A DNA stretch of 64,000 bases from Tritonibacter multivorans (GTDB lineage Bacteria; Pseudomonadota; Alphaproteobacteria; Rhodobacterales; Rhodobacteraceae). This document shows positions 1 to 64,000 of the stretch, piece after piece; position 1 is the stretch's first letter, and each line of letters begins with the position of its first letter. The notes beneath the pieces are model-generated. The model saw only the letters and a list, made by a program, of their open reading frames with translations. It was not told the DNA's origin and ran no database searches. A program made the position numbers and the translations under genes. Location of the stretch: positions 62,001 to 126,000 of the forward strand of contig NZ_CYSD01000033.1 of the NCBI RefSeq assembly GCF_001458415.1, in the 5' to 3' direction.

Positions 1-403
1 TTTTCGGGTCAATATAGCTGACCGCGCCGTTCCAGCCCTGCTGGTCGTAGTAATAGGCGCGCGCCGCGTGGCTGGCCTCGAGCGCGTAGCCTTTGCCAGC
101 GGCACCGGGCCAGATGATCCAGGCGATTTCCCGTTCGGGCCAGCCTGCGGGCTGCCAGCCCCCGGCCATGCCATAGGTTTCATCGGTCGCCTTGTCGTGG
201 ATCATCCACATGCCAAAGCCCTTGATCTGCCAATGGCCGATTTCTGCGGCATAGAGCATCCATGCCTCGTAGGCATTCAGGGGGCCGCCCATGAAACGGG
301 AGCGATAGGAGGTGAAGGTGGCTTTGAAATCCGGGTAATCCACGGCTTCGGGCGCGCGCAGGATCAGGCGGTTGGTTTCCAGCGTGGGGATGGTCACGGT
401 CAT
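1..403 (-). CDS. GNAT family N-acetyltransferase (partial, C-terminus beyond window)
   Basis: The reading frame starts with MTVTIPTLETNRLILRAPE, the typical first strand of a RimJ/RimL-like acetyltransferase that moves an acetyl group from acetyl-CoA to an amine. About 134 codons are visible, including GWPEREIAWIIW and a GKGYALEAS acetyl-CoA-loop segment; the rest lies past base 1. Its ATG overlaps the stop of the upstream acetyltransferase in an ATGA, so the two are translationally coupled behind ffh. It is clearly similar along its length to that neighbour (shared GHW-IKGFG-W and W-E-EI-W patterns), which suggests a tandem duplication. The substrate is unknown. Confidence 0.85.
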   Translation of the reverse strand, partial: MTVTIPTLETNRLILRAPEAVDYPDFKATFTSYRSRFMGGPLNAYEAWMLYAAEIGHWQIKGFGMWMIHDKATDETYGMAGGWQPAGWPEREIAWIIWPGAAGKGYALEASHAARAYYYDQQGWNGAVSYIDPK

Positions 404-936
404 GCGTAGGCCTCCACACTGCCGTCATCTTTGGGAAGGTGGCGGTAAACCAAGGTCGGCTTTTCGGCAAAAGGCACGGCGGCGTTTGCATCCAGAACCG
501 CGCCCAGGCGTTCGGCCAGCGCAATAGAGCGGGCGTTTTCCGGCGCGATATAGCTGACGATCTTGGTCCAGCCCAGACGGCTGCGCGCATCCGCCACTGC
601 GGCAACGGCGGCCTCATGAGCAAAGCCGTGCCCTTCGGCGCCGTCAAAGATCAGCCAGCCGATTTCGGTTTCGGGCCAGCCGTCCGGGAAGAACGGGCCA
701 ACCAGACCAATAATGCTGTCATCGCCCTTGCGGGTCACAGCCCAGAGGCCAAAGCCTTTGAGCTCCCAGTGGCCAAAGATCGAAGCGGTGTTTTTCCACG
801 CCATAAACCGGGGCACATTGCCCGCCGCATATTGCGACCGTTCGGACATATAGAAGGCAACAATAGCCTCCTTGTCGCGCGGCTCGGGGCGGCGCAACAC
901 AAGTCGTTCGGTCGATATGGTCGGCGTGGCGGTCAT
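400..936 (-). CDS. GNAT family N-acetyltransferase
   Basis: A 178-residue protein opening with TISTERLVLRRPEPRD and carrying GHWELKGFGLWAV, WPETEIGWLIF and a GHGFAHEA acetyl-CoA loop, as in RimJ/RimL-type N-acetyltransferases. It probably acetylates an amine, either a protein N-terminus or a small molecule, but the substrate cannot be read from sequence. Its start codon directly abuts the ffh stop (no intergenic base), and its stop overlaps the next acetyltransferase by four bases. The three genes therefore look like one minus-strand operon. The length is normal for the family. Confidence 0.88.
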   Translation of the reverse strand: MTATPTISTERLVLRRPEPRDKEAIVAFYMSERSQYAAGNVPRFMAWKNTASIFGHWELKGFGLWAVTRKGDDSIIGLVGPFFPDGWPETEIGWLIFDGAEGHGFAHEAAVAAVADARSRLGWTKIVSYIAPENARSIALAERLGAVLDANAAVPFAEKPTLVYRHLPKDDGSVEAYA

Positions 937-2484
937 TTACTTCTTTTTCTTTCCAAAGCCACCGAGGCCACCAAGGCCGGGCAGACCACCGGGCATGCCA
1001 CCCATGCCGCCAAGGCCCGGAAGGCCGCCGGGAAGACCCTTGCCGCCGCCCATGGCTTTGGCGGCTGCTTCCAGCGCTTTGGGGTCGATGTTGGAGGGGT
1101 CCATGCCTGCGGGCATGTCGGGCATGCTGCCTTTGCCGCCGAACATGCCAGCCATGGCCTGTTTCAGCATTTTGCCTTTGCCCATTTTGCCCATCTTCTT
1201 CATCACATCCGCCATCTGGCGGTGCATTTTCAGAAGCTTGTTCAGATCGCTGACCTCTTGGCCGGCACCGGCCGCAATGCGTTTCTTGCGCGAGGCTTGC
1301 AGCAGCGCAGGGTTGGCGCGTTCTTTCTTGGTCATGGACTGAATGAGGGCGACCTGACGCAGGATGACCTTGTCGTCAAAGCCTGCCTCTTCGACCTGTT
1401 TGGCCATTTTGCCCATGCCCGGCATCATCTGCATCATGCCCTGCATGCCGCCCATCTGCTGCATCTGTTCCAGCTGCATCTTCAGGTCGTTCATATTGAA
1501 CTGACCCTTCATCATGCGCTTCATCATGCGTTCGGCCTGTTCGGCCTCGATGGTTTCCTGGGCTTTCTCGACCAGAGCAACAATGTCACCCATGCCAAGG
1601 ATGCGGCCGGCGATCCGTTCTGGCTCGAAGGTCTCGATCGCGTCCATCTTTTCGCCGAGGCCCACGAAACGGATCGGCTTGCCGGTGACTGCGCGCATGG
1701 AGAAGGCGGCACCGCCGCGCCCGTCGCCGTCCATACGGGTCAGGACCACGCCAGAGATGCCAACTTTGGCGTCAAATTCCTCGGCGACCTCAACGGCGAC
1801 CTGACCGGTCAGACCGTCAACAACAAGCAGGGTCTCGCGGGGCTCAACTACGTTGCGAACCTCTTCGACCTCGCCCATGAGGGTTTCGTCGATGTGCAGG
1901 CGACCGGCAGTGTCGAGCATATAGACGTCATAGCCACCCAAGAGCGCCTGCTGTTTGGCACGTTTGGCAATGTCGACGGGTTTCTGGCCCGGCACGATCG
2001 GCAGGGTGTCCACGCCGATCTGTGTGCCCAGCACCGCCAGCTGGTCCATCGCCGCCGGGCGATAAACGTCGAGCGAGGCCATGAGGACCTTCTTGCCCTC
2101 TTTGTCTTTCAGACGTTTGGCAAGCTTGCCGGTGGTGGTGGTCTTACCCGACCCCTGCAGGCCGACCATCAGGATCGGGGCAGGCGGGTTGTCGATTTTC
2201 AGCGCGCCGGGATCGCCTTCGCCCTGAAGGGTGGCAACCATGGCGTCATGGACGATTTTCACGACCTGCTGGCCCGGCGTCACGGATTTGGTGACGGCCT
2301 GACCGGTGGCCTGATCCTGCACGCGTTTGACAAAATCCCGCGCCACGGGCAGGGAGACGTCTGCCTCCAGCAGGGCCACGCGCACTTCGCGCAGGGCGGT
2401 TTTGACGTCGTCCTCAGATAGGGCACCCTGTTTGGTCAGCCGGTCAAAGACGCCAGAGAGGCGTTCGGATAGATTTTCAAACAT
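937..2484 (-). CDS. ffh: Signal recognition particle protein Ffh (SRP54)
   Basis: This GTPase binds 4.5S RNA and signal sequences of nascent membrane proteins and delivers ribosomes to FtsY at the inner membrane. The 515 residues show the N domain, then the G domain with P-loop GLQGSGKTTTTGK near residue 106 and DTAGR near 190, then a Met-rich M domain (about 300-440) with many MQ/MM runs. The end is a Gly/Pro-rich low-complexity tail of repeated GLPGLGGMGG-like units finishing in KKKK, longer than in E. coli Ffh (453 aa). It is followed without a gap by two acetyltransferases. No 4.5S RNA gene was seen nearby. Confidence 0.97.
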   Translation of the reverse strand: MFENLSERLSGVFDRLTKQGALSEDDVKTALREVRVALLEADVSLPVARDFVKRVQDQATGQAVTKSVTPGQQVVKIVHDAMVATLQGEGDPGALKIDNPPAPILMVGLQGSGKTTTTGKLAKRLKDKEGKKVLMASLDVYRPAAMDQLAVLGTQIGVDTLPIVPGQKPVDIAKRAKQQALLGGYDVYMLDTAGRLHIDETLMGEVEEVRNVVEPRETLLVVDGLTGQVAVEVAEEFDAKVGISGVVLTRMDGDGRGGAAFSMRAVTGKPIRFVGLGEKMDAIETFEPERIAGRILGMGDIVALVEKAQETIEAEQAERMMKRMMKGQFNMNDLKMQLEQMQQMGGMQGMMQMMPGMGKMAKQVEEAGFDDKVILRQVALIQSMTKKERANPALLQASRKKRIAAGAGQEVSDLNKLLKMHRQMADVMKKMGKMGKGKMLKQAMAGMFGGKGSMPDMPAGMDPSNIDPKALEAAAKAMGGGKGLPGGLPGLGGMGGMPGGLPGLGGLGGFGKKKK

Positions 2485-2521
2485 GCTCTGCGGTCTCCTG
2501 TGGCCGTAACATCAAACAAGT

Positions 2522-2540
2522 GCTGCCTAATTTAGGCAGC
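2522..2540. promoter_or_regulatory. Perfect 9-bp inverted repeat upstream of ffh
   Basis: GCTGCCTAA, one T, then TTAGGCAGC form a perfect palindrome 38 bases upstream of the ffh start. The size and placement suit a dimeric regulator or a short leader hairpin in the ffh message. No T-tract follows, so a terminator is unlikely. The binding protein is unknown. Confidence 0.4.
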
Positions 2541-2774
2541 GGTGGGTCCATGTGCAATTGCCTGTCTTGCGGTAAGATCAGACCAAACGCTATTGCCCCC
2601 ACGGGCGTAACACGCTGGTGGAGGGCGATCCCCGACATGGGCGGGGACCGGAAGACCTGAGATTCTTCCGGGATTTGGTCGGGCATTATCGGGTTTTGGT
2701 CGGGGAGTCAATTGCAGGGCCGGTTTGTTGCTGTCACAAGGGGCGGCAACGGACAAAAGGAAAGACCAAAACCC

Positions 2775-3314
2775 ATGAGCGACGTTGTGGATGCCTCTTC
2801 GGCTTTTCAGGACAGCCTGCCCACCTCATCAGATGCGCTGCTGGCGCAGATGGATGAATGGGGCATTGCCTATACCCTGCACGACCATGTGCCGCTGCGC
2901 ACGGTGGAGGATGCCAAAGGGGTCGAGGATAAGATCATCGCGCCCGGCAAGCGCTGTCTGCGGCTGAAGAACCTCTACCTGCGGGATCGCAAGAAGCGGA
3001 ATTATCTGGTGAGCCTGGAGCAGGACCGCGAGATTGACCTCAAGGCGCTTGGCGGGGAGCTGGGTGTCGGCGGTCTGTCGTTCGGGTCGGCGGATCGTCT
3101 GTTGCAGAACCTTGGTATCCGCCCCGGCGCGGTGAGCCCGCTGGCGATGATCAATGGGGTCGAGACCGACGTGCGGTTCTTCATGGACCGCGAGGCGCAG
3201 GAGGCAGAGCTGATCTATATGCACCCGCTGGTGAATGATCGCACCGTGGCCATGGAGCGCGCGGCGTTTTTCGCGTTTCTGGAGAAGATCAGGGTGACAC
3301 CGGAGTGGGTCTGA
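2775..3314 (+). CDS. Prolyl-tRNA editing domain protein (YbaK/ProX family)
   Basis: A stand-alone trans-editing domain of 179 residues that probably hydrolyses mischarged Ala- or Cys-tRNA(Pro). It resembles bacterial ProX/PrdX: a YbaK-type core with an opening helix (DALLAQMDEWGIAYTLHDH), a conserved Lys in the KRCLRLKNLYLRD segment, GLSFGSADRL and PGAVSPLAMIN. The start at 2775 is preferred because AAAGGAAAG lies upstream at a good distance; a longer frame reaches 2712 without a clear ribosome site. The gene stands alone, with 290 bases before it. The exact mischarged substrate (Ala or Cys) is not settled by sequence. Confidence 0.85.
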   Translation: MSDVVDASSAFQDSLPTSSDALLAQMDEWGIAYTLHDHVPLRTVEDAKGVEDKIIAPGKRCLRLKNLYLRDRKKRNYLVSLEQDREIDLKALGGELGVGGLSFGSADRLLQNLGIRPGAVSPLAMINGVETDVRFFMDREAQEAELIYMHPLVNDRTVAMERAAFFAFLEKIRVTPEWV

Positions 3315-3396
3315 CACCTCCGCGTGTTTAGCTTGGGTGCTTAACCCGGCGTCTGCGCTGCAGAGGGTTTGCGCTGTGCTGCGCACATCGCCGGGG

Positions 3397-3429
3397 GGCA
3401 GGGGCCGCGCCTTCGGCGCGGCCCCTGCC
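3397..3429. repeat. Long GC-rich hairpin with TTCG loop
   Basis: Two perfect 14-base arms (3397-3410 and 3416-3429) flank the loop CTTCG. No T-run follows. It lies in the convergent gap between the prolyl-tRNA editing gene and azoR, just before two further hairpins (3443-3471 and 3504-3523). It may be a mobile palindromic repeat or a processing/terminator element. Confidence 0.55.
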
Positions 3430-3503
3430 ATGCCCAACGCTTTTTGAGGGGAGGCTTTGCCTCACCTCAAAGGGGCGGGAGATCCGCGCGCGCCGCAGGC
3501 GAA

Positions 3504-3523
3504 ATGGCCCCCGAAGGGGCCAT
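3504..3523 (-). terminator. Probable azoR terminator hairpin
   Basis: An 8-bp perfect stem (ATGGCCCC / GGGGCCAT) with CGAA loop lies 38 bases past the azoR stop. On the minus strand it is followed by TTTCG only, so it would be a weak intrinsic terminator. Confidence 0.4.
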
Positions 3524-3560
3524 GACATGCGTTCTGTGAGTGGGAGGGCTTAGGCGGGGC

Positions 3561-4142
3561 TTAGGCGGCCAGGGCTGCGACGGCGTCTTTTGCCTTGGCC
3601 ATGGAGCCTTCGGCATCGATGGCCTGCTGGTCCGCGGCGATGATTTCAACATCTGCAATGCCAATAAAGCCCAGCATATGGCGCAGGTAAGGGACCGCGT
3701 AGTCGAAGTCCGCGCCAACCGGAGTGCCACCGGAGGCCGCAACAATAATGGCGCGTTTGCCGGTCAGCAGACCTTCGGGTCCGTTCTCAGTGTATTTGAA
3801 CGTCACTCCCGCGCGGGCCACCTGATCGAGCCAGGCCTTCAGCGTTGCGGGGATCGAAAAGTTGTAGATCGGCGCGCCGATGACAATGGTGTCGGCGGCT
3901 TGTAGCTCTGCCACCAGCTCATCGGACAGTGCAAGGGTCGCGCGCTGTTCGGCGCTCCGGTCTTCGGCGGGGGTGAAATTCGCGCCCACCCAGGTCGCGT
4001 CCAGCAGCGGAAGCGGGGTGGCGACATCGCGGCGGATCACTGTTTCAGGCGCAAGCTTTGCCACAACAGCGGCGGAAAGGTCACGGGTGGCAGAGCCCGT
4101 CAGACGGGCGGAGCTGTCGATATGCAGGACGGTCTTGGTCAT
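3561..4142 (-). CDS. azoR: FMN-dependent NADH-azoreductase / quinone reductase
   Basis: A flavodoxin-fold enzyme of 193 residues (AcpD/AzoR family) that uses NADH and FMN to reduce quinones and azo compounds in two-electron steps. Family marks are the N-terminal strand TVLHIDSSARLTGSATRDL, the FMN loop IVIGAPIYNFSIPATLKAWLDQVARAG and ASGGTPVG. A longer frame exists, but the ATG at 4142 gives the standard family N-terminus and has AAGGAACC upstream. It is divergent from a LysR-type regulator 130 bases away, a classic arrangement in which the regulator controls the reductase. Confidence 0.93.
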   Translation of the reverse strand: MTKTVLHIDSSARLTGSATRDLSAAVVAKLAPETVIRRDVATPLPLLDATWVGANFTPAEDRSAEQRATLALSDELVAELQAADTIVIGAPIYNFSIPATLKAWLDQVARAGVTFKYTENGPEGLLTGKRAIIVAASGGTPVGADFDYAVPYLRHMLGFIGIADVEIIAADQQAIDAEGSMAKAKDAVAALAA

Positions 4143-4272
4143 GGTAGGGTTCCTTTTGAGGGTGTGCTTTGAGAGAAAGATGCACCCTTGCAAAACCAAA
4201 CACAATTTTCGATATTCAACAGGATCTGTGCATTTTTGCAGAATCTGATTGAGGGACGGGCAGGGGGCTGTG

Positions 4273-5151
4273 ATGGACAATTGGGACGAGGTGCGCACCG
4301 CCTTTCAGGTGGCCCGGCTGGGCACTGTCAGCGGCGCGGCCGAGGTGCTGGGCGTACACCATGCCACGGTCATCCGCCATATTGATGCGATCGAAGGCCG
4401 GCTGGGCGTCAAGCTGTTCCAGCGCCATGCGCGCGGCTATACCCCAACCGAATCCGGGCTGGATCTGCTGCGCGTGGCACAGGCGACGGATGATCAGTTC
4501 AGCCAGCTGGTCGGGCGGCTGAAGGGGCAGGGGGACGAGGTTTCGGGCGAATTGGTCGTGACCTCGCTGTCGTCCATGGCGCCGATGCTGGCACCGGAAC
4601 TGATTGCGTTTCAGCAGCTGCACCCGGATCTGGTGATCCGCTATCTGACCGGCGACCGGCTGTTCCGGCTGGAGTACGGCGAGGCCCATGTGGCCCTGCG
4701 CGCAGGCGCGGCGCCGGAACAGCCTGACAATGTGGTGCAGCCTTTCCTGAGCCAGCGCATGGCGATGTTTGCCTCTAAATCCTATGTGGAGCAGCACGGG
4801 ATGCTGAACGGCGTGGAGGACATGCAGAACCACCGCTTTGTGGGCGCTGATAATTCGGAAAGCCGGGCCCCGTTCGAGCGCTGGCTGCGCGCCAATGTCA
4901 GCGAGGACCGCATTGCGTTCCGCTGTTCGGATCGCACCACTGCGCAAGAGGCGGTGCAGGCGGGCGCAGGCATCGGGTTCTTCACCCTCTGGGAGGCTGC
5001 GGGCCATCCTGATCTGGTGCAGATGATGGAGCCCAAGGACGATTGGACCGCAACCCTGTGGTTGGTGACTCATGTGGATCTGCATCGCACCAATAAGGTG
5101 CAGGCGTTTTTGTCTTTCCTGAAGGACCGCGCCAAGAGCTGGCCTGCCTGA
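4273..5151 (+). CDS. LysR-type transcriptional regulator
   Basis: A 292-residue LTTR. The N-terminal winged helix-turn-helix is visible as DEVRTAFQVARLGTVSGAAE followed by HHATVIRHIDAIEGRLGVKLFQR, and the rest is the periplasmic-binding-like effector domain. It is transcribed away from azoR, so it probably regulates that gene and itself from the shared 130-base gap. The ATG at 4273 is chosen; a TTG at 4249 in the same frame adds eight residues without better support. The effector is unknown, though quinones or electrophiles would fit the neighbour. Confidence 0.9.
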   Translation: MDNWDEVRTAFQVARLGTVSGAAEVLGVHHATVIRHIDAIEGRLGVKLFQRHARGYTPTESGLDLLRVAQATDDQFSQLVGRLKGQGDEVSGELVVTSLSSMAPMLAPELIAFQQLHPDLVIRYLTGDRLFRLEYGEAHVALRAGAAPEQPDNVVQPFLSQRMAMFASKSYVEQHGMLNGVEDMQNHRFVGADNSESRAPFERWLRANVSEDRIAFRCSDRTTAQEAVQAGAGIGFFTLWEAAGHPDLVQMMEPKDDWTATLWLVTHVDLHRTNKVQAFLSFLKDRAKSWPA

Positions 5152-5178
5152 TCGGGCCAATGCGTCTGGACATGCACA

Positions 5179-6075
5179 ATGACTGACGCCCAACGCGGCC
5201 ATCTGGCCATGCTGACCTTCTCTGCGCTGGTCGCGGGGAGCTTTTCGCTGGGCGTGCTGATCGCCAATGACATCGCCCCTGCCGCGCTGAATGCGGTGCG
5301 GTTTCTGTTGGCCGGGGTGCTGATCGGGGCGGCGGCGTCCTTAGGGGGCGGGTTGCAGCGCCGCCATTTCGCGGCGCCTTGGCGTTTTTTGGTTCTGGGC
5401 GGGGTCTTTGCGAGCTACTTCGTGCTGATGTTCTACGGCCTGAAAACCGCAGCGCCGGTGAGTGCTGCGGCGGTGTTCACCCTGACCCCGGTTCTCAGCG
5501 CGCTGTTTGGCTGGCTGATGCTGCGGCAGGTCACAACCTTGCGGATGGCGAGCGCGCTGGCGATTGGCGCGGCGGGCGCGCTATGGGTGATCTTTCGCGG
5601 TGATCTGGGCGCCCTGTTGCGGTTCGAGATTGGCCGCGGTGAGGTGATCTATTTCTGGGGCTGCGTGGCTCATGCCATATATACGCCCCTAGTGCGCAAG
5701 CTGAACCGGGGCGAGCCTGCGGTGAGCTTTACCTTTGGCACGCTGGTGGCGGGCGCGGCGCTGCTGTTTGCCTTTGGCGCGCGCGATGTGATGGCGACCG
5801 ATTGGGGGAGCCTGCGGCCCATCGTCTGGATCGGCCTTATATATGTGTCGGTCTTTGCCTCGGCCTGTACGTTCGTGTTGCTGCAGTTCGCCACCCTGCG
5901 CCTGCCAAGCGCGAAGGTCATGGCCTATACCTATCTGGTGCCCAGCTGGGTGATCGGCTGGGAGATCGCACTGGGGAACGGATTGCCCCCGTTGGTGACT
6001 TTGGGGGGAATTGCGCTGACGGCGGTGGCGCTGTGGCTGCTGCTGAAGGACGAGGGGGCGGCGGCGAAACCCTGA
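5179..6075 (+). CDS. EamA/DMT-superfamily permease
   Basis: A 298-residue integral membrane protein with about ten hydrophobic helices in two EamA repeats, for example ALVAGSFSLGVLIANDIAP and VNALTPVL-like LTPVLSALFGWLML. Proteins of this family export metabolites or amino acids; the substrate cannot be assigned. It begins 27 bases after the LysR regulator and may be co-transcribed with it. Confidence 0.85.
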   Translation: MTDAQRGHLAMLTFSALVAGSFSLGVLIANDIAPAALNAVRFLLAGVLIGAAASLGGGLQRRHFAAPWRFLVLGGVFASYFVLMFYGLKTAAPVSAAAVFTLTPVLSALFGWLMLRQVTTLRMASALAIGAAGALWVIFRGDLGALLRFEIGRGEVIYFWGCVAHAIYTPLVRKLNRGEPAVSFTFGTLVAGAALLFAFGARDVMATDWGSLRPIVWIGLIYVSVFASACTFVLLQFATLRLPSAKVMAYTYLVPSWVIGWEIALGNGLPPLVTLGGIALTAVALWLLLKDEGAAAKP

Positions 6076-6149
6076 AAAACGCTTGGGTGTTATGGCGATG
6101 ACATCTGCACGCCCTAGAGTCTCGGGAAACAGAATGGGGGAGGGGCACA

Positions 6150-6998
6150 ATGATCGAGCTGTGCTATCGGTTTACTGCGGCATCTGGCAGTCGCTTTTTG
6201 GTGCCGCAGGGGATGGCCACGCCACATATCGCGCCTTTGGGGCAGATGGTGACGGGGGCCGCGCTGCGCCTGATGGCCGAGCCGCGCTTGGCGCAGATGT
6301 TGACCTGCGGCATTGCTACGGGCGGCGAGATCCAAGTGCGGACCCGGTTTCAGGCTGCAGGCGGCCCAGGGGAGTTCAGCTATCCTGAAGCCATGTTCGT
6401 GCCGCGCCCCAGTCGATATACGGCGGCGGCTGTGGATTTGGCCAAGGAAGGCCAGCATGTGGCGCAGGCCGCAGGCGCTGGGCTTGCGGGCATCGAAGCC
6501 ATTGTGCGCCACGTGGCCGAGCTGTTTGAATACGGCCACCCTGAGGATCGGTTTTACGACGATCAGGAGGAGCTGCCGCATCTGTGTTCCATGACCGTGG
6601 GATCCTGCGTTGACATCAATGCCTATCTGGTCGCGGCCCTGCGCGGCGCGGGATATGAGGCGGGCTATGTCTACGGTGTGTTTGTGCCAGAAGATAAGCG
6701 GACATGGGCCGAGGATGGTCACTGCTGGGTGGTCAGCCGTCATGCGGGGCAGACGCAGGAATGGGACATCGCGCATTTCTTGAAGATGGGACGCCGCGAC
6801 ATTGGTCCGGCGCTGAACCCGCGCCCGGGCGTGCGCGTGCCGATGGCCCATTCCATGGGCTGGACCCTGCCGGAGGTCGGGCTTCAGGACTTCAAACTGA
6901 TGGGGCCGCCGCTTTTGCTGGGCGAGACCGGGGATATCTCGGATCCCGAGGATCTGGAGATCACACTTCGGGGCTACGAGAACCTGGCGCAGCCCTGA
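6150..6998 (+). CDS. Transglutaminase-like cysteine peptidase family protein
   Basis: A 282-residue protein with a transglutaminase-like core in its C-terminal half. A Cys-His-Asp triad can be placed at C153 (TVGSCVDINAYLVAALR), H191 (EDGHCWVV) and D206 (EWDIAHFL). There is no signal peptide, so it is probably cytoplasmic. Such proteins act as peptidases or amidases, or in crosslinking; no substrate is evident. The start has GGGGAGGGG just upstream. It lies 74 bases after the DMT permease on the same strand and is convergent with the ArsR regulator. Confidence 0.8.
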   Translation: MIELCYRFTAASGSRFLVPQGMATPHIAPLGQMVTGAALRLMAEPRLAQMLTCGIATGGEIQVRTRFQAAGGPGEFSYPEAMFVPRPSRYTAAAVDLAKEGQHVAQAAGAGLAGIEAIVRHVAELFEYGHPEDRFYDDQEELPHLCSMTVGSCVDINAYLVAALRGAGYEAGYVYGVFVPEDKRTWAEDGHCWVVSRHAGQTQEWDIAHFLKMGRRDIGPALNPRPGVRVPMAHSMGWTLPEVGLQDFKLMGPPLLLGETGDISDPEDLEITLRGYENLAQP

Positions 6999-7001
6999 GC
7001 C

Positions 7002-7337
7002 TTATTCGTCGCCGCCCAGCTCGACCTCAAGAAACCGTTCAAAGGCATCCAGATTCACCGGCTCGAACTGGCCAAAACCCTGCATCCAGACGGAGGCCGC
7101 GCGCAGCGCGTCGGGTTGCAGCTTGCACCATTTCACCCGGCCGCGCTTTTCCTGCTGGATCAACCCCGCATTGGCGAGGATCATCAGATGTTTGGAAATC
7201 GCCGCCAGTGACATCTCGAACGGTTCGGCCACATCGGTCACGGCCATGTCATCTTCGAGCAACATGGTCAGGATCGCCCGCCGGGTTGGATCGGCGAGGG
7301 CGGCAAAGGTGGTGTCTAGGCGGTCAGGGCTGGTCAT
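7002..7337 (-). CDS. ArsR-family winged-helix transcriptional regulator
   Basis: A 111-residue regulator with the ArsR-type sequence TFAALADPTRRAILTMLLED, then MSLAAISKHLMILANAGLIQ as recognition helix and KRGRVKWCKLQPDAL as wing. No cysteine cluster for metal binding is present, so it is more like the SdpR-type non-metal group than a metal sensor. It is divergent from a DMT permease that starts 106 bases away and may control that gene. Confidence 0.88.
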   Translation of the reverse strand: MTSPDRLDTTFAALADPTRRAILTMLLEDDMAVTDVAEPFEMSLAAISKHLMILANAGLIQQEKRGRVKWCKLQPDALRAASVWMQGFGQFEPVNLDAFERFLEVELGGDE

Positions 7338-7442
7338 GGCTTACAGTCCTAATGCGCAAGTTCCGGGTGGACAATCCCGCCCGTGTCGTCTGAATGGCGC
7401 TCACGCACTGGAACATACAGGACAGCACGAGGGAGTGACGCC

Positions 7443-8357
7443 ATGTCTGCGCGCGATTGGGTCTTTATTTTTGCCCTCGGTATTGGCTGGGGGCTGTCGT
7501 TTATGTTCAACGCGGTGCTCTTGCGCGAACTGGGACCGCTGAGCGTGGCGCTGGGCCGGGTTGGCTTTGGTGCGCTGGGCTGCTGGGTCTATCTGCTGGC
7601 AACACGGCAGTTTGCGGCGCTGTCTGCGCGGCGCGTCTGCGCGTTGTTGGCGTTTGGCGCTTTCAGCTATGCGGCGCCGTTTTCATTTTATGCCATTGGC
7701 CAGCAGGACATTGCCAGCGGGGTTGCGGGGATCGTCAATGCCACCACGCCTGCGATGGCGGTGGTCGTGTCCCATTTCTGGCCGCAAATCTGGGGCGGCG
7801 GGGAGCGGGCGAGCCTGCTGAAATCGCTTGGTGTACTCTGTGGCTTTGGTGGTATTGTGCTGCTGTCGCTGCCGATCCTGCGGGACGGGGGCTCCAGCCA
7901 GATCTGGGCGGTTTGTGTCACCCTTTGTGCGCCGCTGTGTTACGCGTTCTCGGTCAATATTGCGCGACAGTTTCAGGGCATCCCGCCGGTGGTGATCGTG
8001 GCCTGGGGGCTGACTGGGGCCACGCTGGCGTTGGTGCCAGTGGCCCTGTGGCAAGAGGGTCTGCCGGTGATCACACGGGCCGAGACATGGGCCTCGCTTG
8101 TGGTCATTGGCTTTGTGCTGACGGCGGCGGCTTTCATTCTGTTTTACAATGTGCTGCCGCGGGTGGGGCCGACGAATATCACGCTGGTGACCCTGATTGC
8201 GCCGATGTCAGCGCTGGCTGCGGGGGTCTTGGTGCTGGGCGAGGTGTTCCTGCCTGCGCATTTTGCCGGGCTTGCCCTGATCCTGTTTGGATTGCTGCTG
8301 ATTGACGGGCGATTGTTTGGAAAAGGTCGCCAAAACCAAAATCAACCAAAAGGTTGA
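7443..8357 (+). CDS. EamA/DMT-superfamily permease
   Basis: A 304-residue membrane protein with two EamA halves and about ten transmembrane helices, including DWVFIFALGIGWGLSFMFNA at the N-terminus and ITLVTLIAPMSALAAGVLVLG near the end. It is likely an inner-membrane exporter of small metabolites with unknown substrate. The frame is open from 7383, but the ATG at 7443 places the first helix at the usual distance and has GGGAG upstream. Its divergent neighbour is an ArsR-family regulator. Confidence 0.85.
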   Translation: MSARDWVFIFALGIGWGLSFMFNAVLLRELGPLSVALGRVGFGALGCWVYLLATRQFAALSARRVCALLAFGAFSYAAPFSFYAIGQQDIASGVAGIVNATTPAMAVVVSHFWPQIWGGGERASLLKSLGVLCGFGGIVLLSLPILRDGGSSQIWAVCVTLCAPLCYAFSVNIARQFQGIPPVVIVAWGLTGATLALVPVALWQEGLPVITRAETWASLVVIGFVLTAAAFILFYNVLPRVGPTNITLVTLIAPMSALAAGVLVLGEVFLPAHFAGLALILFGLLLIDGRLFGKGRQNQNQPKG

Positions 8358-8482
8358 ATAAGGGTTTTGACGCCTGTTTGCGCCAACGCGCCACGCGGGG
8401 GCATCACGCGGGTGACGGCGCGAGTTGTAAAACCTTTTGTTTTCATACTCTTGGCCTTATGTCGCAGAGTCCGACTCCGGCG

Positions 8483-8511
8483 TTGACTCTGTGCCGCTGA
8501 CCCCTTAGCAC
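8483..8511 (+). promoter_or_regulatory. Candidate sigma70-type promoter of the atp operon
   Basis: TTGACT at 8483 is followed after 17 bases by TAGCAC, 32 bases before the atpI start. The -35 box is good and the -10 box is poor, so this is only a candidate. Confidence 0.3.
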
Positions 8512-8542
8512 CCATGGCAGAAGACGCGAGAGGACAGATCCT

Positions 8543-8902
8543 GTGATTGATGACGACCAAAAGCAGCGCCTGGCGCAGCTGGAGGCCAAAATCGATGCGG
8601 CCAAGAAAGCCCAGGAACCTGAGCCTCCCAAGGAAACCCATTTTACCATGGCCAATATGGCCTGGCGGATGGTGACGGAATTGGTGGCCGGTCTGGTGAT
8701 CGGCCTTGGCATCGGATACGGGCTGGATGCTGTCTTTGGCACCATGCCGCTGTTTTTGGTGCTGTTTCTTTTGCTGGGTCTGGTTGCAGGCATCAATGTG
8801 ATGCTGCGCAGCGCCAAGGAGATCCAGGCAAAACAGATCGAAGCGGAGGCTGCTAAAGCCGAAGCGGACGCGCAGGAAGCGGAAAACGCGCCGCGCAAAT
8901 AA
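8543..8902 (+). CDS. atpI: ATP synthase protein I
   Basis: A 119-residue membrane protein that helps assemble the c-ring of F0. Two transmembrane segments lie at about residues 45-65 ([20 protein letters not shown]) and 69-90, flanked by a charged N-terminus and a long Ala/Glu/Lys-rich coiled tail. It starts with GTG after AGAGGACAG. It is the first gene of the F0 operon atpI-atpB-atpE-atpF'-atpF. The F1 genes are absent from the window, as expected in Rhodobacteraceae, where F0 and F1 operons are separate. Confidence 0.92.
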
Positions 8903-8999
8903 GAACAAGACCGGCAAGCCGGTCAGATGGAACTCGGTCAGGCCCCCTGACCACAGAGAGAAACCCGGGCGACGGTCCGGTGACAGGAGACGCAGACCG

Positions 9000-9803
9000 A
9001 TGGGCAAAATCTTCTTTTACGTAGCTCTGGCGCTTGTGCTCGTTTCGGGCCTGGTCTTTGCCCCCGAGCACGCAGGCCTTGCCATTCACCCGATGGACCA
9101 GTTCCAAGTGAAGCCGCTGTTTGGTGGCGACCACGTGGGCATGTTCACCGTCACCAACGTGACGCTGTGGATGCTGCTGGCAATTGTCGCGATCTTCGCG
9201 CTGCTGGTTCTGGGCTCTTCCCGCCGTGCCATTATCCCGTCGCGCGCACAGTCGGTTGCGGAGCTGGCCTATGGGTTCATCTACAAAATGGTTGAAGACG
9301 TCGCTGGCAAAGACGCCGTGAAGTTCTTCCCCTACATCATGACCCTGTTCATGTTCATCGTGACTGCCAACTTCCTTGGCCTGATCCCGATGTCCTTCAC
9401 CACCACCTCCCACTTCGCCGTGACCGGCGTGCTGGCTGTGGTCGTGTTCGTCGCAATCACCGTGACCGGCTTTGTGCTGCACGGCGCGAAATTCCTGGCC
9501 CTGTTCTGGGTTAGCTCCGCGCCGCTGGCCCTGCGTCCGATCCTGGCTGTGATCGAAGTTATTTCCTACTTCGTGCGCCCCGTGAGCCTTTGCATTCGTC
9601 TTGCAGGCAACATCATGGCGGGCCACGCGGTTCTGAAAGTGTTCGCTGGTTTTGCAGGGGCTCTGGGCTTTGCGTCCTTCCTGCCGATTTCCGCGATCAC
9701 CGCGTTCTACGCACTCGAGGTTCTCGTGGCCTTTATCCAGGCTTACGTGTTCACCATTCTGACCTGCGTCTATCTGAAAGACGCGCTGCACCCGTCCCAC
9801 TAA
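9000..9803 (+). CDS. atpB: ATP synthase F0 subunit a
   Basis: The proton-channel stator subunit of F0 in the inner membrane, 267 residues. The essential arginine facing the c-ring is R200 in [18 protein letters not shown], and [10 protein letters not shown] near the N-terminus is typical of the alphaproteobacterial form. There is a hydrophobic first segment ([17 protein letters not shown]) ahead of it. The start has CAGGAGACG upstream. It sits 97 bases after atpI and 61 before atpE. Confidence 0.96.
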
Positions 9804-9864
9804 GGGACGGTCCTCGCAGGGTCCGAACAATCACTTCAACTTCCAATCGTAAGGAGAAATCACA

Positions 9865-10089
9865 ATGGAAGGCGATCTCGCATACATCGGCGCTGGCCTG
9901 GCTGGCATGGGTACTGGTATTGCTGCTCTGGGTGTTGGCAACGTTGCTGCTAACTTCCTGGCGGGCGCTCTGCGCAACCCCTCCGCGGCTGCTTCTCAGA
10001 CCGCAACCCTCTTCATCGGCATCGCGTTTGCAGAAGCTCTGGGCATCTTCTCGTTCCTGGTCGCTCTGCTGCTGATGTTCGCTGTCTAA
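9865..10089 (+). CDS. atpE: ATP synthase F0 subunit c
   Basis: A 74-residue hairpin of two helices that forms the rotor ring. The polar loop RNPS is at residues 37-40 and the proton-carrying carboxylate is E57 in [12 protein letters not shown]. The residues around E57 do not show the Na+-type pattern, so the ion is most likely H+. A strong AAGGAG precedes the ATG. It is followed by an intercistronic stem-loop (10117-10146), which may help keep subunit c output above that of the b subunits. Confidence 0.97.
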
Positions 10090-10116
10090 GACCTAGCGGA
10101 AACTTTATCCTTACGG

Positions 10117-10146
10117 CCGGGCAGGGCGGACATCTGTCCTGCCCGG
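10117..10146 (+). promoter_or_regulatory. Intercistronic stem-loop between atpE and atpF'
   Basis: Arms CCGGGCAGG (10117-10125) and CCTGCCCGG (10138-10146) pair perfectly, and the 12-base interval contains a further GACA/TGTC pairing. No T-run follows, so it looks like an mRNA-stabilising or processing hairpin rather than a terminator. Confidence 0.5.
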
Positions 10147-10175
10147 TGTAACGGCAAGTTCCATAGGAGGACGAC

Positions 10176-10721
10176 ATGGCATCTAATACGCATGACGCAG
10201 GTCATGGAGCTGCCGACGCGGCGCACGGTTCTTCCGGCATGCCGCAGCTGGACTTCTCGACCTACGGAAACCAGATCTTCTGGCTTCTGGTCACGCTTGT
10301 CGTGATCTACCTGATCCTGTCGCGCGTCGCGCTGCCCCGTATTGCAGCCATCCTGAACGAGCGTACAGGCACTATCACCAACGACCTCGCTGCGGCTGAA
10401 GATCTGAAAGCCAAAGCAGTTGAGGCCGAAAACGCCTATAACAAAGCGCTGGCCGACGCACGTGCCGAGGCGCAGCGTATCGCCGCGGAAACCCGCGCCG
10501 AGATCCAGAAAGACGTGGACGACGCCATTGCCAAAGCGGATGCGGACATCGCAGCCAAGGCAGCGGAATCTGAAGCGGCAATCGCTGAGATCAAGGCAGG
10601 CGCACTGGAGAGCATCAAGGCTGTCGCAACTGACACCGCCGGTGCCCTGGTCGAAGCCCTGGGTGGCAAAGACGATGCAGAGGCTGTTCAGGCCGCTGTT
10701 AGCAAACGGATGGAGGGCTAA
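10176..10721 (+). CDS. atpF': ATP synthase F0 subunit b'
   Basis: The second b-type stator subunit found in alphaproteobacteria and cyanobacteria, 181 residues. A His/Ala-rich N-terminus precedes one transmembrane helix (about residues 31-50, [20 protein letters not shown]). A long Ala/Glu/Lys coiled coil that reaches up to F1 follows. AGGAGGACG lies before the ATG. Four bases separate its stop from atpF. Having paired b' and b genes matches a heterodimeric stalk. Confidence 0.94.
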
Positions 10722-10725
10722 GACC

Positions 10726-11283
10726 ATGCGCGCATTTACTGCTGTTGCTCTGACCCTCGGTTCCGCTGCTCCGGCTTTCGCAGCCGGTGGCGGTGCGAAC
10801 CTCGGTAACACCGACTTCGTTGTCATCCTCGCCTTTGTGCTGTTCATCGGGATCCTTTTGTACGCAAAAGTCCCGGCGATGATCGGCAAACTGCTGGATG
10901 ACCGCGCCGAGACCATCAAGAACGAGCTGGAAGAAGCCCGCGCCCTGCGCGAGGAAGCACAGACCGTTCTGGCTGACTACGAACGCAAGCAGCAAGAAGT
11001 CAAAGAGCAGGCCGAGCGCATTGTCGCAAACGCCCGCGACGAGGCGAACGCTGCTGCGGCGCAGGCCAAAGCTGATCTGGAAACCTCCATTGCACGTCGC
11101 CTGGCGGCTGCAGCGGATCAAATCCAGGCTGCCGAAGCTTCTGCTGTGAAAGAAGTTCGTGACCGCGCCATTACCATTGCTGTGGAAGTTGCCGATCAGG
11201 TTGTTTCCAAGCAGATGACTGCGACTGAGGCAAACAAGCTGATCGACGCAGCCATTCAGGACGTGGACGCGAAACTGCACTGA
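10726..11283 (+). CDS. atpF: ATP synthase F0 subunit b
   Basis: The stator b subunit, 185 residues. It has an N-terminal signal-like segment (AFTAVALTLGSAAPAFAA), then a membrane helix (FVVILAFVLFIGILLYAKVP) and a long amphipathic coiled coil, RAETIKNELEEARALREEAQ onward. A frame in another phase runs longer through this region, but codon use and family match fix this frame and the ATG at 10726. It is the last gene before a strong terminator, ending the F0 operon. Confidence 0.94.
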   Translation: MRAFTAVALTLGSAAPAFAAGGGANLGNTDFVVILAFVLFIGILLYAKVPAMIGKLLDDRAETIKNELEEARALREEAQTVLADYERKQQEVKEQAERIVANARDEANAAAAQAKADLETSIARRLAAAADQIQAAEASAVKEVRDRAITIAVEVADQVVSKQMTATEANKLIDAAIQDVDAKLH

Positions 11284-11310
11284 TCCGCAGCTTCGTTTCA
11301 GACCTAAAAG

Positions 11311-11342
11311 GAACCCGGCCACGCGCCGGGTTCTTTTGTTTT
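11311..11342 (+). terminator. Intrinsic terminator of the F0 ATP synthase operon
   Basis: A perfect 9-bp GC-rich stem, GAACCCGGC / GCCGGGTTC, with a 5-base loop is followed by TTTTGTTTT. It lies 27 bases past the atpF stop. Confidence 0.9.
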
Positions 11343-11469
11343 GGACGGGTCGCTTTGTAACGCCCTTGCGAAGTTTTTGTGAAGTTGTCTTTGACTTACC
11401 CGACATGTGCAGACTGTTAACGTGCGTTGTGGCATAGCCACGGAGATTAAATTGCCGTGAGGGCAGGCG

Positions 11470-12309
11470 ATGCTGCACGACCTAAACCTATCCGCATCCA
11501 AACATCAGGCGACGTCCCAGACCGCCGAGGGCACACCGTCAGCGGTGCCGACGATGATGTCGGTGCGGAACCTGTCGTTGCGCTCGCAGGGGAAGGCTGT
11601 TGTCGACACTATCAGCTTCGACCTTCACCGGGACGAGGTGCTTGCGTTTATTGGCCGCTCTGGCAGCGGGAAGTCTGCGTTGCTGCGCAGTCTGGTGCGG
11701 ATGGAAAAACTGGGCCGCAACCCTCAGCGCAGCGGGGAAATCCTGTTTGGCGGCCAAGACCTGATGCGGCCTGATGCGGATCTGCCTCTGGTGCGGCGAC
11801 AGGTGGCGTTGATTGCCCAAGAAACCAATCCGTTTCCAATGTCGATCTGGGACAATATCGCCTATGGGCTGAAACTGCACCGTTTGGTCAGCACCAAGGG
11901 TTTGATGGCCGAGCGTATTGAACAGGCGCTGCGCCGGGCACGGCTGTGGGATGCGGTCAAAGATCAGCTTCACAAGACTCAGGGCACTTCCCTGCCGGGG
12001 CCACAGCGTCGCCAGCTGTGTATTGCACGCGCTTTGGCGCTTGATCCTCAAATCATGCTGTTTGACCGGCCCAGCAGCGCAGGGGACCGGATGAGCTTTA
12101 CGCTCACGCAGGAAATTGTCACCGAACTTCGCAAGACCACGTCGATTGTTCTGGTGGCCCATTCGCTGGAAAACGCTGCCCATCTTGCGGATCGAGTCGC
12201 CTTTGTCGATCAGGGCCGCATTGTCGAACTCGACACCGCCGAGATGATCTTTACCAATGCAATGGAGCCGGAAACGCGGGCGTTTCTGGAGCAATCTACC
12301 TATATGTAA
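11470..12309 (+). CDS. PstB-like ABC ATPase with degraded catalytic motifs
   Basis: A 279-residue ATP-binding-cassette protein closest in pattern to the phosphate importer ATPase PstB (NPFPMSIWDNIAYG after the Q-loop). Walker A is intact (GRSGSGKS, residues 62-69) and so are the Q-loop Q117 and H-loop H231. However, the signature is LPGPQ instead of LSGGQ (residues 175-179), Walker B ends LFDR so that R200 replaces the catalytic Glu, and the D-loop reads SAGD. An extra N-terminal 30 residues precede the fold. No permease or binding protein is near. It may bind ATP but hydrolyse it poorly, so a regulatory role or a decaying paralogue are both possible. Confidence 0.75.
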   Translation: MLHDLNLSASKHQATSQTAEGTPSAVPTMMSVRNLSLRSQGKAVVDTISFDLHRDEVLAFIGRSGSGKSALLRSLVRMEKLGRNPQRSGEILFGGQDLMRPDADLPLVRRQVALIAQETNPFPMSIWDNIAYGLKLHRLVSTKGLMAERIEQALRRARLWDAVKDQLHKTQGTSLPGPQRRQLCIARALALDPQIMLFDRPSSAGDRMSFTLTQEIVTELRKTTSIVLVAHSLENAAHLADRVAFVDQGRIVELDTAEMIFTNAMEPETRAFLEQSTYM

Positions 12310-12321
12310 GTGCTGAGCCCC

Positions 12322-13092
12322 CTAGCTGCGGGTCTTTTCGCGCTCGAGCCGCTGGCGGGCGACCTCGACATTGCGTTCGGCGCGGATCTGCGCCTCTAGG
12401 GCGGCGCGCACGTAATCCAGATGCGCCTCAACGGCGGCGCGGGCGCCTGCCGGATCGCGGGCCTGAATGGCGCTGTTGATGGCCCGGTGCTGATCCAGAA
12501 GCGCGGCGTGGGTTGTGTGTTGCTGAAACATGATCTGGCGATTGTAAAACACGCCGTTGCGCAGCATGTCGAACATGGACCGCATCATATGCAGCATCAC
12601 CACATTGTGGCTGGCATCCAGAATGGCAGAATGAAACTGCGCGTCCAGTTCGGCCGCGGTGTCGGACACCGAAGGATCGCCTGCGACTTTCATCTTGTTA
12701 AAGATATGCTGGATCACCTGAAGGTCTTCGTCTGACCCAAGGCGCGCCGCGCGCTCTGCGGCCAGCCCTTCCATGTCGCGGCGAAACGCGAGATAGTCAA
12801 ACACCGCTTCTTCGTCGCTGCCAAAGAGTTCGATCAGCGCAGGCGAAAACGCCGATCCCAGAACATCGGCCACAAACACTCCGGCGCCCGCGCGCGAGGC
12901 CAAAAGCCCACGCTCTTGCAACTCGGACAGGGCATCGCGCAGCGAGGGGCGGGAGACCCCCAGCCGGTCCGCCAGTTCCCGTTCGGAGGGCAGGCGCTCT
13001 CCGGGGTTCAGAATGCCGCGCAGGATCAGTTTTTCGATCTGGCGCACAACAGCAGCGGAGAGCTTCTCGGGGTGGACTTTCTGGAAGGGCAT
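12322..13092 (-). CDS. GntR-family (FadR subfamily) transcriptional regulator
   Basis: A 256-residue regulator. The winged helix is clear (PGERLPSERELADRLGVSRP, then LRDALSELQERGLL), and the C-terminal all-helical FCD domain holds the usual metal/ligand residues in DAQFHSAI and HMMRSMFDMLR. The best start is the ATG at 13092 (MPFQKVHPEKLS), the common N-terminus of PdhR/LldR-like members; the frame continues to 13152. It is divergent from a PLP aminotransferase gene and is a likely regulator of it. The ligand may be an organic acid. Confidence 0.88.
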   Translation of the reverse strand: MPFQKVHPEKLSAAVVRQIEKLILRGILNPGERLPSERELADRLGVSRPSLRDALSELQERGLLASRAGAGVFVADVLGSAFSPALIELFGSDEEAVFDYLAFRRDMEGLAAERAARLGSDEDLQVIQHIFNKMKVAGDPSVSDTAAELDAQFHSAILDASHNVVMLHMMRSMFDMLRNGVFYNRQIMFQQHTTHAALLDQHRAINSAIQARDPAGARAAVEAHLDYVRAALEAQIRAERNVEVARQRLEREKTRS

Positions 13093-13175
13093 GCGGGGCC
13101 TGCGGTGTTGAATTGGTAAATTCATATGACCACGCGCAGGTGGGAGGCGCAAGACCGGGCGGAAAATTGCGAGGG

Positions 13176-13221
13176 ACTATAGGTCATAGTTATTGACATT
13201 ATTTTCGCACCGGATAAGTGT
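13176..13221 (+). promoter_or_regulatory. Candidate operator and promoter between gntR and aminotransferase genes
   Basis: ACTAT-AGGTC-ATAGT forms a short inverted repeat at 13176-13190, directly followed by TTGACA at 13193 with a weak AT-rich -10 region near 13213-13221. The overlap would let the divergent GntR regulator block the aminotransferase promoter. This is a sequence-based guess. Confidence 0.3.
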
Positions 13222-13242
13222 CAGCTCAAGATGCGCAAGGAA

Positions 13243-14463
13243 ATGACCCAAATGACGACTCAAATGAAATTTGCCGCAAGAATGGACCGCATGAAGGCAT
13301 CGGAAATTCGCGAGCTGCTGAAATTGCTGGAGCAGCCGGGGATGTTGTCTTTTGCTGGCGGGATCCCGGATCCGGCGCTGTTTCCGGCAGATCGCTTTGC
13401 CGAGGCCTATGCCGACGCGCTGTCGCCCGCGCGGCAGGCGCAGGCGTTGCAGTATTCTGTCAGCGAAGGCTATCTGCCGCTGCGGGACTGGATTGCGGGG
13501 CGAATGGCGGGGTTGGGCATTCCCTGCGGGCCGGAAAATATCCTCATCACGTCTGGATCGCAGCAGGCGCTGGACTATCTGGGCAAGCTGTTCCTGTCGC
13601 CCGGCGACACGGCGTTGGTGCAATGGCCGACCTACCTGGGGGCGCTGGCGGCGTTCAACGCCTATGAGCCGCGGTACGAGCGGTTGGAGATCAACGACAA
13701 TCGCCCAGCGGCAGAAATCACCGCAGCAGCTGGGGACGGTGCGGTGAAATTCGCTTATCTGAGCCCGGATTTCGCCAACCCCACCGGGCGCACCGTGGAC
13801 CGGGCCGGGCGCGCGGCGCTGTTGGCGCGGGCCGAGGAGCTGGACTGCGCGATCATTGAAGACGCCGCCTATCAGGGCTTGCGCTATGAGGGCGAAGAGG
13901 TACCGCCGATCCTTGCGCTGGAACTGACGCAGAAGGGCGATCTGGATGCCTGCCGCACGATCTATTGTGGGTCGTTTTCGAAAACCCTGTCACCGGGCCT
14001 GCGCGTGGGCTGGGTGGTGGCCGGAGCCGAAGTGATTTCGCGTCTTGTCTTGATGAAACAGGCGGCAGACCTGCATTCGTCGACCATCAATCAGATGGCC
14101 ATTCATCAGGTCGCAAAGGCCGGGTTCGACGCCCATGTGAGCGGCTTGCGTGCGGTCTATGGCCGTCGTCGCGATGCGATGCTGCGAGCCCTCGCAGCCG
14201 AGATGCCCGAAGGCGTGGAATGGACCCGGCCCGAAGGGGGCATGTTTGTCTGGCTGACCCTGCCCGAGAGGGTGAGCGGCGCATTTTTGCTTGAACAATC
14301 AATTGCGAAGGAAAAGCTCGCTTTTGTGCCCGGACAGGCCTTTTTCGCCGATGGAACCGGTGGTAATAGCCTGCGCCTGAGCTTCTCGAACAGTTCCGAG
14401 GCCCAAATCGCAGAAGGAATCGCCCGTTTGGGCCGGGTTCTGCGGCAGGCTTTGGGGGAGTAG
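13243..14463 (+). CDS. PLP-dependent aminotransferase class I (2-aminoadipate/LysN-like)
   Basis: A fold-type I aminotransferase of about 406 residues. The PLP lysine is in CGSFSKTLSPGLRVGW; SPDFANPTGR and IIEDAAYQGLRYEG give the Asn and Asp/Tyr cofactor contacts. The N-terminus MLSFAGGIPDPALFP matches the MocR-like/LysN group that transfers amino groups of aromatic amino acids, 2-aminoadipate or similar substrates. There are three closely spaced ATGs (13231, 13243, 13252); the last has AAGGAA at a good distance. Its divergent GntR neighbour suggests substrate-induced expression. Confidence 0.85.
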   Translation: MTQMTTQMKFAARMDRMKASEIRELLKLLEQPGMLSFAGGIPDPALFPADRFAEAYADALSPARQAQALQYSVSEGYLPLRDWIAGRMAGLGIPCGPENILITSGSQQALDYLGKLFLSPGDTALVQWPTYLGALAAFNAYEPRYERLEINDNRPAAEITAAAGDGAVKFAYLSPDFANPTGRTVDRAGRAALLARAEELDCAIIEDAAYQGLRYEGEEVPPILALELTQKGDLDACRTIYCGSFSKTLSPGLRVGWVVAGAEVISRLVLMKQAADLHSSTINQMAIHQVAKAGFDAHVSGLRAVYGRRRDAMLRALAAEMPEGVEWTRPEGGMFVWLTLPERVSGAFLLEQSIAKEKLAFVPGQAFFADGTGGNSLRLSFSNSSEAQIAEGIARLGRVLRQALGE

Positions 14464-14585
14464 TAGTGTCCCACAAGATTTGGTGGTAGAGAGGCGCGGG
14501 CGTGGTCTATCTGGGGTTCTCCAGTTGACTCATCACAAAATAATGACCGACACTCTCGGCCACGGAATCATGAAAAGGGGCGAAG

Positions 14586-17500
14586 TTGCGCTTTTCCAAA
14601 CTCAGGCTCAATGGCTTTAAGAGCTTTGTTGACCCCACCGACCTGCTGATCGCGGACGGTCTGACCGGTGTGGTCGGACCCAATGGCTGCGGCAAGTCGA
14701 ACCTTCTGGAGGCCCTGCGCTGGGTCATGGGCGAAACCCGCGCCAAGGCGATGCGCGGCGGCGGCATGGAAGATGTGATCTTTGCGGGCACCGATACGCG
14801 GCCTGCGCGCAACTTTGCCGAAGTGAGCCTGCTGCTGGACAACTCGGAACGGCTGGCGCCATCGGGGTTTAACGAGGCTGATACGCTCGACATTACCCGC
14901 CGGATCACCCGCGATGTGGGATCGGCCTATAAGGCCAACGCCAAAGATGTGCGGGCGCGCGATGTGCAGATGCTGTTTGCCGATGCCTCGACGGGGGCGC
15001 ATTCGCCTGCATTGGTCCGTCAGGGCCAGATTGCGGAGCTGATCAACGCCAAACCCAAAGCGCGCCGCCGTATTTTGGAAGAAGCCGCCGGGATCTCGGG
15101 CCTGTATCAACGCCGCCACGAAGCAGAGCTGAAGCTGAAGAACACCGAAGCCAACCTGCTGCGCGTCGACGATGTGATCGAACAGCTGGCCAGCCAGCTT
15201 GCGACGCTTGCACGCCAGGCGCGTCAGGCAAAACGCTACCGCGAGATCGGTGAACAGCTGCGCCACGCCGAAGGCATGCTGTTGTATCGCCGCTGGCGCG
15301 AGGCGGATGCGGCCCGTGTGACCCATGAAGACGACCTGAACCTGCGCGTGACCCAAGCCGCCAAAGCCGAGGCGCTGGCCCGTGCCGCGGCCGCGCAACG
15401 CGCCGAGGTTGAAGAAAACCTGCCGCCCCTGCGCGAAGAAGAAGCCGTGGCGGTCGCCATTCTGGAACGTCTGGTGATGCAGCGCGACGCCCTTGGGGAT
15501 CGCGAGGCACAGGCGCGCCAGACCATCGAACGACTGACCCATCGCGTCACGCAGCTGGGGCTGGATATCGACCGCGAAAAGGGCCTGAACCGGGACGCGG
15601 GCGAAAGCATTGAACGTCTGGAATGGGAACGTCGGGAGCTGCTGAAGGCCTCGGATGGGCACGAAGACCGCTTGGACGAAGCCGCCGAGACCGCGAAAGA
15701 CTCTGCCGCCATTCTGGAGCAGGGCGAAGACCATCTGGCGCAGGTGACCGAGGAGGTTGCGCGTCTGGCTGCCCGTCACCAATCCGCACAGCGTCAGGTC
15801 GAAGACTGCCAGCGCGCGTTGGATCGTGCCGCCAGTGAAGGGGCGAAATCCCGTGTCGCCGCAGGCGAGGCCCGCAACGCGCTGAAAGAGGCCGAAGTGC
15901 GGTTCAAAGACGCCGCCGCTGCCGAAGAAGAAGCCCGCGAGGCTGCGGATCTGGCCGAAGAGGCGCTGGCCGAAGTAGATGAGCTGCGCACCGAAACTCA
16001 GGCTCAGGAATCCGAGGCCCGCGCGCAGCGGTCCGAGGCAGAAGGCGCGCTTGGGGCCCTGCGGGCCGAAGTCACCGCGCTGGCGAAGCTGGTGGAACGC
16101 GATGCCTCGGAAGGGGCGCAGGTTCTGGATGCGCTGCAGGTGACACCGGGCTACGAGAAGGCGCTGGGGGCGGCCCTGTCCGATGACCTTCGCGCGCCGC
16201 TGGCCGAAGAAGATGGGCCCTCAGGCTGGCTGGAACTGGCAGCCTATGATCGCGCGGTGGCGCTGGATGTGGCCCTGCCTGCGGGCGTGGAGCCGCTGGC
16301 GAAATATGTCGATGGCCCGGATGCCCTGGCGCGTCGCATGGCGCAGATTGGCATTGTGCCAGGCGACAAGGCGGCCGAATTGCACGAAAAACTGTTGCCC
16401 GGTCAGCGTCTTGTGACGCTGGAGGGCGATCTGTGGCGTTGGGATGGCTACCGCGCCTGGGCCGAAGATGCGCCCTCCGCCGCAGCGATGCGTTTGGAAC
16501 AGATCAACCGTCTGGAAGCGCTGAAGCAGGAGCTGACCCATCTGGAGGCCCGCGCGGCGGGTGCACGGGACGCTCACGAACTGCTGTCGCGCCGCCTGAA
16601 AGAGGTGAGCGAAGCCGACCAAGCCGCCCGTCAGGCTCGCCGTTTGGCGGATCAGCGGGTTGCCGATGCGGCCCGCGCGCTCAGCCGGGCAGAAGCCGAC
16701 CGCAACCTTGCCGATGGCAAGCTGGAGTCCCTGTCGATTGCTGTGGCGCGTCACAACGAGGACGCGGAAACCGCGCAGGCGCGTCTGGACGAGGCACTGG
16801 AAACCGCAGATGGTCTGGGCGATCTGGATGCGGCCCGCGCCAAGGTCGAAGACATCAAACAATCGGTGGAAGCCGCGCGGATCACCATGATGAGCCACCG
16901 TTCGGCTCTGGATGAACTGCGCCGCACCGGTGAGGCGCGCGTCGGGCGCAGCCAGATGGTGACCAAGGAACTGTCGGGTTGGCGTCACCGTCTGGAATCT
17001 GCGGATCGTCGCATCAAGGAACTGATTGAACGGCGCGAACTGTCCAATGAGGAGCTGGAAGAGGCCTCCATGATCCCGGCGGAAATCGCCGAAACCCGCG
17101 AAGAACTGGCCGAGCAGCTGACAGACGCGCAGCTGCGCAAGTCGGCGGCCACCGATGCACTGGCCGCCAGCGAAGCGCAGGTGCGCGAAGCCGCAGGTCG
17201 CGAACGCGAGGCCGAAAAGCTGGCCTCGGACGCGCGCGAAGCCCGTGCCCGTTGCGAAGCGCTCGCGGATGCGGCGCGGGATGCGGTGTCTACGGCTGCG
17301 GCGCGTATTGACGAAGTGCAGCAGATGGAACCTGACGCGCTGCTCAAACATCTGGGCGTGTCGGAAGACGCGCTGCCGCGGCTCGAAGATCTGGAAGCCG
17401 AGGTCAACAAGCACAAGCGCCAGCGTGATGCGCTTGGCGCGGTGAACCTGCGGGCCGAAGAAGATGCAAAAGCGCTGAAGGAAGAACACGACACGCTGGT

Positions 17501-18053
17501 TGCGGAAAAGACCGATCTGGAAGCGGCCGTGAAGACCCTGCGCAGCGGCATTGCCAGCCTGAACCGCGAGGGCCGCGAACGTCTTCTGACGGCCTTTGAT
17601 CAGGTGAACAGCTCCTTTGCGATGCTGTTCAAACATCTGTTTGGCGGCGGTGAGGCCAATCTGGTCATGGTCGAAAGCGACGATCCGCTGGATGCGGGGC
17701 TGGAGATCATGTGCCAGCCGCCGGGCAAGAAGCTGTCGACCCTGTCGCTGCTGTCCGGGGGGGAGCAGACGCTGACGGCCATGGCCTTGATCTTTGCGGT
17801 GTTCCTGTCGAACCCGGCGCCGATCTGTGTGCTGGACGAGGTCGACGCGCCGCTGGATGACGCCAATGTCACCCGCTTCTGCGATCTCTTGGACGAGATG
17901 TGCCGCCAGACGGACACCCGGTTCCTGATCATCACCCACCATGCGGTGACCATGGCGCGGATGGACCGTCTGTTTGGTGTGACCATGCAGGAAAAAGGCG
18001 TGAGCCAGCTGGTCTCGGTTGATCTTAAAAAAGCAGAGGCCATGGTCGCCTAA
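14586..18053 (+). CDS. smc: Chromosome segregation protein SMC
   Basis: The condensin ATPase that, with ScpA and ScpB, loops and organises the chromosome. At 1155 residues it has the normal length. The N-terminal P-loop is GPNGCGKSN (residues 31-39), two long Ala/Glu/Arg coiled coils surround a hinge at about residues 510-660, and the C-terminus carries the signature LSLLSGGEQTL and Walker B ICVLDEVDAPLDD. A TTG at 14586 is the only start giving the standard MRFSKLRLNGFKSF N-terminus, with AAGGGG just upstream. scpA/scpB are not nearby. Confidence 0.96.
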   Translation: MRFSKLRLNGFKSFVDPTDLLIADGLTGVVGPNGCGKSNLLEALRWVMGETRAKAMRGGGMEDVIFAGTDTRPARNFAEVSLLLDNSERLAPSGFNEADTLDITRRITRDVGSAYKANAKDVRARDVQMLFADASTGAHSPALVRQGQIAELINAKPKARRRILEEAAGISGLYQRRHEAELKLKNTEANLLRVDDVIEQLASQLATLARQARQAKRYREIGEQLRHAEGMLLYRRWREADAARVTHEDDLNLRVTQAAKAEALARAAAAQRAEVEENLPPLREEEAVAVAILERLVMQRDALGDREAQARQTIERLTHRVTQLGLDIDREKGLNRDAGESIERLEWERRELLKASDGHEDRLDEAAETAKDSAAILEQGEDHLAQVTEEVARLAARHQSAQRQVEDCQRALDRAASEGAKSRVAAGEARNALKEAEVRFKDAAAAEEEAREAADLAEEALAEVDELRTETQAQESEARAQRSEAEGALGALRAEVTALAKLVERDASEGAQVLDALQVTPGYEKALGAALSDDLRAPLAEEDGPSGWLELAAYDRAVALDVALPAGVEPLAKYVDGPDALARRMAQIGIVPGDKAAELHEKLLPGQRLVTLEGDLWRWDGYRAWAEDAPSAAAMRLEQINRLEALKQELTHLEARAAGARDAHELLSRRLKEVSEADQAARQARRLADQRVADAARALSRAEADRNLADGKLESLSIAVARHNEDAETAQARLDEALETADGLGDLDAARAKVEDIKQSVEAARITMMSHRSALDELRRTGEARVGRSQMVTKELSGWRHRLESADRRIKELIERRELSNEELEEASMIPAEIAETREELAEQLTDAQLRKSAATDALAASEAQVREAAGREREAEKLASDAREARARCEALADAARDAVSTAAARIDEVQQMEPDALLKHLGVSEDALPRLEDLEAEVNKHKRQRDALGAVNLRAEEDAKALKEEHDTLVAEKTDLEAAVKTLRSGIASLNREGRERLLTAFDQVNSSFAMLFKHLFGGGEANLVMVESDDPLDAGLEIMCQPPGKKLSTLSLLSGGEQTLTAMALIFAVFLSNPAPICVLDEVDAPLDDANVTRFCDLLDEMCRQTDTRFLIITHHAVTMARMDRLFGVTMQEKGVSQLVSVDLKKAEAMVA

Positions 18054-18080
18054 GACCCGCCACCGCTGTCGAAAACGTGA

Positions 18081-18114
18081 GCCCCACCTTCGCCAAAGCG
18101 CGCTAGGGTGGGGC
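18081..18114 (+). promoter_or_regulatory. Stem-loop covering the ribosome site of the next gene
   Basis: GCCCCACC (18081-18088) can pair with GGTGGGGC (18107-18114). The right arm contains the GGTGGGG that would serve as ribosome-binding site for the ATG at 18117. The hairpin could mask translation or simply terminate smc, though no T-run is present. Confidence 0.4.
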
Positions 18115-18116
18115 TT

Positions 18117-18467
18117 ATGCGTTTTATGGTTTTACTCTTGATGATGTCTGGCGCGGCGCGGGCCGCTGACTGGGCCACAAAACCGGGCGATGCCCCGTTT
18201 TCGGCGGCAGAGCTGGCCGCCCTGCCGGGGCAGGTTTTGGTGTTCTTTGACGATGGCACATCGCATTACCTGAACGATGGTGCCTATGCCTATACCTATT
18301 CGGGCGCAAACGGCGGCGGCACCGCCTGGGGCAGTTACCGCATTGCCGACGATGGCAGCATTTGTGTGGACTATGTCAGCGGCGCGTCACGCTGCGACCT
18401 CTTGGTGCGCAACGCAGGCCGCATTGTAGTCATCACCGAGGACGGCGAACGTTACCCCGTCCGATGA
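18117..18467 (+). CDS. Small exported protein of unknown function
   Basis: A 116-residue protein with a clear Sec signal peptide (MRFMVLLLMMSGAARA, cleavage likely after ARA). The mature part is acidic and aromatic, with FFDDGTSHYLNDGAYAYTY and GTAWGSYRIADDGSICVDY; two cysteines (in SICVD and SRCDLL) could form a disulfide in the periplasm. The repeated W-G-Y-R and D-G-S pattern resembles small beta-sheet proteins, but I do not recognise the family. It follows smc by 63 bases, separated by a hairpin that may cover its ribosome site. Confidence 0.75.
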   Translation: MRFMVLLLMMSGAARAADWATKPGDAPFSAAELAALPGQVLVFFDDGTSHYLNDGAYAYTYSGANGGGTAWGSYRIADDGSICVDYVSGASRCDLLVRNAGRIVVITEDGERYPVR

Positions 18468-18492
18468 CCACGGGATGACCGCGGGGGGCTGA

Positions 18493-19728
18493 TTACAGGC
18501 GTTTCAGCAGGGCTGGGGTCGGCCAGGCATCTGCCGGCAGGCCAAGGCGGGCCTGTTCTTTCTGCACCGCCAGCCGGGTTTTTGCGCCCAGAATGCCATC
18601 GACCTTGCCCACATCATGCCCACGCGCCTGCAGTTTTTTCTGCAGCTGCTTCATTTCCCCGCCGGACAGCCCGGCGTCGGGACGGCCTGCGTCATAGACC
18701 GATGCCCCCTCGAGCCGTGTTGCGAAATAAGCGGCGGTCAAAACATAGGTAAAGCTTTGATTCCATTCGAAATAGACGTCAAAGTTCGGATAGGCGATGA
18801 ACGCGGGGCCCTTGTGCCCCTGCGGCAGGATCAGTGCGGCGGGGCCCTTGCGCAGGGCAAAGCTGCCGGATTTCGCGCGCACCCCATCGGCCTGCCAGTC
18901 GGCCACGGATTTACGGTGCAAAAGCCCGGTTTCTTCAAGGTCCAGATCGGCGGGAATGGTGACCTCTTGCAGCCAGGGCTGGTTCGGTTGCCAACCCAGA
19001 TGTGACAGCATCTTTGCCGCCGACATCAGCGCATCCGGGGCAGAGGTTTTCAGCGACACTTTGCCATCGCCATCTGCATCCACGCCGTTTTCCAGAATGT
19101 CGCCGGGCAGCATCTGCACCATGCCGATCTCACCTGCCCAGGCGCCCGTTGTGCGCGCCGGATCAAACCCGCCACGCGCATAGAGTTCCAGCGCAGAAAA
19201 CACCTGTGGGCGGAACAGATCGGGGCGGCGGCAGTCGTGGGCCAGTGTCAGCAGGGCATTGCGGGTGTTGAAATCCCCCTGAAACGCGCCGTAGTCGGTT
19301 TCAAAGGCCCAGAACGCCAGCAGCACCCCCCGATCAATGCCGTAGGTGGTCTCAATGCGGTGAAAGACCTTGTTGAGCTCTTGCGATTTGCGGGCGCCAC
19401 GTTGGATCCGGTCGTTTGAAATCAGGCGGCGGGAAAATTCTACGAAGGGCTTTTGAAACACGCCCTGCGCGCGGTCCGCCTTGAGCACTTTGGGATCTTG
19501 GGCCGCGCCATTGAAGAAGCTGTTCACCGTCGCAGCACCATAGCCTGCGGCAAGCGCTTCGTCTTTCAGGCCGCGCACAAAGCCAGAGAAGCTTCCGCCA
19601 CATTGGGCCTGTGCCAGCGATGGCAAAAGGGTCACGGCCACGGCAAATGCGGCAAAGGTCGCGCGACCAGAGGGCCGACAGCGGAGGTCGGGGGAGGGGC
19701 GGCGGCAGGGGCGGCGGCGGGCAAACAT
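18493..19728 (-). CDS. Lytic murein transglycosylase, MltB-like with peptidoglycan-binding domain
   Basis: A 411-residue periplasmic enzyme that cleaves the MurNAc-GlcNAc bond to give 1,6-anhydro ends. A long Arg-rich n-region and signal peptide end near SLAQAQCGG. The SLT_2 (MltB) domain has the catalytic Glu in FWAFETDYGAF and the calcium-loop-like DADGDGKVS. The C-terminus (about 350-411) is a PG_binding_1 domain (LQARGHDVGKVDGILGAKTR). The start is the ATG at 19728; a TTG lies one codon earlier. It lies 28 bases behind cbiB on the same strand and may share its transcript. Confidence 0.92.
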   Translation of the reverse strand: MFARRRPCRRPSPDLRCRPSGRATFAAFAVAVTLLPSLAQAQCGGSFSGFVRGLKDEALAAGYGAATVNSFFNGAAQDPKVLKADRAQGVFQKPFVEFSRRLISNDRIQRGARKSQELNKVFHRIETTYGIDRGVLLAFWAFETDYGAFQGDFNTRNALLTLAHDCRRPDLFRPQVFSALELYARGGFDPARTTGAWAGEIGMVQMLPGDILENGVDADGDGKVSLKTSAPDALMSAAKMLSHLGWQPNQPWLQEVTIPADLDLEETGLLHRKSVADWQADGVRAKSGSFALRKGPAALILPQGHKGPAFIAYPNFDVYFEWNQSFTYVLTAAYFATRLEGASVYDAGRPDAGLSGGEMKQLQKKLQARGHDVGKVDGILGAKTRLAVQKEQARLGLPADAWPTPALLKRL

Positions 19729-19756
19729 CAAAAAACGTCCTTGATAAAAGTCGCGC

Positions 19757-20689
19757 TCACCCTAGCGACAGAAGGGCGGCAAATGCAACCAGAAGCACAA
19801 CAACGGCGCCCCAGGCTGTCCACAGAACGGTGACTGACCGTGCCACATCCCGGGCCGAACTGCTTTTGGAGCCTGCCGCATTCACCCAAGGAAAGGGGCG
19901 CATTTCGCCGTCGTAAGACCGGGGGCCAGCCAGGGCGACCCCAATGGCGCGCGCCATGGCGGCCTCGGGCCAGCCGGCATTTGGCGACCGGTGCAGGGCT
20001 GCGTCCTTGGCCACCGCATCCCCTTCGCGCCAATGGCCGGTCACCATGGCAATCAAGGCCGAGGACAGCCGCGCCGGGATCACGTTCAGCACATCATCCA
20101 GACGGGCAGCCGCCCAGCCAAACTGTTCATAGCGTTCCGTGCGGTAGCCGATCATGCTGTCGGCGGTATTGACCAGCTTGTAGATGATCAGCCCCGGCAG
20201 CCCACCGACCAGAAACCAGAACACAGGTGCAATCACCCCGTCCGAGAAATTCTCCGCCCCGCTTTCAATCGCGGAGCGCGCAACCTGCGGGCCGGTCATC
20301 TCGTCCGTGTCGCGGCTGACGATCATCGATACCGCTTTGCGCCCGTCCGGCAGGGAGCTCCGCAGACCTTTTGCCACATCCATAACATGGGCGCAGAGCG
20401 AATTCTGCGCGATCAGAATGGCTGCCACAAGGCAGCTGATGACGGGGCCAAAAGCCGCGAGAGCCCAACCAACGCAGAGCCCAACCAGCACCAGGACGAC
20501 AACGGCCCAGATGCCGTTTTGCTTGCGGCGGTCGCCGTGGTTCAGGCGCGCCTCCAATGCGCCCACCAAACGCCCCATCAACACCGCCGGATGCGGCAGC
20601 CGCGACCAGAGCCATTTGGGTTCGCCCAGAACCGCATCCAGAAGCATCGCAAAGATCAGAACAACAAGGGTGGTGGTCATTGTGGTCAC
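19757..20689 (-). CDS. cbiB: Adenosylcobinamide-phosphate synthase (CbiB/CobD)
   Basis: A membrane enzyme of 310 residues that attaches aminopropanol (or its phosphate) to adenosylcobyric acid in vitamin B12 assembly. Family marks are [47 protein letters not shown] and [14 protein letters not shown]. There are four or more hydrophobic segments. The start is a GTG at 20689 overlapping the cobC stop (GTGA); an ATG nine bases in (20680) is an alternative. The pair cobC-cbiB supplies the nucleotide-loop linker. Other cob genes are not in the window. Confidence 0.95.
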
Positions 20690-21630
20690 GAGAAGGCCTC
20701 CTCAAGCTGATCCCAGCGGTCGCGCGGCGGCAGGCCAAGGCGCAGGTAGGTTTTGGAATAGGGGAAAATGCGGCTCCAGACGTGGTGGCGGGCCAGTTTG
20801 TCCTGCCATTTTGCCGCATCGTCGACTTCGTACAGGCGGAACAGATCGGTGCCCCCCACCAGCTGCGCCCCACGGGACAGGGCCAGCTGGTCCAGCCGCG
20901 CAGCCTCTTGCGACAGCTGCTTGCGAGCCTGTGCGGCCCAGCTGTGGTCCTGCAGGGCCGCGGTGCCGACGCGCAGCGCAGGGCCGGACACCGGCCAGGG
21001 GCCCAATTGCGCCGACAGCGCGTCAATCAATGCGGGATCGCCAATGGCAAAGCCCAGCCGAAGCCCGGCAAGCCCCCAGAATTTTCCAAAGCTTTTCAAA
21101 ACAATCACGCCGGGACGCGCGGCGGCCGCGATCAAGCTTGCCTCTGGCGTCACATCACAGAAGCTCTCGTCAATCACCATCAACGGCAGGTCCAGATCCT
21201 GCGCCTGCCACAGGCGACCGTCCGGGTTATTGGGATGCACCAACACCCGGGCCTGCGCAGTGTCCGACGTCTGGGTCCAACCGTGATAGGCAAAGGCGGC
21301 GGCATGTTCATTGTAGGTGGGCTGTGGAATATCGACCTGACCCATCGGTGCCAGCGTGGGGATTTTTGCAATCAGACTGGAGGCACCGGGTGCCGCCAGC
21401 ACGGCAGCGTCCTGTGGCACAGACCAGAACGCGCGCGCGGCAGAGATCAGCGCGGAGTGTGCATCCGCATCGGGCAGAGCCGCCCAGTCCTTGTCGGCAA
21501 AGGCAGGCAGCGGATAGGGGGCGGGGTTGATCCCGGTGGACAAATCCAGCCACGCGTTGCGGGGGCCACCATAGGTCGACATCGCAGCAAACAGATTGCC
21601 GCCATGATCCCGTTTTGCCTCTTCCGTCAT
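20686..21630 (-). CDS. cobC: Threonine-phosphate decarboxylase (CobC-like)
   Basis: A PLP enzyme of 314 residues of the aminotransferase fold that makes (R)-1-amino-2-propanol O-phosphate from L-threonine O-phosphate for cobalamin. The PLP lysine is in [18 protein letters not shown], and [10 protein letters not shown] is the Asn motif. HGGNLFAA and [10 protein letters not shown] near the N-terminus are typical for CobC. It overlaps cbiB by four bases (GTGA), so the two are one operon. Confidence 0.93.
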
Positions 21631-21699
21631 TCTGTCCCCGGCTCACAAACATATTTTGCACTGTCTATGTCCGAGCCACCGCTGCAAAACAAGCCCGCT

Positions 21700-21749
21700 C
21701 TTCTTTTGGCTCGAAATACTCCGGGGAGCGCGAGGGGCTGGCCCCTCGC
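21700..21749. repeat. Dispersed intergenic repeat, copy 1
   Basis: CTTCTTTTGGC-TCGAAATACTCCGG then GAGCGCGAGG, followed by a palindrome GCGAGGGGC-TG-GCCCCTCGC (21730-21749). A near copy lies at 52494-52538 and a distant relative near 42793. It sits between cobC and the glutathionyl-hydroquinone reductase gene. Confidence 0.6.
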
Positions 21750-21773
21750 ATCCGCCCTCGCCCCCGAAGGGGT

Positions 21774-22748
21774 TCAGCCGCGCCGGTGCGGCTCCATCCA
21801 GTCAATCTCGGGGTTGATCGGCAGGATCCGATGCGGATTGATGCTGTCGTGGCTGTAATGATAGTGGCGCACAATATGATCCATCCCCACCGTCTCAGCC
21901 ACGCCGGGGATTTGATACAGCTCGCGGGTATAGGCCCAGAGGTTGGGGTAATCCATGATCCGCTTGCGATTGCATTTGAAATGCAAATGATACACCGGAT
22001 CAAAGCGCAGCAATGTGGTGAACAGACGCCAGTCGGCCTCGGTCAGGGTGTCGCCCAGCAGGTAGCGATGCTGGCTCAGCAGATCCTCTAGCCAGTCCAG
22101 GCTGTCAAACAGCGGATGGACGGCGGCGTCATAAGCCTCCTGGCTGGTGGCAAACCCCGCCTTGTAGACCCCGTTGTTCACGGTGTCATAGATGCGCGCA
22201 TTCACCGCCTCGATCGGTTCCCGCAGGGCCTCGGGCCAGAAATCGCGCGTGTTGCCGGTGATCCCGTCAAAGGCGGTGTTGAACATACGGATGATCTCGG
22301 AGCTTTCATTTGACACAATCGTGCCCTGCTGTTTGTCCCACAGCACCGGCACGGTCACACGACCCGAATAGTTTGGGTCAGCTTTGGTATAGACCTGATG
22401 CATGAAGTCGAAGGCAAAAAGATCATCGCCGGTCGCGCCGTGGTCGTCGCGCGCGAAGGTCCAGCCTTTGTCCAGCATGTCGGGATGGACAACCGACACG
22501 GTGATGTGATCGCGCAGCCCCATGAGCTGGCGAAAAATCAGGGTGCGATGCGCCCAGGGGCAGGCCAGCGACACATAAAGGTGGTAGCGGCCGCTTTCGG
22601 CTTTGAACCCGTCACGGCCCGACGGTCCGGCGGTGCCATCTGCGGTCACCCAGTTGCGAAACTGCGCGGCCGACCGTTTGAACGCGCCGCCGTGGGATTT
22701 CGTGTCGTACCATTGGTCGTGCCATGTACCATCGATCAAAAGTCCCAT
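21774..22748 (-). CDS. Glutathionyl-hydroquinone reductase (Xi-class GST, YqjG-like)
   Basis: A 324-residue glutathione transferase of the Xi/GHR type that removes glutathione from glutathionyl-hydroquinones using the active Cys in SLACPWAHRTL (C63). The helical C-terminal domain shows LGDTLTEADWRLFTTLLRFDPVYH. Length and motifs match the family well. It acts in the cytosol. It is monocistronic, with 234 bases upstream to a divergent unknown gene. The dispersed repeat lies downstream. Confidence 0.93.
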   Translation of the reverse strand: MGLLIDGTWHDQWYDTKSHGGAFKRSAAQFRNWVTADGTAGPSGRDGFKAESGRYHLYVSLACPWAHRTLIFRQLMGLRDHITVSVVHPDMLDKGWTFARDDHGATGDDLFAFDFMHQVYTKADPNYSGRVTVPVLWDKQQGTIVSNESSEIIRMFNTAFDGITGNTRDFWPEALREPIEAVNARIYDTVNNGVYKAGFATSQEAYDAAVHPLFDSLDWLEDLLSQHRYLLGDTLTEADWRLFTTLLRFDPVYHLHFKCNRKRIMDYPNLWAYTRELYQIPGVAETVGMDHIVRHYHYSHDSINPHRILPINPEIDWMEPHRRG

Positions 22749-22982
22749 TGTTGCGCCTCTTTGCTGGTTGGACTGTGCTGTGTTGTGCGGATGAACTTAG
22801 GTCGGATGCTGCGGTGCGAAAATGCCAAGATGCGCGCAGGGGACCTGCGTTCCTGCACAGTCAATGGCGGCGTTTGCCGTTGGGTAAGCTTTGTCGTTTT
22901 GGAAACTATTTACTTGATTTTAGGCAATTTCAACGCACCCTTAGGGACAGGAGAATCTGGAGCGCGAGCGGGAGACCACGTC

Positions 22983-23330
22983 ATGTCCACCTTTGTTCCC
23001 AAGTCAGTACAAGAGGCCCTGGATCGGGCGCGTTTTCAGGAGCAACAGCGCCGCAACCGTCTGCGCGTGCATGCGGGCGCGGAGATTTTTCCCGTCCTCA
23101 GACGTTGGGAGGGGGGCTTTGCCATGGCGGGCGAAGATGCGCCGCAGCTGCGCGGTTTGGTCGATCTTTATGAGGGATCGCGACATATCTTCCAGTGTTT
23201 GATTGTCGCCTCTGAAGAAGAAGCAGGCGAGATGCGCTATGAGTTCAAACGCGCAACCCCGGCCTCTGATGAGGCGCCGCTGGACTTTTACCGGGCACCG
23301 GACGCACCGATTGGGCTGCTGCCGGGCTAA
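22983..23330 (+). CDS. Small conserved-looking protein of unknown function
   Basis: A 115-residue soluble protein without signal peptide or membrane segment. The N-terminal 30 residues form a basic, Gln/Arg-rich helix (VQEALDRARFQEQQRRNRLRV); the rest is mixed with acidic stretches (VASEEEAGEMRYEFKRA) and a Pro-rich end. The start at 22983 follows a GGAGAATC-type region and codon usage agrees from there. The same frame is open far upstream, but that part is antisense to the GST gene. I do not recognise a family. A clear terminator follows. Confidence 0.7.
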   Translation: MSTFVPKSVQEALDRARFQEQQRRNRLRVHAGAEIFPVLRRWEGGFAMAGEDAPQLRGLVDLYEGSRHIFQCLIVASEEEAGEMRYEFKRATPASDEAPLDFYRAPDAPIGLLPG

Positions 23331-23359
23331 GCACGGGTAATTTGGGAAGACCAAAGAAG

Positions 23360-23379
23360 CGGCCCTGAGGGGCCGTTTT
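23360..23379 (+). terminator. Intrinsic terminator
   Basis: CGGCCC / GGGCCG stem with short loop followed by TTTT, 29 bases after the stop of the small unknown gene; it also lies just past the L,D-transpeptidase stop on the other strand. Confidence 0.75.
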
Positions 23380-23392
23380 GTGGTTTTGGGGC

Positions 23393-23929
23393 TCAGGGTC
23401 GGATTTCCACCTCTGTGCCAAGGGGCACCCGGCTCCACAGCAGATCCATTTCGGCATTGGTCACCGCCACGCAGCCCGCTGTCCAGTCGCCGGGCAGGGT
23501 AACCAGTGACCCCAGTGTGTTGGGCTGGCCGTGGATGAAGATATCGCCGCCGGGGTCCACGCCCAGAGCCGCCGCACGCGCCCGGTCGTCTGGGCGCGGA
23601 TAATCAAGGCCGAGCGACAGGTAAAACGCGCTGCGCTTGTTGCGCCGGTCGATCTGGAAGATCCCTTCCGGCGTTTTGCCATCGCCCTGCTGTTCTTTGT
23701 CGCCTGTCGGTGCAAATCCCAGCGCCACATCCAGCACCAGAACCGGCTCGCCTGCGTGAAAGGCGGTGAGGCGGCGGGCGGATTTCTCCACCACCAGCCG
23801 CTCGAACCGGGTGATGCCGGTCAGATCCACAGATGGGCGCGGTGGCGGGCTGCCCCAATGCCAAAGGGCCGCCCAGATGGCCAGTGCCAGGGCGACCCCA
23901 AGGGTGGCGCGGATCACAAAGCGGCGCAT
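23393..23929 (-). CDS. L,D-transpeptidase (YkuD domain)
   Basis: A 178-residue envelope enzyme that makes 3-3 peptidoglycan cross-links or attaches proteins to the wall. A membrane anchor or signal lies at residues 5-25 (VIRATLGVALALAIWAALWH). The YkuD core starts at FERLVVEKSARRL and ends with FIHGQPNTLGSL and the catalytic Cys in GDWTAGCVAVTN. Its ATG shares one base with the stop of the preceding C-S lyase gene (TGATG), so it is translationally coupled. Confidence 0.93.
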   Translation of the reverse strand: MRRFVIRATLGVALALAIWAALWHWGSPPPRPSVDLTGITRFERLVVEKSARRLTAFHAGEPVLVLDVALGFAPTGDKEQQGDGKTPEGIFQIDRRNKRSAFYLSLGLDYPRPDDRARAAALGVDPGGDIFIHGQPNTLGSLVTLPGDWTAGCVAVTNAEMDLLWSRVPLGTEVEIRP

Positions 23930-25101
23930 CAGCGGTCCGCAAAAGCCTTTGTCAGACGATCTGCGGCCTCTTCCACGCGGGCCCGCTGCGTGCCGAGGTT
24001 GAACCGCAGGAAGCTTTCGCCGCCCTGACCCAGCGTATGGCCCGGCGTCGCGGCAATGCGGGCCTTTCCGTAAACGTGATAGCTGAACGCCTCACGGTCC
24101 ATGCCGGTGCCTGCGAAATCCACCCAAGCCAGATAGGTGGACTGCATCGGCATCATCTCCACGCCGTCGATCTTGTCGAGCGCGTGTTTGAACACGTCAT
24201 AGTTCCCAGTCAGATAGGCGCGCAGTTCGTCGACATAGGCCGCGCCTTCGGGGGAGTAGGCGGCTTGCGTCAGGGTGCTGCCCATCAGGTTGGCACTGAC
24301 GTCGAACTGGTTGAAATAGGCCGCAAAGCGCGCGCGCAGTGTGTCATCGGGGATGATGACAAACCCCGTGCGCCCGCCCGCGATGGAGAACGTCTTGGAG
24401 GCGGCGGTGGTGATCACCAGCCGGTCGAGGATCTGCGGCAGGGCCACAGCGGTGGTCAGATGTTTCTGCCCCGGAAAGACCAGATCATGGTGGATCTCAT
24501 CCGCGACCAGCAGCAGGTCATGGCGCTGGCAGAAGTCGGCCATTGCGTCCAGTTCCGCCTGCTCCCAGACACGCCCCGCCGGGTTGTGCGGGGTAGAGAT
24601 CAGCATCAGGCGTTCTTTGCCGGTCATCAACGCCTCGTAGGCGTCGAAATCCATCCGGTAGAGTCCGGCCGCATCCTTCACCAGCGGCAACTGGGTGTTG
24701 GTGCGGCCCGCTTTGGTGATCTTGTTTTCAAACTCGTGGTAGACGGGGGTAAAGGTCACAACCCCATCACCGGGGTCGGTCAGCGCCATCAGCGTCGTGG
24801 CGATCCCGTGGCCCAGACCGTAGGTGGTGAACATCCAGTTCTGTTCGACCTTCCAGTCGTGGCGGGTCTGCATCCACCACTGCACGGCCTCGAGGCATTT
24901 CTCGTGACCGCTGAAGTAGCCGTAGTTGCCTTTGGTAACCAGCTCTTGCATGGCGTTGGTCAGGAAATCGGGTGCCTCAAAATCCTTGTCGGCGATCCAC
25001 ATGGGCAGGCCTTCGTTGGCGGGCACGCCAAAGGCGCGCTCCATCGCGTCCCATTTGAGCGAACGGCAATTGGTGCGGTCGGTGATCTTGTCAAAATGCA
25101 T
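23929..25101 (-). CDS. MalY/PatB-type PLP C-S lyase (cystathionine beta-lyase-like)
   Basis: A 390-residue fold-type I PLP enzyme of the MalY/PatB family, which breaks the C-S bond of cystathionine or related thioethers. The PLP lysine is in TTAASKTFSIAGGRTGF; STPHNPAGRVW and VADEIHHDLVF are the cofactor contacts. The ATG at 25101 gives the family N-terminus MHFDKITDRTNC; an upstream in-frame extension to 25179 lacks support. It is joined to an L,D-transpeptidase gene by a 1-base overlap, an unexpected partner. Confidence 0.9.
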   Translation of the reverse strand: MHFDKITDRTNCRSLKWDAMERAFGVPANEGLPMWIADKDFEAPDFLTNAMQELVTKGNYGYFSGHEKCLEAVQWWMQTRHDWKVEQNWMFTTYGLGHGIATTLMALTDPGDGVVTFTPVYHEFENKITKAGRTNTQLPLVKDAAGLYRMDFDAYEALMTGKERLMLISTPHNPAGRVWEQAELDAMADFCQRHDLLLVADEIHHDLVFPGQKHLTTAVALPQILDRLVITTAASKTFSIAGGRTGFVIIPDDTLRARFAAYFNQFDVSANLMGSTLTQAAYSPEGAAYVDELRAYLTGNYDVFKHALDKIDGVEMMPMQSTYLAWVDFAGTGMDREAFSYHVYGKARIAATPGHTLGQGGESFLRFNLGTQRARVEEAADRLTKAFADR

Positions 25102-25242
25102 ATTGGCTGCTCCGTCTTCTTGACCCGAGGCTAGCTGAACGCGGGGCGCAGGCAAGGGGTCTTGCCCGTATCCATACAAAACAGCCCCTGGGGGCGGGCC
25201 TAGGCGTTGCGGGCGGGCGAGGTTTCGCCTAAGTCAGTGGCC

Positions 25243-25767
25243 ATGAAACGCCCGATCCTGATCCACCCCGACCCGCGCCTGAAAAAGGTCTGTGCCCCTG
25301 TTGCCGATATCTCGGACAGCCTGCGCAAGCTTGGCGATGATATGCTGGAAACCATGTATGACGCGCCGGGCATTGGCCTTGCGGCGCCGCAGATCGGCGT
25401 CTTGGACCGCGTGATCGTGATGGACTGCGTGCGCGAAGACGAAGGCGACCCGCGCCCGATGCTGATGTTCAACCCGACCATTGTCGCCTCGTCCGAGGAA
25501 ACCAGCGTCTACGAGGAAGGCTGCCTGTCGCTGCCCGAACAATACGCCGAAGTGACCCGCCCCGCCGAGGTTGAGGTCGAATGGATCGACCGCGATGGCA
25601 ACTTGCAGAAAGAAACCTTTGCAGATCTTTGGGCCACCTGCGTGCAACACGAGATCGACCATCTGGATGGTAAGCTGTTCATTGATTACCTGAAGCCGAT
25701 GAAGCGTCAGATGATCACCCGCAAGGTCCAGAAGCTGAAGCGCGAACGCGCCCGCAGCTCAGAGTAA
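25243..25767 (+). CDS. def: Peptide deformylase
   Basis: Removes the formyl group from N-formyl-Met of new proteins with an Fe(II) site. All three family motifs are intact in the 174 residues: GIGLAAPQIG (I), EGCLSLPE with the metal Cys (II) and HEIDHLDG with the metal His pair and catalytic Glu (III). The ATG at 25243 is preferred over the frame start at 25207. It is followed 12 bases later by a def-like gene and then fmt, a typical deformylation/formylation operon. Confidence 0.97.
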   Translation: MKRPILIHPDPRLKKVCAPVADISDSLRKLGDDMLETMYDAPGIGLAAPQIGVLDRVIVMDCVREDEGDPRPMLMFNPTIVASSEETSVYEEGCLSLPEQYAEVTRPAEVEVEWIDRDGNLQKETFADLWATCVQHEIDHLDGKLFIDYLKPMKRQMITRKVQKLKRERARSSE

Positions 25768-25779
25768 GGAACCCCCAAG

Positions 25780-26277
25780 ATGACCGTCCGTACCTGCCTG
25801 CCCTGGCCCGACAAACGCCTGCGCCAGAAAGCCGAAGAGGTGACCGAGATCACCGATGAGATCCGTGCCATCTGGGACGATATGATCGACACAATGGAAG
25901 CCATGCCGGGCGTGGGCCTTGCGGGCAATCAGATTGGCGTGATGCTGCGTCTGGCGGTTGTGGATGGCTCCACCGAACGGGGTCGGGCCGTCAAAATGGC
26001 CAACCCCGAGGTGCTGCATGCCTCGGTCGAGCTGCGCGAACATGATGAGGCAAGCCCGAACCTGCCCGGCGTGTCGGCCAAGATCAGCCGCCCGCGCGCG
26101 CTGACGGTGAAATACCTGAACGAACACGGCATGATCGACCGCCGTGATTTTGTGGGGATCGAGGCGACCTCGGTGCAGCATCAGATCGACCATCTGAACG
26201 GTAAGATGTATTTCGATCACCTCTCGAAGGTGAAGCGCGATATGCTGATCAAGAAATCCAAGAAACTGAACGGCTAA
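25780..26277 (+). CDS. Peptide deformylase-like protein lacking catalytic residues
   Basis: A 165-residue deformylase-fold protein between def and fmt. Motif I is GVGLAGNQIG (Q51 kept). Motif II, normally EGCLSLP, reads EASPNLP so the metal-binding Cys is S92. Motif III, normally HEIDH, reads HQIDH: the two His are kept (H134, H138) but the catalytic Glu is Q135. It should not deformylate by the usual mechanism. Codon use is normal and the frame is intact, which argues against a decaying gene. It may bind formyl-Met peptides or ribosomes, but the function is unknown. Confidence 0.88.
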   Translation: MTVRTCLPWPDKRLRQKAEEVTEITDEIRAIWDDMIDTMEAMPGVGLAGNQIGVMLRLAVVDGSTERGRAVKMANPEVLHASVELREHDEASPNLPGVSAKISRPRALTVKYLNEHGMIDRRDFVGIEATSVQHQIDHLNGKMYFDHLSKVKRDMLIKKSKKLNG

Positions 26278-26289
26278 GAGGCGTCTGAT

Positions 26290-27213
26290 ATGCGAGTGAT
26301 CTTTATGGGAACGCCCGAGTTCTCCGTCTCTGTGCTGGATGAACTGGTCAATGCGGGCCACGAGATCGCCGCTGTTTACTGCCAACCGCCACGCCCGGCA
26401 GGCCGTGGCAAGAAAGACCGCCCGACGCCGGTCCACGCCCGCGCCGAGGAACTGGGTCTTGAGGTGCGCCACCCGGTGTCGCTGAAGGGCGCGGCCGAAC
26501 AGGCCGAATTTGCCGCGCTGGACGCTGATGTGGCTGTGGTCGTGGCCTATGGTCTGCTGTTGCCGCAGGCCGTTCTGGACGCGCCGAAACACGGCTGCCT
26601 GAATATTCACGCAAGCCTCTTGCCGCGTTGGCGGGGGGCGGCGCCCATTCACCGGGCGATCATGGCAGGCGACACGCATACCGGCATCTGCATTATGCAG
26701 ATGGAAGCAGGGCTGGATACGGGCCCCGTATTGATGCGCGAAGAGACGATGATCGGTGCGGAAGAAACCACAGCGCAGTTGCATGACCGTTTGGCGGAAA
26801 TGGGCGCTGGGCTGATTGTTGAGGCGCTGATGGCGCTGGAGGATCTGACGCCCGAGCCGCAGCCGGAAGACGGCGTCACCTACGCCCATAAAATCGACAA
26901 GGCCGAGGCGCAGGTCGATTGGACCCAATCCGCCGCCGAAGTTGATCGCAAGATCCGCGGCCTGTCGCCGTTCCCCGGTGCCTGGTGCGAAGTTGACGGC
27001 CAACGGGTGAAACTGCTGGCGTCGCGTCTGGCAGAGGGCGGGGGTGCCCCCGGTGAAGTGCTGAACGACACATTGACCGTGGCCTGTGGCGACGGCGCGG
27101 TGGAGCTGTTGAAGCTGCAACGTGCGGGCAAAGGCGCACAGGACCGCGAGGTTTTCCTGCGCGGTTTTCCAATCGCCAAGGGGCAGGTCCTGACCGCGCA
27201 GGAGGACAACTGA
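26290..27213 (+). CDS. fmt: Methionyl-tRNA formyltransferase
   Basis: Transfers the formyl group from 10-formyl-THF to Met-tRNA(fMet) for initiation. The 307 residues show the N-terminal formyltransferase domain with [34 protein letters not shown], the catalytic [19 protein letters not shown] and the C-terminal OB-like tRNA-binding domain ([16 protein letters not shown]). It is 12 bases after the def-like gene, and its TGA shares a base with the next ATG (TGATG). Confidence 0.97.
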
Positions 27214-27449
27214 TGTTTTTTGCGTTTTTTGGCACCGTCGTCATTGCGGGCATTGTTGGCTACGCCTCTGAGCGGACGGGGTTTACCCAAAACGGTGTGA
27301 TCCCTTCGATCATCATTTGCGTCGGCGGGGCTTTTTTGTTCTTCTTCCTAAGGGTGATGTTCGGGATCGGCTTTTCGGCTCCGGGCTGGAACGCGATTTT
27401 GTCCTCGATCGGGGCGCTTGTCATCGTGCCGACCCACTGGCGAAAGTGA
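27213..27449 (+). CDS. Small integral membrane protein
   Basis: A 78-residue protein made of two or three hydrophobic helices (FFAFFGTVVIAGIVGYASE and IPSIIICVGGAFLFFFLRVM). It resembles the GlsB/YeaQ/YmgE type of tiny membrane proteins in size and Gly content but is not certain. It overlaps the fmt stop by one base, so it belongs to the def-fmt transcript. Function unknown. Confidence 0.7.
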   Translation: MFFAFFGTVVIAGIVGYASERTGFTQNGVIPSIIICVGGAFLFFFLRVMFGIGFSAPGWNAILSSIGALVIVPTHWRK

Positions 27450-27472
27450 CACATGCCCAGGAGGGCTGCTGC

Positions 27473-27709
27473 ATGTCTGTTATATTCTTGATTATCATCG
27501 GTGCGGCAGCGGGCTTTCTGGCCACGCGGCTGATGCGGATCGAAGCTGATATTATCACCACCATGGCCATTGGCATTGCCGGGGCACTGGTCGGCGGTCT
27601 TGTTCTGCGGGGGCTTTTGGCCGTGATGGGCATGCTGGCCGGACTTGTCGGCGCGGTGCTTGGGGCCATTGCGTTGATCTGGATCTGGCAGAAGATCACC
27701 AATCGCTGA
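27473..27709 (+). CDS. GlsB/YeaQ/YmgE-family small membrane protein
   Basis: A 78-residue Gly-rich protein with three hydrophobic stretches (SVIFLIIIGAAAGFLATRLM, ITTMAIGIAGALVGGLVLRG and LAGLVGAVLGAIALIWIW), the pattern of transglycosylase-associated (GlsB/YeaQ/YmgE) proteins linked to envelope stress. The ATG at 27473 follows AGGAGGGCTG. It is 23 bases behind the previous small membrane protein and may be a diverged duplicate. Confidence 0.78.
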   Translation: MSVIFLIIIGAAAGFLATRLMRIEADIITTMAIGIAGALVGGLVLRGLLAVMGMLAGLVGAVLGAIALIWIWQKITNR

Positions 27710-27724
27710 TCGCCTTGTTGGCCC

Positions 27725-28348
27725 TTACTGGCGGGGCGGGCGGGATTTATAGACAGGCAGGGACCAGCCCCACAACAGGGCGCTGGCCCGACTGGCCCAA
27801 GTGACGGCCGCGCAGACCAGCAGGGCAATGTTCAGCGGCAGCTCCATCCAGACAAGTGTGATCGCAGACATGGCTCCGATCATCGCGCAGGACACATAGG
27901 GTTCGCCCTGTTTCAGCACCAGCGGCACCTCGTTGCAGACCACATCGCGCATCAACCCGCCGAAGGCGCCGGTTGCCATCCCCATCAGCACCACAATCAC
28001 CGGCCCATGGCCCAGCTCAATCGCGGCGCCAGTGCCTGCGGGCACGGCAATGGCCAGGGCAAAACTATCAAGCCACACCACCCAGCGCAGGCGGCTTTCC
28101 ACCAGATGGGCGGTGAAGAACACCAAAACCGCCATCAGCGCCGCCAGCACAATCGGCATGGGGTCCGCGACCCAGAACACCGGGTGCCGGTCCAGCAGCA
28201 GATCCCGCACCGTGCCCCCGCCCACCGCTGTCAGACAGGCGATAAAGGCAAAGCCCACAATGTCCAACTGCGCCCGGCTGGCCACCATCGCGCCCGAGGC
28301 GGCAAAGACCAGCACAGAGGCGTAATCGAGCAGGGTGAGGAAACTCAT
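27725..28348 (-). CDS. TRIC-type membrane channel family protein (UPF0126, YadS/YicG-like)
   Basis: A 207-residue membrane protein with seven predicted helices arranged as two three-helix repeats plus one. The repeat marks are AVGGGTVRDLLLDRHPVFWV and GAFGGLMRDVVCNEVPLVLK, each with a Gly-rich kink and Arg-Asp. Bacterial homologues of the eukaryotic trimeric intracellular cation channels share these features, so a cation channel role is possible; E. coli members are uncharacterised. The ATG at 28348 gives the usual N-terminus (SFLTLLDYASVLVFA). Confidence 0.85.
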   Translation of the reverse strand: MSFLTLLDYASVLVFAASGAMVASRAQLDIVGFAFIACLTAVGGGTVRDLLLDRHPVFWVADPMPIVLAALMAVLVFFTAHLVESRLRWVVWLDSFALAIAVPAGTGAAIELGHGPVIVVLMGMATGAFGGLMRDVVCNEVPLVLKQGEPYVSCAMIGAMSAITLVWMELPLNIALLVCAAVTWASRASALLWGWSLPVYKSRPPRQ

Positions 28349-28361
28349 GCGGGCCCTGCCA

Positions 28362-28817
28362 TTATTTGGATTTAAACGGCGCCATGCCCGCGCGCGCCAG
28401 CTCATCGGCGCGTTCGTTTTCCGGGTGGCCAGCGTGGCCCTTGACCCATTCCCATGTCACATCATGACGGGCTTGGGCGGCATCCAGACGCTGCCACAGC
28501 TCGGCGTTTTTGACGGGCTTTTTGGCGGCGGTCTTCCAGCCGTTCTTCTTCCAGCCAAAGATCCAGCCGGTGACGCCGTTCTTCACATATTGGCTGTCGG
28601 TGACGACGGTGATTTTCGAGGCACGCGACAGGCTCTCCAGCGCGGAAATCGCGGCCATCAGCTCCATCTGGTTGTTGGTGGTATTGGCTTCGCCACCTTT
28701 GAGTTCGCGTTCCTTGACGACAGTGTCGCCGTCCATGGCACGCAACAGGGCGCCCCAGCCACCGGGGCCGGGATTTCCGGAGCAGGCTCCGTCGGTATAG
28801 GCATAAAGATCAGGCAT
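28362..28817 (-). CDS. rnhA: Ribonuclease HI
   Basis: Cuts the RNA strand of RNA-DNA hybrids. The 151 residues hold [16 protein letters not shown] with the first Asp, the Glu in [13 protein letters not shown], the second Asp in TDSQYVKNG, and [16 protein letters not shown] with the final Asp. The basic protrusion [17 protein letters not shown] is present. The start at 28817 is the family N-terminus [10 protein letters not shown]. It is followed after 13 bases by the TRIC-like gene. Confidence 0.96.
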
Positions 28818-28848
28818 GCGACCGGAGTGCCAGTCGCACACGCAGGCG

Positions 28849-29319
28849 TCAAGGCAGGTTTGCGAAGACGATCACAAAGAGCGGCACAACAACAGCTGTG
28901 ATCATCACCCGAAGGGTCAGCCACCAGTCCGGAGCAAGCTGCCAGCGTGTATAAGCCCAGTCCAGCGCCAAGATCCCGGTGAAGCCAAGGGCCAATCGAA
29001 AAAGCTGGTCCTCATTGGGGCCGCCCACAAAGAAGAACACATAGAGGGCCGGAAGAACGCTGAGGCCGTAGGTGCACCATTGAGGCGTTTCGCTGCGGGC
29101 TGCAAATCCCCAAAGGCAGCCCGACATGAAACAGAGAATAACTGTGCCGTAGGCAATCATCAGGGCAGAGCCATCAGCGGGCACGATAAGCGGGTAGCTG
29201 CCGTCGGGGATGTCAGGGGAGGGCGCAATCGAAAGCAGGGCGCCTAGGATAAAAGGCAAAATCCCGGCCAGCCCGAGCCACAGCGCCGGGCGGGGAATAT
29301 GGCCGGGTTTCACAAACAT
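28849..29319 (-). CDS. DUF3429 family membrane protein
   Basis: A 156-residue protein with about five hydrophobic helices, beginning [20 protein letters not shown] and including [20 protein letters not shown]. This matches my recollection of the DUF3429 family, whose function is unknown. Its ATG (29319) shares one base with the stop of the LysE-type exporter gene (TGATG), so the two are coupled. A longer open frame exists upstream but lies inside the exporter gene. Confidence 0.75.
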
Positions 29320-29933
29320 CAGGCGCGCTCCATCGCGAGGCGGGCGGCAAGGGCTGCAAACAGCGCCGCAAAGCTGCGGTTGAGCCAACGGCGAATGCGG
29401 TCCGAACTCAGGATCCAGTCGCGCGCTTGGGCGGCAAACAGGCCATAAGCCAGAAAGATCACAAAGGTCAGCGCCATGAACACCCCGCCAAGGGTCGCCA
29501 TTTCGACGGTTGCGGTGGCAGCATTCCCGGACAGGAATGGCGGCAGTAGGGCGAGGAAAAACGCAGAAAGCTTGGGGTTCAGGATATTGATCAGGGCAGC
29601 GCGCCGACAAATGGCCCAGCCGCTGCCGGCGCTGCGATCCGCGCGGATGGCCAGCGTGCCGCCTTCTTTCACCGCCTGATAGGCGAGCATCAGCAGATAG
29701 GCGATGCCGGCCCATTTCACCACGTTAAACAGCAGCGCAGAAGAATGCAGAATGGCGGCAAGACCAAAGATCGCCGCCAGAAGATGCGGGACAATCCCGA
29801 CCGTGCAGCCAAGCGCCGCCCAGACACTGGCGCGGCGACCCTGACCCAGTGCAATGGCCAGCGTGTAAAGCACGCCGGTGCCGGGGATGATACAGACCAC
29901 AAGGGCGGTGGCGAGAAACTGAAGCGAAATCAT
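29319..29933 (-). CDS. LysE/RhtB-family amino-acid exporter
   Basis: A 204-residue inner-membrane protein with six hydrophobic segments and the family marks IIPGTGVLYTLAIALGQGRR near the N-terminus and LINILNPKLSAFFLALLPPFL in the middle. RhtB-type proteins export amino acids such as homoserine or threonine; the substrate here is unknown. It is coupled by a 1-base overlap to the DUF3429 gene. Confidence 0.87.
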   Translation of the reverse strand: MISLQFLATALVVCIIPGTGVLYTLAIALGQGRRASVWAALGCTVGIVPHLLAAIFGLAAILHSSALLFNVVKWAGIAYLLMLAYQAVKEGGTLAIRADRSAGSGWAICRRAALINILNPKLSAFFLALLPPFLSGNAATATVEMATLGGVFMALTFVIFLAYGLFAAQARDWILSSDRIRRWLNRSFAALFAALAARLAMERA

Positions 29934-30013
29934 ACGTTGGAAATCCTTTGAACAAGTCCTTCCAACTTAGTGCCGGATCGTGCCCTGTCTAGGGCGCGTT
30001 CATTCCGGGGGCG

Positions 30014-30976
30014 TCAGGCTGGCTGACGCAGCACGCGCGGCACTTTGAATTCGACCCGTTCAACGGCGGTTTCAACCACTTCGACGGTCACGTCATAGCG
30101 GGCACGGAAGGCATCAATGACCTCATTGACCAAAAGCTCGGGGGCAGAGGCACCGGCGGTGATGGCCACTGTTTTGATGCCCTCGAGCGCGCGCCAGTCG
30201 ATATCGGTCGCACGTTGCACCAGCTGGGCATAGTTGCAGCCCGCTTTTGCGCCCACTTCGACCAAGCGGCGGGAATTCGAGGAATTGGGCGCGCCCACCA
30301 CCAGCATGGCATCCGATTTCGGCGCCACAGCCTTGACCGCTTCCTGACGGTTGGTGGTGGCGTAGCAGATGTCCTCTTTGTGGGGGCCAATGATGGCGGG
30401 GAAGCGCGCGTTCAGCGCGGCAACGATGTCGCGGGTGTCATCCACCGACAGGGTGGTCTGGGTCACAAAGGCGAGGCGTTCAGGATCGCGCACATTGACA
30501 TGGGCGACGTCTTCCACGGTTTCGACCAGCAGCACCTCGCCATCCGGCAGTTGGCCCATGGTGCCCACCGTTTCCGGGTGGCCCTTGTGGCCGATCATGA
30601 TCATCTGAAGGCCTGCTTCGGCGTGGCGTTCGGCTTCGATATGCACCTTTGATACCAAGGGGCAGGTGGCATCCACATAGACCATATTGCGCGCTTCAGC
30701 TGCCGCCGGCACGGATTTGGGCACCCCATGGGCCGAAAAGATCACCGGGCGGTCATCCGGGCATTCTTCCAGTTCCTCGACGAACACCGCGCCTTTGTCT
30801 CGCAGCCCGTCGACGACAAATTTATTATGCACGATCTCGTGGCGCACATAGACCGGCGCGCCCCATTTCTCGAGCGCCATTTCGACGATCTTAATGGCGC
30901 GGTCCACCCCGGCACAAAAGCCGCGCGGGGCAGCAAGGTACAGGGTGAGCGGAGAGCGTGTGGTCTGGGTCGTCAT
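30014..30976 (-). CDS. ispH: 4-hydroxy-3-methylbut-2-enyl diphosphate reductase (LytB)
   Basis: The last enzyme of the MEP isoprenoid pathway, converting HMBPP to IPP and DMAPP with an Fe-S cluster. The 320 residues contain the three cluster cysteines in [11 protein letters not shown] (C21), [11 protein letters not shown] and [10 protein letters not shown], plus the substrate loop [15 protein letters not shown]. It is monocistronic on the minus strand. A terminator belonging to the NYN gene lies just upstream. Confidence 0.97.
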
Positions 30977-31080
30977 GGCGGGCCTCTATCTGAAGGCAGG
31001 GCAATCTGGGGGCGTTTCGGCAGAGGTAAGGGCTTTGGACGCTAAGGTCCAGTCTTAGGGCGACCGGGGCGGTCAGACGC

Positions 31081-31117
31081 AAAAGAAAAGACCCGGCGCC
31101 TGGGCACCGGGGTCTTT
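31081..31117 (-). terminator. Intrinsic terminator of the NYN-domain gene
   Basis: Stem 31087-31100 / 31103-31117, with one bulge and one mismatch, is followed on the minus strand by TTTTCTTTT, 85 bases past the NYN stop. Confidence 0.8.
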
Positions 31118-31201
31118 CGTCCTGAACTCAGGAAAGAGGCTGTGACTTTGGCTGACCATTGGGTGGTTCAATGGTGGGCTGGTGGCACAGGTTTGACGGG
31201 G

Positions 31202-31771
31202 TCAGCCCTGCGTGCTGATCGGCCGCTGTTCTTCTGGGATGTCGCGCGGGGGACGGCCAATGACGTCGCGCAGTTCTTCCAGTTCGATGAAATTGTCGGC
31301 CTGACGGCGCAGTTCGTCCGAGATCATCGGCGGTTGGCTGCGGATGGTGGAGACCACCGACACACGCACGCCTTGGCGTTGCAGGCTGGCAATCAGCGGG
31401 CGGAAATCGCCATCGCCGGAGAACAGCACAATGTGATCAACGCGGGGGGCAAGCTCCATGGCATCGACGGTGAGCTCGATGTCCATATTGCCCTTCACTT
31501 TGCGACGGCCCATGCTGTCAGTATATTCTTTCGCCGGCTTCGTAACCATGGTAAAGCCGTTATAGTGTAACCAATCCACGAGTGGTCGGATCGGCGAATA
31601 CTCATCATTTTCGAGCAGGGCGGTGTAGTAGAAAGCCCGGAGAAGCTTGCCGCGGCGCATAAATTCCTGCCGGAGAAGCTTGTAGTCGATGTCAAAACCT
31701 AGCGCTTTAGCAGAGGCGTAAAGATTGGAGCCATCTATGAACAGCGCAAGCCGTTCGTCCTTGTAAAACAT
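31202..31771 (-). CDS. NYN-domain (LabA/DUF88) putative ribonuclease
   Basis: A 189-residue PIN-like protein. Conserved acidic residues are in LALFIDGSNLYASA, KGNMDIELTVDAMEL and VLFSGDGDFRPLI, the metal-binding pattern of NYN nucleases. It probably cleaves RNA, but the target is unknown; LabA relatives have been linked to gene-expression feedback in cyanobacteria. It has its own strong terminator and is divergent from folK with about 143 bases between them. Confidence 0.9.
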   Translation of the reverse strand: MFYKDERLALFIDGSNLYASAKALGFDIDYKLLRQEFMRRGKLLRAFYYTALLENDEYSPIRPLVDWLHYNGFTMVTKPAKEYTDSMGRRKVKGNMDIELTVDAMELAPRVDHIVLFSGDGDFRPLIASLQRQGVRVSVVSTIRSQPPMISDELRRQADNFIELEELRDVIGRPPRDIPEEQRPISTQG

Positions 31772-31914
31772 TAAAAAGTGTCCTTCTGGTGTAGCCGTCC
31801 AACAGCTTTCCTGAATGGTGAGTGGTCCGGAAATAATGCCGTAGGCGGGTGGACTTAACTTAGGTTATTTGACACACGCCGCAAGGCACTGTGCAATAGG
31901 AATTGGGGTCAAGG

Positions 31915-32496
31915 ATGGCCGAAAACCGGTGGAAATACCACGTAGCCCTCGGTGGTAACTTGGATTTTAACGGTACACCCTCGTTGGTGACCTTGCAATC
32001 TTCGCTGCGGCAATTCGCGTCTGAGGGGCTGCATGTGACTGCAGTTTCACGATTTTATGAGACACCCTGTTTCCCGGCAGGGGCTGGTCCCGACTACGTT
32101 AACGCCGCCGTTACGGTCGAATCGCAATGCGCGCCGCGGGATGCGTTGCAGGCGCTTCACGCAATTGAGGCGCGTTTTTTACGAAAACGAGAACAGCGCT
32201 GGGGCATGCGAACCCTTGATCTGGACCTGATTGCGGTTGTGGGCGGGCCCGGCGACACAGTTTATCCGGACGCAGACGGCTATGCAGAATGGCGGGATCT
32301 GTCGCCCGAGGCGCAGCAAATCCGGGCGCCGGAGCAGTTGATTCTGCCGCATCCACGCCTGCAGGACCGGGCCTTTGTGCTTGTCCCGCTTGCAGATATT
32401 GCCCCCTTCTGGGAGCATCCGGTATCGGGGCAGACTGTCCTGCAAATGCTGGCTGCTTTGCCAGAAAGCGAGATTTCGGAGGTGGTGGCGCTCTGA
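31915..32496 (+). CDS. folK: 2-amino-4-hydroxy-6-hydroxymethyldihydropteridine pyrophosphokinase
   Basis: Transfers pyrophosphate from ATP to hydroxymethyl-dihydropterin in folate synthesis. The 193 residues show ALGGNLDFN at the N-terminus, the substrate loop [20 protein letters not shown], then [14 protein letters not shown] with the Mg-binding Asp pair and [21 protein letters not shown]. An insertion of about 25 residues follows the DLDLI motif, longer than in E. coli FolK (159 aa). The ATG at 31915 is chosen over an in-frame TTG at 31903. folP and folB are not adjacent. Confidence 0.93.
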
Positions 32497-32522
32497 ATGC
32501 GTGCCGCGTTTGGGCTTTCGGC

Positions 32523-32551
32523 TTGTCAAGCACAAGTTTTGGGCCTATGAA
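32523..32551 (+). promoter_or_regulatory. Sigma70-type promoter of rpoZ
   Basis: TTGTCA, a 17-base spacer and TATGAA form a near-consensus promoter 39 bases upstream of the rpoZ ATG, just after the folK stop. It would drive rpoZ and rsh. Confidence 0.65.
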
Positions 32552-32590
32552 ACTGACCTCTGGACCAGAAAACTTATTGGAGAGTCGCCC

Positions 32591-32944
32591 ATGGCCCGCG
32601 TTACGGTCGAAGATTGCGTAGACAAGGTTCCCAACCGCTTTGAGTTGGTGATGCTCGCTGCCCACCGTGCACGTGAGATTTCCGCAGGTGCTGAAATCAC
32701 TGTGGATCGTGACAACGACAAAAACCCCGTTGTCTCCCTGCGTGAGATCGCCGAAGAAACCCAGAGCGCCGACAGCCTGCGTGAACGCCTGATCGAGAGC
32801 AACCAGACTCAGATCGAAGTTGACGAGCCGGAAGAAGATTCCATGGCTCTGTTGATGGGCGGTGAAGCAGACAAGCCGGTCGAAGACGATATGTCCGAAG
32901 AAAAACTGCTGCGCGCCCTGATGGAAGCGCAAGGCCAGGGCTAA
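32591..32944 (+). CDS. rpoZ: DNA-directed RNA polymerase subunit omega
   Basis: The small polymerase subunit that chaperones beta' and forms part of a ppGpp site. The 117 residues begin [29 protein letters not shown], the conserved core (first 70 residues), and end in an acidic tail ([19 protein letters not shown]) usual for alphaproteobacteria. It has its own promoter and is followed 43 bases later by rsh, the common rpoZ-spoT arrangement. Confidence 0.97.
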
Positions 32945-32987
32945 GGCCCGACCGCAGCAGTAAGACAAGAAAGGTTGCGGACCACAA

Positions 32988-35093
32988 ATGACATCTGCCG
33001 ATGATCTGATTCAGCTGGTCCGCCACTACAACCCGAAAACGAACGAAGATCGGTTGCGGGAGGCCTACGCCTTTGGCGAGGCTATGCACGACGGTCAGTT
33101 TCGGCATTCGGGTGAACCCTATTTCACCCACCCGGTGGCCGTGGCGGCGATCCTGACGGAACAACGTCTGGACGACGCCACCATTATCACAGCCCTTCTG
33201 CACGACACGATCGAGGACACAAAAGCGTCCTACGAGGAAGTCGCGCGCCGCTTTGGCGATGAGGTTGCGATGCTGGTCGATGGTGTGACCAAGCTGACCA
33301 ACCTGCAGTTGTCCTCGCGCGAGACCAAACAGGCGGAAAACTTCCGCAAGCTGTTTATGGCCATGTCCAAGGACCTGCGGGTGATCTTGGTCAAACTCGC
33401 CGACCGTCTGCACAATATGCGCACCATCCGCGCCATGCGCCCTGAAAAACAGGCGATCAAAGCGCGTGAAACCATGGACATCTATGCCCCGCTTGCGGGT
33501 CGTATGGGGATGCAGTGGATGCGGGAAGAGCTGGAGGATCTGGCCTTTAAGGTGCTGAACCCGGAAGGCCGCCAGTCGATCATCCGCCGTTTTGTCACCC
33601 TGCAGCGCGAAACTGGCGATGTGATCCACCGGATCACCGGTGATATGCGCTTTGAGCTGGAGAAGGCGGGTATTGACGCCGAGGTGTTCGGCCGCGCCAA
33701 GAAGCCCTATTCGATCTGGCGCAAGATGCAGGAAAAGGATCAGGGCTTTTCGCGCCTTTCCGACATCTATGGCTTTCGGGTCATCACCCAGACCGAAGCC
33801 GACTGTTACGCGACCCTTGGGGTGATCCACCAGCGCTGGCGCGCGGTGCCGACCCGGTTCAAAGATTACATCAGCCAGCCGAAATCCAACGGCTACCGGT
33901 CGATCCACACCACGGTTTCGGGCCGTGATGGCAAACGCGTAGAGGTGCAGATTCGCACCCGGCAGATGCATGATGTGGCCGAAGCTGGCGTGGCGGCGCA
34001 TTGGTCGTATCGCGACGGTGTGCGCACCGAAAACCCCTTTGCCGTCGACCCCGCAAAATGGATCGCGGGTCTGACCGAACAGTTTGACGCCGAAGAAGAC
34101 CATGATGAATTCCTCGAGGCTGTGAAGCTCGAGATGTATTCGGATCAGGTGTTCTGTTTCACCCCCAAAGGGGATGTGACCAAGCTGCCGAAAGGCGCGA
34201 CGCCGATCGACTTTGCTTATGCGATCCACACAAGGATCGGCCATGCCTGTGTTGGCGCGAAGGTGGACGGCATTCGCGTGCCGCTCTGGACGCGTCTGCG
34301 CAATGGCCAATCGGTCGAGGTCATCACCGCCGAAGGTCAAACCCCACAGGTCAGCTGGTTGGAGATCGCAACAACCGGTAAGGCGCGCACCGCCATCCGC
34401 CGCGCCCTGCGCGAAGCCGACCGCGAACGCTTTGTGCGTCTGGGTCAGGAACTGGCGCGCTCTGCCTTTGAGCATGTGAACAAGAAAGCCACCGACAAGG
34501 CGCTGGAAACCGCCGCCCGCGCACTGCGTGTTGGTGATGTGACCGAACTTCTGGCGCGGCTGGGGGCTGCGGTGATCACGGCCCATGACGTGGTGCAGGC
34601 GGTCTATCCCGAGCTGACGGATGCCGAAGGCGATGAGATTTCCCCGCGCCGCGCGGTGATCGGTCTGCAGCCGGGGCAGAACTTCAAGCGTGCCAAATGC
34701 TGTGAACCCTTGCCGGGTGAACGGATCATTGGCATCGCGACCCGCGGCGAAGGTGTTGAAATTCACGCTGCAGATTGCGCCCGTCTGGTCGAATTTGAAG
34801 AACAGCCCGAACGCTGGATGGATGTGAACTGGCATTCCGGCACACACCCGGCGGTCTACAGCACCACGCTGGAATTGACGATTGGCAATGATGCGGGCGT
34901 TCTAGGGCGGATCTGTACGCTGATCGGCGAAAAGAAGGCCAATATTTCCAACCTTGAATTTGTCGATCGGAAACCCGACTTTTACCGGTTGATGGTCAAT
35001 GTCGAATTGCGTGATGTGGAGCAGCTACACTCGCTGATTTTGACACTTGAAGCGGAAAGCGATGTTGCAGCGGTGGCTCGTTTCAGGGAATAG
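32988..35093 (+). CDS. rsh: Bifunctional (p)ppGpp synthetase/hydrolase RSH
   Basis: Makes and breaks the stringent-response alarmone. The 701 residues show a hydrolase domain with intact HD residues (H48, then LLHDTIEDT at 71-79), a synthetase domain with GRAKKPYSIWRKM, YGFRVI and KPKSNGYRSIHTT-like QPKSNGYRSIHT, a TGS domain (VFCFTPKGDVTKLPKGATPIDFAY), and a C-terminal ACT domain (NISNLEFVDRKPDFYRLMV). Having both active halves makes it the single RSH usual for alphaproteobacteria. It is co-oriented with rpoZ. Confidence 0.96.
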   Translation: MTSADDLIQLVRHYNPKTNEDRLREAYAFGEAMHDGQFRHSGEPYFTHPVAVAAILTEQRLDDATIITALLHDTIEDTKASYEEVARRFGDEVAMLVDGVTKLTNLQLSSRETKQAENFRKLFMAMSKDLRVILVKLADRLHNMRTIRAMRPEKQAIKARETMDIYAPLAGRMGMQWMREELEDLAFKVLNPEGRQSIIRRFVTLQRETGDVIHRITGDMRFELEKAGIDAEVFGRAKKPYSIWRKMQEKDQGFSRLSDIYGFRVITQTEADCYATLGVIHQRWRAVPTRFKDYISQPKSNGYRSIHTTVSGRDGKRVEVQIRTRQMHDVAEAGVAAHWSYRDGVRTENPFAVDPAKWIAGLTEQFDAEEDHDEFLEAVKLEMYSDQVFCFTPKGDVTKLPKGATPIDFAYAIHTRIGHACVGAKVDGIRVPLWTRLRNGQSVEVITAEGQTPQVSWLEIATTGKARTAIRRALREADRERFVRLGQELARSAFEHVNKKATDKALETAARALRVGDVTELLARLGAAVITAHDVVQAVYPELTDAEGDEISPRRAVIGLQPGQNFKRAKCCEPLPGERIIGIATRGEGVEIHAADCARLVEFEEQPERWMDVNWHSGTHPAVYSTTLELTIGNDAGVLGRICTLIGEKKANISNLEFVDRKPDFYRLMVNVELRDVEQLHSLILTLEAESDVAAVARFRE

Positions 35094-35146
35094 GTGACAG
35101 GTGCCCCGCGTAGGGCAACTCAAGGTTAAGGACAAGGACTGCCTCC

Positions 35147-35836
35147 GTGGTTTTTAGGCGCCGGGATAAACGTCCGCTGATGCGGGTCGTCGCGGATTTC
35201 TTCTGGCCCCGCGGGGGCTGGGGGCGCGCCTTTCACTATGTCAAACATCGGATTCGGCGCCTGCCTGACGCACCAGACCGCATTGCGCGCGGGATCTGGG
35301 CCGGGGTCTTTGCCTCTTTCACGCCGTTCTTTGGATTTCACTTTATTATTGCCGGTCTGATCGGCTGGATCATGCGCGGGAATATTCTTGCGGCGCTGAT
35401 GTCGACCTTCTTTGGCAATCCGGTGACATTTGTGCTGATCGCCACCGTGTCTATGCGCCTTGGGCATTGGCTGCTGGGGACCCATTTCGAGGAACAGGAT
35501 GCCTCGCTTGGGGAAAAGTTCAAAGAAGCGGCAGGCGATCTGTGGTTTAACTTTACCTCGCTCTTCACCAACCGGGCGCCGGATTGGCATGGGCTGGCAG
35601 TGTTTTATGACGAGGTTTTCCTGCCCTATCTGGTGGGCGGTCTGGTGCCGGGGGTGATCTGCGCGACAACGGTCTATCTGATCGCTTTGCCGCTGATCAA
35701 CGTCTATCAGAAGCGCCGCCGCGCCAAGATCAAGGAAAAGTTCGAAGCCATCCGCCAGCGCGCGCAGTATGAGGCGGTGAACAGTCCGCACCCGCCGTCT
35801 GGGTCGCCGCCTCCGCAGGCCGGCACCGCCGACTGA
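35147..35836 (+). CDS. DUF2062 family membrane protein
   Basis: A 229-residue inner-membrane protein with the DUF2062 marks DRIARGIWAGVFASFTPFFGFHF and AALMSTFFGNPVTFVLIATVS, and three or four hydrophobic segments between about 50 and 190. The N- and C-termini are basic and cytoplasmic-looking. Its role is unknown. It starts with GTG, 53 bases after rsh, probably in the same transcript. Confidence 0.85.
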   Translation: MVFRRRDKRPLMRVVADFFWPRGGWGRAFHYVKHRIRRLPDAPDRIARGIWAGVFASFTPFFGFHFIIAGLIGWIMRGNILAALMSTFFGNPVTFVLIATVSMRLGHWLLGTHFEEQDASLGEKFKEAAGDLWFNFTSLFTNRAPDWHGLAVFYDEVFLPYLVGGLVPGVICATTVYLIALPLINVYQKRRRAKIKEKFEAIRQRAQYEAVNSPHPPSGSPPPQAGTAD

Positions 35837-35932
35837 TCGCCAAAACCCCGCCCGGATTGGTACAATTCCTCCCTTGCTCCTGCCGCGCGGGTGGCTAGGG
35901 TGCTGGCAAACCAGAATTCGGGAGTTTTCAAA

Positions 35933-36694
35933 ATGGCTCAGACCCGCCTTCGCCTTGGCGTGAACATCGACCACGTGGCCACCGTGCGCAATGCGCGGGG
36001 CGGGGCCTATCCTGACCCGGTCCGTGCCGCCAAACTGGCGGAGGACGCGGGTGCGGATGGCATCACCGCCCACCTGCGCGAAGATCGCCGCCATATTACC
36101 GATACCGATATCGAAGGCCTGATGGAGGCCCTGTCCGGTCCGCTGAACTTCGAGATGGCGGCCACGGATGAGATGCAGAAAATCGCCCTGCGTCACAAAC
36201 CGCATGCGGTGTGCATTGTCCCGGAAAAACGCGAAGAGCGCACCACCGAAGGCGGTCTGGAAGTGGCCCGCGAAGAAAACCGTCTGGCCCATTTCATTGC
36301 GCCCCTGCGGGATGCGGGCTGCCGGGTGTCGATTTTCATCGCGGCCGATAAAAAACAGATCGAAGCCGCGCACCGGATCGGGGCCGAGGTGATCGAACTG
36401 CACACGGGTGCCTATTGTGACTACCACGCCGAAGGCGATTTCGAGGCCCGCGACACAGAGCTGGCAGCCTTGACGGACATGGCGGCCTTTGCGCATTCGC
36501 TTGGGCTGGAAGTGCACGCAGGTCATGGGCTGACCTATGAAACCGTCGGCCCGATTGCGGCCATTCCCGAAGTGATGGAGTTGAATATTGGTCACTTCCT
36601 GATTGGCGAAGCGGTCTTTCGTGGCCTGGCGCCAGCGGTGCAGGAAATGCGCCGGCTGATGGATGACGCACGTGAAGGGGGTGCAGAGGCATGA
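35933..36694 (+). CDS. pdxJ: Pyridoxine 5'-phosphate synthase
   Basis: Condenses 3-amino-2-oxopropyl phosphate with deoxyxylulose 5-phosphate to make PNP, the DXP-dependent route to vitamin B6. The 253 residues form a TIM barrel with [45 protein letters not shown] and [10 protein letters not shown]. The ATG at 35933 has GGGAG upstream; an in-frame GTG at 35891 is less likely. The stop overlaps the next gene by four bases. Confidence 0.97.
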
Positions 36695-37128
36695 CTGTGA
36701 ACCTCAAGCGCTATGCCGGGATCTATGTTGTGACCCTAGTGGTCGCGGCCCTTGCCATTTGGGCGCTTCGCCAGATCGCGCAGATTGATCTGGCGAGCTC
36801 TTTCGTGCCGTTGATCCCGGCGATGGTGGCTGCGATGGTCGAAGGTCACAAACTTGCCAAAGAAGGCGCAGATTACCCCAAGGGCAAACCGGCCTGGATC
36901 GCATCGGCGAAGATGACGGGCGTGGCACTGGCGTTTAATGGCGGGCTGGGACTTGTGGTGTTCCTGGCCCTGAGCGGCGCAGGCTTGCAGATCAGAAGTG
37001 TCATGGTCTTTGTGGGCTTTCTGGCGATGTATTGTGTGTTCTGGATGGTGGCCAACCGGGTGTTCCTGACCCAAGGCTACCGCAATGCCATGGCGACCAC
37101 GACATCCGGTAAAGCGGGGCGCTCATGA
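36691..37128 (+). CDS. ABZJ_00895-type small membrane protein
   Basis: A 145-residue protein with four hydrophobic helices and the loop [21 protein letters not shown], which resembles the ABZJ_00895 family as I recall it; the function is unknown. It overlaps pdxJ by four bases at its start and acpS by four bases at its end, so it is locked into the pdxJ-acpS-lepB operon. No signal peptide is seen. Confidence 0.75.
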
Positions 37129-37547
37129 TCCTTGGTATTGGCAGCGATCTGGCAAATATCGAACGGATTGCTGGCACGCTTGACCGGTTCGGCGCGCGGT
37201 TCAAGAACCGGGTGTTTACGGACACGGAACAGGCCAAGGCTGAACGCCGCAAGGATGTGGCGGGCACCTATGCCAAACGCTGGGCCGCGAAAGAGGCCTG
37301 TTCCAAGGCGCTTGGCACGGGGCTGGCAATGGGTATTTCCTGGAAGGACATGGCCGTCACAAACCTGACGACCGGGCAGCCGGTTATGCAGGTCACGGGC
37401 TGGGCGCGGGAACGGCTGGACGACATGACCCCCGAAGGCCACGAAGCCATTATTCATGTGACACTGACCGATGACCACCCCTGGGCGCAGGCCTTTGTGG
37501 TCATCGAAGCACGCCCCATCCCGCCCAGCTCCAACCCTAAACCTTGA
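37125..37547 (+). CDS. acpS: Holo-[acyl-carrier-protein] synthase
   Basis: Attaches 4'-phosphopantetheine from CoA to a serine of acyl carrier protein. The 140 residues show [14 protein letters not shown] with the metal Asp, [12 protein letters not shown], and [18 protein letters not shown] with the catalytic Glu/Lys. It overlaps the preceding gene (ATGA) and is 59 bases ahead of lepB, in the alphaproteobacterial order acpS-lepB-rnc-era. Confidence 0.96.
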
Positions 37548-37606
37548 CTTGAAGCACCGAGGCCCGCATGTAGCCTCAGACGTTATTTTATTGACCGGAG
37601 AGCCGG

Positions 37607-38443
37607 ATGGCCACCAAGACCACCGCAGGAAATTCATTTGTCGAAACCATCAAGACCATTGTCTATGCGCTGCTGATTGCCGGGGTGTTCCGCACCCTGT
37701 TCTTCCAGCCCTTCTGGATCCCGTCGGGGTCGATGAAGCAGACACTGCTGATCGGTGATTTCCTCTTCGTCAATAAGATGGCCTATGGCTATTCCTATGC
37801 GTCCTGCCCGACCATCCGCATCCCGCGTCTGGGTGTGAACATCGATGCAAAAACCATCTGTGGCTTCATCGATGGGGACAACACCCGTGTTCTTGGCGGC
37901 GAGCCAGAGCGGGGTGATGTTGTTGTGTTCCGTCATCCGGTGACCGGCATCGACTTTATCAAACGTCTTGTCGGCATGCCGGGCGACAAGGTGCAGGTGA
38001 AGGGCGGCGTGCTTCACATCAATGGCAAGGCAGTTCAGCTGACCGCAGACGGCACCTTTGACGAAGTCAAAGAGCCGCAAGGGCCGATCGGAAACTATCC
38101 GCGCTGCATCAATGGCCCCGTGGGCGAAGGCGGCCTCTGTCAGAAGGAACGTCAGATCGAAACCCTGCCGGGTGGCAGCAGCCATGCGATCCTGAACATC
38201 CGCAACCAATCGACAGATCACACCGGTATCTACCATGTGCCCGAAGGGCATTATTTCTTCATGGGCGATAACCGCGACAACTCCACCGACAGCCGTGTGG
38301 ACCAGTCGCTGAACGGTGTGGGCTATGTGCCGTATGAAAACCTAATCGGTCGCGCGGACCGGATCATGTTCTCGGCGGCGGGCCGGTCCATGCTGTTCTT
38401 CTGGGACTGGCGCAGCGATCGGTACTTCAAGGCGATTGAATGA
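37607..38443 (+). CDS. lepB: Signal peptidase I
   Basis: Cuts signal peptides from exported proteins on the periplasmic side of the inner membrane. The 278 residues have an N-terminal anchor (TIKTIVYALLIAGVFRTLFF), the nucleophile Ser in WIPSGSMKQTLLIGDF, the general-base Lys in FIKRLVGMPGDKV, and MGDNRDNSTDSR. A six-Cys insert (YASCPTIRIP, KTICGF, YPRCIN, LCQKE) is unusual and could hold disulfides. Its stop overlaps the lepB-like gene by four bases (ATGA). Confidence 0.96.
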   Translation: MATKTTAGNSFVETIKTIVYALLIAGVFRTLFFQPFWIPSGSMKQTLLIGDFLFVNKMAYGYSYASCPTIRIPRLGVNIDAKTICGFIDGDNTRVLGGEPERGDVVVFRHPVTGIDFIKRLVGMPGDKVQVKGGVLHINGKAVQLTADGTFDEVKEPQGPIGNYPRCINGPVGEGGLCQKERQIETLPGGSSHAILNIRNQSTDHTGIYHVPEGHYFFMGDNRDNSTDSRVDQSLNGVGYVPYENLIGRADRIMFSAAGRSMLFFWDWRSDRYFKAIE

Positions 38444-39450
38444 CACTTGCGACGTTTCTGTCCGCCGCGTTTCATTGGCGCGGCCGGACGGGGCGCGTGG
38501 GGTTCGCTGCGGCATTCGTTCTGTGTGCCGCGGTTTTTGTCATTTGGGCGAACCAACCAAAGCTGAGCTGGGACCGAGTCTGGGGGGCGCCGGTTCTGGC
38601 GCTGACCGTCCTGCTGCTGTTTGGCCATGCCCGCCGCCGTTTGAATGACCTGGGGTGGTCTGGGCATTGGATGTGGCTGATGGCGGTGCCGCTGCTGCAT
38701 CTGGGCCTGTCGCTTGTGCTTGCGCTGCGCCGCTCTGCCAAAGAAGATCAGATCCTGCATGTGGGGCTCTGGGGCAAACGCCTTGTCTATGTGTTTGCCA
38801 TGCTCGTCGCCTCGCGCGGGCTTTGGGAACCCTATTGGATCCCGTCGGGTGCGATGAAGCCCGCGCTTCTGGTAGGGGATTATGTGCCCGTGACGCCGGT
38901 CTGGGCCACGCCACAGCGCGGCGATGTGCTGGTCTATCGGCATCCGGCGCAAGAGGTGGACTTTGTCGGCCGCCTGATTGGTTTGCCGGGCGATGAGCTG
39001 CAAATCAAAGCCGGTGTGCTGCATCTGAACGGCGTGTCTGTGATCCTGCGCGATGCTGGTGTCTTTGCAGAGCTGATGGAGCCACAGGGCCCGCAGGCCC
39101 GGTTCCCGCGCTGTGTGAACGGCGCCGTGGGGATTGGCGCGATCTGCGAAAAGACCCGTCAGATCGAAACCCTGCCAAATGGGGCCAGCTATGCGGTGCT
39201 GGATATTCGCAGGCAAACGTTGGACCAGACCGGGATCTATCAGGTGCCAGAGGAGCATTATTTCTTTCTGGGCGACAACCGCGACAATTCCATGGACAGC
39301 CGGATGGCGGTTTCCGTCGGTGGCGTTGGGTTTGTCCCCATTGAAAATGTGGTTGGGCGGGCCGATCGGGTGCTGTTTTCTGCCGCGGGGCGGTCGCTGG
39401 CGCATGTCTGGACCTGGCGCGGCGACAGGTTCTTCAAGGCAATCCACTAG
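38440..39450 (+). CDS. DUF805-signal peptidase I-like fusion lacking the Ser-Lys dyad
   Basis: A 336-residue protein. Residues 1-100 form a DUF805-like membrane region (FHWRGRTGRVGFAAAF, then ARRRLNDLGWSGHWMWL); the rest aligns end to end with the LepB encoded just upstream. Box B reads WIPSGAMKPALLVGDY, so the nucleophile Ser is A138. Box D reads FVGRLIGLPGDEL, so the Lys base is G177. The box E segment LGDNRDNSMDSR is kept. The fold is conserved but the classical protease site is absent. The two genes overlap by four bases. It may be a substrate-binding partner or regulator of LepB; this is inference. Confidence 0.88.
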   Translation: MTLATFLSAAFHWRGRTGRVGFAAAFVLCAAVFVIWANQPKLSWDRVWGAPVLALTVLLLFGHARRRLNDLGWSGHWMWLMAVPLLHLGLSLVLALRRSAKEDQILHVGLWGKRLVYVFAMLVASRGLWEPYWIPSGAMKPALLVGDYVPVTPVWATPQRGDVLVYRHPAQEVDFVGRLIGLPGDELQIKAGVLHLNGVSVILRDAGVFAELMEPQGPQARFPRCVNGAVGIGAICEKTRQIETLPNGASYAVLDIRRQTLDQTGIYQVPEEHYFFLGDNRDNSMDSRMAVSVGGVGFVPIENVVGRADRVLFSAAGRSLAHVWTWRGDRFFKAIH

Positions 39451-39576
39451 GGTCACAGCTGTCGTGCCGCTGATGTGCTTGTCTCGCGCGGGCGGGGGCG
39501 GTATTTGCTGTGCAACCTGTCGGGCGGGCTGAGCCGCCCAGATGAAGCGGCCCGGCGAAGAGGGCAAGGAGATCAC

Positions 39577-40263
39577 GTGAAACTATCCAAGGACATGCGC
39601 GCGTTCCAAGGGCGCCTGGGTCATGAATTCACCACGCCCGAGCTGCTGATCCGCGCGTTGACGCACCCGTCGGTGTCGACCGCCAACCGCGAAGACAACC
39701 AGCGGCTGGAGTTTCTGGGCGACCGTGTTCTGGGGCTGGTGATGGCCACCGCCCTGTTGGATCACGACCGCAAAGCCACCGAGGGCCAGCTGGCGCCGCG
39801 GTTCAATGCGCTGGTGCGCAAAGAGGCCTGCGCCGATGTGGCGCGTGAAATCGACCTTGGGGCCGTGTTGAAACTGGGCCGGTCCGAAATGATGACCGGT
39901 GGACGCCGCAAACAGGCGCTGTTGGGCGACGCAATGGAAGCCGTGATTGCCGCTGTCTACAAAGATGCGGGATTTGAGGCCGCACAGACCGTGATCCTGC
40001 GTCTGTGGGGGAACCGGATCGGTGCCGTTGAAGACGACGCGCGCGATCCCAAAACCGCGCTGCAGGAATATGTGCAGGCCCGCCGTCAGCCGCCGCCCGC
40101 CTATGTGCTGGTGGAACGCTCTGGCCCCGACCACGAACCGGTTTTCACCATCGCCGCCCAGCTGCAAGATGGCACCGAAGAACGTGCCACCGCTGGCTCT
40201 AAACGTCTGGCCGAACAGGCCGCTGCCAAGGCGCTGCTGGCGAGACTGGAAAACGACACCTAA
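39577..40263 (+). CDS. rnc: Ribonuclease III
   Basis: Cuts double-stranded RNA in rRNA and mRNA processing. The 228 residues contain the signature [20 protein letters not shown], the second acidic pair in [14 protein letters not shown], and a C-terminal dsRNA-binding domain ending [23 protein letters not shown] at 39577 after AAGGAG is chosen; the open frame starts at 39475, but that extension looks unlike the family. It is the normal partner of era, though here a reverse-strand gene lies between them. Confidence 0.96.
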
Positions 40264-40269
40264 AGGCGC

Positions 40270-41652
40270 TTAGGTCACTCGGATGTATCCGGCGAGGCCG
40301 GTTTTCTGATGTTCGATCACATGGCAGTGGAAGGCCCAGTCGCCGGGGTTATCTGCCACCAGCGCAATGTCGATCACCTCGTCTTTCAAGAGCAGCGCCG
40401 TATCTGTCAGCAAGGGCGGCAGGGCGCGCCGGTTTGACCGGATTGGCACAAACACCAGCCCATGCAGGTGGATGGGGTGCAGGTTCGGGCTCTCATTGCG
40501 CAGCCGCAGGACATAGGATTTGCCGCGTTTCAGCACCGCCAGCGGTCCCGTGCCCGTCGCGGCATCTCCGGCCCAAGGGGTGCGGTTGATCGACCAGAAA
40601 CTATACCCCAGCGACCCACATAGCCCATCGTTGGGCGCTCCGCCTTCGGGTGTCCAGCCAAAGACGAACTCCAGCATGTCGGCCCGGTCCAGATCGGGCA
40701 GGGCGACAGGGTTTTCAGGAAGCGGTGGAAGGTCGCGTAGGTCGCGCGCCAAGGACGCTCCAATACTTCGCAGCTGCGCCATGATCCGCGTTTTGCGCCC
40801 CGGAAGTTCGGCGATGACCGAAACATCCTGGCCTTCGCCTTCGGGCATGCGCAGGGCAAAGTCGACCCGCTGTCCGGGGCCAAGGTACAGTGGCGCGTCA
40901 GCAGAGGGGAGGGCAAGCAATTGCCGCACCGGGTGCCCGTCCCATGCAATGATGCGCGCCTGCGCCGCTCCCAGATGCAGCCGATAGATTCGCGTGGTGT
41001 CGGTATTGGCAATCCGCAACCGCACCAATGATCCCGCCGTATGGTCATAAACGGGGTCCTGATCCCAGTTGGTTGTCAGCACATTGCCATGAGTGCCCCC
41101 GCGCGCTGCGCCGCGTGCGGTGTAATAGGGCAGGAAACTGCCATCATCCGCCAGCCGGAAGTCGCGCAGGTTCAGGGTCTCTTCGCTGTCAAAGCCTGTG
41201 TCGCTGTCTTCTTCGATCACCATCATGCCGGTCAGCCCATGCGCCATCTGCGCCATTGTCATGCAATGGGGGTGATACCAGTAGGTGCCTGCGTCCGGCG
41301 GCGTGAAGTCATAGGTGAACGTTTCTCCCGGCGCGATTGGCATCTGCGTCAGATAGGGAACGCCATCCATCGCATTGGGGATTCGCAAGCCATGCCAGTG
41401 CATTGCGGTGTAATCGGGCGTCTGATTGGTGACCGCAAGGCGCATGGGCTTGCCCACACGGCCCCGCAGGACGGGGGGCGGTGCATCCGGGCTGAGGCTC
41501 ACCAGACCTTGCGTGATGCTGTCTCTGAACCGATAGGCCGCTTTTTGGATCACCAGCTCCTGTGTGGCAGGCCCCTGCGCCAGAAGACGACCTGCCGCCG
41601 CAAGGCCAAGTGCCGCAGCGCCCGAGGACAAAAGGAAATCGCGACGCTTCAT
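40270..41652 (-). CDS. Multicopper oxidase (CumA/laccase-like)
   Basis: A 460-residue periplasmic cupredoxin-type oxidase with a twin-arginine signal (MKRRDFLLSSGAAALGLAA). Copper ligands are seen in AMHWHGLRIPNAMDGVPYLT, GTYWYHPHC, NLHPIHLHGLVFVPI and AFHCHVIEHQKTGLAGYI. The residue at the type 1 axial position is Leu (after HCH-x3-H-x4), not Met, which in laccases goes with a higher redox potential. It probably oxidises Cu(I), Mn(II) or phenolics. It lies in reverse between rnc and era, with its stop only six bases after that of rnc. Confidence 0.9.
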   Translation of the reverse strand: MKRRDFLLSSGAAALGLAAAGRLLAQGPATQELVIQKAAYRFRDSITQGLVSLSPDAPPPVLRGRVGKPMRLAVTNQTPDYTAMHWHGLRIPNAMDGVPYLTQMPIAPGETFTYDFTPPDAGTYWYHPHCMTMAQMAHGLTGMMVIEEDSDTGFDSEETLNLRDFRLADDGSFLPYYTARGAARGGTHGNVLTTNWDQDPVYDHTAGSLVRLRIANTDTTRIYRLHLGAAQARIIAWDGHPVRQLLALPSADAPLYLGPGQRVDFALRMPEGEGQDVSVIAELPGRKTRIMAQLRSIGASLARDLRDLPPLPENPVALPDLDRADMLEFVFGWTPEGGAPNDGLCGSLGYSFWSINRTPWAGDAATGTGPLAVLKRGKSYVLRLRNESPNLHPIHLHGLVFVPIRSNRRALPPLLTDTALLLKDEVIDIALVADNPGDWAFHCHVIEHQKTGLAGYIRVT

Positions 41653-41861
41653 GGTGGCTCTTTCAATGCATGTTTGGAGAAAGGCTGGCGCGCCCTTCTG
41701 CGGGCTGGCTGTGGTTTCTATTGTCTCATATCGCGCAGTGGGCGACTATGGTGCAAGCGGTCGCAGCTGAAACGCATAGCGGCAATGCCGTTTGAATTGC
41801 CCTCTGGCCGGGCCTTGCAAACTCCTGTATGCCCGGCACCGCTTTTGACAGGATGGATACC

Positions 41862-42770
41862 ATGACCACACGCGCGGGCTTTGTTGCCCTGATCGGCGAA
41901 CCGAACGCCGGGAAATCCACGCTCCTGAACCGTATGGTGGGGGCAAAAGTTTCGATTGTAACGCATAAGGTGCAAACCACCCGGGCCCGCATTCGCGGTG
42001 TCGCCATGGAGGGCGAGTCGCAAATCGTCTTCGTGGACACGCCGGGCCTCTTTAAACCCCGCCGTCATCTGGACCGCGCCATGGTGGCTGCCGCCTGGGG
42101 CGGGGCTGCGGATGCGGATGTCATCGTCCTGCTGGTCGAGGCCCACCGTGGCATCACCGAGGGCGTAGAGGCCATCCTTGAAGGGCTGGAAGAGGTCGCC
42201 ACCGGCCGCCGCGTCGCCCTGGCAATCAACAAGATCGACAAGGTGCAGGCCGAAGACCTGCTGGCGCTGACCAAAGACCTGAACGATCGCTACGCCTTTG
42301 CGGACACCTTCATGATCTCGGCGGAACGCGGCCACGGCGTCGACGATCTGCGCACGTGGCTGGCAGGTGAACTGCCCGAAAGCCCCTGGCTCTACCCCGA
42401 AGATCAGATTGCGGATCTGCCCCTGCGCATGATCGCAGCCGAAATGACCCGCGAAAAACTGACCCTGCGCCTGCATCAGGAACTGCCCTATCAGCTGACG
42501 GTCGAAACCGAAAAATGGGAAGAACGCAAAGACGGCTCTGCCCGCATCGATCAGATCATCTATGTGGTCCGCGACGGCCACAAAGGCATCGTTCTGGGCA
42601 AACGCGGTGAGACCATCAAAGCGGTCAGCCAAGCCGCCCGCGCAGAACTGGAAGAGTTCATGGGCCGCAAGATGCACCTGTTCCTGCAGGTCAAAGTGCG
42701 CCCGAACTGGCTCGAAGAAGCAGAGCGTTACTCGGAAATGGGTCTCGATTTCAAAGACGGTCAGCAATAA
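41862..42770 (+). CDS. era: GTPase Era
   Basis: A small GTPase that binds the 3' end of 16S rRNA in 30S assembly. The 302 residues carry GEPNAGKST (G1), VDTPGLFKP (G3) and INKID (G4), and a KH domain with IVLGKRGETIKAVSQAAR near residue 240. Three in-frame ATGs exist (41829, 41853, 41862); the last is preferred because ACAGGAT lies at a good distance upstream. It starts a new transcript here, since the multicopper oxidase gene lies between it and rnc. Confidence 0.96.
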   Translation: MTTRAGFVALIGEPNAGKSTLLNRMVGAKVSIVTHKVQTTRARIRGVAMEGESQIVFVDTPGLFKPRRHLDRAMVAAAWGGAADADVIVLLVEAHRGITEGVEAILEGLEEVATGRRVALAINKIDKVQAEDLLALTKDLNDRYAFADTFMISAERGHGVDDLRTWLAGELPESPWLYPEDQIADLPLRMIAAEMTREKLTLRLHQELPYQLTVETEKWEERKDGSARIDQIIYVVRDGHKGIVLGKRGETIKAVSQAARAELEEFMGRKMHLFLQVKVRPNWLEEAERYSEMGLDFKDGQQ

Positions 42771-42792
42771 ACACTCTGGCCCCGGCTTTCAT

Positions 42793-42818
42793 CTTTTTCC
42801 AAATATCCCCGCCGGAGG
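42793..42818. repeat. Dispersed intergenic repeat, diverged copy
   Basis: CTTTTTCCAAATATCCCCGCCGGAGG lies between era and the DUF1491 gene. It resembles the CTTCTTTTGGCC-AAAATACTCCGG elements at 21700 and 52494 in order and base pattern. Confidence 0.35.
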
Positions 42819-42860
42819 CTCCCCAAACGGGCCTCTGGCGCACCCGTTCGGAGACACGCC

Positions 42861-43190
42861 ATGACCCGCCTCACAGCTCGTTTCTGGGTCGACGCTTATC
42901 TGGCACGGCTCCGGTTTCAGGACATCCCCGCCTTTGTTGTGGCCCATGGCGATGACACGGCCGGGGCCGTTCTGGTCAAACTCAATACTCTCGACGGTCA
43001 GGCCATGGCCTTTCAGCGGTCGTTCGATCTGATGACAGGCGACCGCAAATGGATGGAGCTGTCGTCGGGTGCCGAGGCCGACGTGGATGCCTCCATCACC
43101 AAACAGCGCAGTTTTGACAGCGACCTCTGGGTGCTCGAGGTCGAAGACCGCGCGGGCCGTCATCTGCTGGATGAACCGGGGCTGGAGTAG
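42861..43190 (+). CDS. DUF1491 family protein
   Basis: A 109-residue soluble protein, beginning TRLTARFWVDAYLARLRFQD and including FQRSFDLMTGDRKWMEL and SFDSDLWVLEVEDRAGRHLL. These features match DUF1491, a small alphaproteobacterial family without known function that often sits in this era-recO region. It is 90 bases after era, with a repeat between. Confidence 0.85.
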   Translation: MTRLTARFWVDAYLARLRFQDIPAFVVAHGDDTAGAVLVKLNTLDGQAMAFQRSFDLMTGDRKWMELSSGAEADVDASITKQRSFDSDLWVLEVEDRAGRHLLDEPGLE

Positions 43191-43196
43191 CCCAAT

Positions 43197-43607
43197 TCAG
43201 GTGGCGCGGTCTTGGCTCATGCAAGGTGAATGCACCCAGAAGGCCACGATTTCCTCGTCCCAGAATTGAATATCGAAATGGCTCCGGCAGCCGGTTTGTG
43301 TGCTCAGCTGACCTTTCATGATGATGCCTTCGCTGGTGGACGCTTTGATATTCAGAAACCGTTCAACGGTAAACGCGGCCATATTCTCAAAATCGGTGCG
43401 GAGCTTAAGCAGCGGGTATTCCGCCTTTAGTGCTGGGGCAAAAAGATCATGGGCGTCTTCGAATTTCTGTTCGGCGACCAGAGCAAAGAAGTCCCGTGTA
43501 ATCTGTTTCTCTTGCCGACTGGAAAACAGGACCGTGCAGATGAAAATAATCACCAAAAGCGCGATGACGCCAAGCGCCTTGAGCACATAGCCAAAGAATT
43601 TCTTCAT
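43197..43607 (-). CDS. Membrane-anchored small protein of unknown function
   Basis: A 136-residue protein with an N-terminal anchor (FFGYVLKALGVIALLVIIFICTVLF split around residues 5-29) and a periplasmic part of about 105 residues starting SSRQEKQITRDFFALVAEQK. The helix-sheet order FFALVAEQKFEDAHDLFAP resembles NTF2-like/DUF4019-type folds. Two cysteines (in TGCRSHF and SPCMSQ) could pair. It is on the opposite strand between the DUF1491 gene and recO, with its stop six bases from the DUF1491 stop. Confidence 0.65.
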   Translation of the reverse strand: MKKFFGYVLKALGVIALLVIIFICTVLFSSRQEKQITRDFFALVAEQKFEDAHDLFAPALKAEYPLLKLRTDFENMAAFTVERFLNIKASTSEGIIMKGQLSTQTGCRSHFDIQFWDEEIVAFWVHSPCMSQDRAT

Positions 43608-43719
43608 GAATTACAGAGCCTAAATCAATCGTCCAATCCGCGGATAGTGGCATGTACGCATGGGCGCGTCCAGATGATGTTCCTCTTGCCGGGCGGACGA
43701 AATGATGGAAGGTACTGCC

Positions 43720-44445
43720 ATGGAATGGAGTGATCAGGGCATTTTGCTGACCGTGCGCCGCCACGGTGAAAGCGGTGCGATTATTGACGTCTTTACCGAA
43801 CAGCACGGCCGTCATGCGGGTGTCGTGCGCGGCGGTGCGGGGCGTCGCATGGCACCTGTTCTGCAGCCCGGTGCACAGCTGGACCTGACATGGCGGGCGC
43901 GGCTCGAAGATCATCTGGGCTCTTATCAGGCCGAACCCCTGCGCAGCCGCGCGGCGGTTGCCCTGAACTCTCGACTGGCGCTTGCGGGTCTGAATGCGGT
44001 GTGCGCATTGCTGAGTTTTGCCCTGCCGGAACGCGAAGCCCATCTGTCCCTTTACCGTCGCAGCGAACAGTTGCTGGACCTGCTTGGGCAAGACGACCTA
44101 TGGCCACTGGCCTATCTGCGCTGGGAAATGGCGCTTCTTGAGGAACTTGGGTTTGGCATTGATCTGTCGTCCTGTGCGGTCACAGGGGCGTCAGAGGGGT
44201 TGGCCTATGTTTCACCAAAATCCGGGCGTGCGGTGTCCCATGCTGGGGCTGGGGATTGGGTCGATCGGCTTTTGCCCCTGCCGCCGGTGATGCTGGGCCA
44301 AGGTGACGCAGACGACGCAGAAATTTTGCGCGCGCTGCGCACCACAGGCTACTTCCTCGAGGCGAAACTGGCACCGGCCTTGGGCAACAGACCTGTGCCT
44401 GAACAACGCGGCCGGTTTATGGACCTTATTGCGCGTCGCCTCTGA
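43720..44445 (+). CDS. recO: DNA repair protein RecO
   Basis: Loads RecA onto gapped DNA with RecF and RecR. The 241 residues start [21 protein letters not shown], the OB-fold domain typical of RecO, followed by a helical domain ([39 protein letters not shown]). The zinc-finger cysteines of some RecO proteins are not seen. The ATG at 43720 has GGAAGG upstream; 43702 is possible. It overlaps the lipoprotein gene tail to tail by 20 bases. Confidence 0.93.
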
Positions 44446-44887
44446 TTTCTTGGGTAAACACCATCTCTGTTCTGTCCTGAGCTCGCAGAATAAGAAACGG
44501 TCCGCTGACCTCGACTTCTGTTCGCGACTGCAAAAGCGCCATAGTGCTGGCATCGTCTCGGGACGCGACACAGCCAGACGGGCGCGACATCCGGGTTTGT
44601 TCCAACCTGAACCAAGGGTACGGCGCCGTGTTGCGCGCTGTCAGGGACAGGCACCGCGTGTTGGCCTGCACCTGCGTCGGCCCTGAAAATTGCAGGTTCA
44701 GCCGGGCGGGCAGAACGGTGTTCTCATTGGCGGTCTGGTTTGGGCCAAGGATCTGCTCCAGATCCCAAATCCCGGCCGCAGCCCCATAGGCCGCGACTGT
44801 TTCGGTCCGAAGACAGCCCTGCGTCAGCGTCGCGATCAGAACCAGGGCGAGGTAAGCCGCGCCCCTATTGAGGTATTTACACTGCAT
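44426..44887 (-). CDS. Putative lipoprotein (META/HslJ-like)
   Basis: A 153-residue protein with a type II signal ([13 protein letters not shown], lipobox LTQGC with the modified Cys about 25 residues in). The mature part has [13 protein letters not shown] and [19 protein letters not shown], a pattern similar to META/HslJ domains, and closes with [14 protein letters not shown]. Additional cysteines ([14 protein letters not shown]) could form a disulfide. The ATG at 44887 is preferred; the frame extends to 44962. It lies past the end of the chemoreceptor gene and overlaps recO by 20 bases at the 3' ends. Confidence 0.7.
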
Positions 44888-44946
44888 GCCCCTATGGAGC
44901 GATATGCAGAAGCGCAGGTCAATCTTTGTGGTGCGTGTCGCGCGCT

Positions 44947-47322
44947 TTAGAAATCTTCCCATTTGTCATTGGCGACCTTTTTCTCTTCGACAAAAGGGTC
45001 TTCCATGGCGGCCTCTTCCATAGAAGAGGGGCCATTATTCACTGGGGCGTCCGGCGCGGGCGTAGATGTTGGCGCATTGCCTGCTGCCGCGCGATCGGTT
45101 TGGAAACTGCCGACGAGGTTCCAAAGACTGTCGGAGTCCGAGCGCAGCATTTGGCTTGCCGCATTTGTTTCTTCGACCATGGCCGCGTTGTCCTGCGTCA
45201 CGCGGTCCAATTGGGACATGCCGGTGTTGATCTCTTCGAGCGCATGGGATTGTTCATCGGCTGCTTTCGCGATCGACGACACAAGGTCCGAGATATTGGT
45301 GACCCGGGACACGATCTGTTCCAGGGCTTCGCCCGTGCGGTTCACCAGTTCGACACCGCGGTCCACCTGTTGGCCGCTGCTTTCGATCAGTGTTTTGATC
45401 TCGAGTGCCGCATCCGAGGCCCGCTGCGCAAGAGCGCGGACTTCGCTGGCGACCACGGCAAACCCGCGCCCTGCCTCTCCGGCGCGGGCGGCTTCAACAC
45501 CGGCGTTCAGCGCCAGCAGGTTGGTCTGGAAGGCGATGTCGTCAATCACGCCAATAATCTGCGCGATATGCTTGGACGAGGCCTCCACCTCGGAGATGGC
45601 TTTCACCGTCTCTCGCACCACCTCACCACTTTCGCGCGCTTCGTCGCGGGCTGTGGTCACTGTGTTTTCGACTTCGCGCACATTGCTGGCAGCGTCTTTG
45701 ACGCTATTGGTGATCGTCTCAAGGGCAGCGACGGTCTGTTCCAGAGTTGCAGCCTGGCTTTCGGTACGGCCAGACAGTTCATCCGAGGCGCTGGAAATCT
45801 CTTGCGAGCCACGCTGAATGCTGACCGCCGCCTCAGAGACATTCAGGATGACCTTGTTCAAACCGGTCAGCGCATCATTGATGCTGTATCGCAGGCTTTT
45901 GTGTTCTTCTGGGAAGAACTCTGTCACCTGATTTCGGAAGTCGCCTTTGGCCAGATCGACCAGCGCATTGCCAAGAAGCTTTACCACTTTGCGGTTGTCT
46001 TCCTGACTCTTGGCTTCGCGACGTTGCGCTTCGGCCCCGGCCTGCAATTTTTGCGTCAGCTTCAGCAGTGTCTGTGCGCTTTGGCCAATTTCGTCCTGGC
46101 GGTCGGCGTCATGAATGTCGAGGTCGTATTTTTCTTCGGCGACCTGCTGCATTTCTGAGGCCAGACGACCAATACGGCGTGTGACCCCGCGGGCCACAAA
46201 TGTGGACAATATGGCGAGCAAAATTGCCGTGATGCCGAGACCGACAAGCGTAATCATGGCCAGCTGTCGGCCAGAGGCCATGGCTTCTGCGCGATCAATT
46301 TCCAACACCAGTCCCCAATGATCCCCGCGCGGGGTTTCGATGGAACCGGTGGCTGCAACAACTGTCGTGCCCGAGGTGCCGGGAACATTGTCGAAATAGG
46401 CAACTTCATCCGCGAGCGCAGCGGTGATTTGTGCGCTGCTCGTCAAGGGGTCGAGCGCTTGAAACCCGCCTTCATGCGGCGATTGGGTCAAGGCCCGCCC
46501 ACTTTGGTCGACAAGGAACACCAGACCCGTTTCCCCCAGAACACTGGAATCGGCAAGAATATTGCTCATCACGTCTAGGGGCACTTGGACGGCGACAACC
46601 CCGATGGCTTGGCCGTTGTCGAACACTGGGGCCGACAGAAACATGGCGGGGGCATCTGCGCTGGGCGCATAGGGCGCAATTGAGGTCATATGGAACGCCC
46701 CATCGCTAAGTTTGATGCCTTCCTGGAACACCTCACCCAGACCGCTGTCCTTGTATTTGCCGGAAATGAAATTCAGGCCAAAGTCATCTTCCTTGAAGAC
46801 CGAGTAGATCAAGTTACCCGCATGATCAAAGAGGAACAGATCATAATAGCCGCGGGCCCGCTGGAAGGTGCGCATCGAGACATGGTGATGGTCATGTGCC
46901 GCGCTCCAGGCAGAGCCATCGCCTGCATCGACCAGTTCATCCTTGGCACCGATCGGGTGCGGGTTGTCTGAGATATAGAGGCTGCGCAGGGTTTCGCCGA
47001 CGTTGACACCGGGTTGACCCGCAAGTGTGTCCCAAGCGGTATCAAATTCCACGATGGCTTCGCGAATGGCGACATTCTGCGCCAGGGCTTCAACGTCTTT
47101 TTCGATCGCTTCAATCCAGCGCGTCAGGGCTTCGCCACGTTCTTTGACCAGCGAGGAGTAGGCGGCGCGATGTTCCTGATCGAGGATGCGTTCAGCCTGC
47201 CAGAGCTGAAGGCCGCCGGACAGGGTGACAAACAAGACAGTTGGGATCGTGATCAGAAGGGGAAGCTTCTTGGCGAGCTTCATATTGGAAAAAAAGGCGG
47301 TCATTGGCGAAGTCAGCTCCAT
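44947..47322 (-). CDS. Methyl-accepting chemotaxis protein with CheR-tether tail
   Basis: A chemoreceptor of about 790 residues. It has a first membrane helix (about 20-40, LPLLITIPTVLFVTLSGGLQL), a large periplasmic double-Cache-like sensor (about 45-350), a second helix (about 355-375), HAMP, and a cytoplasmic signalling hairpin with AFQTNLLALNAGVEAARAGE and GRGFAVVASEVRALAQRA. The last residues are KWEDF, matching the xWxxF pentapeptide that binds CheR. In-frame starts exist at 47322, 47304 and 47283. No che genes are adjacent. The ligand is unknown. Confidence 0.93.
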   Translation of the reverse strand: MELTSPMTAFFSNMKLAKKLPLLITIPTVLFVTLSGGLQLWQAERILDQEHRAAYSSLVKERGEALTRWIEAIEKDVEALAQNVAIREAIVEFDTAWDTLAGQPGVNVGETLRSLYISDNPHPIGAKDELVDAGDGSAWSAAHDHHHVSMRTFQRARGYYDLFLFDHAGNLIYSVFKEDDFGLNFISGKYKDSGLGEVFQEGIKLSDGAFHMTSIAPYAPSADAPAMFLSAPVFDNGQAIGVVAVQVPLDVMSNILADSSVLGETGLVFLVDQSGRALTQSPHEGGFQALDPLTSSAQITAALADEVAYFDNVPGTSGTTVVAATGSIETPRGDHWGLVLEIDRAEAMASGRQLAMITLVGLGITAILLAILSTFVARGVTRRIGRLASEMQQVAEEKYDLDIHDADRQDEIGQSAQTLLKLTQKLQAGAEAQRREAKSQEDNRKVVKLLGNALVDLAKGDFRNQVTEFFPEEHKSLRYSINDALTGLNKVILNVSEAAVSIQRGSQEISSASDELSGRTESQAATLEQTVAALETITNSVKDAASNVREVENTVTTARDEARESGEVVRETVKAISEVEASSKHIAQIIGVIDDIAFQTNLLALNAGVEAARAGEAGRGFAVVASEVRALAQRASDAALEIKTLIESSGQQVDRGVELVNRTGEALEQIVSRVTNISDLVSSIAKAADEQSHALEEINTGMSQLDRVTQDNAAMVEETNAASQMLRSDSDSLWNLVGSFQTDRAAAGNAPTSTPAPDAPVNNGPSSMEEAAMEDPFVEEKKVANDKWEDF

Positions 47323-47494
47323 ACCAATTGCCCCGCAAACAAGGGCACGGATTAAGGTTCTAAGACGGTTACCAAAACGCTACGGGAGCAAAATGGTGTA
47401 AATCCTAACGCCTTCGTGAGCGGTTCGTAAAATCGGACGAGAGAGCCGCCCCATTTTTGCAAGATTTAAAAATTCGCATACTTACCGCTGCCCA

Positions 47495-47525
47495 AAACGA
47501 CAAAGGCCCGCCAAAATGGCGGGCC
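47495..47525 (-). terminator. Intrinsic terminator of mcd
   Basis: GGCCCGCC-AAAAT-GGCGGGCC (47505-47525) is followed on the minus strand by CTTTGTCGTTTT, 34 bases past the mcd stop. The stem is nearly the same as that at 61971. Confidence 0.75.
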
Positions 47526-47558
47526 CTGAACCTTTCTTTTGCGATGAAACTCAGTGGG

Positions 47559-49244
47559 TCATGCCAACAGGCGGCGCGCGATGACCTGTGCTTGGATTTC
47601 CGCAGCACCTTCGAAAATATTGAGGATACGGGCATCGCACAGCACGCGTGAGATCTTGTATTCCAGCGCAAAGCCGTTGCCGCCGTGGATCTGCAGGCCA
47701 TTGTCGGCCGCCGCCCAAGCCACACGCGCGCCCAGCAGTTTCGCCATGCCGGCCTCAAGATCGCAGCGGTGGCCGTGATCTTTCTCCCAGGCGGAGAAAT
47801 AGGTCAGCTGGCGCGCCACCATGATTTCTACCGCCATCATCGCCAGTTTCGACGACACCCGGGGGAAGTTGATCAGGCTGTTGCCGAACTGTTTGCGATC
47901 TTGGGCATATTGCATGCCAATATCCAGCGCCGATTGCGCCACGCCAATGGCGCGGGCGGCGGTCTGGATGCGGGCGCTCTCGAAGGTTTCCATCAGCTGT
48001 TTGAAGCCTTTGCCTTCTTCGCCGCCCAGAAGGTTTTCACCTTTCACTTTGAAGCCGTCAAAGCCCAGCTCGTATTCCTTCATGCCACGGTAGCCCAGAA
48101 CCTCGATCTCGCCGCCGGTCATGCCGGGGGTTGGGAAGGGGGCCTCGTCCGTGCCGGGGGTTTTCTCGGCGAGGAACATCGACAGGCCCCGGTGGTTGTC
48201 GCTGGAGGGGTCTGTGCGCGCCAAGAGGGTCATCACATGGGTCCGCGCCGCATGGGTGATCCAGGTCTTGTTGCCGGTGATCTCGTAATCGCCCTCGGCG
48301 TTTTTCACCGCGCGGGTGCGCAAGGAGCCAAGGTCCGAACCGGTGTTGGGTTCGGTGAACACGGCTGTCGGCAGGATTTCGGCGCTGGCGAGTTTCGGCA
48401 GCCAGTTGGCCTTCTGTTCGTCGGTGCCACCGGCGATAATCAGTTCCGCCGCGATTTCAGACCGCGTGCCAAGGGAACCCACCCCGATATAGCCGCGCGA
48501 CAGTTCCTCGGACACCACGCACATCGACGCCTTGGACAGGCCAAAGCCGCCGAATTCTTCGGGGATGGTCAGGCCGAAGACACCCATTTCGGCCAGCTCC
48601 TCGATGACCTCCATTGGGATCAGCTCGTCTTTGAGGTGCCATTCATGAGCGTAAGGTTCGACTTTCTCTTGCGCATAACGGCGGAACTGGTCGCGGATCA
48701 TCTCCAGCTCTTCATCCAGGCCGGAGGCGCCGAACATGGTCGATCCTGCCTGCTGCTCCATCAGTTCCACCAGACGCGAGCGCGCGGCCTGGGTGTTGCC
48801 GGATTGGGTCAGGGTCATGACCTCTGTGCTCATCAACCCGCGCATGTCGTCCTGCGACAGGCCCAAATCCTGCAGGCGGATAATCTCGCCCTGATTCATC
48901 TGGATGCCGCCATAGACCTGCCAGAGGTATTCGCCAAAGGCGATCTGGTGGATCAACGCTTCCATTTCCGAGAAATTGCCCTCAGCGTCTAGCGCCTCGG
49001 CCCAGCGTTGCATCTGACGCAGGGAGTAGACATAGGTGGCCAGCCACGACAGGCCGTGGGCGGCGTATTGATTGGCCTCGACCAGCGCGCCCGAGACGCG
49101 GTCGCCTTCGCTCACCATGTCGCGCACGGATGCGCGGGCGGTTTCAAACAGGGCCTCCAGCGGGGGCAGCGCCGCGCCGGTCAGTTTCAGCAGTTCCGGA
49201 AGTACAATCGGTTTCATTTCCAAATCCTGTCCGTCGTGCGCCAT
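47559..49244 (-). CDS. mcd: Methylsuccinyl-CoA dehydrogenase (ethylmalonyl-CoA pathway)
   Basis: An FAD-linked acyl-CoA dehydrogenase of 561 residues that turns (2S)-methylsuccinyl-CoA into mesaconyl-CoA and passes electrons to ETF. The N-terminal 170-residue extension (LVEANQYAAHGLSWLATYV and MNQGEIIRLQDLGL) is the mark that separates Mcd from usual 380-residue dehydrogenases. The core has FTEPNTGSDLGSLRTRA, ITGNKTWITHAA, the QIHGGNGFALEY stretch and LNIFEGAAEIQ. AGGAGG precedes the ATG. The electron acceptor genes etfAB are at 62-63.7 kb. Confidence 0.88.
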   Translation of the reverse strand: MAHDGQDLEMKPIVLPELLKLTGAALPPLEALFETARASVRDMVSEGDRVSGALVEANQYAAHGLSWLATYVYSLRQMQRWAEALDAEGNFSEMEALIHQIAFGEYLWQVYGGIQMNQGEIIRLQDLGLSQDDMRGLMSTEVMTLTQSGNTQAARSRLVELMEQQAGSTMFGASGLDEELEMIRDQFRRYAQEKVEPYAHEWHLKDELIPMEVIEELAEMGVFGLTIPEEFGGFGLSKASMCVVSEELSRGYIGVGSLGTRSEIAAELIIAGGTDEQKANWLPKLASAEILPTAVFTEPNTGSDLGSLRTRAVKNAEGDYEITGNKTWITHAARTHVMTLLARTDPSSDNHRGLSMFLAEKTPGTDEAPFPTPGMTGGEIEVLGYRGMKEYELGFDGFKVKGENLLGGEEGKGFKQLMETFESARIQTAARAIGVAQSALDIGMQYAQDRKQFGNSLINFPRVSSKLAMMAVEIMVARQLTYFSAWEKDHGHRCDLEAGMAKLLGARVAWAAADNGLQIHGGNGFALEYKISRVLCDARILNIFEGAAEIQAQVIARRLLA

Positions 49245-49392
49245 GAATCAGTCCTCCTCAGGGGTCGCATATGGGTAGCTTACTTTGCACTTGCAGCGCA
49301 ACATAAATACGCCGTGACGCTGGGTTTAGATTTAAAATTACCTTGCCGATTTTGGCGGCGCAGCGCAGAGCAAATGTGATAGCTCTGCATCT

Positions 49393-50151
49393 ATGATAGA
49401 ACTGCTTTCTCCTTTTGCGATTTTTGTGGCCTGTTTCGTTGCGTTAGGGGCCGGTCTGGTCAAAGGGCTGGTCGGCTTTGCCATGCCGATGATTATGATT
49501 TCGGGCCTGAGTTCGGTGATCGCGCCGGAACTGGCGCTGGCTGGGCTGATCTTGCCGACACTGGCCACCAATGGGGTGCAGGCGCTGCGTCAGGGCTGGA
49601 AGGCGGCCTGGGGGTCGATCAGACGGTTTCGGGTCTTCCTGATGGTGGGCGGAGTGATGCTGCTCGCCAGTGCGCAGCTGGTGCGGATCATGCCTGCGCA
49701 TGTCATGCTGTTGGCCATTGGGATCCCAATGACCCTTTTTGCGATCAGTCAATTGATGGGGTTCGCGCTGGTGTTGCGGCAAGCCTCGCAGCGGGTCGAG
49801 ATTGCCATTGCCGCACTCGCCGGGTTTGTCGGCGGGTTTTCTGGCGTCTGGGGGCCGCCCACGGTGGCCTATCTGACCGCGCTGAACACCGAAAAACACG
49901 AACAGATGCGGGTGCAGGGGGTGATCTATGGCCTCGGCGCAGTGCTGTTGTTCGTGGCCCACGTGGGCTCGGGCGTGATCCGGGCAGAGACAGTGCCGTT
50001 TTCTGCCCTTCTGGTGGTGCCAGCCCTTGCGGGCATGTGGATTGGCGGGCGGCTGCAGGAGCGGATCGATCAGGCCGGGTTTCGCCGGGCCACATTGGTG
50101 GTTCTTTTACTGGCAGGTGCTAATCTGATCCGGCGCGCGGTGATGGGATAG
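49393..50151 (+). CDS. TauE/SafE-family sulfite/anion exporter
   Basis: A 252-residue inner-membrane protein with about eight helices in two repeats; GAGLVKGLVGFAMPMIMISG and GFVGGFSGVWGPPTVAYLTAL are the paired TauE motifs. The family exports sulfite, sulfoacetate or similar anions; the substrate is unknown here. It is divergent from mcd (148 bases) and ends four bases before a cation-diffusion transporter gene. Confidence 0.87.
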   Translation: MIELLSPFAIFVACFVALGAGLVKGLVGFAMPMIMISGLSSVIAPELALAGLILPTLATNGVQALRQGWKAAWGSIRRFRVFLMVGGVMLLASAQLVRIMPAHVMLLAIGIPMTLFAISQLMGFALVLRQASQRVEIAIAALAGFVGGFSGVWGPPTVAYLTALNTEKHEQMRVQGVIYGLGAVLLFVAHVGSGVIRAETVPFSALLVVPALAGMWIGGRLQERIDQAGFRRATLVVLLLAGANLIRRAVMG

Positions 50152-50155
50152 GCAG

Positions 50156-51061
50156 ATGGGACTGAACAAGCTGACAGCGGGGCAGATCGCCACCGGCTCC
50201 ATTCTGGTGTCGGTGCTGGTGCTGCTGTTCAAGCTGGCGGCCTGGTATATGTCGGGCTCCATTGCCCTGTTTTCCGACGCGATGGAGAGCCTTGTTAACG
50301 TCTCTGCGGCCGTTCTGGCGTGGTTTGCCGTGCGCTATGCGCAACGCCCGGCAGACGAGGACCACCCCTTTGGCCACCACAAGGCAGAGTATTTTTCTGC
50401 CGTTGCCGAAGGGTTTCTGATCATCCTTGCCGCGGTGCTGATCGTCGAGCAGGCGGTTGAGGCCATTGTGACCGGAACACATGCGGACTGGGGTGTCTGG
50501 GCGCTGGGCATCAATGCCATTGCAATGGCGGCCAATTTCCTTTGGGCGCGGGCGCTGATCCTGGCTGGGGGGCGGCTCAATTCGCCAGCGTTTTCTGCCG
50601 GTGGTCGCCATCTGATGAGCGATGTCTGGACCTCGGTCGGGGTTCTGGTCGGGCTGCTGCTGGTGCTTGCCACGGGGTGGAGTATTCTGGACCCCATTAT
50701 TGCGCTTCTGGTCGCCGTGAACATCCTGCGGGAAGGGCTGCATGTGGTGTCAGACTCCGTTGCCGGACTGATGGACAGCGCCGCCAGCGACGACGAACAA
50801 GCCCAGATCCGCGAGATCATCCACACCAATGCCGAAGGGGCGCTGCAGGTCCACGGGATCAAAACCCGGCGCGCGGCCCAAGTGCTGTTTGTGGAATTTC
50901 ACATGGTTGTGGACGGCCGTATGAGCGTCGCCGAAAGCCATGCAATCTGTGACCACCTCGAAGCCAAGCTGACCGCGGCGCTGCCCGGTGTGGAAGTCAC
51001 GATTCACGTGGAGCCGGAAACAAAACTGGAACCCGGCGGCATCGCCCCGATTGCAGACTGA
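50156..51061 (+). CDS. Cation diffusion facilitator (CDF) metal transporter
   Basis: A 301-residue antiporter that exports divalent metals. Six membrane helices cover residues 15-215, with metal residues in SGSIALFSDAMESLVNV and HHKAEYFSAVAEG in the first half and GGRHLMSDVWTSVGVLVGLL in the second. The C-terminal cytoplasmic domain follows (HGIKTRRAAQVLFVEFHMVVD). The DxxxD-type sites would suit Fe, Mn or Zn. It starts four bases after the TauE gene. Confidence 0.9.
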   Translation: MGLNKLTAGQIATGSILVSVLVLLFKLAAWYMSGSIALFSDAMESLVNVSAAVLAWFAVRYAQRPADEDHPFGHHKAEYFSAVAEGFLIILAAVLIVEQAVEAIVTGTHADWGVWALGINAIAMAANFLWARALILAGGRLNSPAFSAGGRHLMSDVWTSVGVLVGLLLVLATGWSILDPIIALLVAVNILREGLHVVSDSVAGLMDSAASDDEQAQIREIIHTNAEGALQVHGIKTRRAAQVLFVEFHMVVDGRMSVAESHAICDHLEAKLTAALPGVEVTIHVEPETKLEPGGIAPIAD

Positions 51062-51135
51062 CAGGGCTGTTTTCCAACATTGCATCCCGCGTCCAAAACC
51101 GCTTTCTAGGGGCAACCCACACGAAGGAGAGCAAG

Positions 51136-52482
51136 ATGGACTGGACGCAGCTTCTGAATCAGGGACGCCTGTGCCGCCCCGACTATACAGACAAGCCTGG
51201 TCGCCCGGCCTATGCGCAGGACTATGACCGGATCCTGTTCTCTGAACCTTTTCGCCGTCTTGCCCAGAAGACGCAGGTGCATCCTTTGTACAATCACGAT
51301 CATGTCCATCACCGGATGATCCACTCGATGGAGACGTCTTCGGTGGGACGGTCGCTGGGCATTCAAGTGGGCGAGGCATTGGTGGCGCAAGGCCTGATCG
51401 AAGAGGGCCAGCAGCACGTGATGGCGGGCACCGCGCAGGCGGCCTGTCTGGTGCATGACATTGGCAACCCGCCCTTTGGGCATTCCGGCGAAGACAGCAT
51501 TGGCGAATGGTTTGCGGCACGGTTCCGAAAGGGGCAGGGGCTCTTTGCCCAGATCCCACAGGCCTTGCGCGCAGAGTTCGAGGCGTTTGAAGGCAATGCG
51601 CAGGGGTTCCGCATTGTCTCTCGCCTGGAAATGGGCCGTCGCGAAGGCGGCATGCGCCTGTCCTATGCAACGATTGGTGCTTTTGCCAAATACCCCTGTA
51701 CTGCAGCGGCGAAACGGCAGGCCGAAGAGCCCTATGTCGGGCTCAAGAAATTCGGGGTGTTTCACGGGGAACAACCGTTGTTCGCGGAGGCCTGCACCGC
51801 GCTGGGCCTGAAAGAAGAGCGCGCAGGCGGCGAAATCTGGTGGCGCCGTCATCCGCTGGCGTTCCTGGTCGAGGCCGCAGATGACATCTGCTACCGCATT
51901 CTCGATCTTGAGGATGCGGCCACTGTGGGGGACCTAGCAGACGCTGAGGTGTCAGAGCTGCTGGAGCAAATCACAGGCAAGCCGAACCGGGGACGGGATG
52001 CCGGGCAAACGCAGGCCGACTATATTGGCATGCTGCGCGCCATGGCTATTGGCGCATCCATCGACGCCGCAGTGGCGGCTTTCCTTGCCCACTACGATGA
52101 CATTATGGCGGGGCGTTTCAACGATGGGCTGATGGAGGTCTCCTCCAAGGCGGATGCGTATACGCGGCTGAAAGACATCTCCAATGCGCGGATTTTCACC
52201 GCGCAGCGCAAGACCGAGCTGGAAATCGTCGGCCGTCAGGTGCTGCACCTGATCCTTGACCACTTTGAAGAGCTGCTCGAGACCCTCGCTGCCTGCGACT
52301 GGGACGCAGAACGCCTGGAGGCCACCCACAGCTATTGGGCCAAATGGGTGCGTGCGGCGGATATTGATCTGCGCGAGGTCACCGATGCCTATACCGCGGC
52401 CCATGCGCTGGCTGATTTCGCATCCGGCATGACCGACCGCTACGCATTGAAAGTCCGCGACATGATCACCGGCCGCAGCTAA
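51136..52482 (+). CDS. dgt: Deoxyguanosinetriphosphate triphosphohydrolase-like protein
   Basis: An HD-domain dNTP triphosphohydrolase of 448 residues that splits dNTPs to nucleoside and tripolyphosphate, tuning dNTP pools. The metal ligands are in HPLYNHDHVHHRMIHSMETS and ACLVHDIGNPPFGHSGED, with a later Asp in EAADDICYRILDLEDA. It matches the shorter Dgt-like subgroup. The start ATG follows AAGGAGAGC. It ends ahead of a dispersed repeat and a bidirectional terminator. Confidence 0.92.
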   Translation: MDWTQLLNQGRLCRPDYTDKPGRPAYAQDYDRILFSEPFRRLAQKTQVHPLYNHDHVHHRMIHSMETSSVGRSLGIQVGEALVAQGLIEEGQQHVMAGTAQAACLVHDIGNPPFGHSGEDSIGEWFAARFRKGQGLFAQIPQALRAEFEAFEGNAQGFRIVSRLEMGRREGGMRLSYATIGAFAKYPCTAAAKRQAEEPYVGLKKFGVFHGEQPLFAEACTALGLKEERAGGEIWWRRHPLAFLVEAADDICYRILDLEDAATVGDLADAEVSELLEQITGKPNRGRDAGQTQADYIGMLRAMAIGASIDAAVAAFLAHYDDIMAGRFNDGLMEVSSKADAYTRLKDISNARIFTAQRKTELEIVGRQVLHLILDHFEELLETLAACDWDAERLEATHSYWAKWVRAADIDLREVTDAYTAAHALADFASGMTDRYALKVRDMITGRS

Positions 52483-52493
52483 GCGCTCGCAGG

Positions 52494-52538
52494 CTTCTTT
52501 TGGCCAAAAATACTCCGGAGCGCGAGGCAGAGCCTCGC
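52494..52538. repeat. Dispersed intergenic repeat, copy 2
   Basis: CTTCTTTTGGCC-AAAAATACTCCGG then AGCGCGAGG, followed by GCGAGGC-AGA-GCCTCGC (52522-52538). It closely matches the element at 21700-21749, including the trailing palindrome. Confidence 0.6.
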
Positions 52539-52546
52539 CCCAAAAA

Positions 52547-52573
52547 CAAAGCCCCCTCAAAGAGGGGGCTTTG
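52547..52573. terminator. Bidirectional terminator between dgt and pckA
   Basis: A perfect 12-bp stem, CAAAGCCCCCTC / GAGGGGGCTTTG, with AAA loop. On the minus strand TTTTTG follows, so it fits best as the pckA terminator; on the plus strand the T-run is short. Confidence 0.85.
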
Positions 52574-52593
52574 TCAATTCGATGCGTCTGGGA

Positions 52594-54192
52594 TTAGCAG
52601 ATCGCGACGGCTTTCACGTCCTCATCAATGAAGGGGACATATTGTTCAAAGTTGTCCGAGAACATCTGAACCAGCTTTGCCGCCTGCGCGTCATAGGCCG
52701 CCTTGTCGTCCCATGTGCGACGCGGATCCAAGAGCAGCTCTGCTACGCCCGGAACCTGAACCGGAACATCAAAGCCAAAATTCGGATCCTTGCGGAATTC
52801 TGCACCTGCCAGCGACCCTTCCAGCGCGGCGGTCAGCAGGCCACGGGTTGCTTTGATCGGCATGCGGGACCCTGTGCCATAGGCACCACCGGTCCAGCCG
52901 GTGTTCACCAGCCAGCAGGTCGCACCGTGCTGGGCGATCTTTTCCCGCAGCAGGTTGCCGTAAACTTCCGGGCGACGCGGCATGAAGGGCGCGCCAAAGC
53001 AGGTCGAAAATGTGGGCTCGGGCTCGGTCACGCCACGTTCGGTGCCTGCCACCTTGGAGGTGAAGCCCGACAGGAAGTGATACATCGCCTGCGCAGGTGT
53101 CAGACGCGCGATCGGAGGCAGAACACCAAAGGCATCACAGGTCAGCATGATGATGTTCTTCGGGTGACCGCCGCGTGCCGAAGCGGACGCGTTGGAAATA
53201 TAGTGCAGCGGGTATGCGCAGCGCATGTTCGCGGTCAGGCTGTCATCTTCGAAATCGAGGTCAAAAGTTTCCTCGTCGAAGATCATGTTCTCGATCACGG
53301 TGCCGAATTTCTCGGTGGTCGCATAGATCTCGGGCTCGGCCTCGGCGCTCAGGTTGATGGTCTTGGCGTAGCAGCCGCCTTCAAAGTTGAAGGTGCCGTT
53401 GTTCGCCCAGCCATGCTCGTCGTCGCCGATCAGCACGCGATCCGGGTCCGCAGACAGGGTGGTCTTGCCGGTGCCGGACAGGCCAAAGAACACGGCGGTG
53501 TCGACCGGGTTGCCCTTGGCGTGGTTCGCAGAGCAGTGCATCGGCATGATGCCTTTTTCCGGCAGCAGGTAGTTCAGCAGGGTGAAAACAGATTTTTTGT
53601 TCTCGCCTGCGTATTCGGTGCCGCCGATCAGGATCAGCTTGCGGTCAAAGTTCATCGCAATGACGGTCTCGGAGCGGCAGTTGTGCTTTTCCGGGTTCGC
53701 CTGGAAGGACGGGCAGTTGATGACAGTGTAATCCGCCAGGAAGCTGTCGAGGTCCTCACGGTCGGGACGACGCAGCATGTGGCGGATGAACAGACCATGC
53801 CAGGCCAGTTCGGTCACCATACGCACATTGATCGAATGCACGGGGTCAGAGCCGCCCACCAGATCCTGCACAAAGTAGTCGCGGCCCTTCATGTGCTCCA
53901 GCATATCGTCATAAAGCGCGTCAAAGCCTTCAGGCGACATGGCGGCATTGTTGTCCCACCAGATGGTGTCGGCAACGCTGTCTGTCTTGACCACATGTTT
54001 GTCTTTGGGGGACCGACCGGTGAATTTGCCGGTGGTCACCAGAAACGCACCGCCCTTGCCGAGTTTGCCCTCGGAACGGCCCAAAGCCGCCTCGATCAGC
54101 GCAGGCTCCATGAGGTTGTAATAGACATTGCCCAGCCCTTTGATCCCTTGATCTTCGAGGCGGAATTGCGGGTTGACCCGTCCAGATGTCAT
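52594..54192 (-). CDS. pckA: Phosphoenolpyruvate carboxykinase (ATP)
   Basis: Converts oxaloacetate and ATP to PEP and CO2, the entry step of gluconeogenesis. The 532 residues contain the P-loop [13 protein letters not shown], the metal-binding [21 protein letters not shown] and the substrate segment [11 protein letters not shown]. The ATG at 54192 has AGGAGAG upstream; the frame runs open to 54309 without a good site. It is divergent from chvI across 393 bases, the arrangement seen in other alphaproteobacteria, where carbon flux and envelope signalling are linked. Confidence 0.97.
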
Positions 54193-54585
54193 TAGTGTCT
54201 CTCCTGAAGGCGGCGGGGCGGTTCCCGACCACGGCCGCATGGTAGTGTCGCTGCGCCCACGGGCATGCCAAATGGTTGCGGCACGAAAGGGGGCAAGAGG
54301 CGCCTTCATGCACCTCGTGTCAGTCGTCTTAACATGTTGCTTTCAGGCTTGAATAGGCGGCTGAAGAGACGTTAGCGCAACCATTGGAAAGTTTAGCGCA
54401 ACCATCAGTTTCATGTTTTCGCTACCGTCGCTTCACATGGCAGACTTCAGTAAACAGTAACCCGTTTTTGCCACAGTCGTTCTCAAATCCTTACCCGATT
54501 CGTGAAATGGGATTGATTCGCCTCCGGAAACGGTGAAAAAGAAAGTAAAACAGTTCCAAGAACGAGCAGAAACAAGGGCAAACCG
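54193..54585. promoter_or_regulatory. 393-base divergent control region between pckA and chvI
   Basis: No gene is seen here. It holds two direct copies of TTAGCGCAACCAT (54372-54384 and 54393-54405), the pckA ribosome site at its left end, and an A-rich leader before chvI. The repeat spacing (21 bases, two helical turns) puts both on the same DNA face. Confidence 0.6.
54372..54405. promoter_or_regulatory. Tandem 13-base operator-like repeats
   Basis: TTAGCGCAACCAT occurs twice, start to start 21 bases apart. The core TTAGCGCAA resembles half of a CG-centred LacI-type palindrome. Possible binders are ChvI itself or a central-carbon regulator. Confidence 0.5.
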
Positions 54586-55287
54586 ATGTCAAAGATTGCG
54601 CTGGTCGACGATGACAGGAATATTCTGACTTCCGTTTCCATGACCCTGGAAGCGGAAGGTTTCGAGGTCGAAACATATAATGACGGCCAGGCGGCATTGG
54701 ATGCGTTTAACAAACGTCTTCCCGATATGGCCGTGCTGGACATTAAGATGCCGCGGATGGACGGCATGGATCTCTTGCAGCGGCTGCGTCAGAAAACGCA
54801 GATGCCGGTGATCTTCCTGACCTCTAAAGATGATGAAATTGATGAGGTTCTGGGCCTGCGTATGGGCGCGGATGATTACGTCAAGAAACCGTTCTCTCAA
54901 CGTCTGCTGGTCGAACGCATCCGCGCGCTGCTGCGCCGTCAGGAAGCGATCGGTGGCGAGGAAACAGCCCCCACCGCAGAAACCAAGGTGATGGAACGCG
55001 GCAACCTGCGGATGGACCCGCTGCGCCACGCGGTCAGCTGGAAGGGGCAGGATGTGTCCCTGACCGTGACCGAATTCCTGCTGCTGCAGGCGCTGGCGCA
55101 ACGCCCCGGTTTTGTCAAAAGCCGTGACCAGCTGATGGATGTGGCCTATGATGATCAGGTCTATGTGGATGACCGGACCATCGACAGCCACATTAAGCGT
55201 CTGCGCAAGAAAATGCGCAGTGCTGACTCGGAATTCGCAGCGATCGAGACCCTTTACGGGATCGGCTACCGCTACAACGAAGAATAA
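54586..55287 (+). CDS. chvI: Response regulator ChvI (OmpR family)
   Basis: A 233-residue two-component regulator. The receiver has the acidic pair D8-D10 region (ALVDDDRN), the phosphorylated Asp D52 ([10 protein letters not shown]), and the switch Thr and Lys (FLTSKDD, KKPFSQ). The C-terminal winged helix (from about 130) ends [18 protein letters not shown] and [10 protein letters not shown]. In alphaproteobacteria ChvI controls envelope, acid and carbon genes. It is followed after 78 bases by its kinase chvG. Confidence 0.96.
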
Positions 55288-55365
55288 ACTTCCCCGCGGG
55301 GCGGTTTCCCAGAACAGATGGGTTCAAAGACGGCAAAGCCGTCGACCCATTGGAGATGAGCGCGC

Positions 55366-57072
55366 ATGCGCGACACCGGTATGACCAACAAACGGCAGGA
55401 TGGAGATGTTGTGCTGGGGGACGATTGGGTCGCCCCTCAACAGACTGTTGCCGATGAAATGCAGGAAAAGCGGGCAAGCCGCGGCCTGTTCACGCTTCGG
55501 GGATCGCCGCTTACACGCAAGATCATCATCTTCAACCTGATCGCGTTGATTATCATGGTCACCGGGATCCTGCATCTGAACTCCACCCGCCAAAGTCTGG
55601 TCCGGCAAAGCGCAGGCGCGCTTGTGACGCAGGCAACGCTGATTGCAGATGTGTTCGAAGCCCAGCTGCCGCAGGACGGCGATGTCAGCTTTGGCACCGG
55701 TGAAGGCATCAATGTTGAGGCCACCCTTGAAGGGCTGAGCCTGCGCGGCGGGGTCGAGGTCTTTGTCTATGACACCACCCTCTCACCCGTGGCCACCATC
55801 AAGGGGGTGCGGCGTGGCGATGCGCTGAACCTGTTCAATGAAGCCGCTGACAATTCCAACCTGATTTCTGATGCGCTGGCGTCTGTCTGGGCCTTGTTTG
55901 GCAATGAACCTGCGTCAACGGGCGATGACATTGGCGTCACCCCGGAAGAGCTGCGCGGCATTGTCAAAGGGGCCTTTGATGGCGGCACCGAGGTCGGCGA
56001 AATCCTGGATCAGGCGGGCGGCACTGTGTTTTCGGCGGCAACCCCTGTGATGCGTGACACAACACCGGTTGCCGTTGTGGCGGTGATTTCTCCTTTGGGG
56101 GAAATCGACAGCCTTGTGCGCGCCGACCGCGAACGCGTCTTACAGATGTTTATTGTGGCGCTGCTGGTCTCTGTGGGGCTGAGCCTTGTTTTGGCGTCCA
56201 CCATTGCCAATCCGCTGGCGGATCTGGCCGAAGCCGCAGAGCTGGGCCGCGATAAAAACGCCTCCAAAGTGAAGCCGGGCCGCATTCGCATCCCCGACCT
56301 CACGGCGCGCCCTGATGAAATTGGCCGTCTGAGCCGCGCGCTGCGCGGCATGGTCAAGGCGCTTTATAACCGCATCGACAGCAACGAACAGTTCGCCGCC
56401 GATGTGGCCCATGAAATCAAAAACCCGCTGGCAAGTCTCCAATCAGCTGTGGGCACCCTGCGCATGGTCAAGCGGGATGATCAGCGTGAAAAGCTGATGA
56501 ATGTCATCGAACATGACGTGCGGCGCCTGGACCGTCTGGTCAGCGATATCTCCAATGCGTCGCGTCTGGATGCAGAGCTGGTCAAAGAAGAAGAAGAAAA
56601 CTTCGACCTTCTGAACATGCTGGGCAATCTCAACCAGTTTCTGGGCGAAGATGCAAAAGCCAAGGGCATTGATTATATTACCGAAATGCCAGAGCAGCCG
56701 ATCATTATCAATGGCCTGGAGGCCCGTCTGGCGCAGGTCTTTGTCAATCTGATCACCAATGCGATTTCCTTCTGCGAAGAGGGCGATGCGATCCGTGTCT
56801 GGGCCCGTCGTCGGGACAATCGTGTGCTTGTCGTGGTCGAAGATACAGGTCCCGGCATTCCGGAACAGGCGCTGACCAAGATCTTCAACCGGTTCTATTC
56901 CCAGCGCCCCGAAGAACATTTCGGCAATAATTCCGGCCTTGGTCTGGCGATCTCCAAGCAGATTATTGAAGCCCATGGCGGTGTGGTTTGGGCCGAAAAC
57001 ATCCGACCCACCGAGGCGGATCTCACGTCTGAACCGTTGGGCGCCCGTTTCGTGGTCGGTCTGCCTGTCTAA
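55366..57072 (+). CDS. chvG: Sensor histidine kinase ChvG
   Basis: A 568-residue inner-membrane kinase. The membrane helices lie at about 48-68 (IIIFNLIALIIMVTGIL) and 260-283, with a periplasmic sensor of about 190 residues between them. The HAMP region is followed by the dimerisation helix with the phosphorylated H349 (DVAHEIKNPLASLQSA) and the ATP-binding marks NLITNAISF, VEDTGPGIPE and NNSGLGLAISKQIIEAHGG. It phosphorylates ChvI. ATG 55381 is an alternative start. Confidence 0.95.
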   Translation: MRDTGMTNKRQDGDVVLGDDWVAPQQTVADEMQEKRASRGLFTLRGSPLTRKIIIFNLIALIIMVTGILHLNSTRQSLVRQSAGALVTQATLIADVFEAQLPQDGDVSFGTGEGINVEATLEGLSLRGGVEVFVYDTTLSPVATIKGVRRGDALNLFNEAADNSNLISDALASVWALFGNEPASTGDDIGVTPEELRGIVKGAFDGGTEVGEILDQAGGTVFSAATPVMRDTTPVAVVAVISPLGEIDSLVRADRERVLQMFIVALLVSVGLSLVLASTIANPLADLAEAAELGRDKNASKVKPGRIRIPDLTARPDEIGRLSRALRGMVKALYNRIDSNEQFAADVAHEIKNPLASLQSAVGTLRMVKRDDQREKLMNVIEHDVRRLDRLVSDISNASRLDAELVKEEEENFDLLNMLGNLNQFLGEDAKAKGIDYITEMPEQPIIINGLEARLAQVFVNLITNAISFCEEGDAIRVWARRRDNRVLVVVEDTGPGIPEQALTKIFNRFYSQRPEEHFGNNSGLGLAISKQIIEAHGGVVWAENIRPTEADLTSEPLGARFVVGLPV

Positions 57073-57075
57073 TCC

Positions 57076-57513
57076 ATGTCAGCAGCGATGATCCTGCATG
57101 CCTCCTGCGTCTCGCTTGCGGGGCGCGGGGTGCTGATCCGTGGCGCTTCTGGCGCTGGAAAGTCTGCTCTGGCGCTTGAGCTGATGGCCCGCGGCGCGGG
57201 GCTGGTCGCAGATGACCGCTGCGAGATCCACAAAGCGGCAGGCGGCGTGATCGCGCGGGCCCCAAATCCGATCGCAGGTCTGATCGAGGCGCGCGGTGTG
57301 GGCATTCTGCGGGCCGATCACGTGGCGCAGGCGCAACTCCACGTGATCGTTGATCTGGACCACCTTGCCACAGACCGTCTGCCACGCCACCTAGAAGAGG
57401 AGATTCTGGGCTGCGCCCTGCCGGTTCTGCATCGCGTTGATGCACCGCATTTTGCCGCCTCCCTGATCCAATACCTCAAGTGCGGAGCCATAGACCCTGA
57501 TGCCGGACAGTGA
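57076..57513 (+). CDS. hprK: HPr kinase/phosphorylase, short alphaproteobacterial form
   Basis: Phosphorylates a serine of HPr and also removes it. The 145 residues hold only the C-terminal catalytic domain of Gram-positive HprK: P-loop RGASGAGKSALALEL, VADDRCEIHK and the capping motif IEARGVGIL. The missing N-terminal domain is normal for alphaproteobacteria. It begins three bases after chvG and overlaps rapZ by 14 bases, so the envelope sensor and PTS genes share a transcript. Confidence 0.93.
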   Translation: MSAAMILHASCVSLAGRGVLIRGASGAGKSALALELMARGAGLVADDRCEIHKAAGGVIARAPNPIAGLIEARGVGILRADHVAQAQLHVIVDLDHLATDRLPRHLEEEILGCALPVLHRVDAPHFAASLIQYLKCGAIDPDAGQ

Positions 57514-58396
57514 CGACCCCTCGCACAGCGCCACCGCCGCAAAGCCGCTGGTTCTGATCACCGGGCCATCCGGGGCCGGGCGGACAACGGCGATCAATGC
57601 GCTGGAAGACCTTGGTTTTGAGGCCATCGACAATCTGCCGTTGCGACTGGTCGAAGCGCTGGTCGACAGCGTCGGCTACGACCGCCCGATGGTTCTGGGG
57701 CTTGATCCGCGCAACCGGGATTTCTCCACCGCGGCGCTCTTGGATGTGATTGCCATGCTGACGGCACGGGCGGATCTGGAATTCACGGCGGTCTATCTGG
57801 ATGCAGAACCCGAGGTGCTGTTGCGCCGCTATTCGGAAACCCGCCGTCGCCACCCCATGGCGCCTGCCGAAAGCCCGGAACTGGGTGTGAAACGCGAGCT
57901 GGACCTGATGCGGGCTATTCGCGAAGAGGCGGATGTGGTGATCGACACCTCCGATCTGAACGTGCATCAGCTCAAAGCCGAGGTCGAACGGATCTTTGCC
58001 CCCGGCGGCCGCGATCTGGCGGTGACGATCCACAGTTTTTCCTACAAACGCGGGCTGCCGCGCAATGTGGACATGGTGTTTGATGTCCGCTTCCTTGCCA
58101 ATCCCTATTGGGAACCCGCCCTGCGTCCACATAATGGTCAGGACAAGCCGGTTCAGGACTATGTGCGCGCGGATGCCCGGTTCGCGGATTTCTTTGACCG
58201 GGTTCTGGACCTGACCCGAAGCCTGCTGCCTGCTTACCGCGCCGAAGGCAAATCGCATTTTTCCATCGCCTTTGGCTGCACGGGTGGGCAACACCGTTCG
58301 GTCACACTTGCAGAAACACTGGCGGAGGCCCTTGCGGAGGACGGCCAGCAGGTGTCAATTAGACATCGCGAGCTGCAGAGCCAGCAACAGAAGTGA
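57500..58396 (+). CDS. rapZ: RapZ/YvcJ-type nucleotide-binding protein
   Basis: A 298-residue RNase adapter-like P-loop protein. The N-terminal Walker A reads GPSGAGRTTA, with Arg where most P-loops have Lys, followed by EDLGFEAIDNLPL. The C-terminal part has GLPRNVDMVFDVRFLANPYW and FGCTGGQHRSVTLAE, the conserved RapZ C-domain that binds small RNA or metabolites in E. coli. Here it lies between hprK and EIIA-Man, so its role may be tied to PTS regulation. Confidence 0.92.
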   Translation: MPDSDDPSHSATAAKPLVLITGPSGAGRTTAINALEDLGFEAIDNLPLRLVEALVDSVGYDRPMVLGLDPRNRDFSTAALLDVIAMLTARADLEFTAVYLDAEPEVLLRRYSETRRRHPMAPAESPELGVKRELDLMRAIREEADVVIDTSDLNVHQLKAEVERIFAPGGRDLAVTIHSFSYKRGLPRNVDMVFDVRFLANPYWEPALRPHNGQDKPVQDYVRADARFADFFDRVLDLTRSLLPAYRAEGKSHFSIAFGCTGGQHRSVTLAETLAEALAEDGQQVSIRHRELQSQQQK

Positions 58397-58405
58397 GAGA
58401 CCCGC

Positions 58406-58804
58406 TTGATCGGAATCGTGATTGTCGCCCATGGGGGGCTGGCCAATGAATACCGCGCTGCCGTGGAACACGTCGTGGGACCGCAACCCGCGTTGAAATC
58501 CGTGTCCATTGCAGTTGACGATGACCGCGAGGCCAAACAGGCCGAAATCTGCGCGGCCGCCGACGACGTAGATTCGGGGCAGGGCGTGGTCGTGGTCGTG
58601 GATCTTTTTGGTGGCAGCCCGTCAAACCTGTCGTTGCGCGCCTGTCGCCCGGCGGACCGACGTATCCTTTATGGGGCAAACCTGCCGATGCTGATCAAAC
58701 TGGCGAAATCCCGCCAGTTGCCGGTGGCGGACGCAGTCCGGCAGGCAATGGAAGCCGGTCGAAAGTACATCAATTCCCAAAACATTAGCCCCGAGGGGGC
58801 ATGA
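58406..58804 (+). CDS. PTS system EIIA-Man-family protein
   Basis: A 132-residue phospho-carrier of the mannose/fructose EIIA type. The phosphorylated His is H9 (GIVIVAHGGLA), and VDLFGGSPSNLSLRAC is the typical second loop. No EIIB, EIIC or EIID genes accompany it, so it probably regulates rather than transports. It starts with TTG 9 bases after rapZ and overlaps ptsH by four bases (ATGA). Confidence 0.92.
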   Translation: MIGIVIVAHGGLANEYRAAVEHVVGPQPALKSVSIAVDDDREAKQAEICAAADDVDSGQGVVVVVDLFGGSPSNLSLRACRPADRRILYGANLPMLIKLAKSRQLPVADAVRQAMEAGRKYINSQNISPEGA

Positions 58805-59082
58805 CAAAAATCATGGCGCAGAAGACACTTAAAATCATCAATCAAAAGGGCCTTCATGCCCGCGCATCGGCCAAACTGGTCGAAGTGGTCGAAGGTTTTG
58901 ACGCCACGGCCGAGGTCTCCAAGGATGGCATGTCGGCTTCGGGCGACAGTATTATGGGGCTCTTGATGCTGGCGGCGTCCAATGGCACGACCATTCAGGT
59001 CGAAACCACCGGTCCAGATGCAGAGCCTTTGGCGGACGCATTAGAGGCATTGGTGGCTGACAAATTCGGCGAAGGTTTCTAA
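58801..59082 (+). CDS. ptsH: Phosphocarrier protein HPr
   Basis: The small PTS phosphocarrier. The His site is in NQKGLHARASAK and the regulatory Ser in SGDSIMGLLML, matching the target of HprK in this operon. From the ATG at 58801 (overlapping the EIIA stop) it has 93 residues and the His at position 19; an ATG at 58813 gives 89 residues and the classical His15. Either start is possible. ptsP (EI) is not in the window. Confidence 0.95.
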   Translation: MTKIMAQKTLKIINQKGLHARASAKLVEVVEGFDATAEVSKDGMSASGDSIMGLLMLAASNGTTIQVETTGPDAEPLADALEALVADKFGEGF

Positions 59083-59134
59083 AGTGGCTCAACGCTTCCC
59101 GCGTTAGGGAACCGTCAGGGACAGGAAGACAGAC

Positions 59135-60034
59135 GTGGCGGACACCGCACATAACAACAATACTGGCATCACTCAGGGGATCGCCGAGAACAGCACCGGA
59201 GAGGTCTATGACCGCCGGACGCTGACCTATGCCAATTCGTTCGACGATCGCTGGACTGCGTTTGCGATTCGCGCGATCGAGTGGTTCACCGGCAAACTGA
59301 CGATCCTGCGGATGGTCAATAAGTTCGAGCGCGACAATGCCGAATACCGCGGCAACAAGTTCTGGCGCGGGGCCCTCAATACCATGGGGATCGAGCTTCA
59401 GACGCCGCAGGAACAGATCGACCTGATCCCGGAAGAGGGGCCGGTGGTGGTGGTGGCGAACCACCCGCACGGCATGGTCGATGGGATGATCTTTGCGGAT
59501 CTGATTGGCCGCCGCCGCCAGGATTACCGCATTCTGACGCGTTCGGTTCTGACCGGTCTGGACGAGGCCGCGACCTCGTTCATGATCCCGGTGCCGTTTC
59601 CGCATGATCCCGATGCGCAGAAAAAGATGGTCGAGATGCGCGCGCAGACCATGGCCCATCTGAAAGCAGGTGGCGTGGTGGCGCTGTTCCCGTCGGGCGT
59701 TGTGATGTCATCCGACAGCTGGTTTGGCCCGGCGATTGAACGCGAATGGAACGTGTTCACCGCACAGCTGATCCGCCGGTCCGGCGCTAAGGTCGTGCCG
59801 ATCTATTTCCCGGGGTCGAATTCCCGCTGGTATCAGATCGCCAACCGTCTGTCCCCGATCCTGCGTCAGGGGCTGCTGCTGCATGAAATCGTCCGCAGCT
59901 GCAACAAGCCGCAGGCGCCGGTGGTCGGCGAGGTGCTGAGCGATGAACAGATGGAGCAGCTGCACAGCAACCCGCGTGGCTTCATGGCCTGGTTGCGAGA
60001 GCACACGCTGGCGCTTGGGAAGCCCAAGGCCTGA
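59135..60034 (+). CDS. Lysophospholipid acyltransferase family protein
   Basis: A 299-residue PlsC-type acyltransferase that moves an acyl chain to a lipid hydroxyl. The catalytic box is NHPHGMVDG (NHX4D-like), followed by GGVVALFPSGVVM (the EGTR-like box is replaced by FPSG) and VVPIYFPGSNSRWYQI. A membrane-associated protein is expected, although strong helices are few. It starts with GTG after CAGGGACAGG, 52 bases behind ptsH, and ends at a terminator. The lipid substrate is unknown; aminolipid or phosphatidic acid synthesis is possible. Confidence 0.83.
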   Translation: MADTAHNNNTGITQGIAENSTGEVYDRRTLTYANSFDDRWTAFAIRAIEWFTGKLTILRMVNKFERDNAEYRGNKFWRGALNTMGIELQTPQEQIDLIPEEGPVVVVANHPHGMVDGMIFADLIGRRRQDYRILTRSVLTGLDEAATSFMIPVPFPHDPDAQKKMVEMRAQTMAHLKAGGVVALFPSGVVMSSDSWFGPAIEREWNVFTAQLIRRSGAKVVPIYFPGSNSRWYQIANRLSPILRQGLLLHEIVRSCNKPQAPVVGEVLSDEQMEQLHSNPRGFMAWLREHTLALGKPKA

Positions 60035-60051
60035 TTTCTGCTAAAACGAAC

Positions 60052-60080
60052 AACGGCGCCCTCGGGCGCCGTTTGTGTTT
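60052..60080. terminator. Bidirectional terminator between acyltransferase and hbd genes
   Basis: AACGGCGCC-CTCG-GGCGCCGTT stem with TTTGTGTTT-like run on the plus strand; on the minus strand TTGTTCGTTTT follows. Confidence 0.8.
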
Positions 60081-60095
60081 GCGGGGGCTTGCGCC

Positions 60096-60971
60096 TTAGC
60101 GTGTCGGCACCGGTGTTTCGCCGCGATAGTCATAAAACCCACGCTGTGTCTTGCGGCCCAGCCAGCCTGCCTCGACATATTTGGTCAGCAGCGGGCAGGG
60201 GCGGTATTTGGTGTCCGCCAGCCCGTCGTGCAGCACGTTCATGATCGCCAGGCAGGTGTCCAGACCAATAAAATCCGCCAGCTCCAGCGGGCCCATCGGG
60301 TGGTTCGCACCCAGCTTCATCGATTCGTCGATAGAGCGCACGTTGCCGACCCCTTCATAGAGCGTGTAGACCGCCTCATTGATCATCGGCATCAGGATCC
60401 GGTTGACGATGAACGCCGGGAAGTCCTCGGCGCTGGCAGCGGTTTTGCCAAGCTTCTCCACCACGGTCTGGCAGGTCTGGAACGTGTCCTCATCGGTGGC
60501 GATGCCACGGATCAGCTCGACCAGCTGCATCACCGGAACCGGGTTCATGAAGTGGAACCCCATGAAGCGTTCGGGACGATCGGTGCGCGATGCGAGACGT
60601 GTGATGGAGATCGAAGAGGTGTTCGAGGTGAGAATCGTATGCGGCTGCAAATGCGGCAAAAGATCGTCAAAAATGGCCTGCTTGATCGTTTCCCGTTCGG
60701 TCGCGGCTTCGATCACCAGATCCGTTGCGCCCACATCGGCCAATTGCATCGAGGTCGAAATGCGCGCCATGGCGGCGCTAACAGCGGCGTCTTCGATTTT
60801 GCCACGGCTTGCCTGACGGGCCAGGTTCTTCTGGATCTGAGCAAGCGCATTGTCCAGTGCGGTTTGGCTTATGTCATTGAGAACAACGTCAAATCCGGAC
60901 AGGGCCATCACATGGGCAATGCCATTTCCCATCTGGCCTGCGCCGATCACACCTACCTTTTGAACATCCAT
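60096..60971 (-). CDS. hbd: 3-hydroxybutyryl-CoA dehydrogenase
   Basis: An NAD(P)H-linked enzyme that interconverts 3-hydroxybutyryl-CoA and acetoacetyl-CoA. The 291 residues show the Rossmann motif VGVIGAGQMGNGIAHV, the substrate-site SNTSSISITRLA, the catalytic His in GFHFMNPVPVM, and the C-terminal domain with GPLELADFIGLDTCLAIM. The ATG at 60971 is the family start; the frame extends to 61058. It lies near etfAB, as is common in Rhodobacteraceae, and probably feeds butyrate/PHB and ethylmalonyl-CoA metabolism. Confidence 0.94.
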   Translation of the reverse strand: MDVQKVGVIGAGQMGNGIAHVMALSGFDVVLNDISQTALDNALAQIQKNLARQASRGKIEDAAVSAAMARISTSMQLADVGATDLVIEAATERETIKQAIFDDLLPHLQPHTILTSNTSSISITRLASRTDRPERFMGFHFMNPVPVMQLVELIRGIATDEDTFQTCQTVVEKLGKTAASAEDFPAFIVNRILMPMINEAVYTLYEGVGNVRSIDESMKLGANHPMGPLELADFIGLDTCLAIMNVLHDGLADTKYRPCPLLTKYVEAGWLGRKTQRGFYDYRGETPVPTR

Positions 60972-61128
60972 CGCCCTGGCCTCTCTGATTGCCGTTTGGC
61001 GTGATCTTATCGGTTTCCGCAGTGCAGAAACAAGCGCTATGCCGACAGTTTTAGCCAAAAGCAGTTTTTAGGTCTTTGGAAAGATTTGGAGCGCAAATTG
61101 GGCAGTGGGTGAAAAATTGGTGGGCTAG

Positions 61129-61947
61129 ATGAGCTACGAATCCAGAAGCGCTGATGCGCTGGCTGCGGAGCCGTGCCGGTATGGTACGTCACGGTTATAC
61201 GTTCGCGGTCCCAAACGGGACCTTAACAATCCATATCTGACCTTTATTGGCAGCACCGAGGTGTTCGGCCGCTTTGTCGACTGTTCCTTTGTGCAAACGA
61301 CCGAGGCCCTGTTGGGGCGTGCCTGTGTGAACCTAGGCAGCATCAACGCAGGGATCGACAGCTTTCTGTTTGATGACAGCCTGATGGATGTGGTTGCTGG
61401 GGCAGATTTGACCGTGGTGCAATTGATGGATGCGCAGAACCTGTCAAACCGGTTCTACAAGGTGCATCCCCGGCGCAATGACCGGTTTCTGGCAGCCCAC
61501 CCTGCGCTGACGGCGCTGTATCCTGAGGTGGATTTCACCGACTTTCATTTCAACAAACATCTGCTGACCACATTGCGCGACATTGCGCCGGGGCGCTTTG
61601 CCGAAGTGGAGGCGCATCTACAGGAAGTCTGGCTCGAACGCATGGTGCATATTCTGGAGCGGGTCAAAGGGCACGCTGTCCTGTTGTGGCTGCGCCAAAA
61701 GCCCATTTCAGAGCGCAACCTGGGCCCGACCCCGTCGATGGTGAGCCCGCGCATGGTGTCAGTGCTGGCCCCCAAAGCAGAGGCGGTTGTAGAGATTGCC
61801 ACACGCGACGCGGAAGCGGCCGAGGATGTCTCGGGGATGAGCTTTGGTCCCATGGACCTGCCAGCCGCCAAACGCATGCTGGGGCCCAAGGAAAACGACC
61901 GGATCGCCAAGCTGCTGTGTGACAGGCTGCGCCCGCTTCTTGCCTGA
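61129..61947 (+). CDS. DUF6473-type protein of unknown function
   Basis: A 272-residue soluble protein, MSYESRSADALAAEPCRYGTS at the start, then LTFIGSTEVFGRFVDCSF, LGSINAGIDSFLFDD and VVQLMDAQNLSNRFYKVHPRRND. The G-S-x-E-V-x-G and G-x-x-N pattern resembles SGNH-like hydrolase or sulfotransferase-fold proteins, and I recall such proteins as DUF6473 in Roseobacters. No activity is known. It stands between hbd and etfA on the plus strand with its own terminator. Confidence 0.72.
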   Translation: MSYESRSADALAAEPCRYGTSRLYVRGPKRDLNNPYLTFIGSTEVFGRFVDCSFVQTTEALLGRACVNLGSINAGIDSFLFDDSLMDVVAGADLTVVQLMDAQNLSNRFYKVHPRRNDRFLAAHPALTALYPEVDFTDFHFNKHLLTTLRDIAPGRFAEVEAHLQEVWLERMVHILERVKGHAVLLWLRQKPISERNLGPTPSMVSPRMVSVLAPKAEAVVEIATRDAEAAEDVSGMSFGPMDLPAAKRMLGPKENDRIAKLLCDRLRPLLA

Positions 61948-61970
61948 GGTCGCTGCCAACCTGCAACGAA

Positions 61971-62001
61971 AAAGGCCCGCCAAACTGGCGGGCCTTTTCT
62001 T
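61971..62001. terminator. Bidirectional terminator between DUF6473 gene and etfA
   Basis: A perfect 11-bp stem, AAAGGCCCGCC-AAACT-GGCGGGCCTTT, followed by TTCTTTG on the plus strand and TTTTTCG on the minus strand, where it also ends the etfBA transcript. Confidence 0.88.
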
Positions 62002-62022
62002 TGTCTCTCAGACAGCTGGGGC

Positions 62023-62952
62023 TTAGCCCAGTTTTTCGGTCAGTGCGGGCACTGCCTCGAACAGGTCGGCAACCAGACCGAAGTCAGCAACCTGGAAGAT
62101 CGGTGCTTCTTCGTCTTTGTTGATCGCGACGATGATCTTGGAGTCTTTCATACCAGCAAGGTGCTGGATCGCGCCGGAGATACCTGCTGCGATGTAGAGA
62201 TCCGGTGCAACCACCTTACCGGTCTGGCCAACCTGCCAGTCGTTCGGTGCATAGCCGGAGTCCACAGCCGCGCGGGATGCGCCAACAGCGGCGCCCAGCT
62301 TGTCTGCCAGAGCTTCGATGATTTTGAAGTCTTCTTCAGACCCAACGCCACGGCCGCCGGAGACAACGATGCCTGCGGAGGTCAGCTCGGGGCGGTCGGA
62401 TTCTGCAACCTTGTCTTCGACCCACTCGGACAGGCCGGGGTTTTCGGCAGCGCCGATGGTCTCAACAGATGCGGAACCGCCTTCGCCTGCGGCGTCGAAG
62501 GTGGAGGTCCGGAAGGTGATGACTTTCTTCGCGTCGGAAGATTTCACAACCTGGATCGCGTTACCGGCATAGATCGGACGCTCAAACGTGTCGGCGTCGA
62601 CAACGGCGGTCACGTCAGAGATCACCATCACGTCCAGCAGCGCAGCAACGCGCGGCAGGATGTTTTTGGCGTCGGTGGTCGCGGGTGCAACAACGTGGGA
62701 GAAGTCGGATGCCAGACCCGCGATCAGGGCTGCAGTCGGTTCTGCCAGGCGGTGGCCCAGGGACGCGTCTTCAGCAACCAGAACTTTGGCCACACCGTCG
62801 ATTTTTGCGGCGGCTTCGCCAGCGGCTGCTGCGGATGCACCAGCGGCCAGAACGGTCACGTCGCCCAGGGATTTCGCGGCTGCAACGGCTTTTGCGGTTG
62901 CGTCCAGCGCCAGTTCACCATTGGTGACTTCTGCGAGAAGAAGAACAGACAT
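62023..62952 (-). CDS. etfA: Electron transfer flavoprotein subunit alpha
   Basis: Large subunit of the FAD-carrying ETF that takes electrons from acyl-CoA dehydrogenases to ETF-quinone oxidoreductase. The 309 residues have an N-terminal domain ([20 protein letters not shown]) and the C-terminal FAD domain with [36 protein letters not shown] and [17 protein letters not shown]-like [14 protein letters not shown]. Its ATG shares one base with the etfB stop (TAATG), so the two are coupled. Likely serves Mcd and beta-oxidation. Confidence 0.97.
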
Positions 62953-63710
62953 TACACAGCCCCCGCTTCTTTGAGTTTTTCGACCAGCTCGTCCACGGAG
63001 CCGACGATGATGCCAGCGGAACGGGACTCGGGCTCTTTGGTTTCGACCACGGTCAGACGCGGGGAAACATCAACGCCGTAATCAGCAGCTGTTTTGGATT
63101 CCAGCGGCTTTTTCTTGGCTTTCATGATGTTCGGCAGCGACGCATAACGCGGCTCGTTCAGGCGCAGGTCAACGGTCAGGATGGTCGGCATCTTGACAGA
63201 GATGGTCTGCAGACCGCCGTCAACCTCGCGGGTGACTTTTGCGGAATCGCCTTCGATGTCCACTTCGGACGCGAAGGTCGCCTGGGACCAACCCAGCAGC
63301 GCGGACAGCATCTGGCCGGTTGCGTTCATGTCGTTGTCGATCGCCTGTTTACCAGCGATGACCAGACCGGGCTGCTCTTCTTCGACAACTTTTGCCAGCA
63401 GTTTGGCAACGGCCAGGGGCTCGATGTCGGTGTGAACGTCGTCCGCTGCAACAACCAGGATTGCGCGGTCTGCGCCCATGGCCAGTGCGGTGCGCAGGGT
63501 TTCCTGAGCTTTCTCGACGCCGATGGAGACGACAACAACTTCGTCTGCCTTGCCGGCTTCTTTCAGGCGGATGGCCTCTTCGACGGCGATTTCGTCGAAG
63601 GGGTTCATCGACATTTTGACGTTTGCGAGATCAACACCGCTGCCGTCCGCGTTTACGCGCACTTTCACGTTGTAGTCGATCACGCGTTTGACAGGCACGA
63701 GTACCTTCAT
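62952..63710 (-). CDS. etfB: Electron transfer flavoprotein subunit beta
   Basis: Small ETF subunit (252 residues) that binds AMP and helps hold the FAD-bearing alpha subunit. The start [22 protein letters not shown], then [24 protein letters not shown] and ETVEIEGD-like [12 protein letters not shown] match the family, and the end [18 protein letters not shown] is typical. AAGGAG lies before the ATG. It begins the etfBA operon; the gene before it on the minus strand ends near 63977. Confidence 0.97.
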
Positions 63711-63905
63711 GTGCGTTTCTCCTTAACTGTCGGACACCGGGAAACGGATTCCCGGAAAGCTCTCGGGCTTTTGATAGCCACTCAGCAAAGGCGGTAACAG
63801 GGTAAAATCGTCATGTTTTTGTCCGGGGACGTCGCGTTCGACATTTATATGAAGGTTTTCCGACGAAATTTTAAACCCGACACCCGGCGAGCCTGCGCAA
63901 TAACA

Positions 63906-63933
63906 ATGCCCCGACGGGGGGCCGACGGGGCAT
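63906..63933 (-). terminator. Hairpin after the preceding minus-strand gene
   Basis: ATGCCCCG / CGGGGCAT arms extended by three more pairs across one A-A mismatch, with a GGGG loop. It follows the stop at 63977 on the minus strand, but the T-run after it is weak (ATTGTTATTG). Confidence 0.45.
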
Positions 63934-63976
63934 GTTTGCGGAAACAGATTCGGCTTTAGGCAAGCCCAGCCGAGGT

Positions 63977-64000
63977 TCAGCGGTTCGCGCCCGGAACCCA
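63977..64000 (-). CDS. C-terminal end of an unseen gene (possibly cobalamin adenosyltransferase)
   Basis: Reading in from base 64000 gives WVPGANR and a TGA stop at 63977-63979. Only seven residues are visible. The ending and the position directly upstream of etfB recall the PduO-type cob(I)alamin adenosyltransferase of Rhodobacteraceae, which commonly precedes etfBA. Without the rest of the gene this is a weak assignment. Confidence 0.35.
   Translation of the reverse strand, partial: WVPGANR

What the first reader, a model, noticed from the sequence alone, without database searches (positions are those of the whole stretch)
38440..39450. Signal peptidase I-like protein that lost both catalytic residues and gained a DUF805-type membrane domain
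The gene overlaps true lepB by four bases and matches it along the whole protease region, including the WIPSG box and the LGDNRDN box. However, the nucleophile Ser is Ala (A138) and the general-base Lys is Gly (G177). The frame is intact and codon use normal, so it looks selected. An inactive LepB paralogue coupled to active LepB could bind signal peptides, form a complex with LepB, or regulate it. The DUF805-like N-terminus adds an unusual membrane module.
Basis: partly seen in the sequence, partly recalled or inferred. Interest (0 to 1): 0.75.

Follow-up and report, generated by a model that had tools for sequence, protein, structure and literature searches.

The report
Inactive twin of signal peptidase LepB
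Directly behind the gene for the enzyme that trims exported proteins lies a gene for a look-alike that has lost both catalytic residues; related bacteria carry versions that keep them, and they seem to have been lost many separate times, so the look-alike may have become a binding helper or may be on its way out.

Summary
Window 38440-39450 encodes a DUF805-like membrane region plus a type I signal peptidase (S26) domain, overlapping lepB by 4 bases, with Ser and Lys replaced by A138 and G177. It belongs to a LepB2 family: 26 of 394 sampled same-family genomes have DUF805+S26, 25 of the 26 beside lepB. Of 27 aligned paralogues 14 keep the dyad and 13 lost Lys, in about 9 independent losses (7-12 over 300 bootstrap trees); all 27 LepB rows keep both. 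Inactivity is therefore recurrent and lineage-specific, not fixed. Against a congener that shares G177, omega is 0.32 (0.22-0.47), versus 0.07 for lepB: real but relaxed constraint. Among 18 congeneric genomes only this one has an intact gene. Best reading: an active second signal peptidase turned peptide-binding pseudo-peptidase, dispensable and being lost in its genus. Streptococcal SipA (Ser to Asp, Lys to Gly, cleft kept) is the precedent. A LepB complex is untested. New variant of a known kind.

The parts
37607..38443 (+). lepB, active type I signal peptidase, Ser and Lys present
   Evidence: Pfam Peptidase_S26 E 1.2e-46, TIGR02227 over cut-off; dyad seen
38440..38443 (+). 4-base ATGA overlap between the lepB stop and the paralogue start
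   Evidence: ORF coordinates; sequence
38440..39450 (+). LepB2-like pseudo signal peptidase, 336 aa (DUF805-like region plus S26)
38470..38745 (+). DUF805-like membrane region, residues 11-102
   Evidence: Pfam sub-threshold in the window protein; 17 of 17 members match at E <= 0.01; profile A4 made from these N-termini finds mostly short open frames over positions about 6-127 in other families of the class
38767..38823 (+). last membrane segment before the S26 domain, residues 110-128, at the place of LepB's own anchor
   Evidence: family-mean hydropathy; alignment
38851..38853 (+). codon 138, Ala in place of the nucleophile Ser
38968..38970 (+). codon 177, Gly in place of the general-base Lys; also Gly in congener G014
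39271..39303 (+). intact GDNRDNSMDSR box (residues 278-288), Ser284 retained
39451..39579 (+). 129-bp spacer before rnc, where 23 of 26 lepB-adjacent relatives have the paralogue stop overlapping the rnc start
39580..40263 (+). rnc (RNase III), next gene on the strand
   Evidence: Pfam Ribonucleas_3_3 E 1.6e-32

Best explanation
The gene is a degenerate but still folded member of a second signal peptidase family (LepB2: DUF805 membrane region plus S26 domain) that sits in the lepB-rnc operon of a minority of genomes in this family. Shown: its kin in other genera often keep the Ser-Lys dyad, the dyad has been lost repeatedly while LepB beside it never changes, and here both residues are gone while the rest of the signal peptidase signature is intact. 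Inferred: the ancestor was a working membrane-anchored peptidase; after the dyad was lost the domain kept its peptide-binding cleft and acts, if it still acts, by binding signal peptides or exported-protein segments at the membrane without cutting (chaperone, decoy or LepB accessory), as the catalytically dead homologue SipA does in Streptococcus pyogenes. The function is non-essential, and the gene is being lost in this genus.
For: Dyad replaced. Window keeps 47 of 48 S26 core columns, against 44-48 in the 14 dyad-keeping paralogues. The 27 paralogues are one side of a 100/99 branch against the 27 LepB rows; 9 losses on the best tree, 7-12 over 300 bootstrap trees. Omega 0.32 (0.22-0.47 NG86; YN00 0.16, ML 0.25) against congener G014, although G014 is now a pseudogene; Gly177 shared. 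Lys is replaced by small residues (Ala 6, Gly 4 of 13), which are not one base change away from Lys codons; Ala+Gly make up 20.8% of these proteins, binomial p 2e-5 if rows are independent, 0.004 for 6 of 9 losses. Ser284, whose E. coli equivalent stabilises Lys145 (PMC4049620, passages), is kept in 14 of 14 dyad-keeping and 5 of 13 dyad-lost copies, while the neighbouring Arg281, Asp286 and Arg288 are kept in 13, 12 and 12 of 13. Precedent SipA: Asp and Gly at the dyad, no detectable peptidase activity, cleft kept, essential for pilus polymerisation.
Against: The gene is absent or eroded in 17 of 18 congeneric genomes. Omega is several times that of lepB, and the short 3' piece (50 codons) does not exclude neutrality (0.23-1.04). 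Dyad-lost copies have longer end branches (median 1.24 against 0.79; LepB 0.21) and fewer core residues (Mann-Whitney p 0.0016); one of the 13 (G398) carries a frameshift between the domains. The Ser284 link gives only 2 independent pairs on supported branches and no significance. No binding, structure or expression data: the structure prediction failed (pLDDT 39).
Confidence: 0.55

Rival explanations
1. A second signal peptidase made redundant by LepB and now simply decaying: the dyad went first, the rest is still recognisable because decay is recent, and there is no present function.
For: 1 of 18 congeners has it intact; pseudogene in G014 (8-bp deletion and 3' deletion), C-terminal remnant in G004, possible scars in G001, G010 and G011; faster evolution and lower core conservation of dyad-lost copies; G398 frameshift.
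Against: Omega 0.32 (0.22-0.47) over a period after the Lys was lost; 12 of 13 dyad-lost copies are open across the S26 domain, spread over 12 genera; preference for Ala or Gly at the Lys site; window keeps 47 of 48 core columns.
Confidence: 0.32
2. The reading frame is kept only because lepB, the paralogue and rnc are translationally coupled, so frame breaks would harm rnc; the protein itself does nothing.
For: The paralogue stop overlaps the rnc start in 23 of 26 adjacent loci, and in the window its start overlaps lepB by 4 bases.
Against: It does not explain residue-level constraint or conserved S26 boxes; in the window the coupling to rnc is absent (129-bp spacer), yet the frame is intact; rnc directly follows lepB in 7 of 18 congeners without it.
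Confidence: 0.08
3. It is still a peptidase that uses an alternative nucleophile or base.
For: S26 fold and most boxes intact; 8 of 13 Lys-lost relatives keep Ser.
Against: Both residues of the only known dyad are Ala and Gly here; the similar SipA shows no peptidase activity (PMC4049620 passages).
Confidence: 0.03

Closest known systems
SipA of Streptococcus pyogenes (signal-peptidase-like, PDB 4N31)
   Same: S26 fold with the dyad lost, Lys replaced by Gly as here, cleft kept in SipA and expected here (PMC4049620, passages)
   Different: SipA belongs to a pilus system and its Ser is Asp; here there is a DUF805 region, and the neighbours are pdxJ, acpS, lepB and rnc. Sequence kinship to SipA was not tested.
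SpsA of Staphylococcus aureus
   Same: Second signal peptidase homologue lacking two catalytic residues beside an active, essential one (PMC12445088, passages; that spsA is the gene next to spsB is recalled)
   Different: No DUF805 region known to me (recalled); found in Firmicutes. The passage calls SpsA dispensable and gives it no function.
LepB (this genome's active signal peptidase I)
   Same: S26 domain, 61% identity over residues 155-335
   Different: Paralogue lacks the dyad and about 38 residues between boxes, and adds the DUF805 region
DUF805-S26 paralogues with an intact dyad (e.g. G022, G049)
   Same: Same domain order and same place between lepB and rnc
   Different: Keep Ser and Lys

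Membership tests
Active type I signal peptidase (TIGR02227, S26) | Ser nucleophile in the PSGSM box | tested here: not met
   A138
Active type I signal peptidase (TIGR02227, S26) | Lys general base in the RxxGLPGD box | tested here: not met
   G177
Active type I signal peptidase (TIGR02227, S26) | S26 domain homology and GDNRDNSxDSR box | tested here: met
   Pfam 108.1 bits against 22.9, TIGR02227 107.7 against 47; box intact
DUF805 (PF05656) | Profile match over the Pfam cut-off | tested here: inconclusive
   Window protein 21.8 bits against 25.7; 17 of 17 members match at E <= 0.01, best 4.6e-16
LepB2 (DUF805+S26 beside lepB; a name used here) | Domain order and place between lepB and rnc | tested here: met
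LepB2 (DUF805+S26 beside lepB; a name used here) | Groups with the other paralogues and not with LepB | tested here: met
   27 paralogues against 27 LepB rows, branch 100/99
SipA-type pseudo signal peptidase | Ser-Lys dyad lost with the S26 fold kept at sequence level | tested here: met
SipA-type pseudo signal peptidase | Pilus (sortase) gene neighbourhood | tested here: not met
   Neighbours in Pfam are RelA_SpoT, DUF2062, PdxJ, ACPS, RNase III, multicopper oxidase, an Era-like GTPase, RecO, and one gene without a match
SipA-type pseudo signal peptidase | Peptide-binding cleft in the structure, no peptidase activity | not testable with these tools
   Structure prediction failed; no assay

The most novel reading that the evidence does not exclude
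LepB2 is a family of membrane-anchored signal peptidase homologues whose non-catalytic task (holding signal peptides, or acting on LepB) has been the valuable one for a long time, so that catalysis is lost again and again (about 9 times in 27 sampled copies) while the fold persists: a bacterial pseudoprotease system made naturally testable by active and inactive orthologues at one locus.
Probability: 0.3. Interest if true: 0.75.

Novelty: new variant of a known kind. Interest (0 to 1): 0.5.

Why it matters
Catalytically dead signal peptidase homologues are known from two Firmicutes cases seen here (SpsA, SipA). A DUF805-fused family in Alphaproteobacteria, with active and inactive orthologues at the same operon position and repeated loss of the dyad, would be a natural experiment on what a signal peptidase fold does besides cutting, and would give the uncharacterised DUF805 domain a context. 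If it is plain decay instead, it still shows how a duplicate of an essential enzyme is dismantled: in these data Lys is the residue always lost, often with Ser kept.

Tried and rejected
Structure prediction of the window protein with the alignment allowed by the tool (window protein, LepB, one LepB of L003) gave pLDDT 39 and pTM 0.26; too poor to use, so no fold search was run. Six further genus searches to find close pairs for dN/dS in other dyad-lost lineages (G220, G215, G149, G343, G146, G448) each found a one-genome genus, so selection after loss rests on one pair. The first collection scan returned one locus, L003, whose match is LepB and not the paralogue. Polarising the 36 amino-acid differences between window and G014 in residues 1-137 with 16 relatives gave 12 to the window, 16 to G014, 8 undecided: no clear asymmetry. 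A positive-inside reading of the four membrane segments did not settle the topology. Eight paper searches were made; none listed a paper on a DUF805 signal peptidase fusion. One search (DUF805 with signal peptidase) gave one paper, and (DUF805) eight; none of these was opened. The library holds open-licence papers only.

Full report
What is there. Window 38440-39450 (+) is an open frame of 336 codons that starts inside the lepB stop (ATGA overlap) and is followed, after 129 bp, by rnc. The neighbours by Pfam are RelA/SpoT, DUF2062, PdxJ, a 145-aa protein without a match, AcpS, LepB, this gene, RNase III, a multicopper oxidase on the other strand, an Era-like GTPase and RecO. The whole genome has two Pfam S26 matches, LepB and this gene. 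Ser is A138 and Lys is G177, by alignment with LepB and with signal peptidase I chains of the PDB. The GDNRDNSMDSR box is intact. About 38 residues that LepB has between the Ser box and the GDV box are missing. The DUF805 call is below Pfam's cut-off for this protein but holds for the family: 17 of 17 members given match, and a profile of the N-termini finds matches in 43 other genomes of 385 sampled in the class at E <= 1e-12; none of the 45 rows listed for them runs past profile position 127 of 161, where the S26 start lies, while the window's match does. Those loci were not opened.

The family. A profile of the N-terminus was run over 394 genomes of the taxonomic family, about one per genus; the only named relative fetched is a Sulfitobacter MAG, so Rhodobacteraceae or the Roseobacter group is my inference. 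Twenty-six of 394 hold DUF805 followed by S26; this is a lower bound, because the match list was cut and very diverged copies may hide among LepB matches. Twenty-five of these 26 lie directly after lepB on the same strand; G149's does not, and its lepB is on another contig. With G209, whose second S26 lacks the DUF805 part, 27 paralogues were aligned. Fourteen keep Ser and Lys: G022, G049, G341, G407, G439, G376, G319, G137, G447, G174, G235, G244, G441, G209. Thirteen have lost Lys: window (Ala/Gly at Ser/Lys), G448, G220, G149, G343 and G215 (Ser/Ala), G189 (Thr/Ala), G223 (Ser/Gln), G398 (Ser/Glu), G146 (Ser/Gly), G186 and G348 (Gly/Gly), G122 (His/Met). In G398 the two domains are in different frames; the other 12 are open across the S26 domain. 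All 27 LepB rows keep both residues.

Tree. With the two dyad columns blanked, the 27 paralogues and 27 LepB rows fall on two sides of a 100/99 branch; 23 of 51 inner branches are open, and G122 and G348 are long. The state kept/lost needs at least 7 changes. If loss is irreversible and the root lies on the LepB branch, the best tree needs 9 losses, and 300 bootstrap trees need 7 to 12, median 9. Median end branches are 0.79 (dyad kept), 1.24 (lost) and 0.21 (LepB).

Is it selected? The one close relative is G014, same genus. Its copy has an 8-bp deletion at the Ser codon and lacks the last third or more of the gene, but the Lys codon is readable and is GGC as in the window, so the Lys was lost before the split. 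Over 187 codons omega is 0.32 (NG86; codon bootstrap 0.22-0.47), 0.16 (YN00) and 0.25 (ML); lepB gives 0.07, 0.06 and 0.07, and rnc 0.02-0.03. The first 137 codons give 0.28 (0.16-0.45), the last 50 give 0.49 (0.23-1.04), which does not exclude neutrality. Constraint is thus shown but relaxed, and it rests on a single pair.

Decay in the genus. Of 18 genomes (own included) the window alone has the gene intact; G014 has the pseudogene and G004 a 75-residue C-terminal match between lepB and rnc. Seven (G002, G003, G006, G008, G012, G013, G017) have lepB directly before rnc, and eight (G001, G005, G007, G009, G010, G011, G015, G016) have spacers of 197-483 bp without a significant match. The spacer ends of G001, G010 and G011 match the end of G004's remnant plus the rnc start by blastn (E 6e-14, 3e-13, 7e-8), but a profile search of the translations gives only E 0.14-0.32, so these scars are suggestive.

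What the dyad-lost copies keep. In 48 columns that are nearly invariant in LepB and in dyad-keeping paralogues, the window has 47, the dyad-keeping copies 44-48, the other lost copies 23-46; the lost group is lower (p 0.0016). Ser284 aligns with the E. coli Ser278 that helps to stabilise the Lys (PMC4049620, passages). It is kept in 14 of 14 and 5 of 13 (Fisher p 0.0006), while residues around it stay. On supported branches only 2 independent pairs exist, so this is not significant after correction for kinship. The window keeps Ser284. The Lys site is Ala (6) or Gly (4) in 10 of 13.

Mechanism. Known (papers): SipA of S. pyogenes has Asp and Gly at the dyad, shows no peptidase activity, keeps the peptide-binding cleft and is essential for pilus polymerisation (PMC4049620, passages; PMC12984324, passages). 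SpsA of S. aureus lacks two catalytic residues and is dispensable beside essential SpsB (PMC12445088, passages). In C. difficile the pseudoprotease CspC activates the related protease CspB (abstract start in a listing, PMC4619724). By analogy I infer that the window protein, if functional, binds signal peptides or client segments at the membrane, or acts on LepB. Neither was tested.

Verdict. Operon coupling to rnc may help to keep frames intact elsewhere (stop-start overlap in 23 of 26 adjacent loci), but not here.

Noticed in passing
40270-41652: A multicopper-oxidase gene on the minus strand sits between rnc and the Era-like gene; congener G014 has one beside rnc too (L035:1092-2477), while in L003 rnc and era are adjacent.
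   Followed up: partly
L038:2446-3114: G020 has an unlinked S26-like protein (Pfam E 3.5e-31) whose dyad boxes read ESEHM and FVSR, so it looks like another inactive signal peptidase homologue.
   Followed up: partly
L086:1501-1961: In G398 the DUF805 and S26 parts of the paralogue are in different frames: frameshift or assembly error.
   Followed up: partly
L091:1423-2181: G209 has a second S26 beside lepB without the DUF805 part; G356, G121 and G289 have second S26 matches of similar extent, not opened.
   Followed up: partly
38440-39450: The window S26 part is 61% identical to its own LepB over residues 155-335, more than to its DUF805 orthologues (44-47% overall); gene conversion from lepB was not tested.
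   Followed up: no
38470-38823: Four membrane segments are predicted in the family mean, but loop charges (1.9, 0.6, 1.6, 3.4) do not settle which side the S26 domain is on.
   Followed up: partly
36691-37128: A small membrane-protein gene of 145 aa without a Pfam match lies between pdxJ and acpS; a gene of similar length is in G014 (L035:5150-5584).
   Followed up: no
39451-39579: The three lepB-adjacent loci where the paralogue stop does not overlap the rnc start (window 129 bp, G348 71 bp, G215 2 bp) are all dyad-lost.
   Followed up: no
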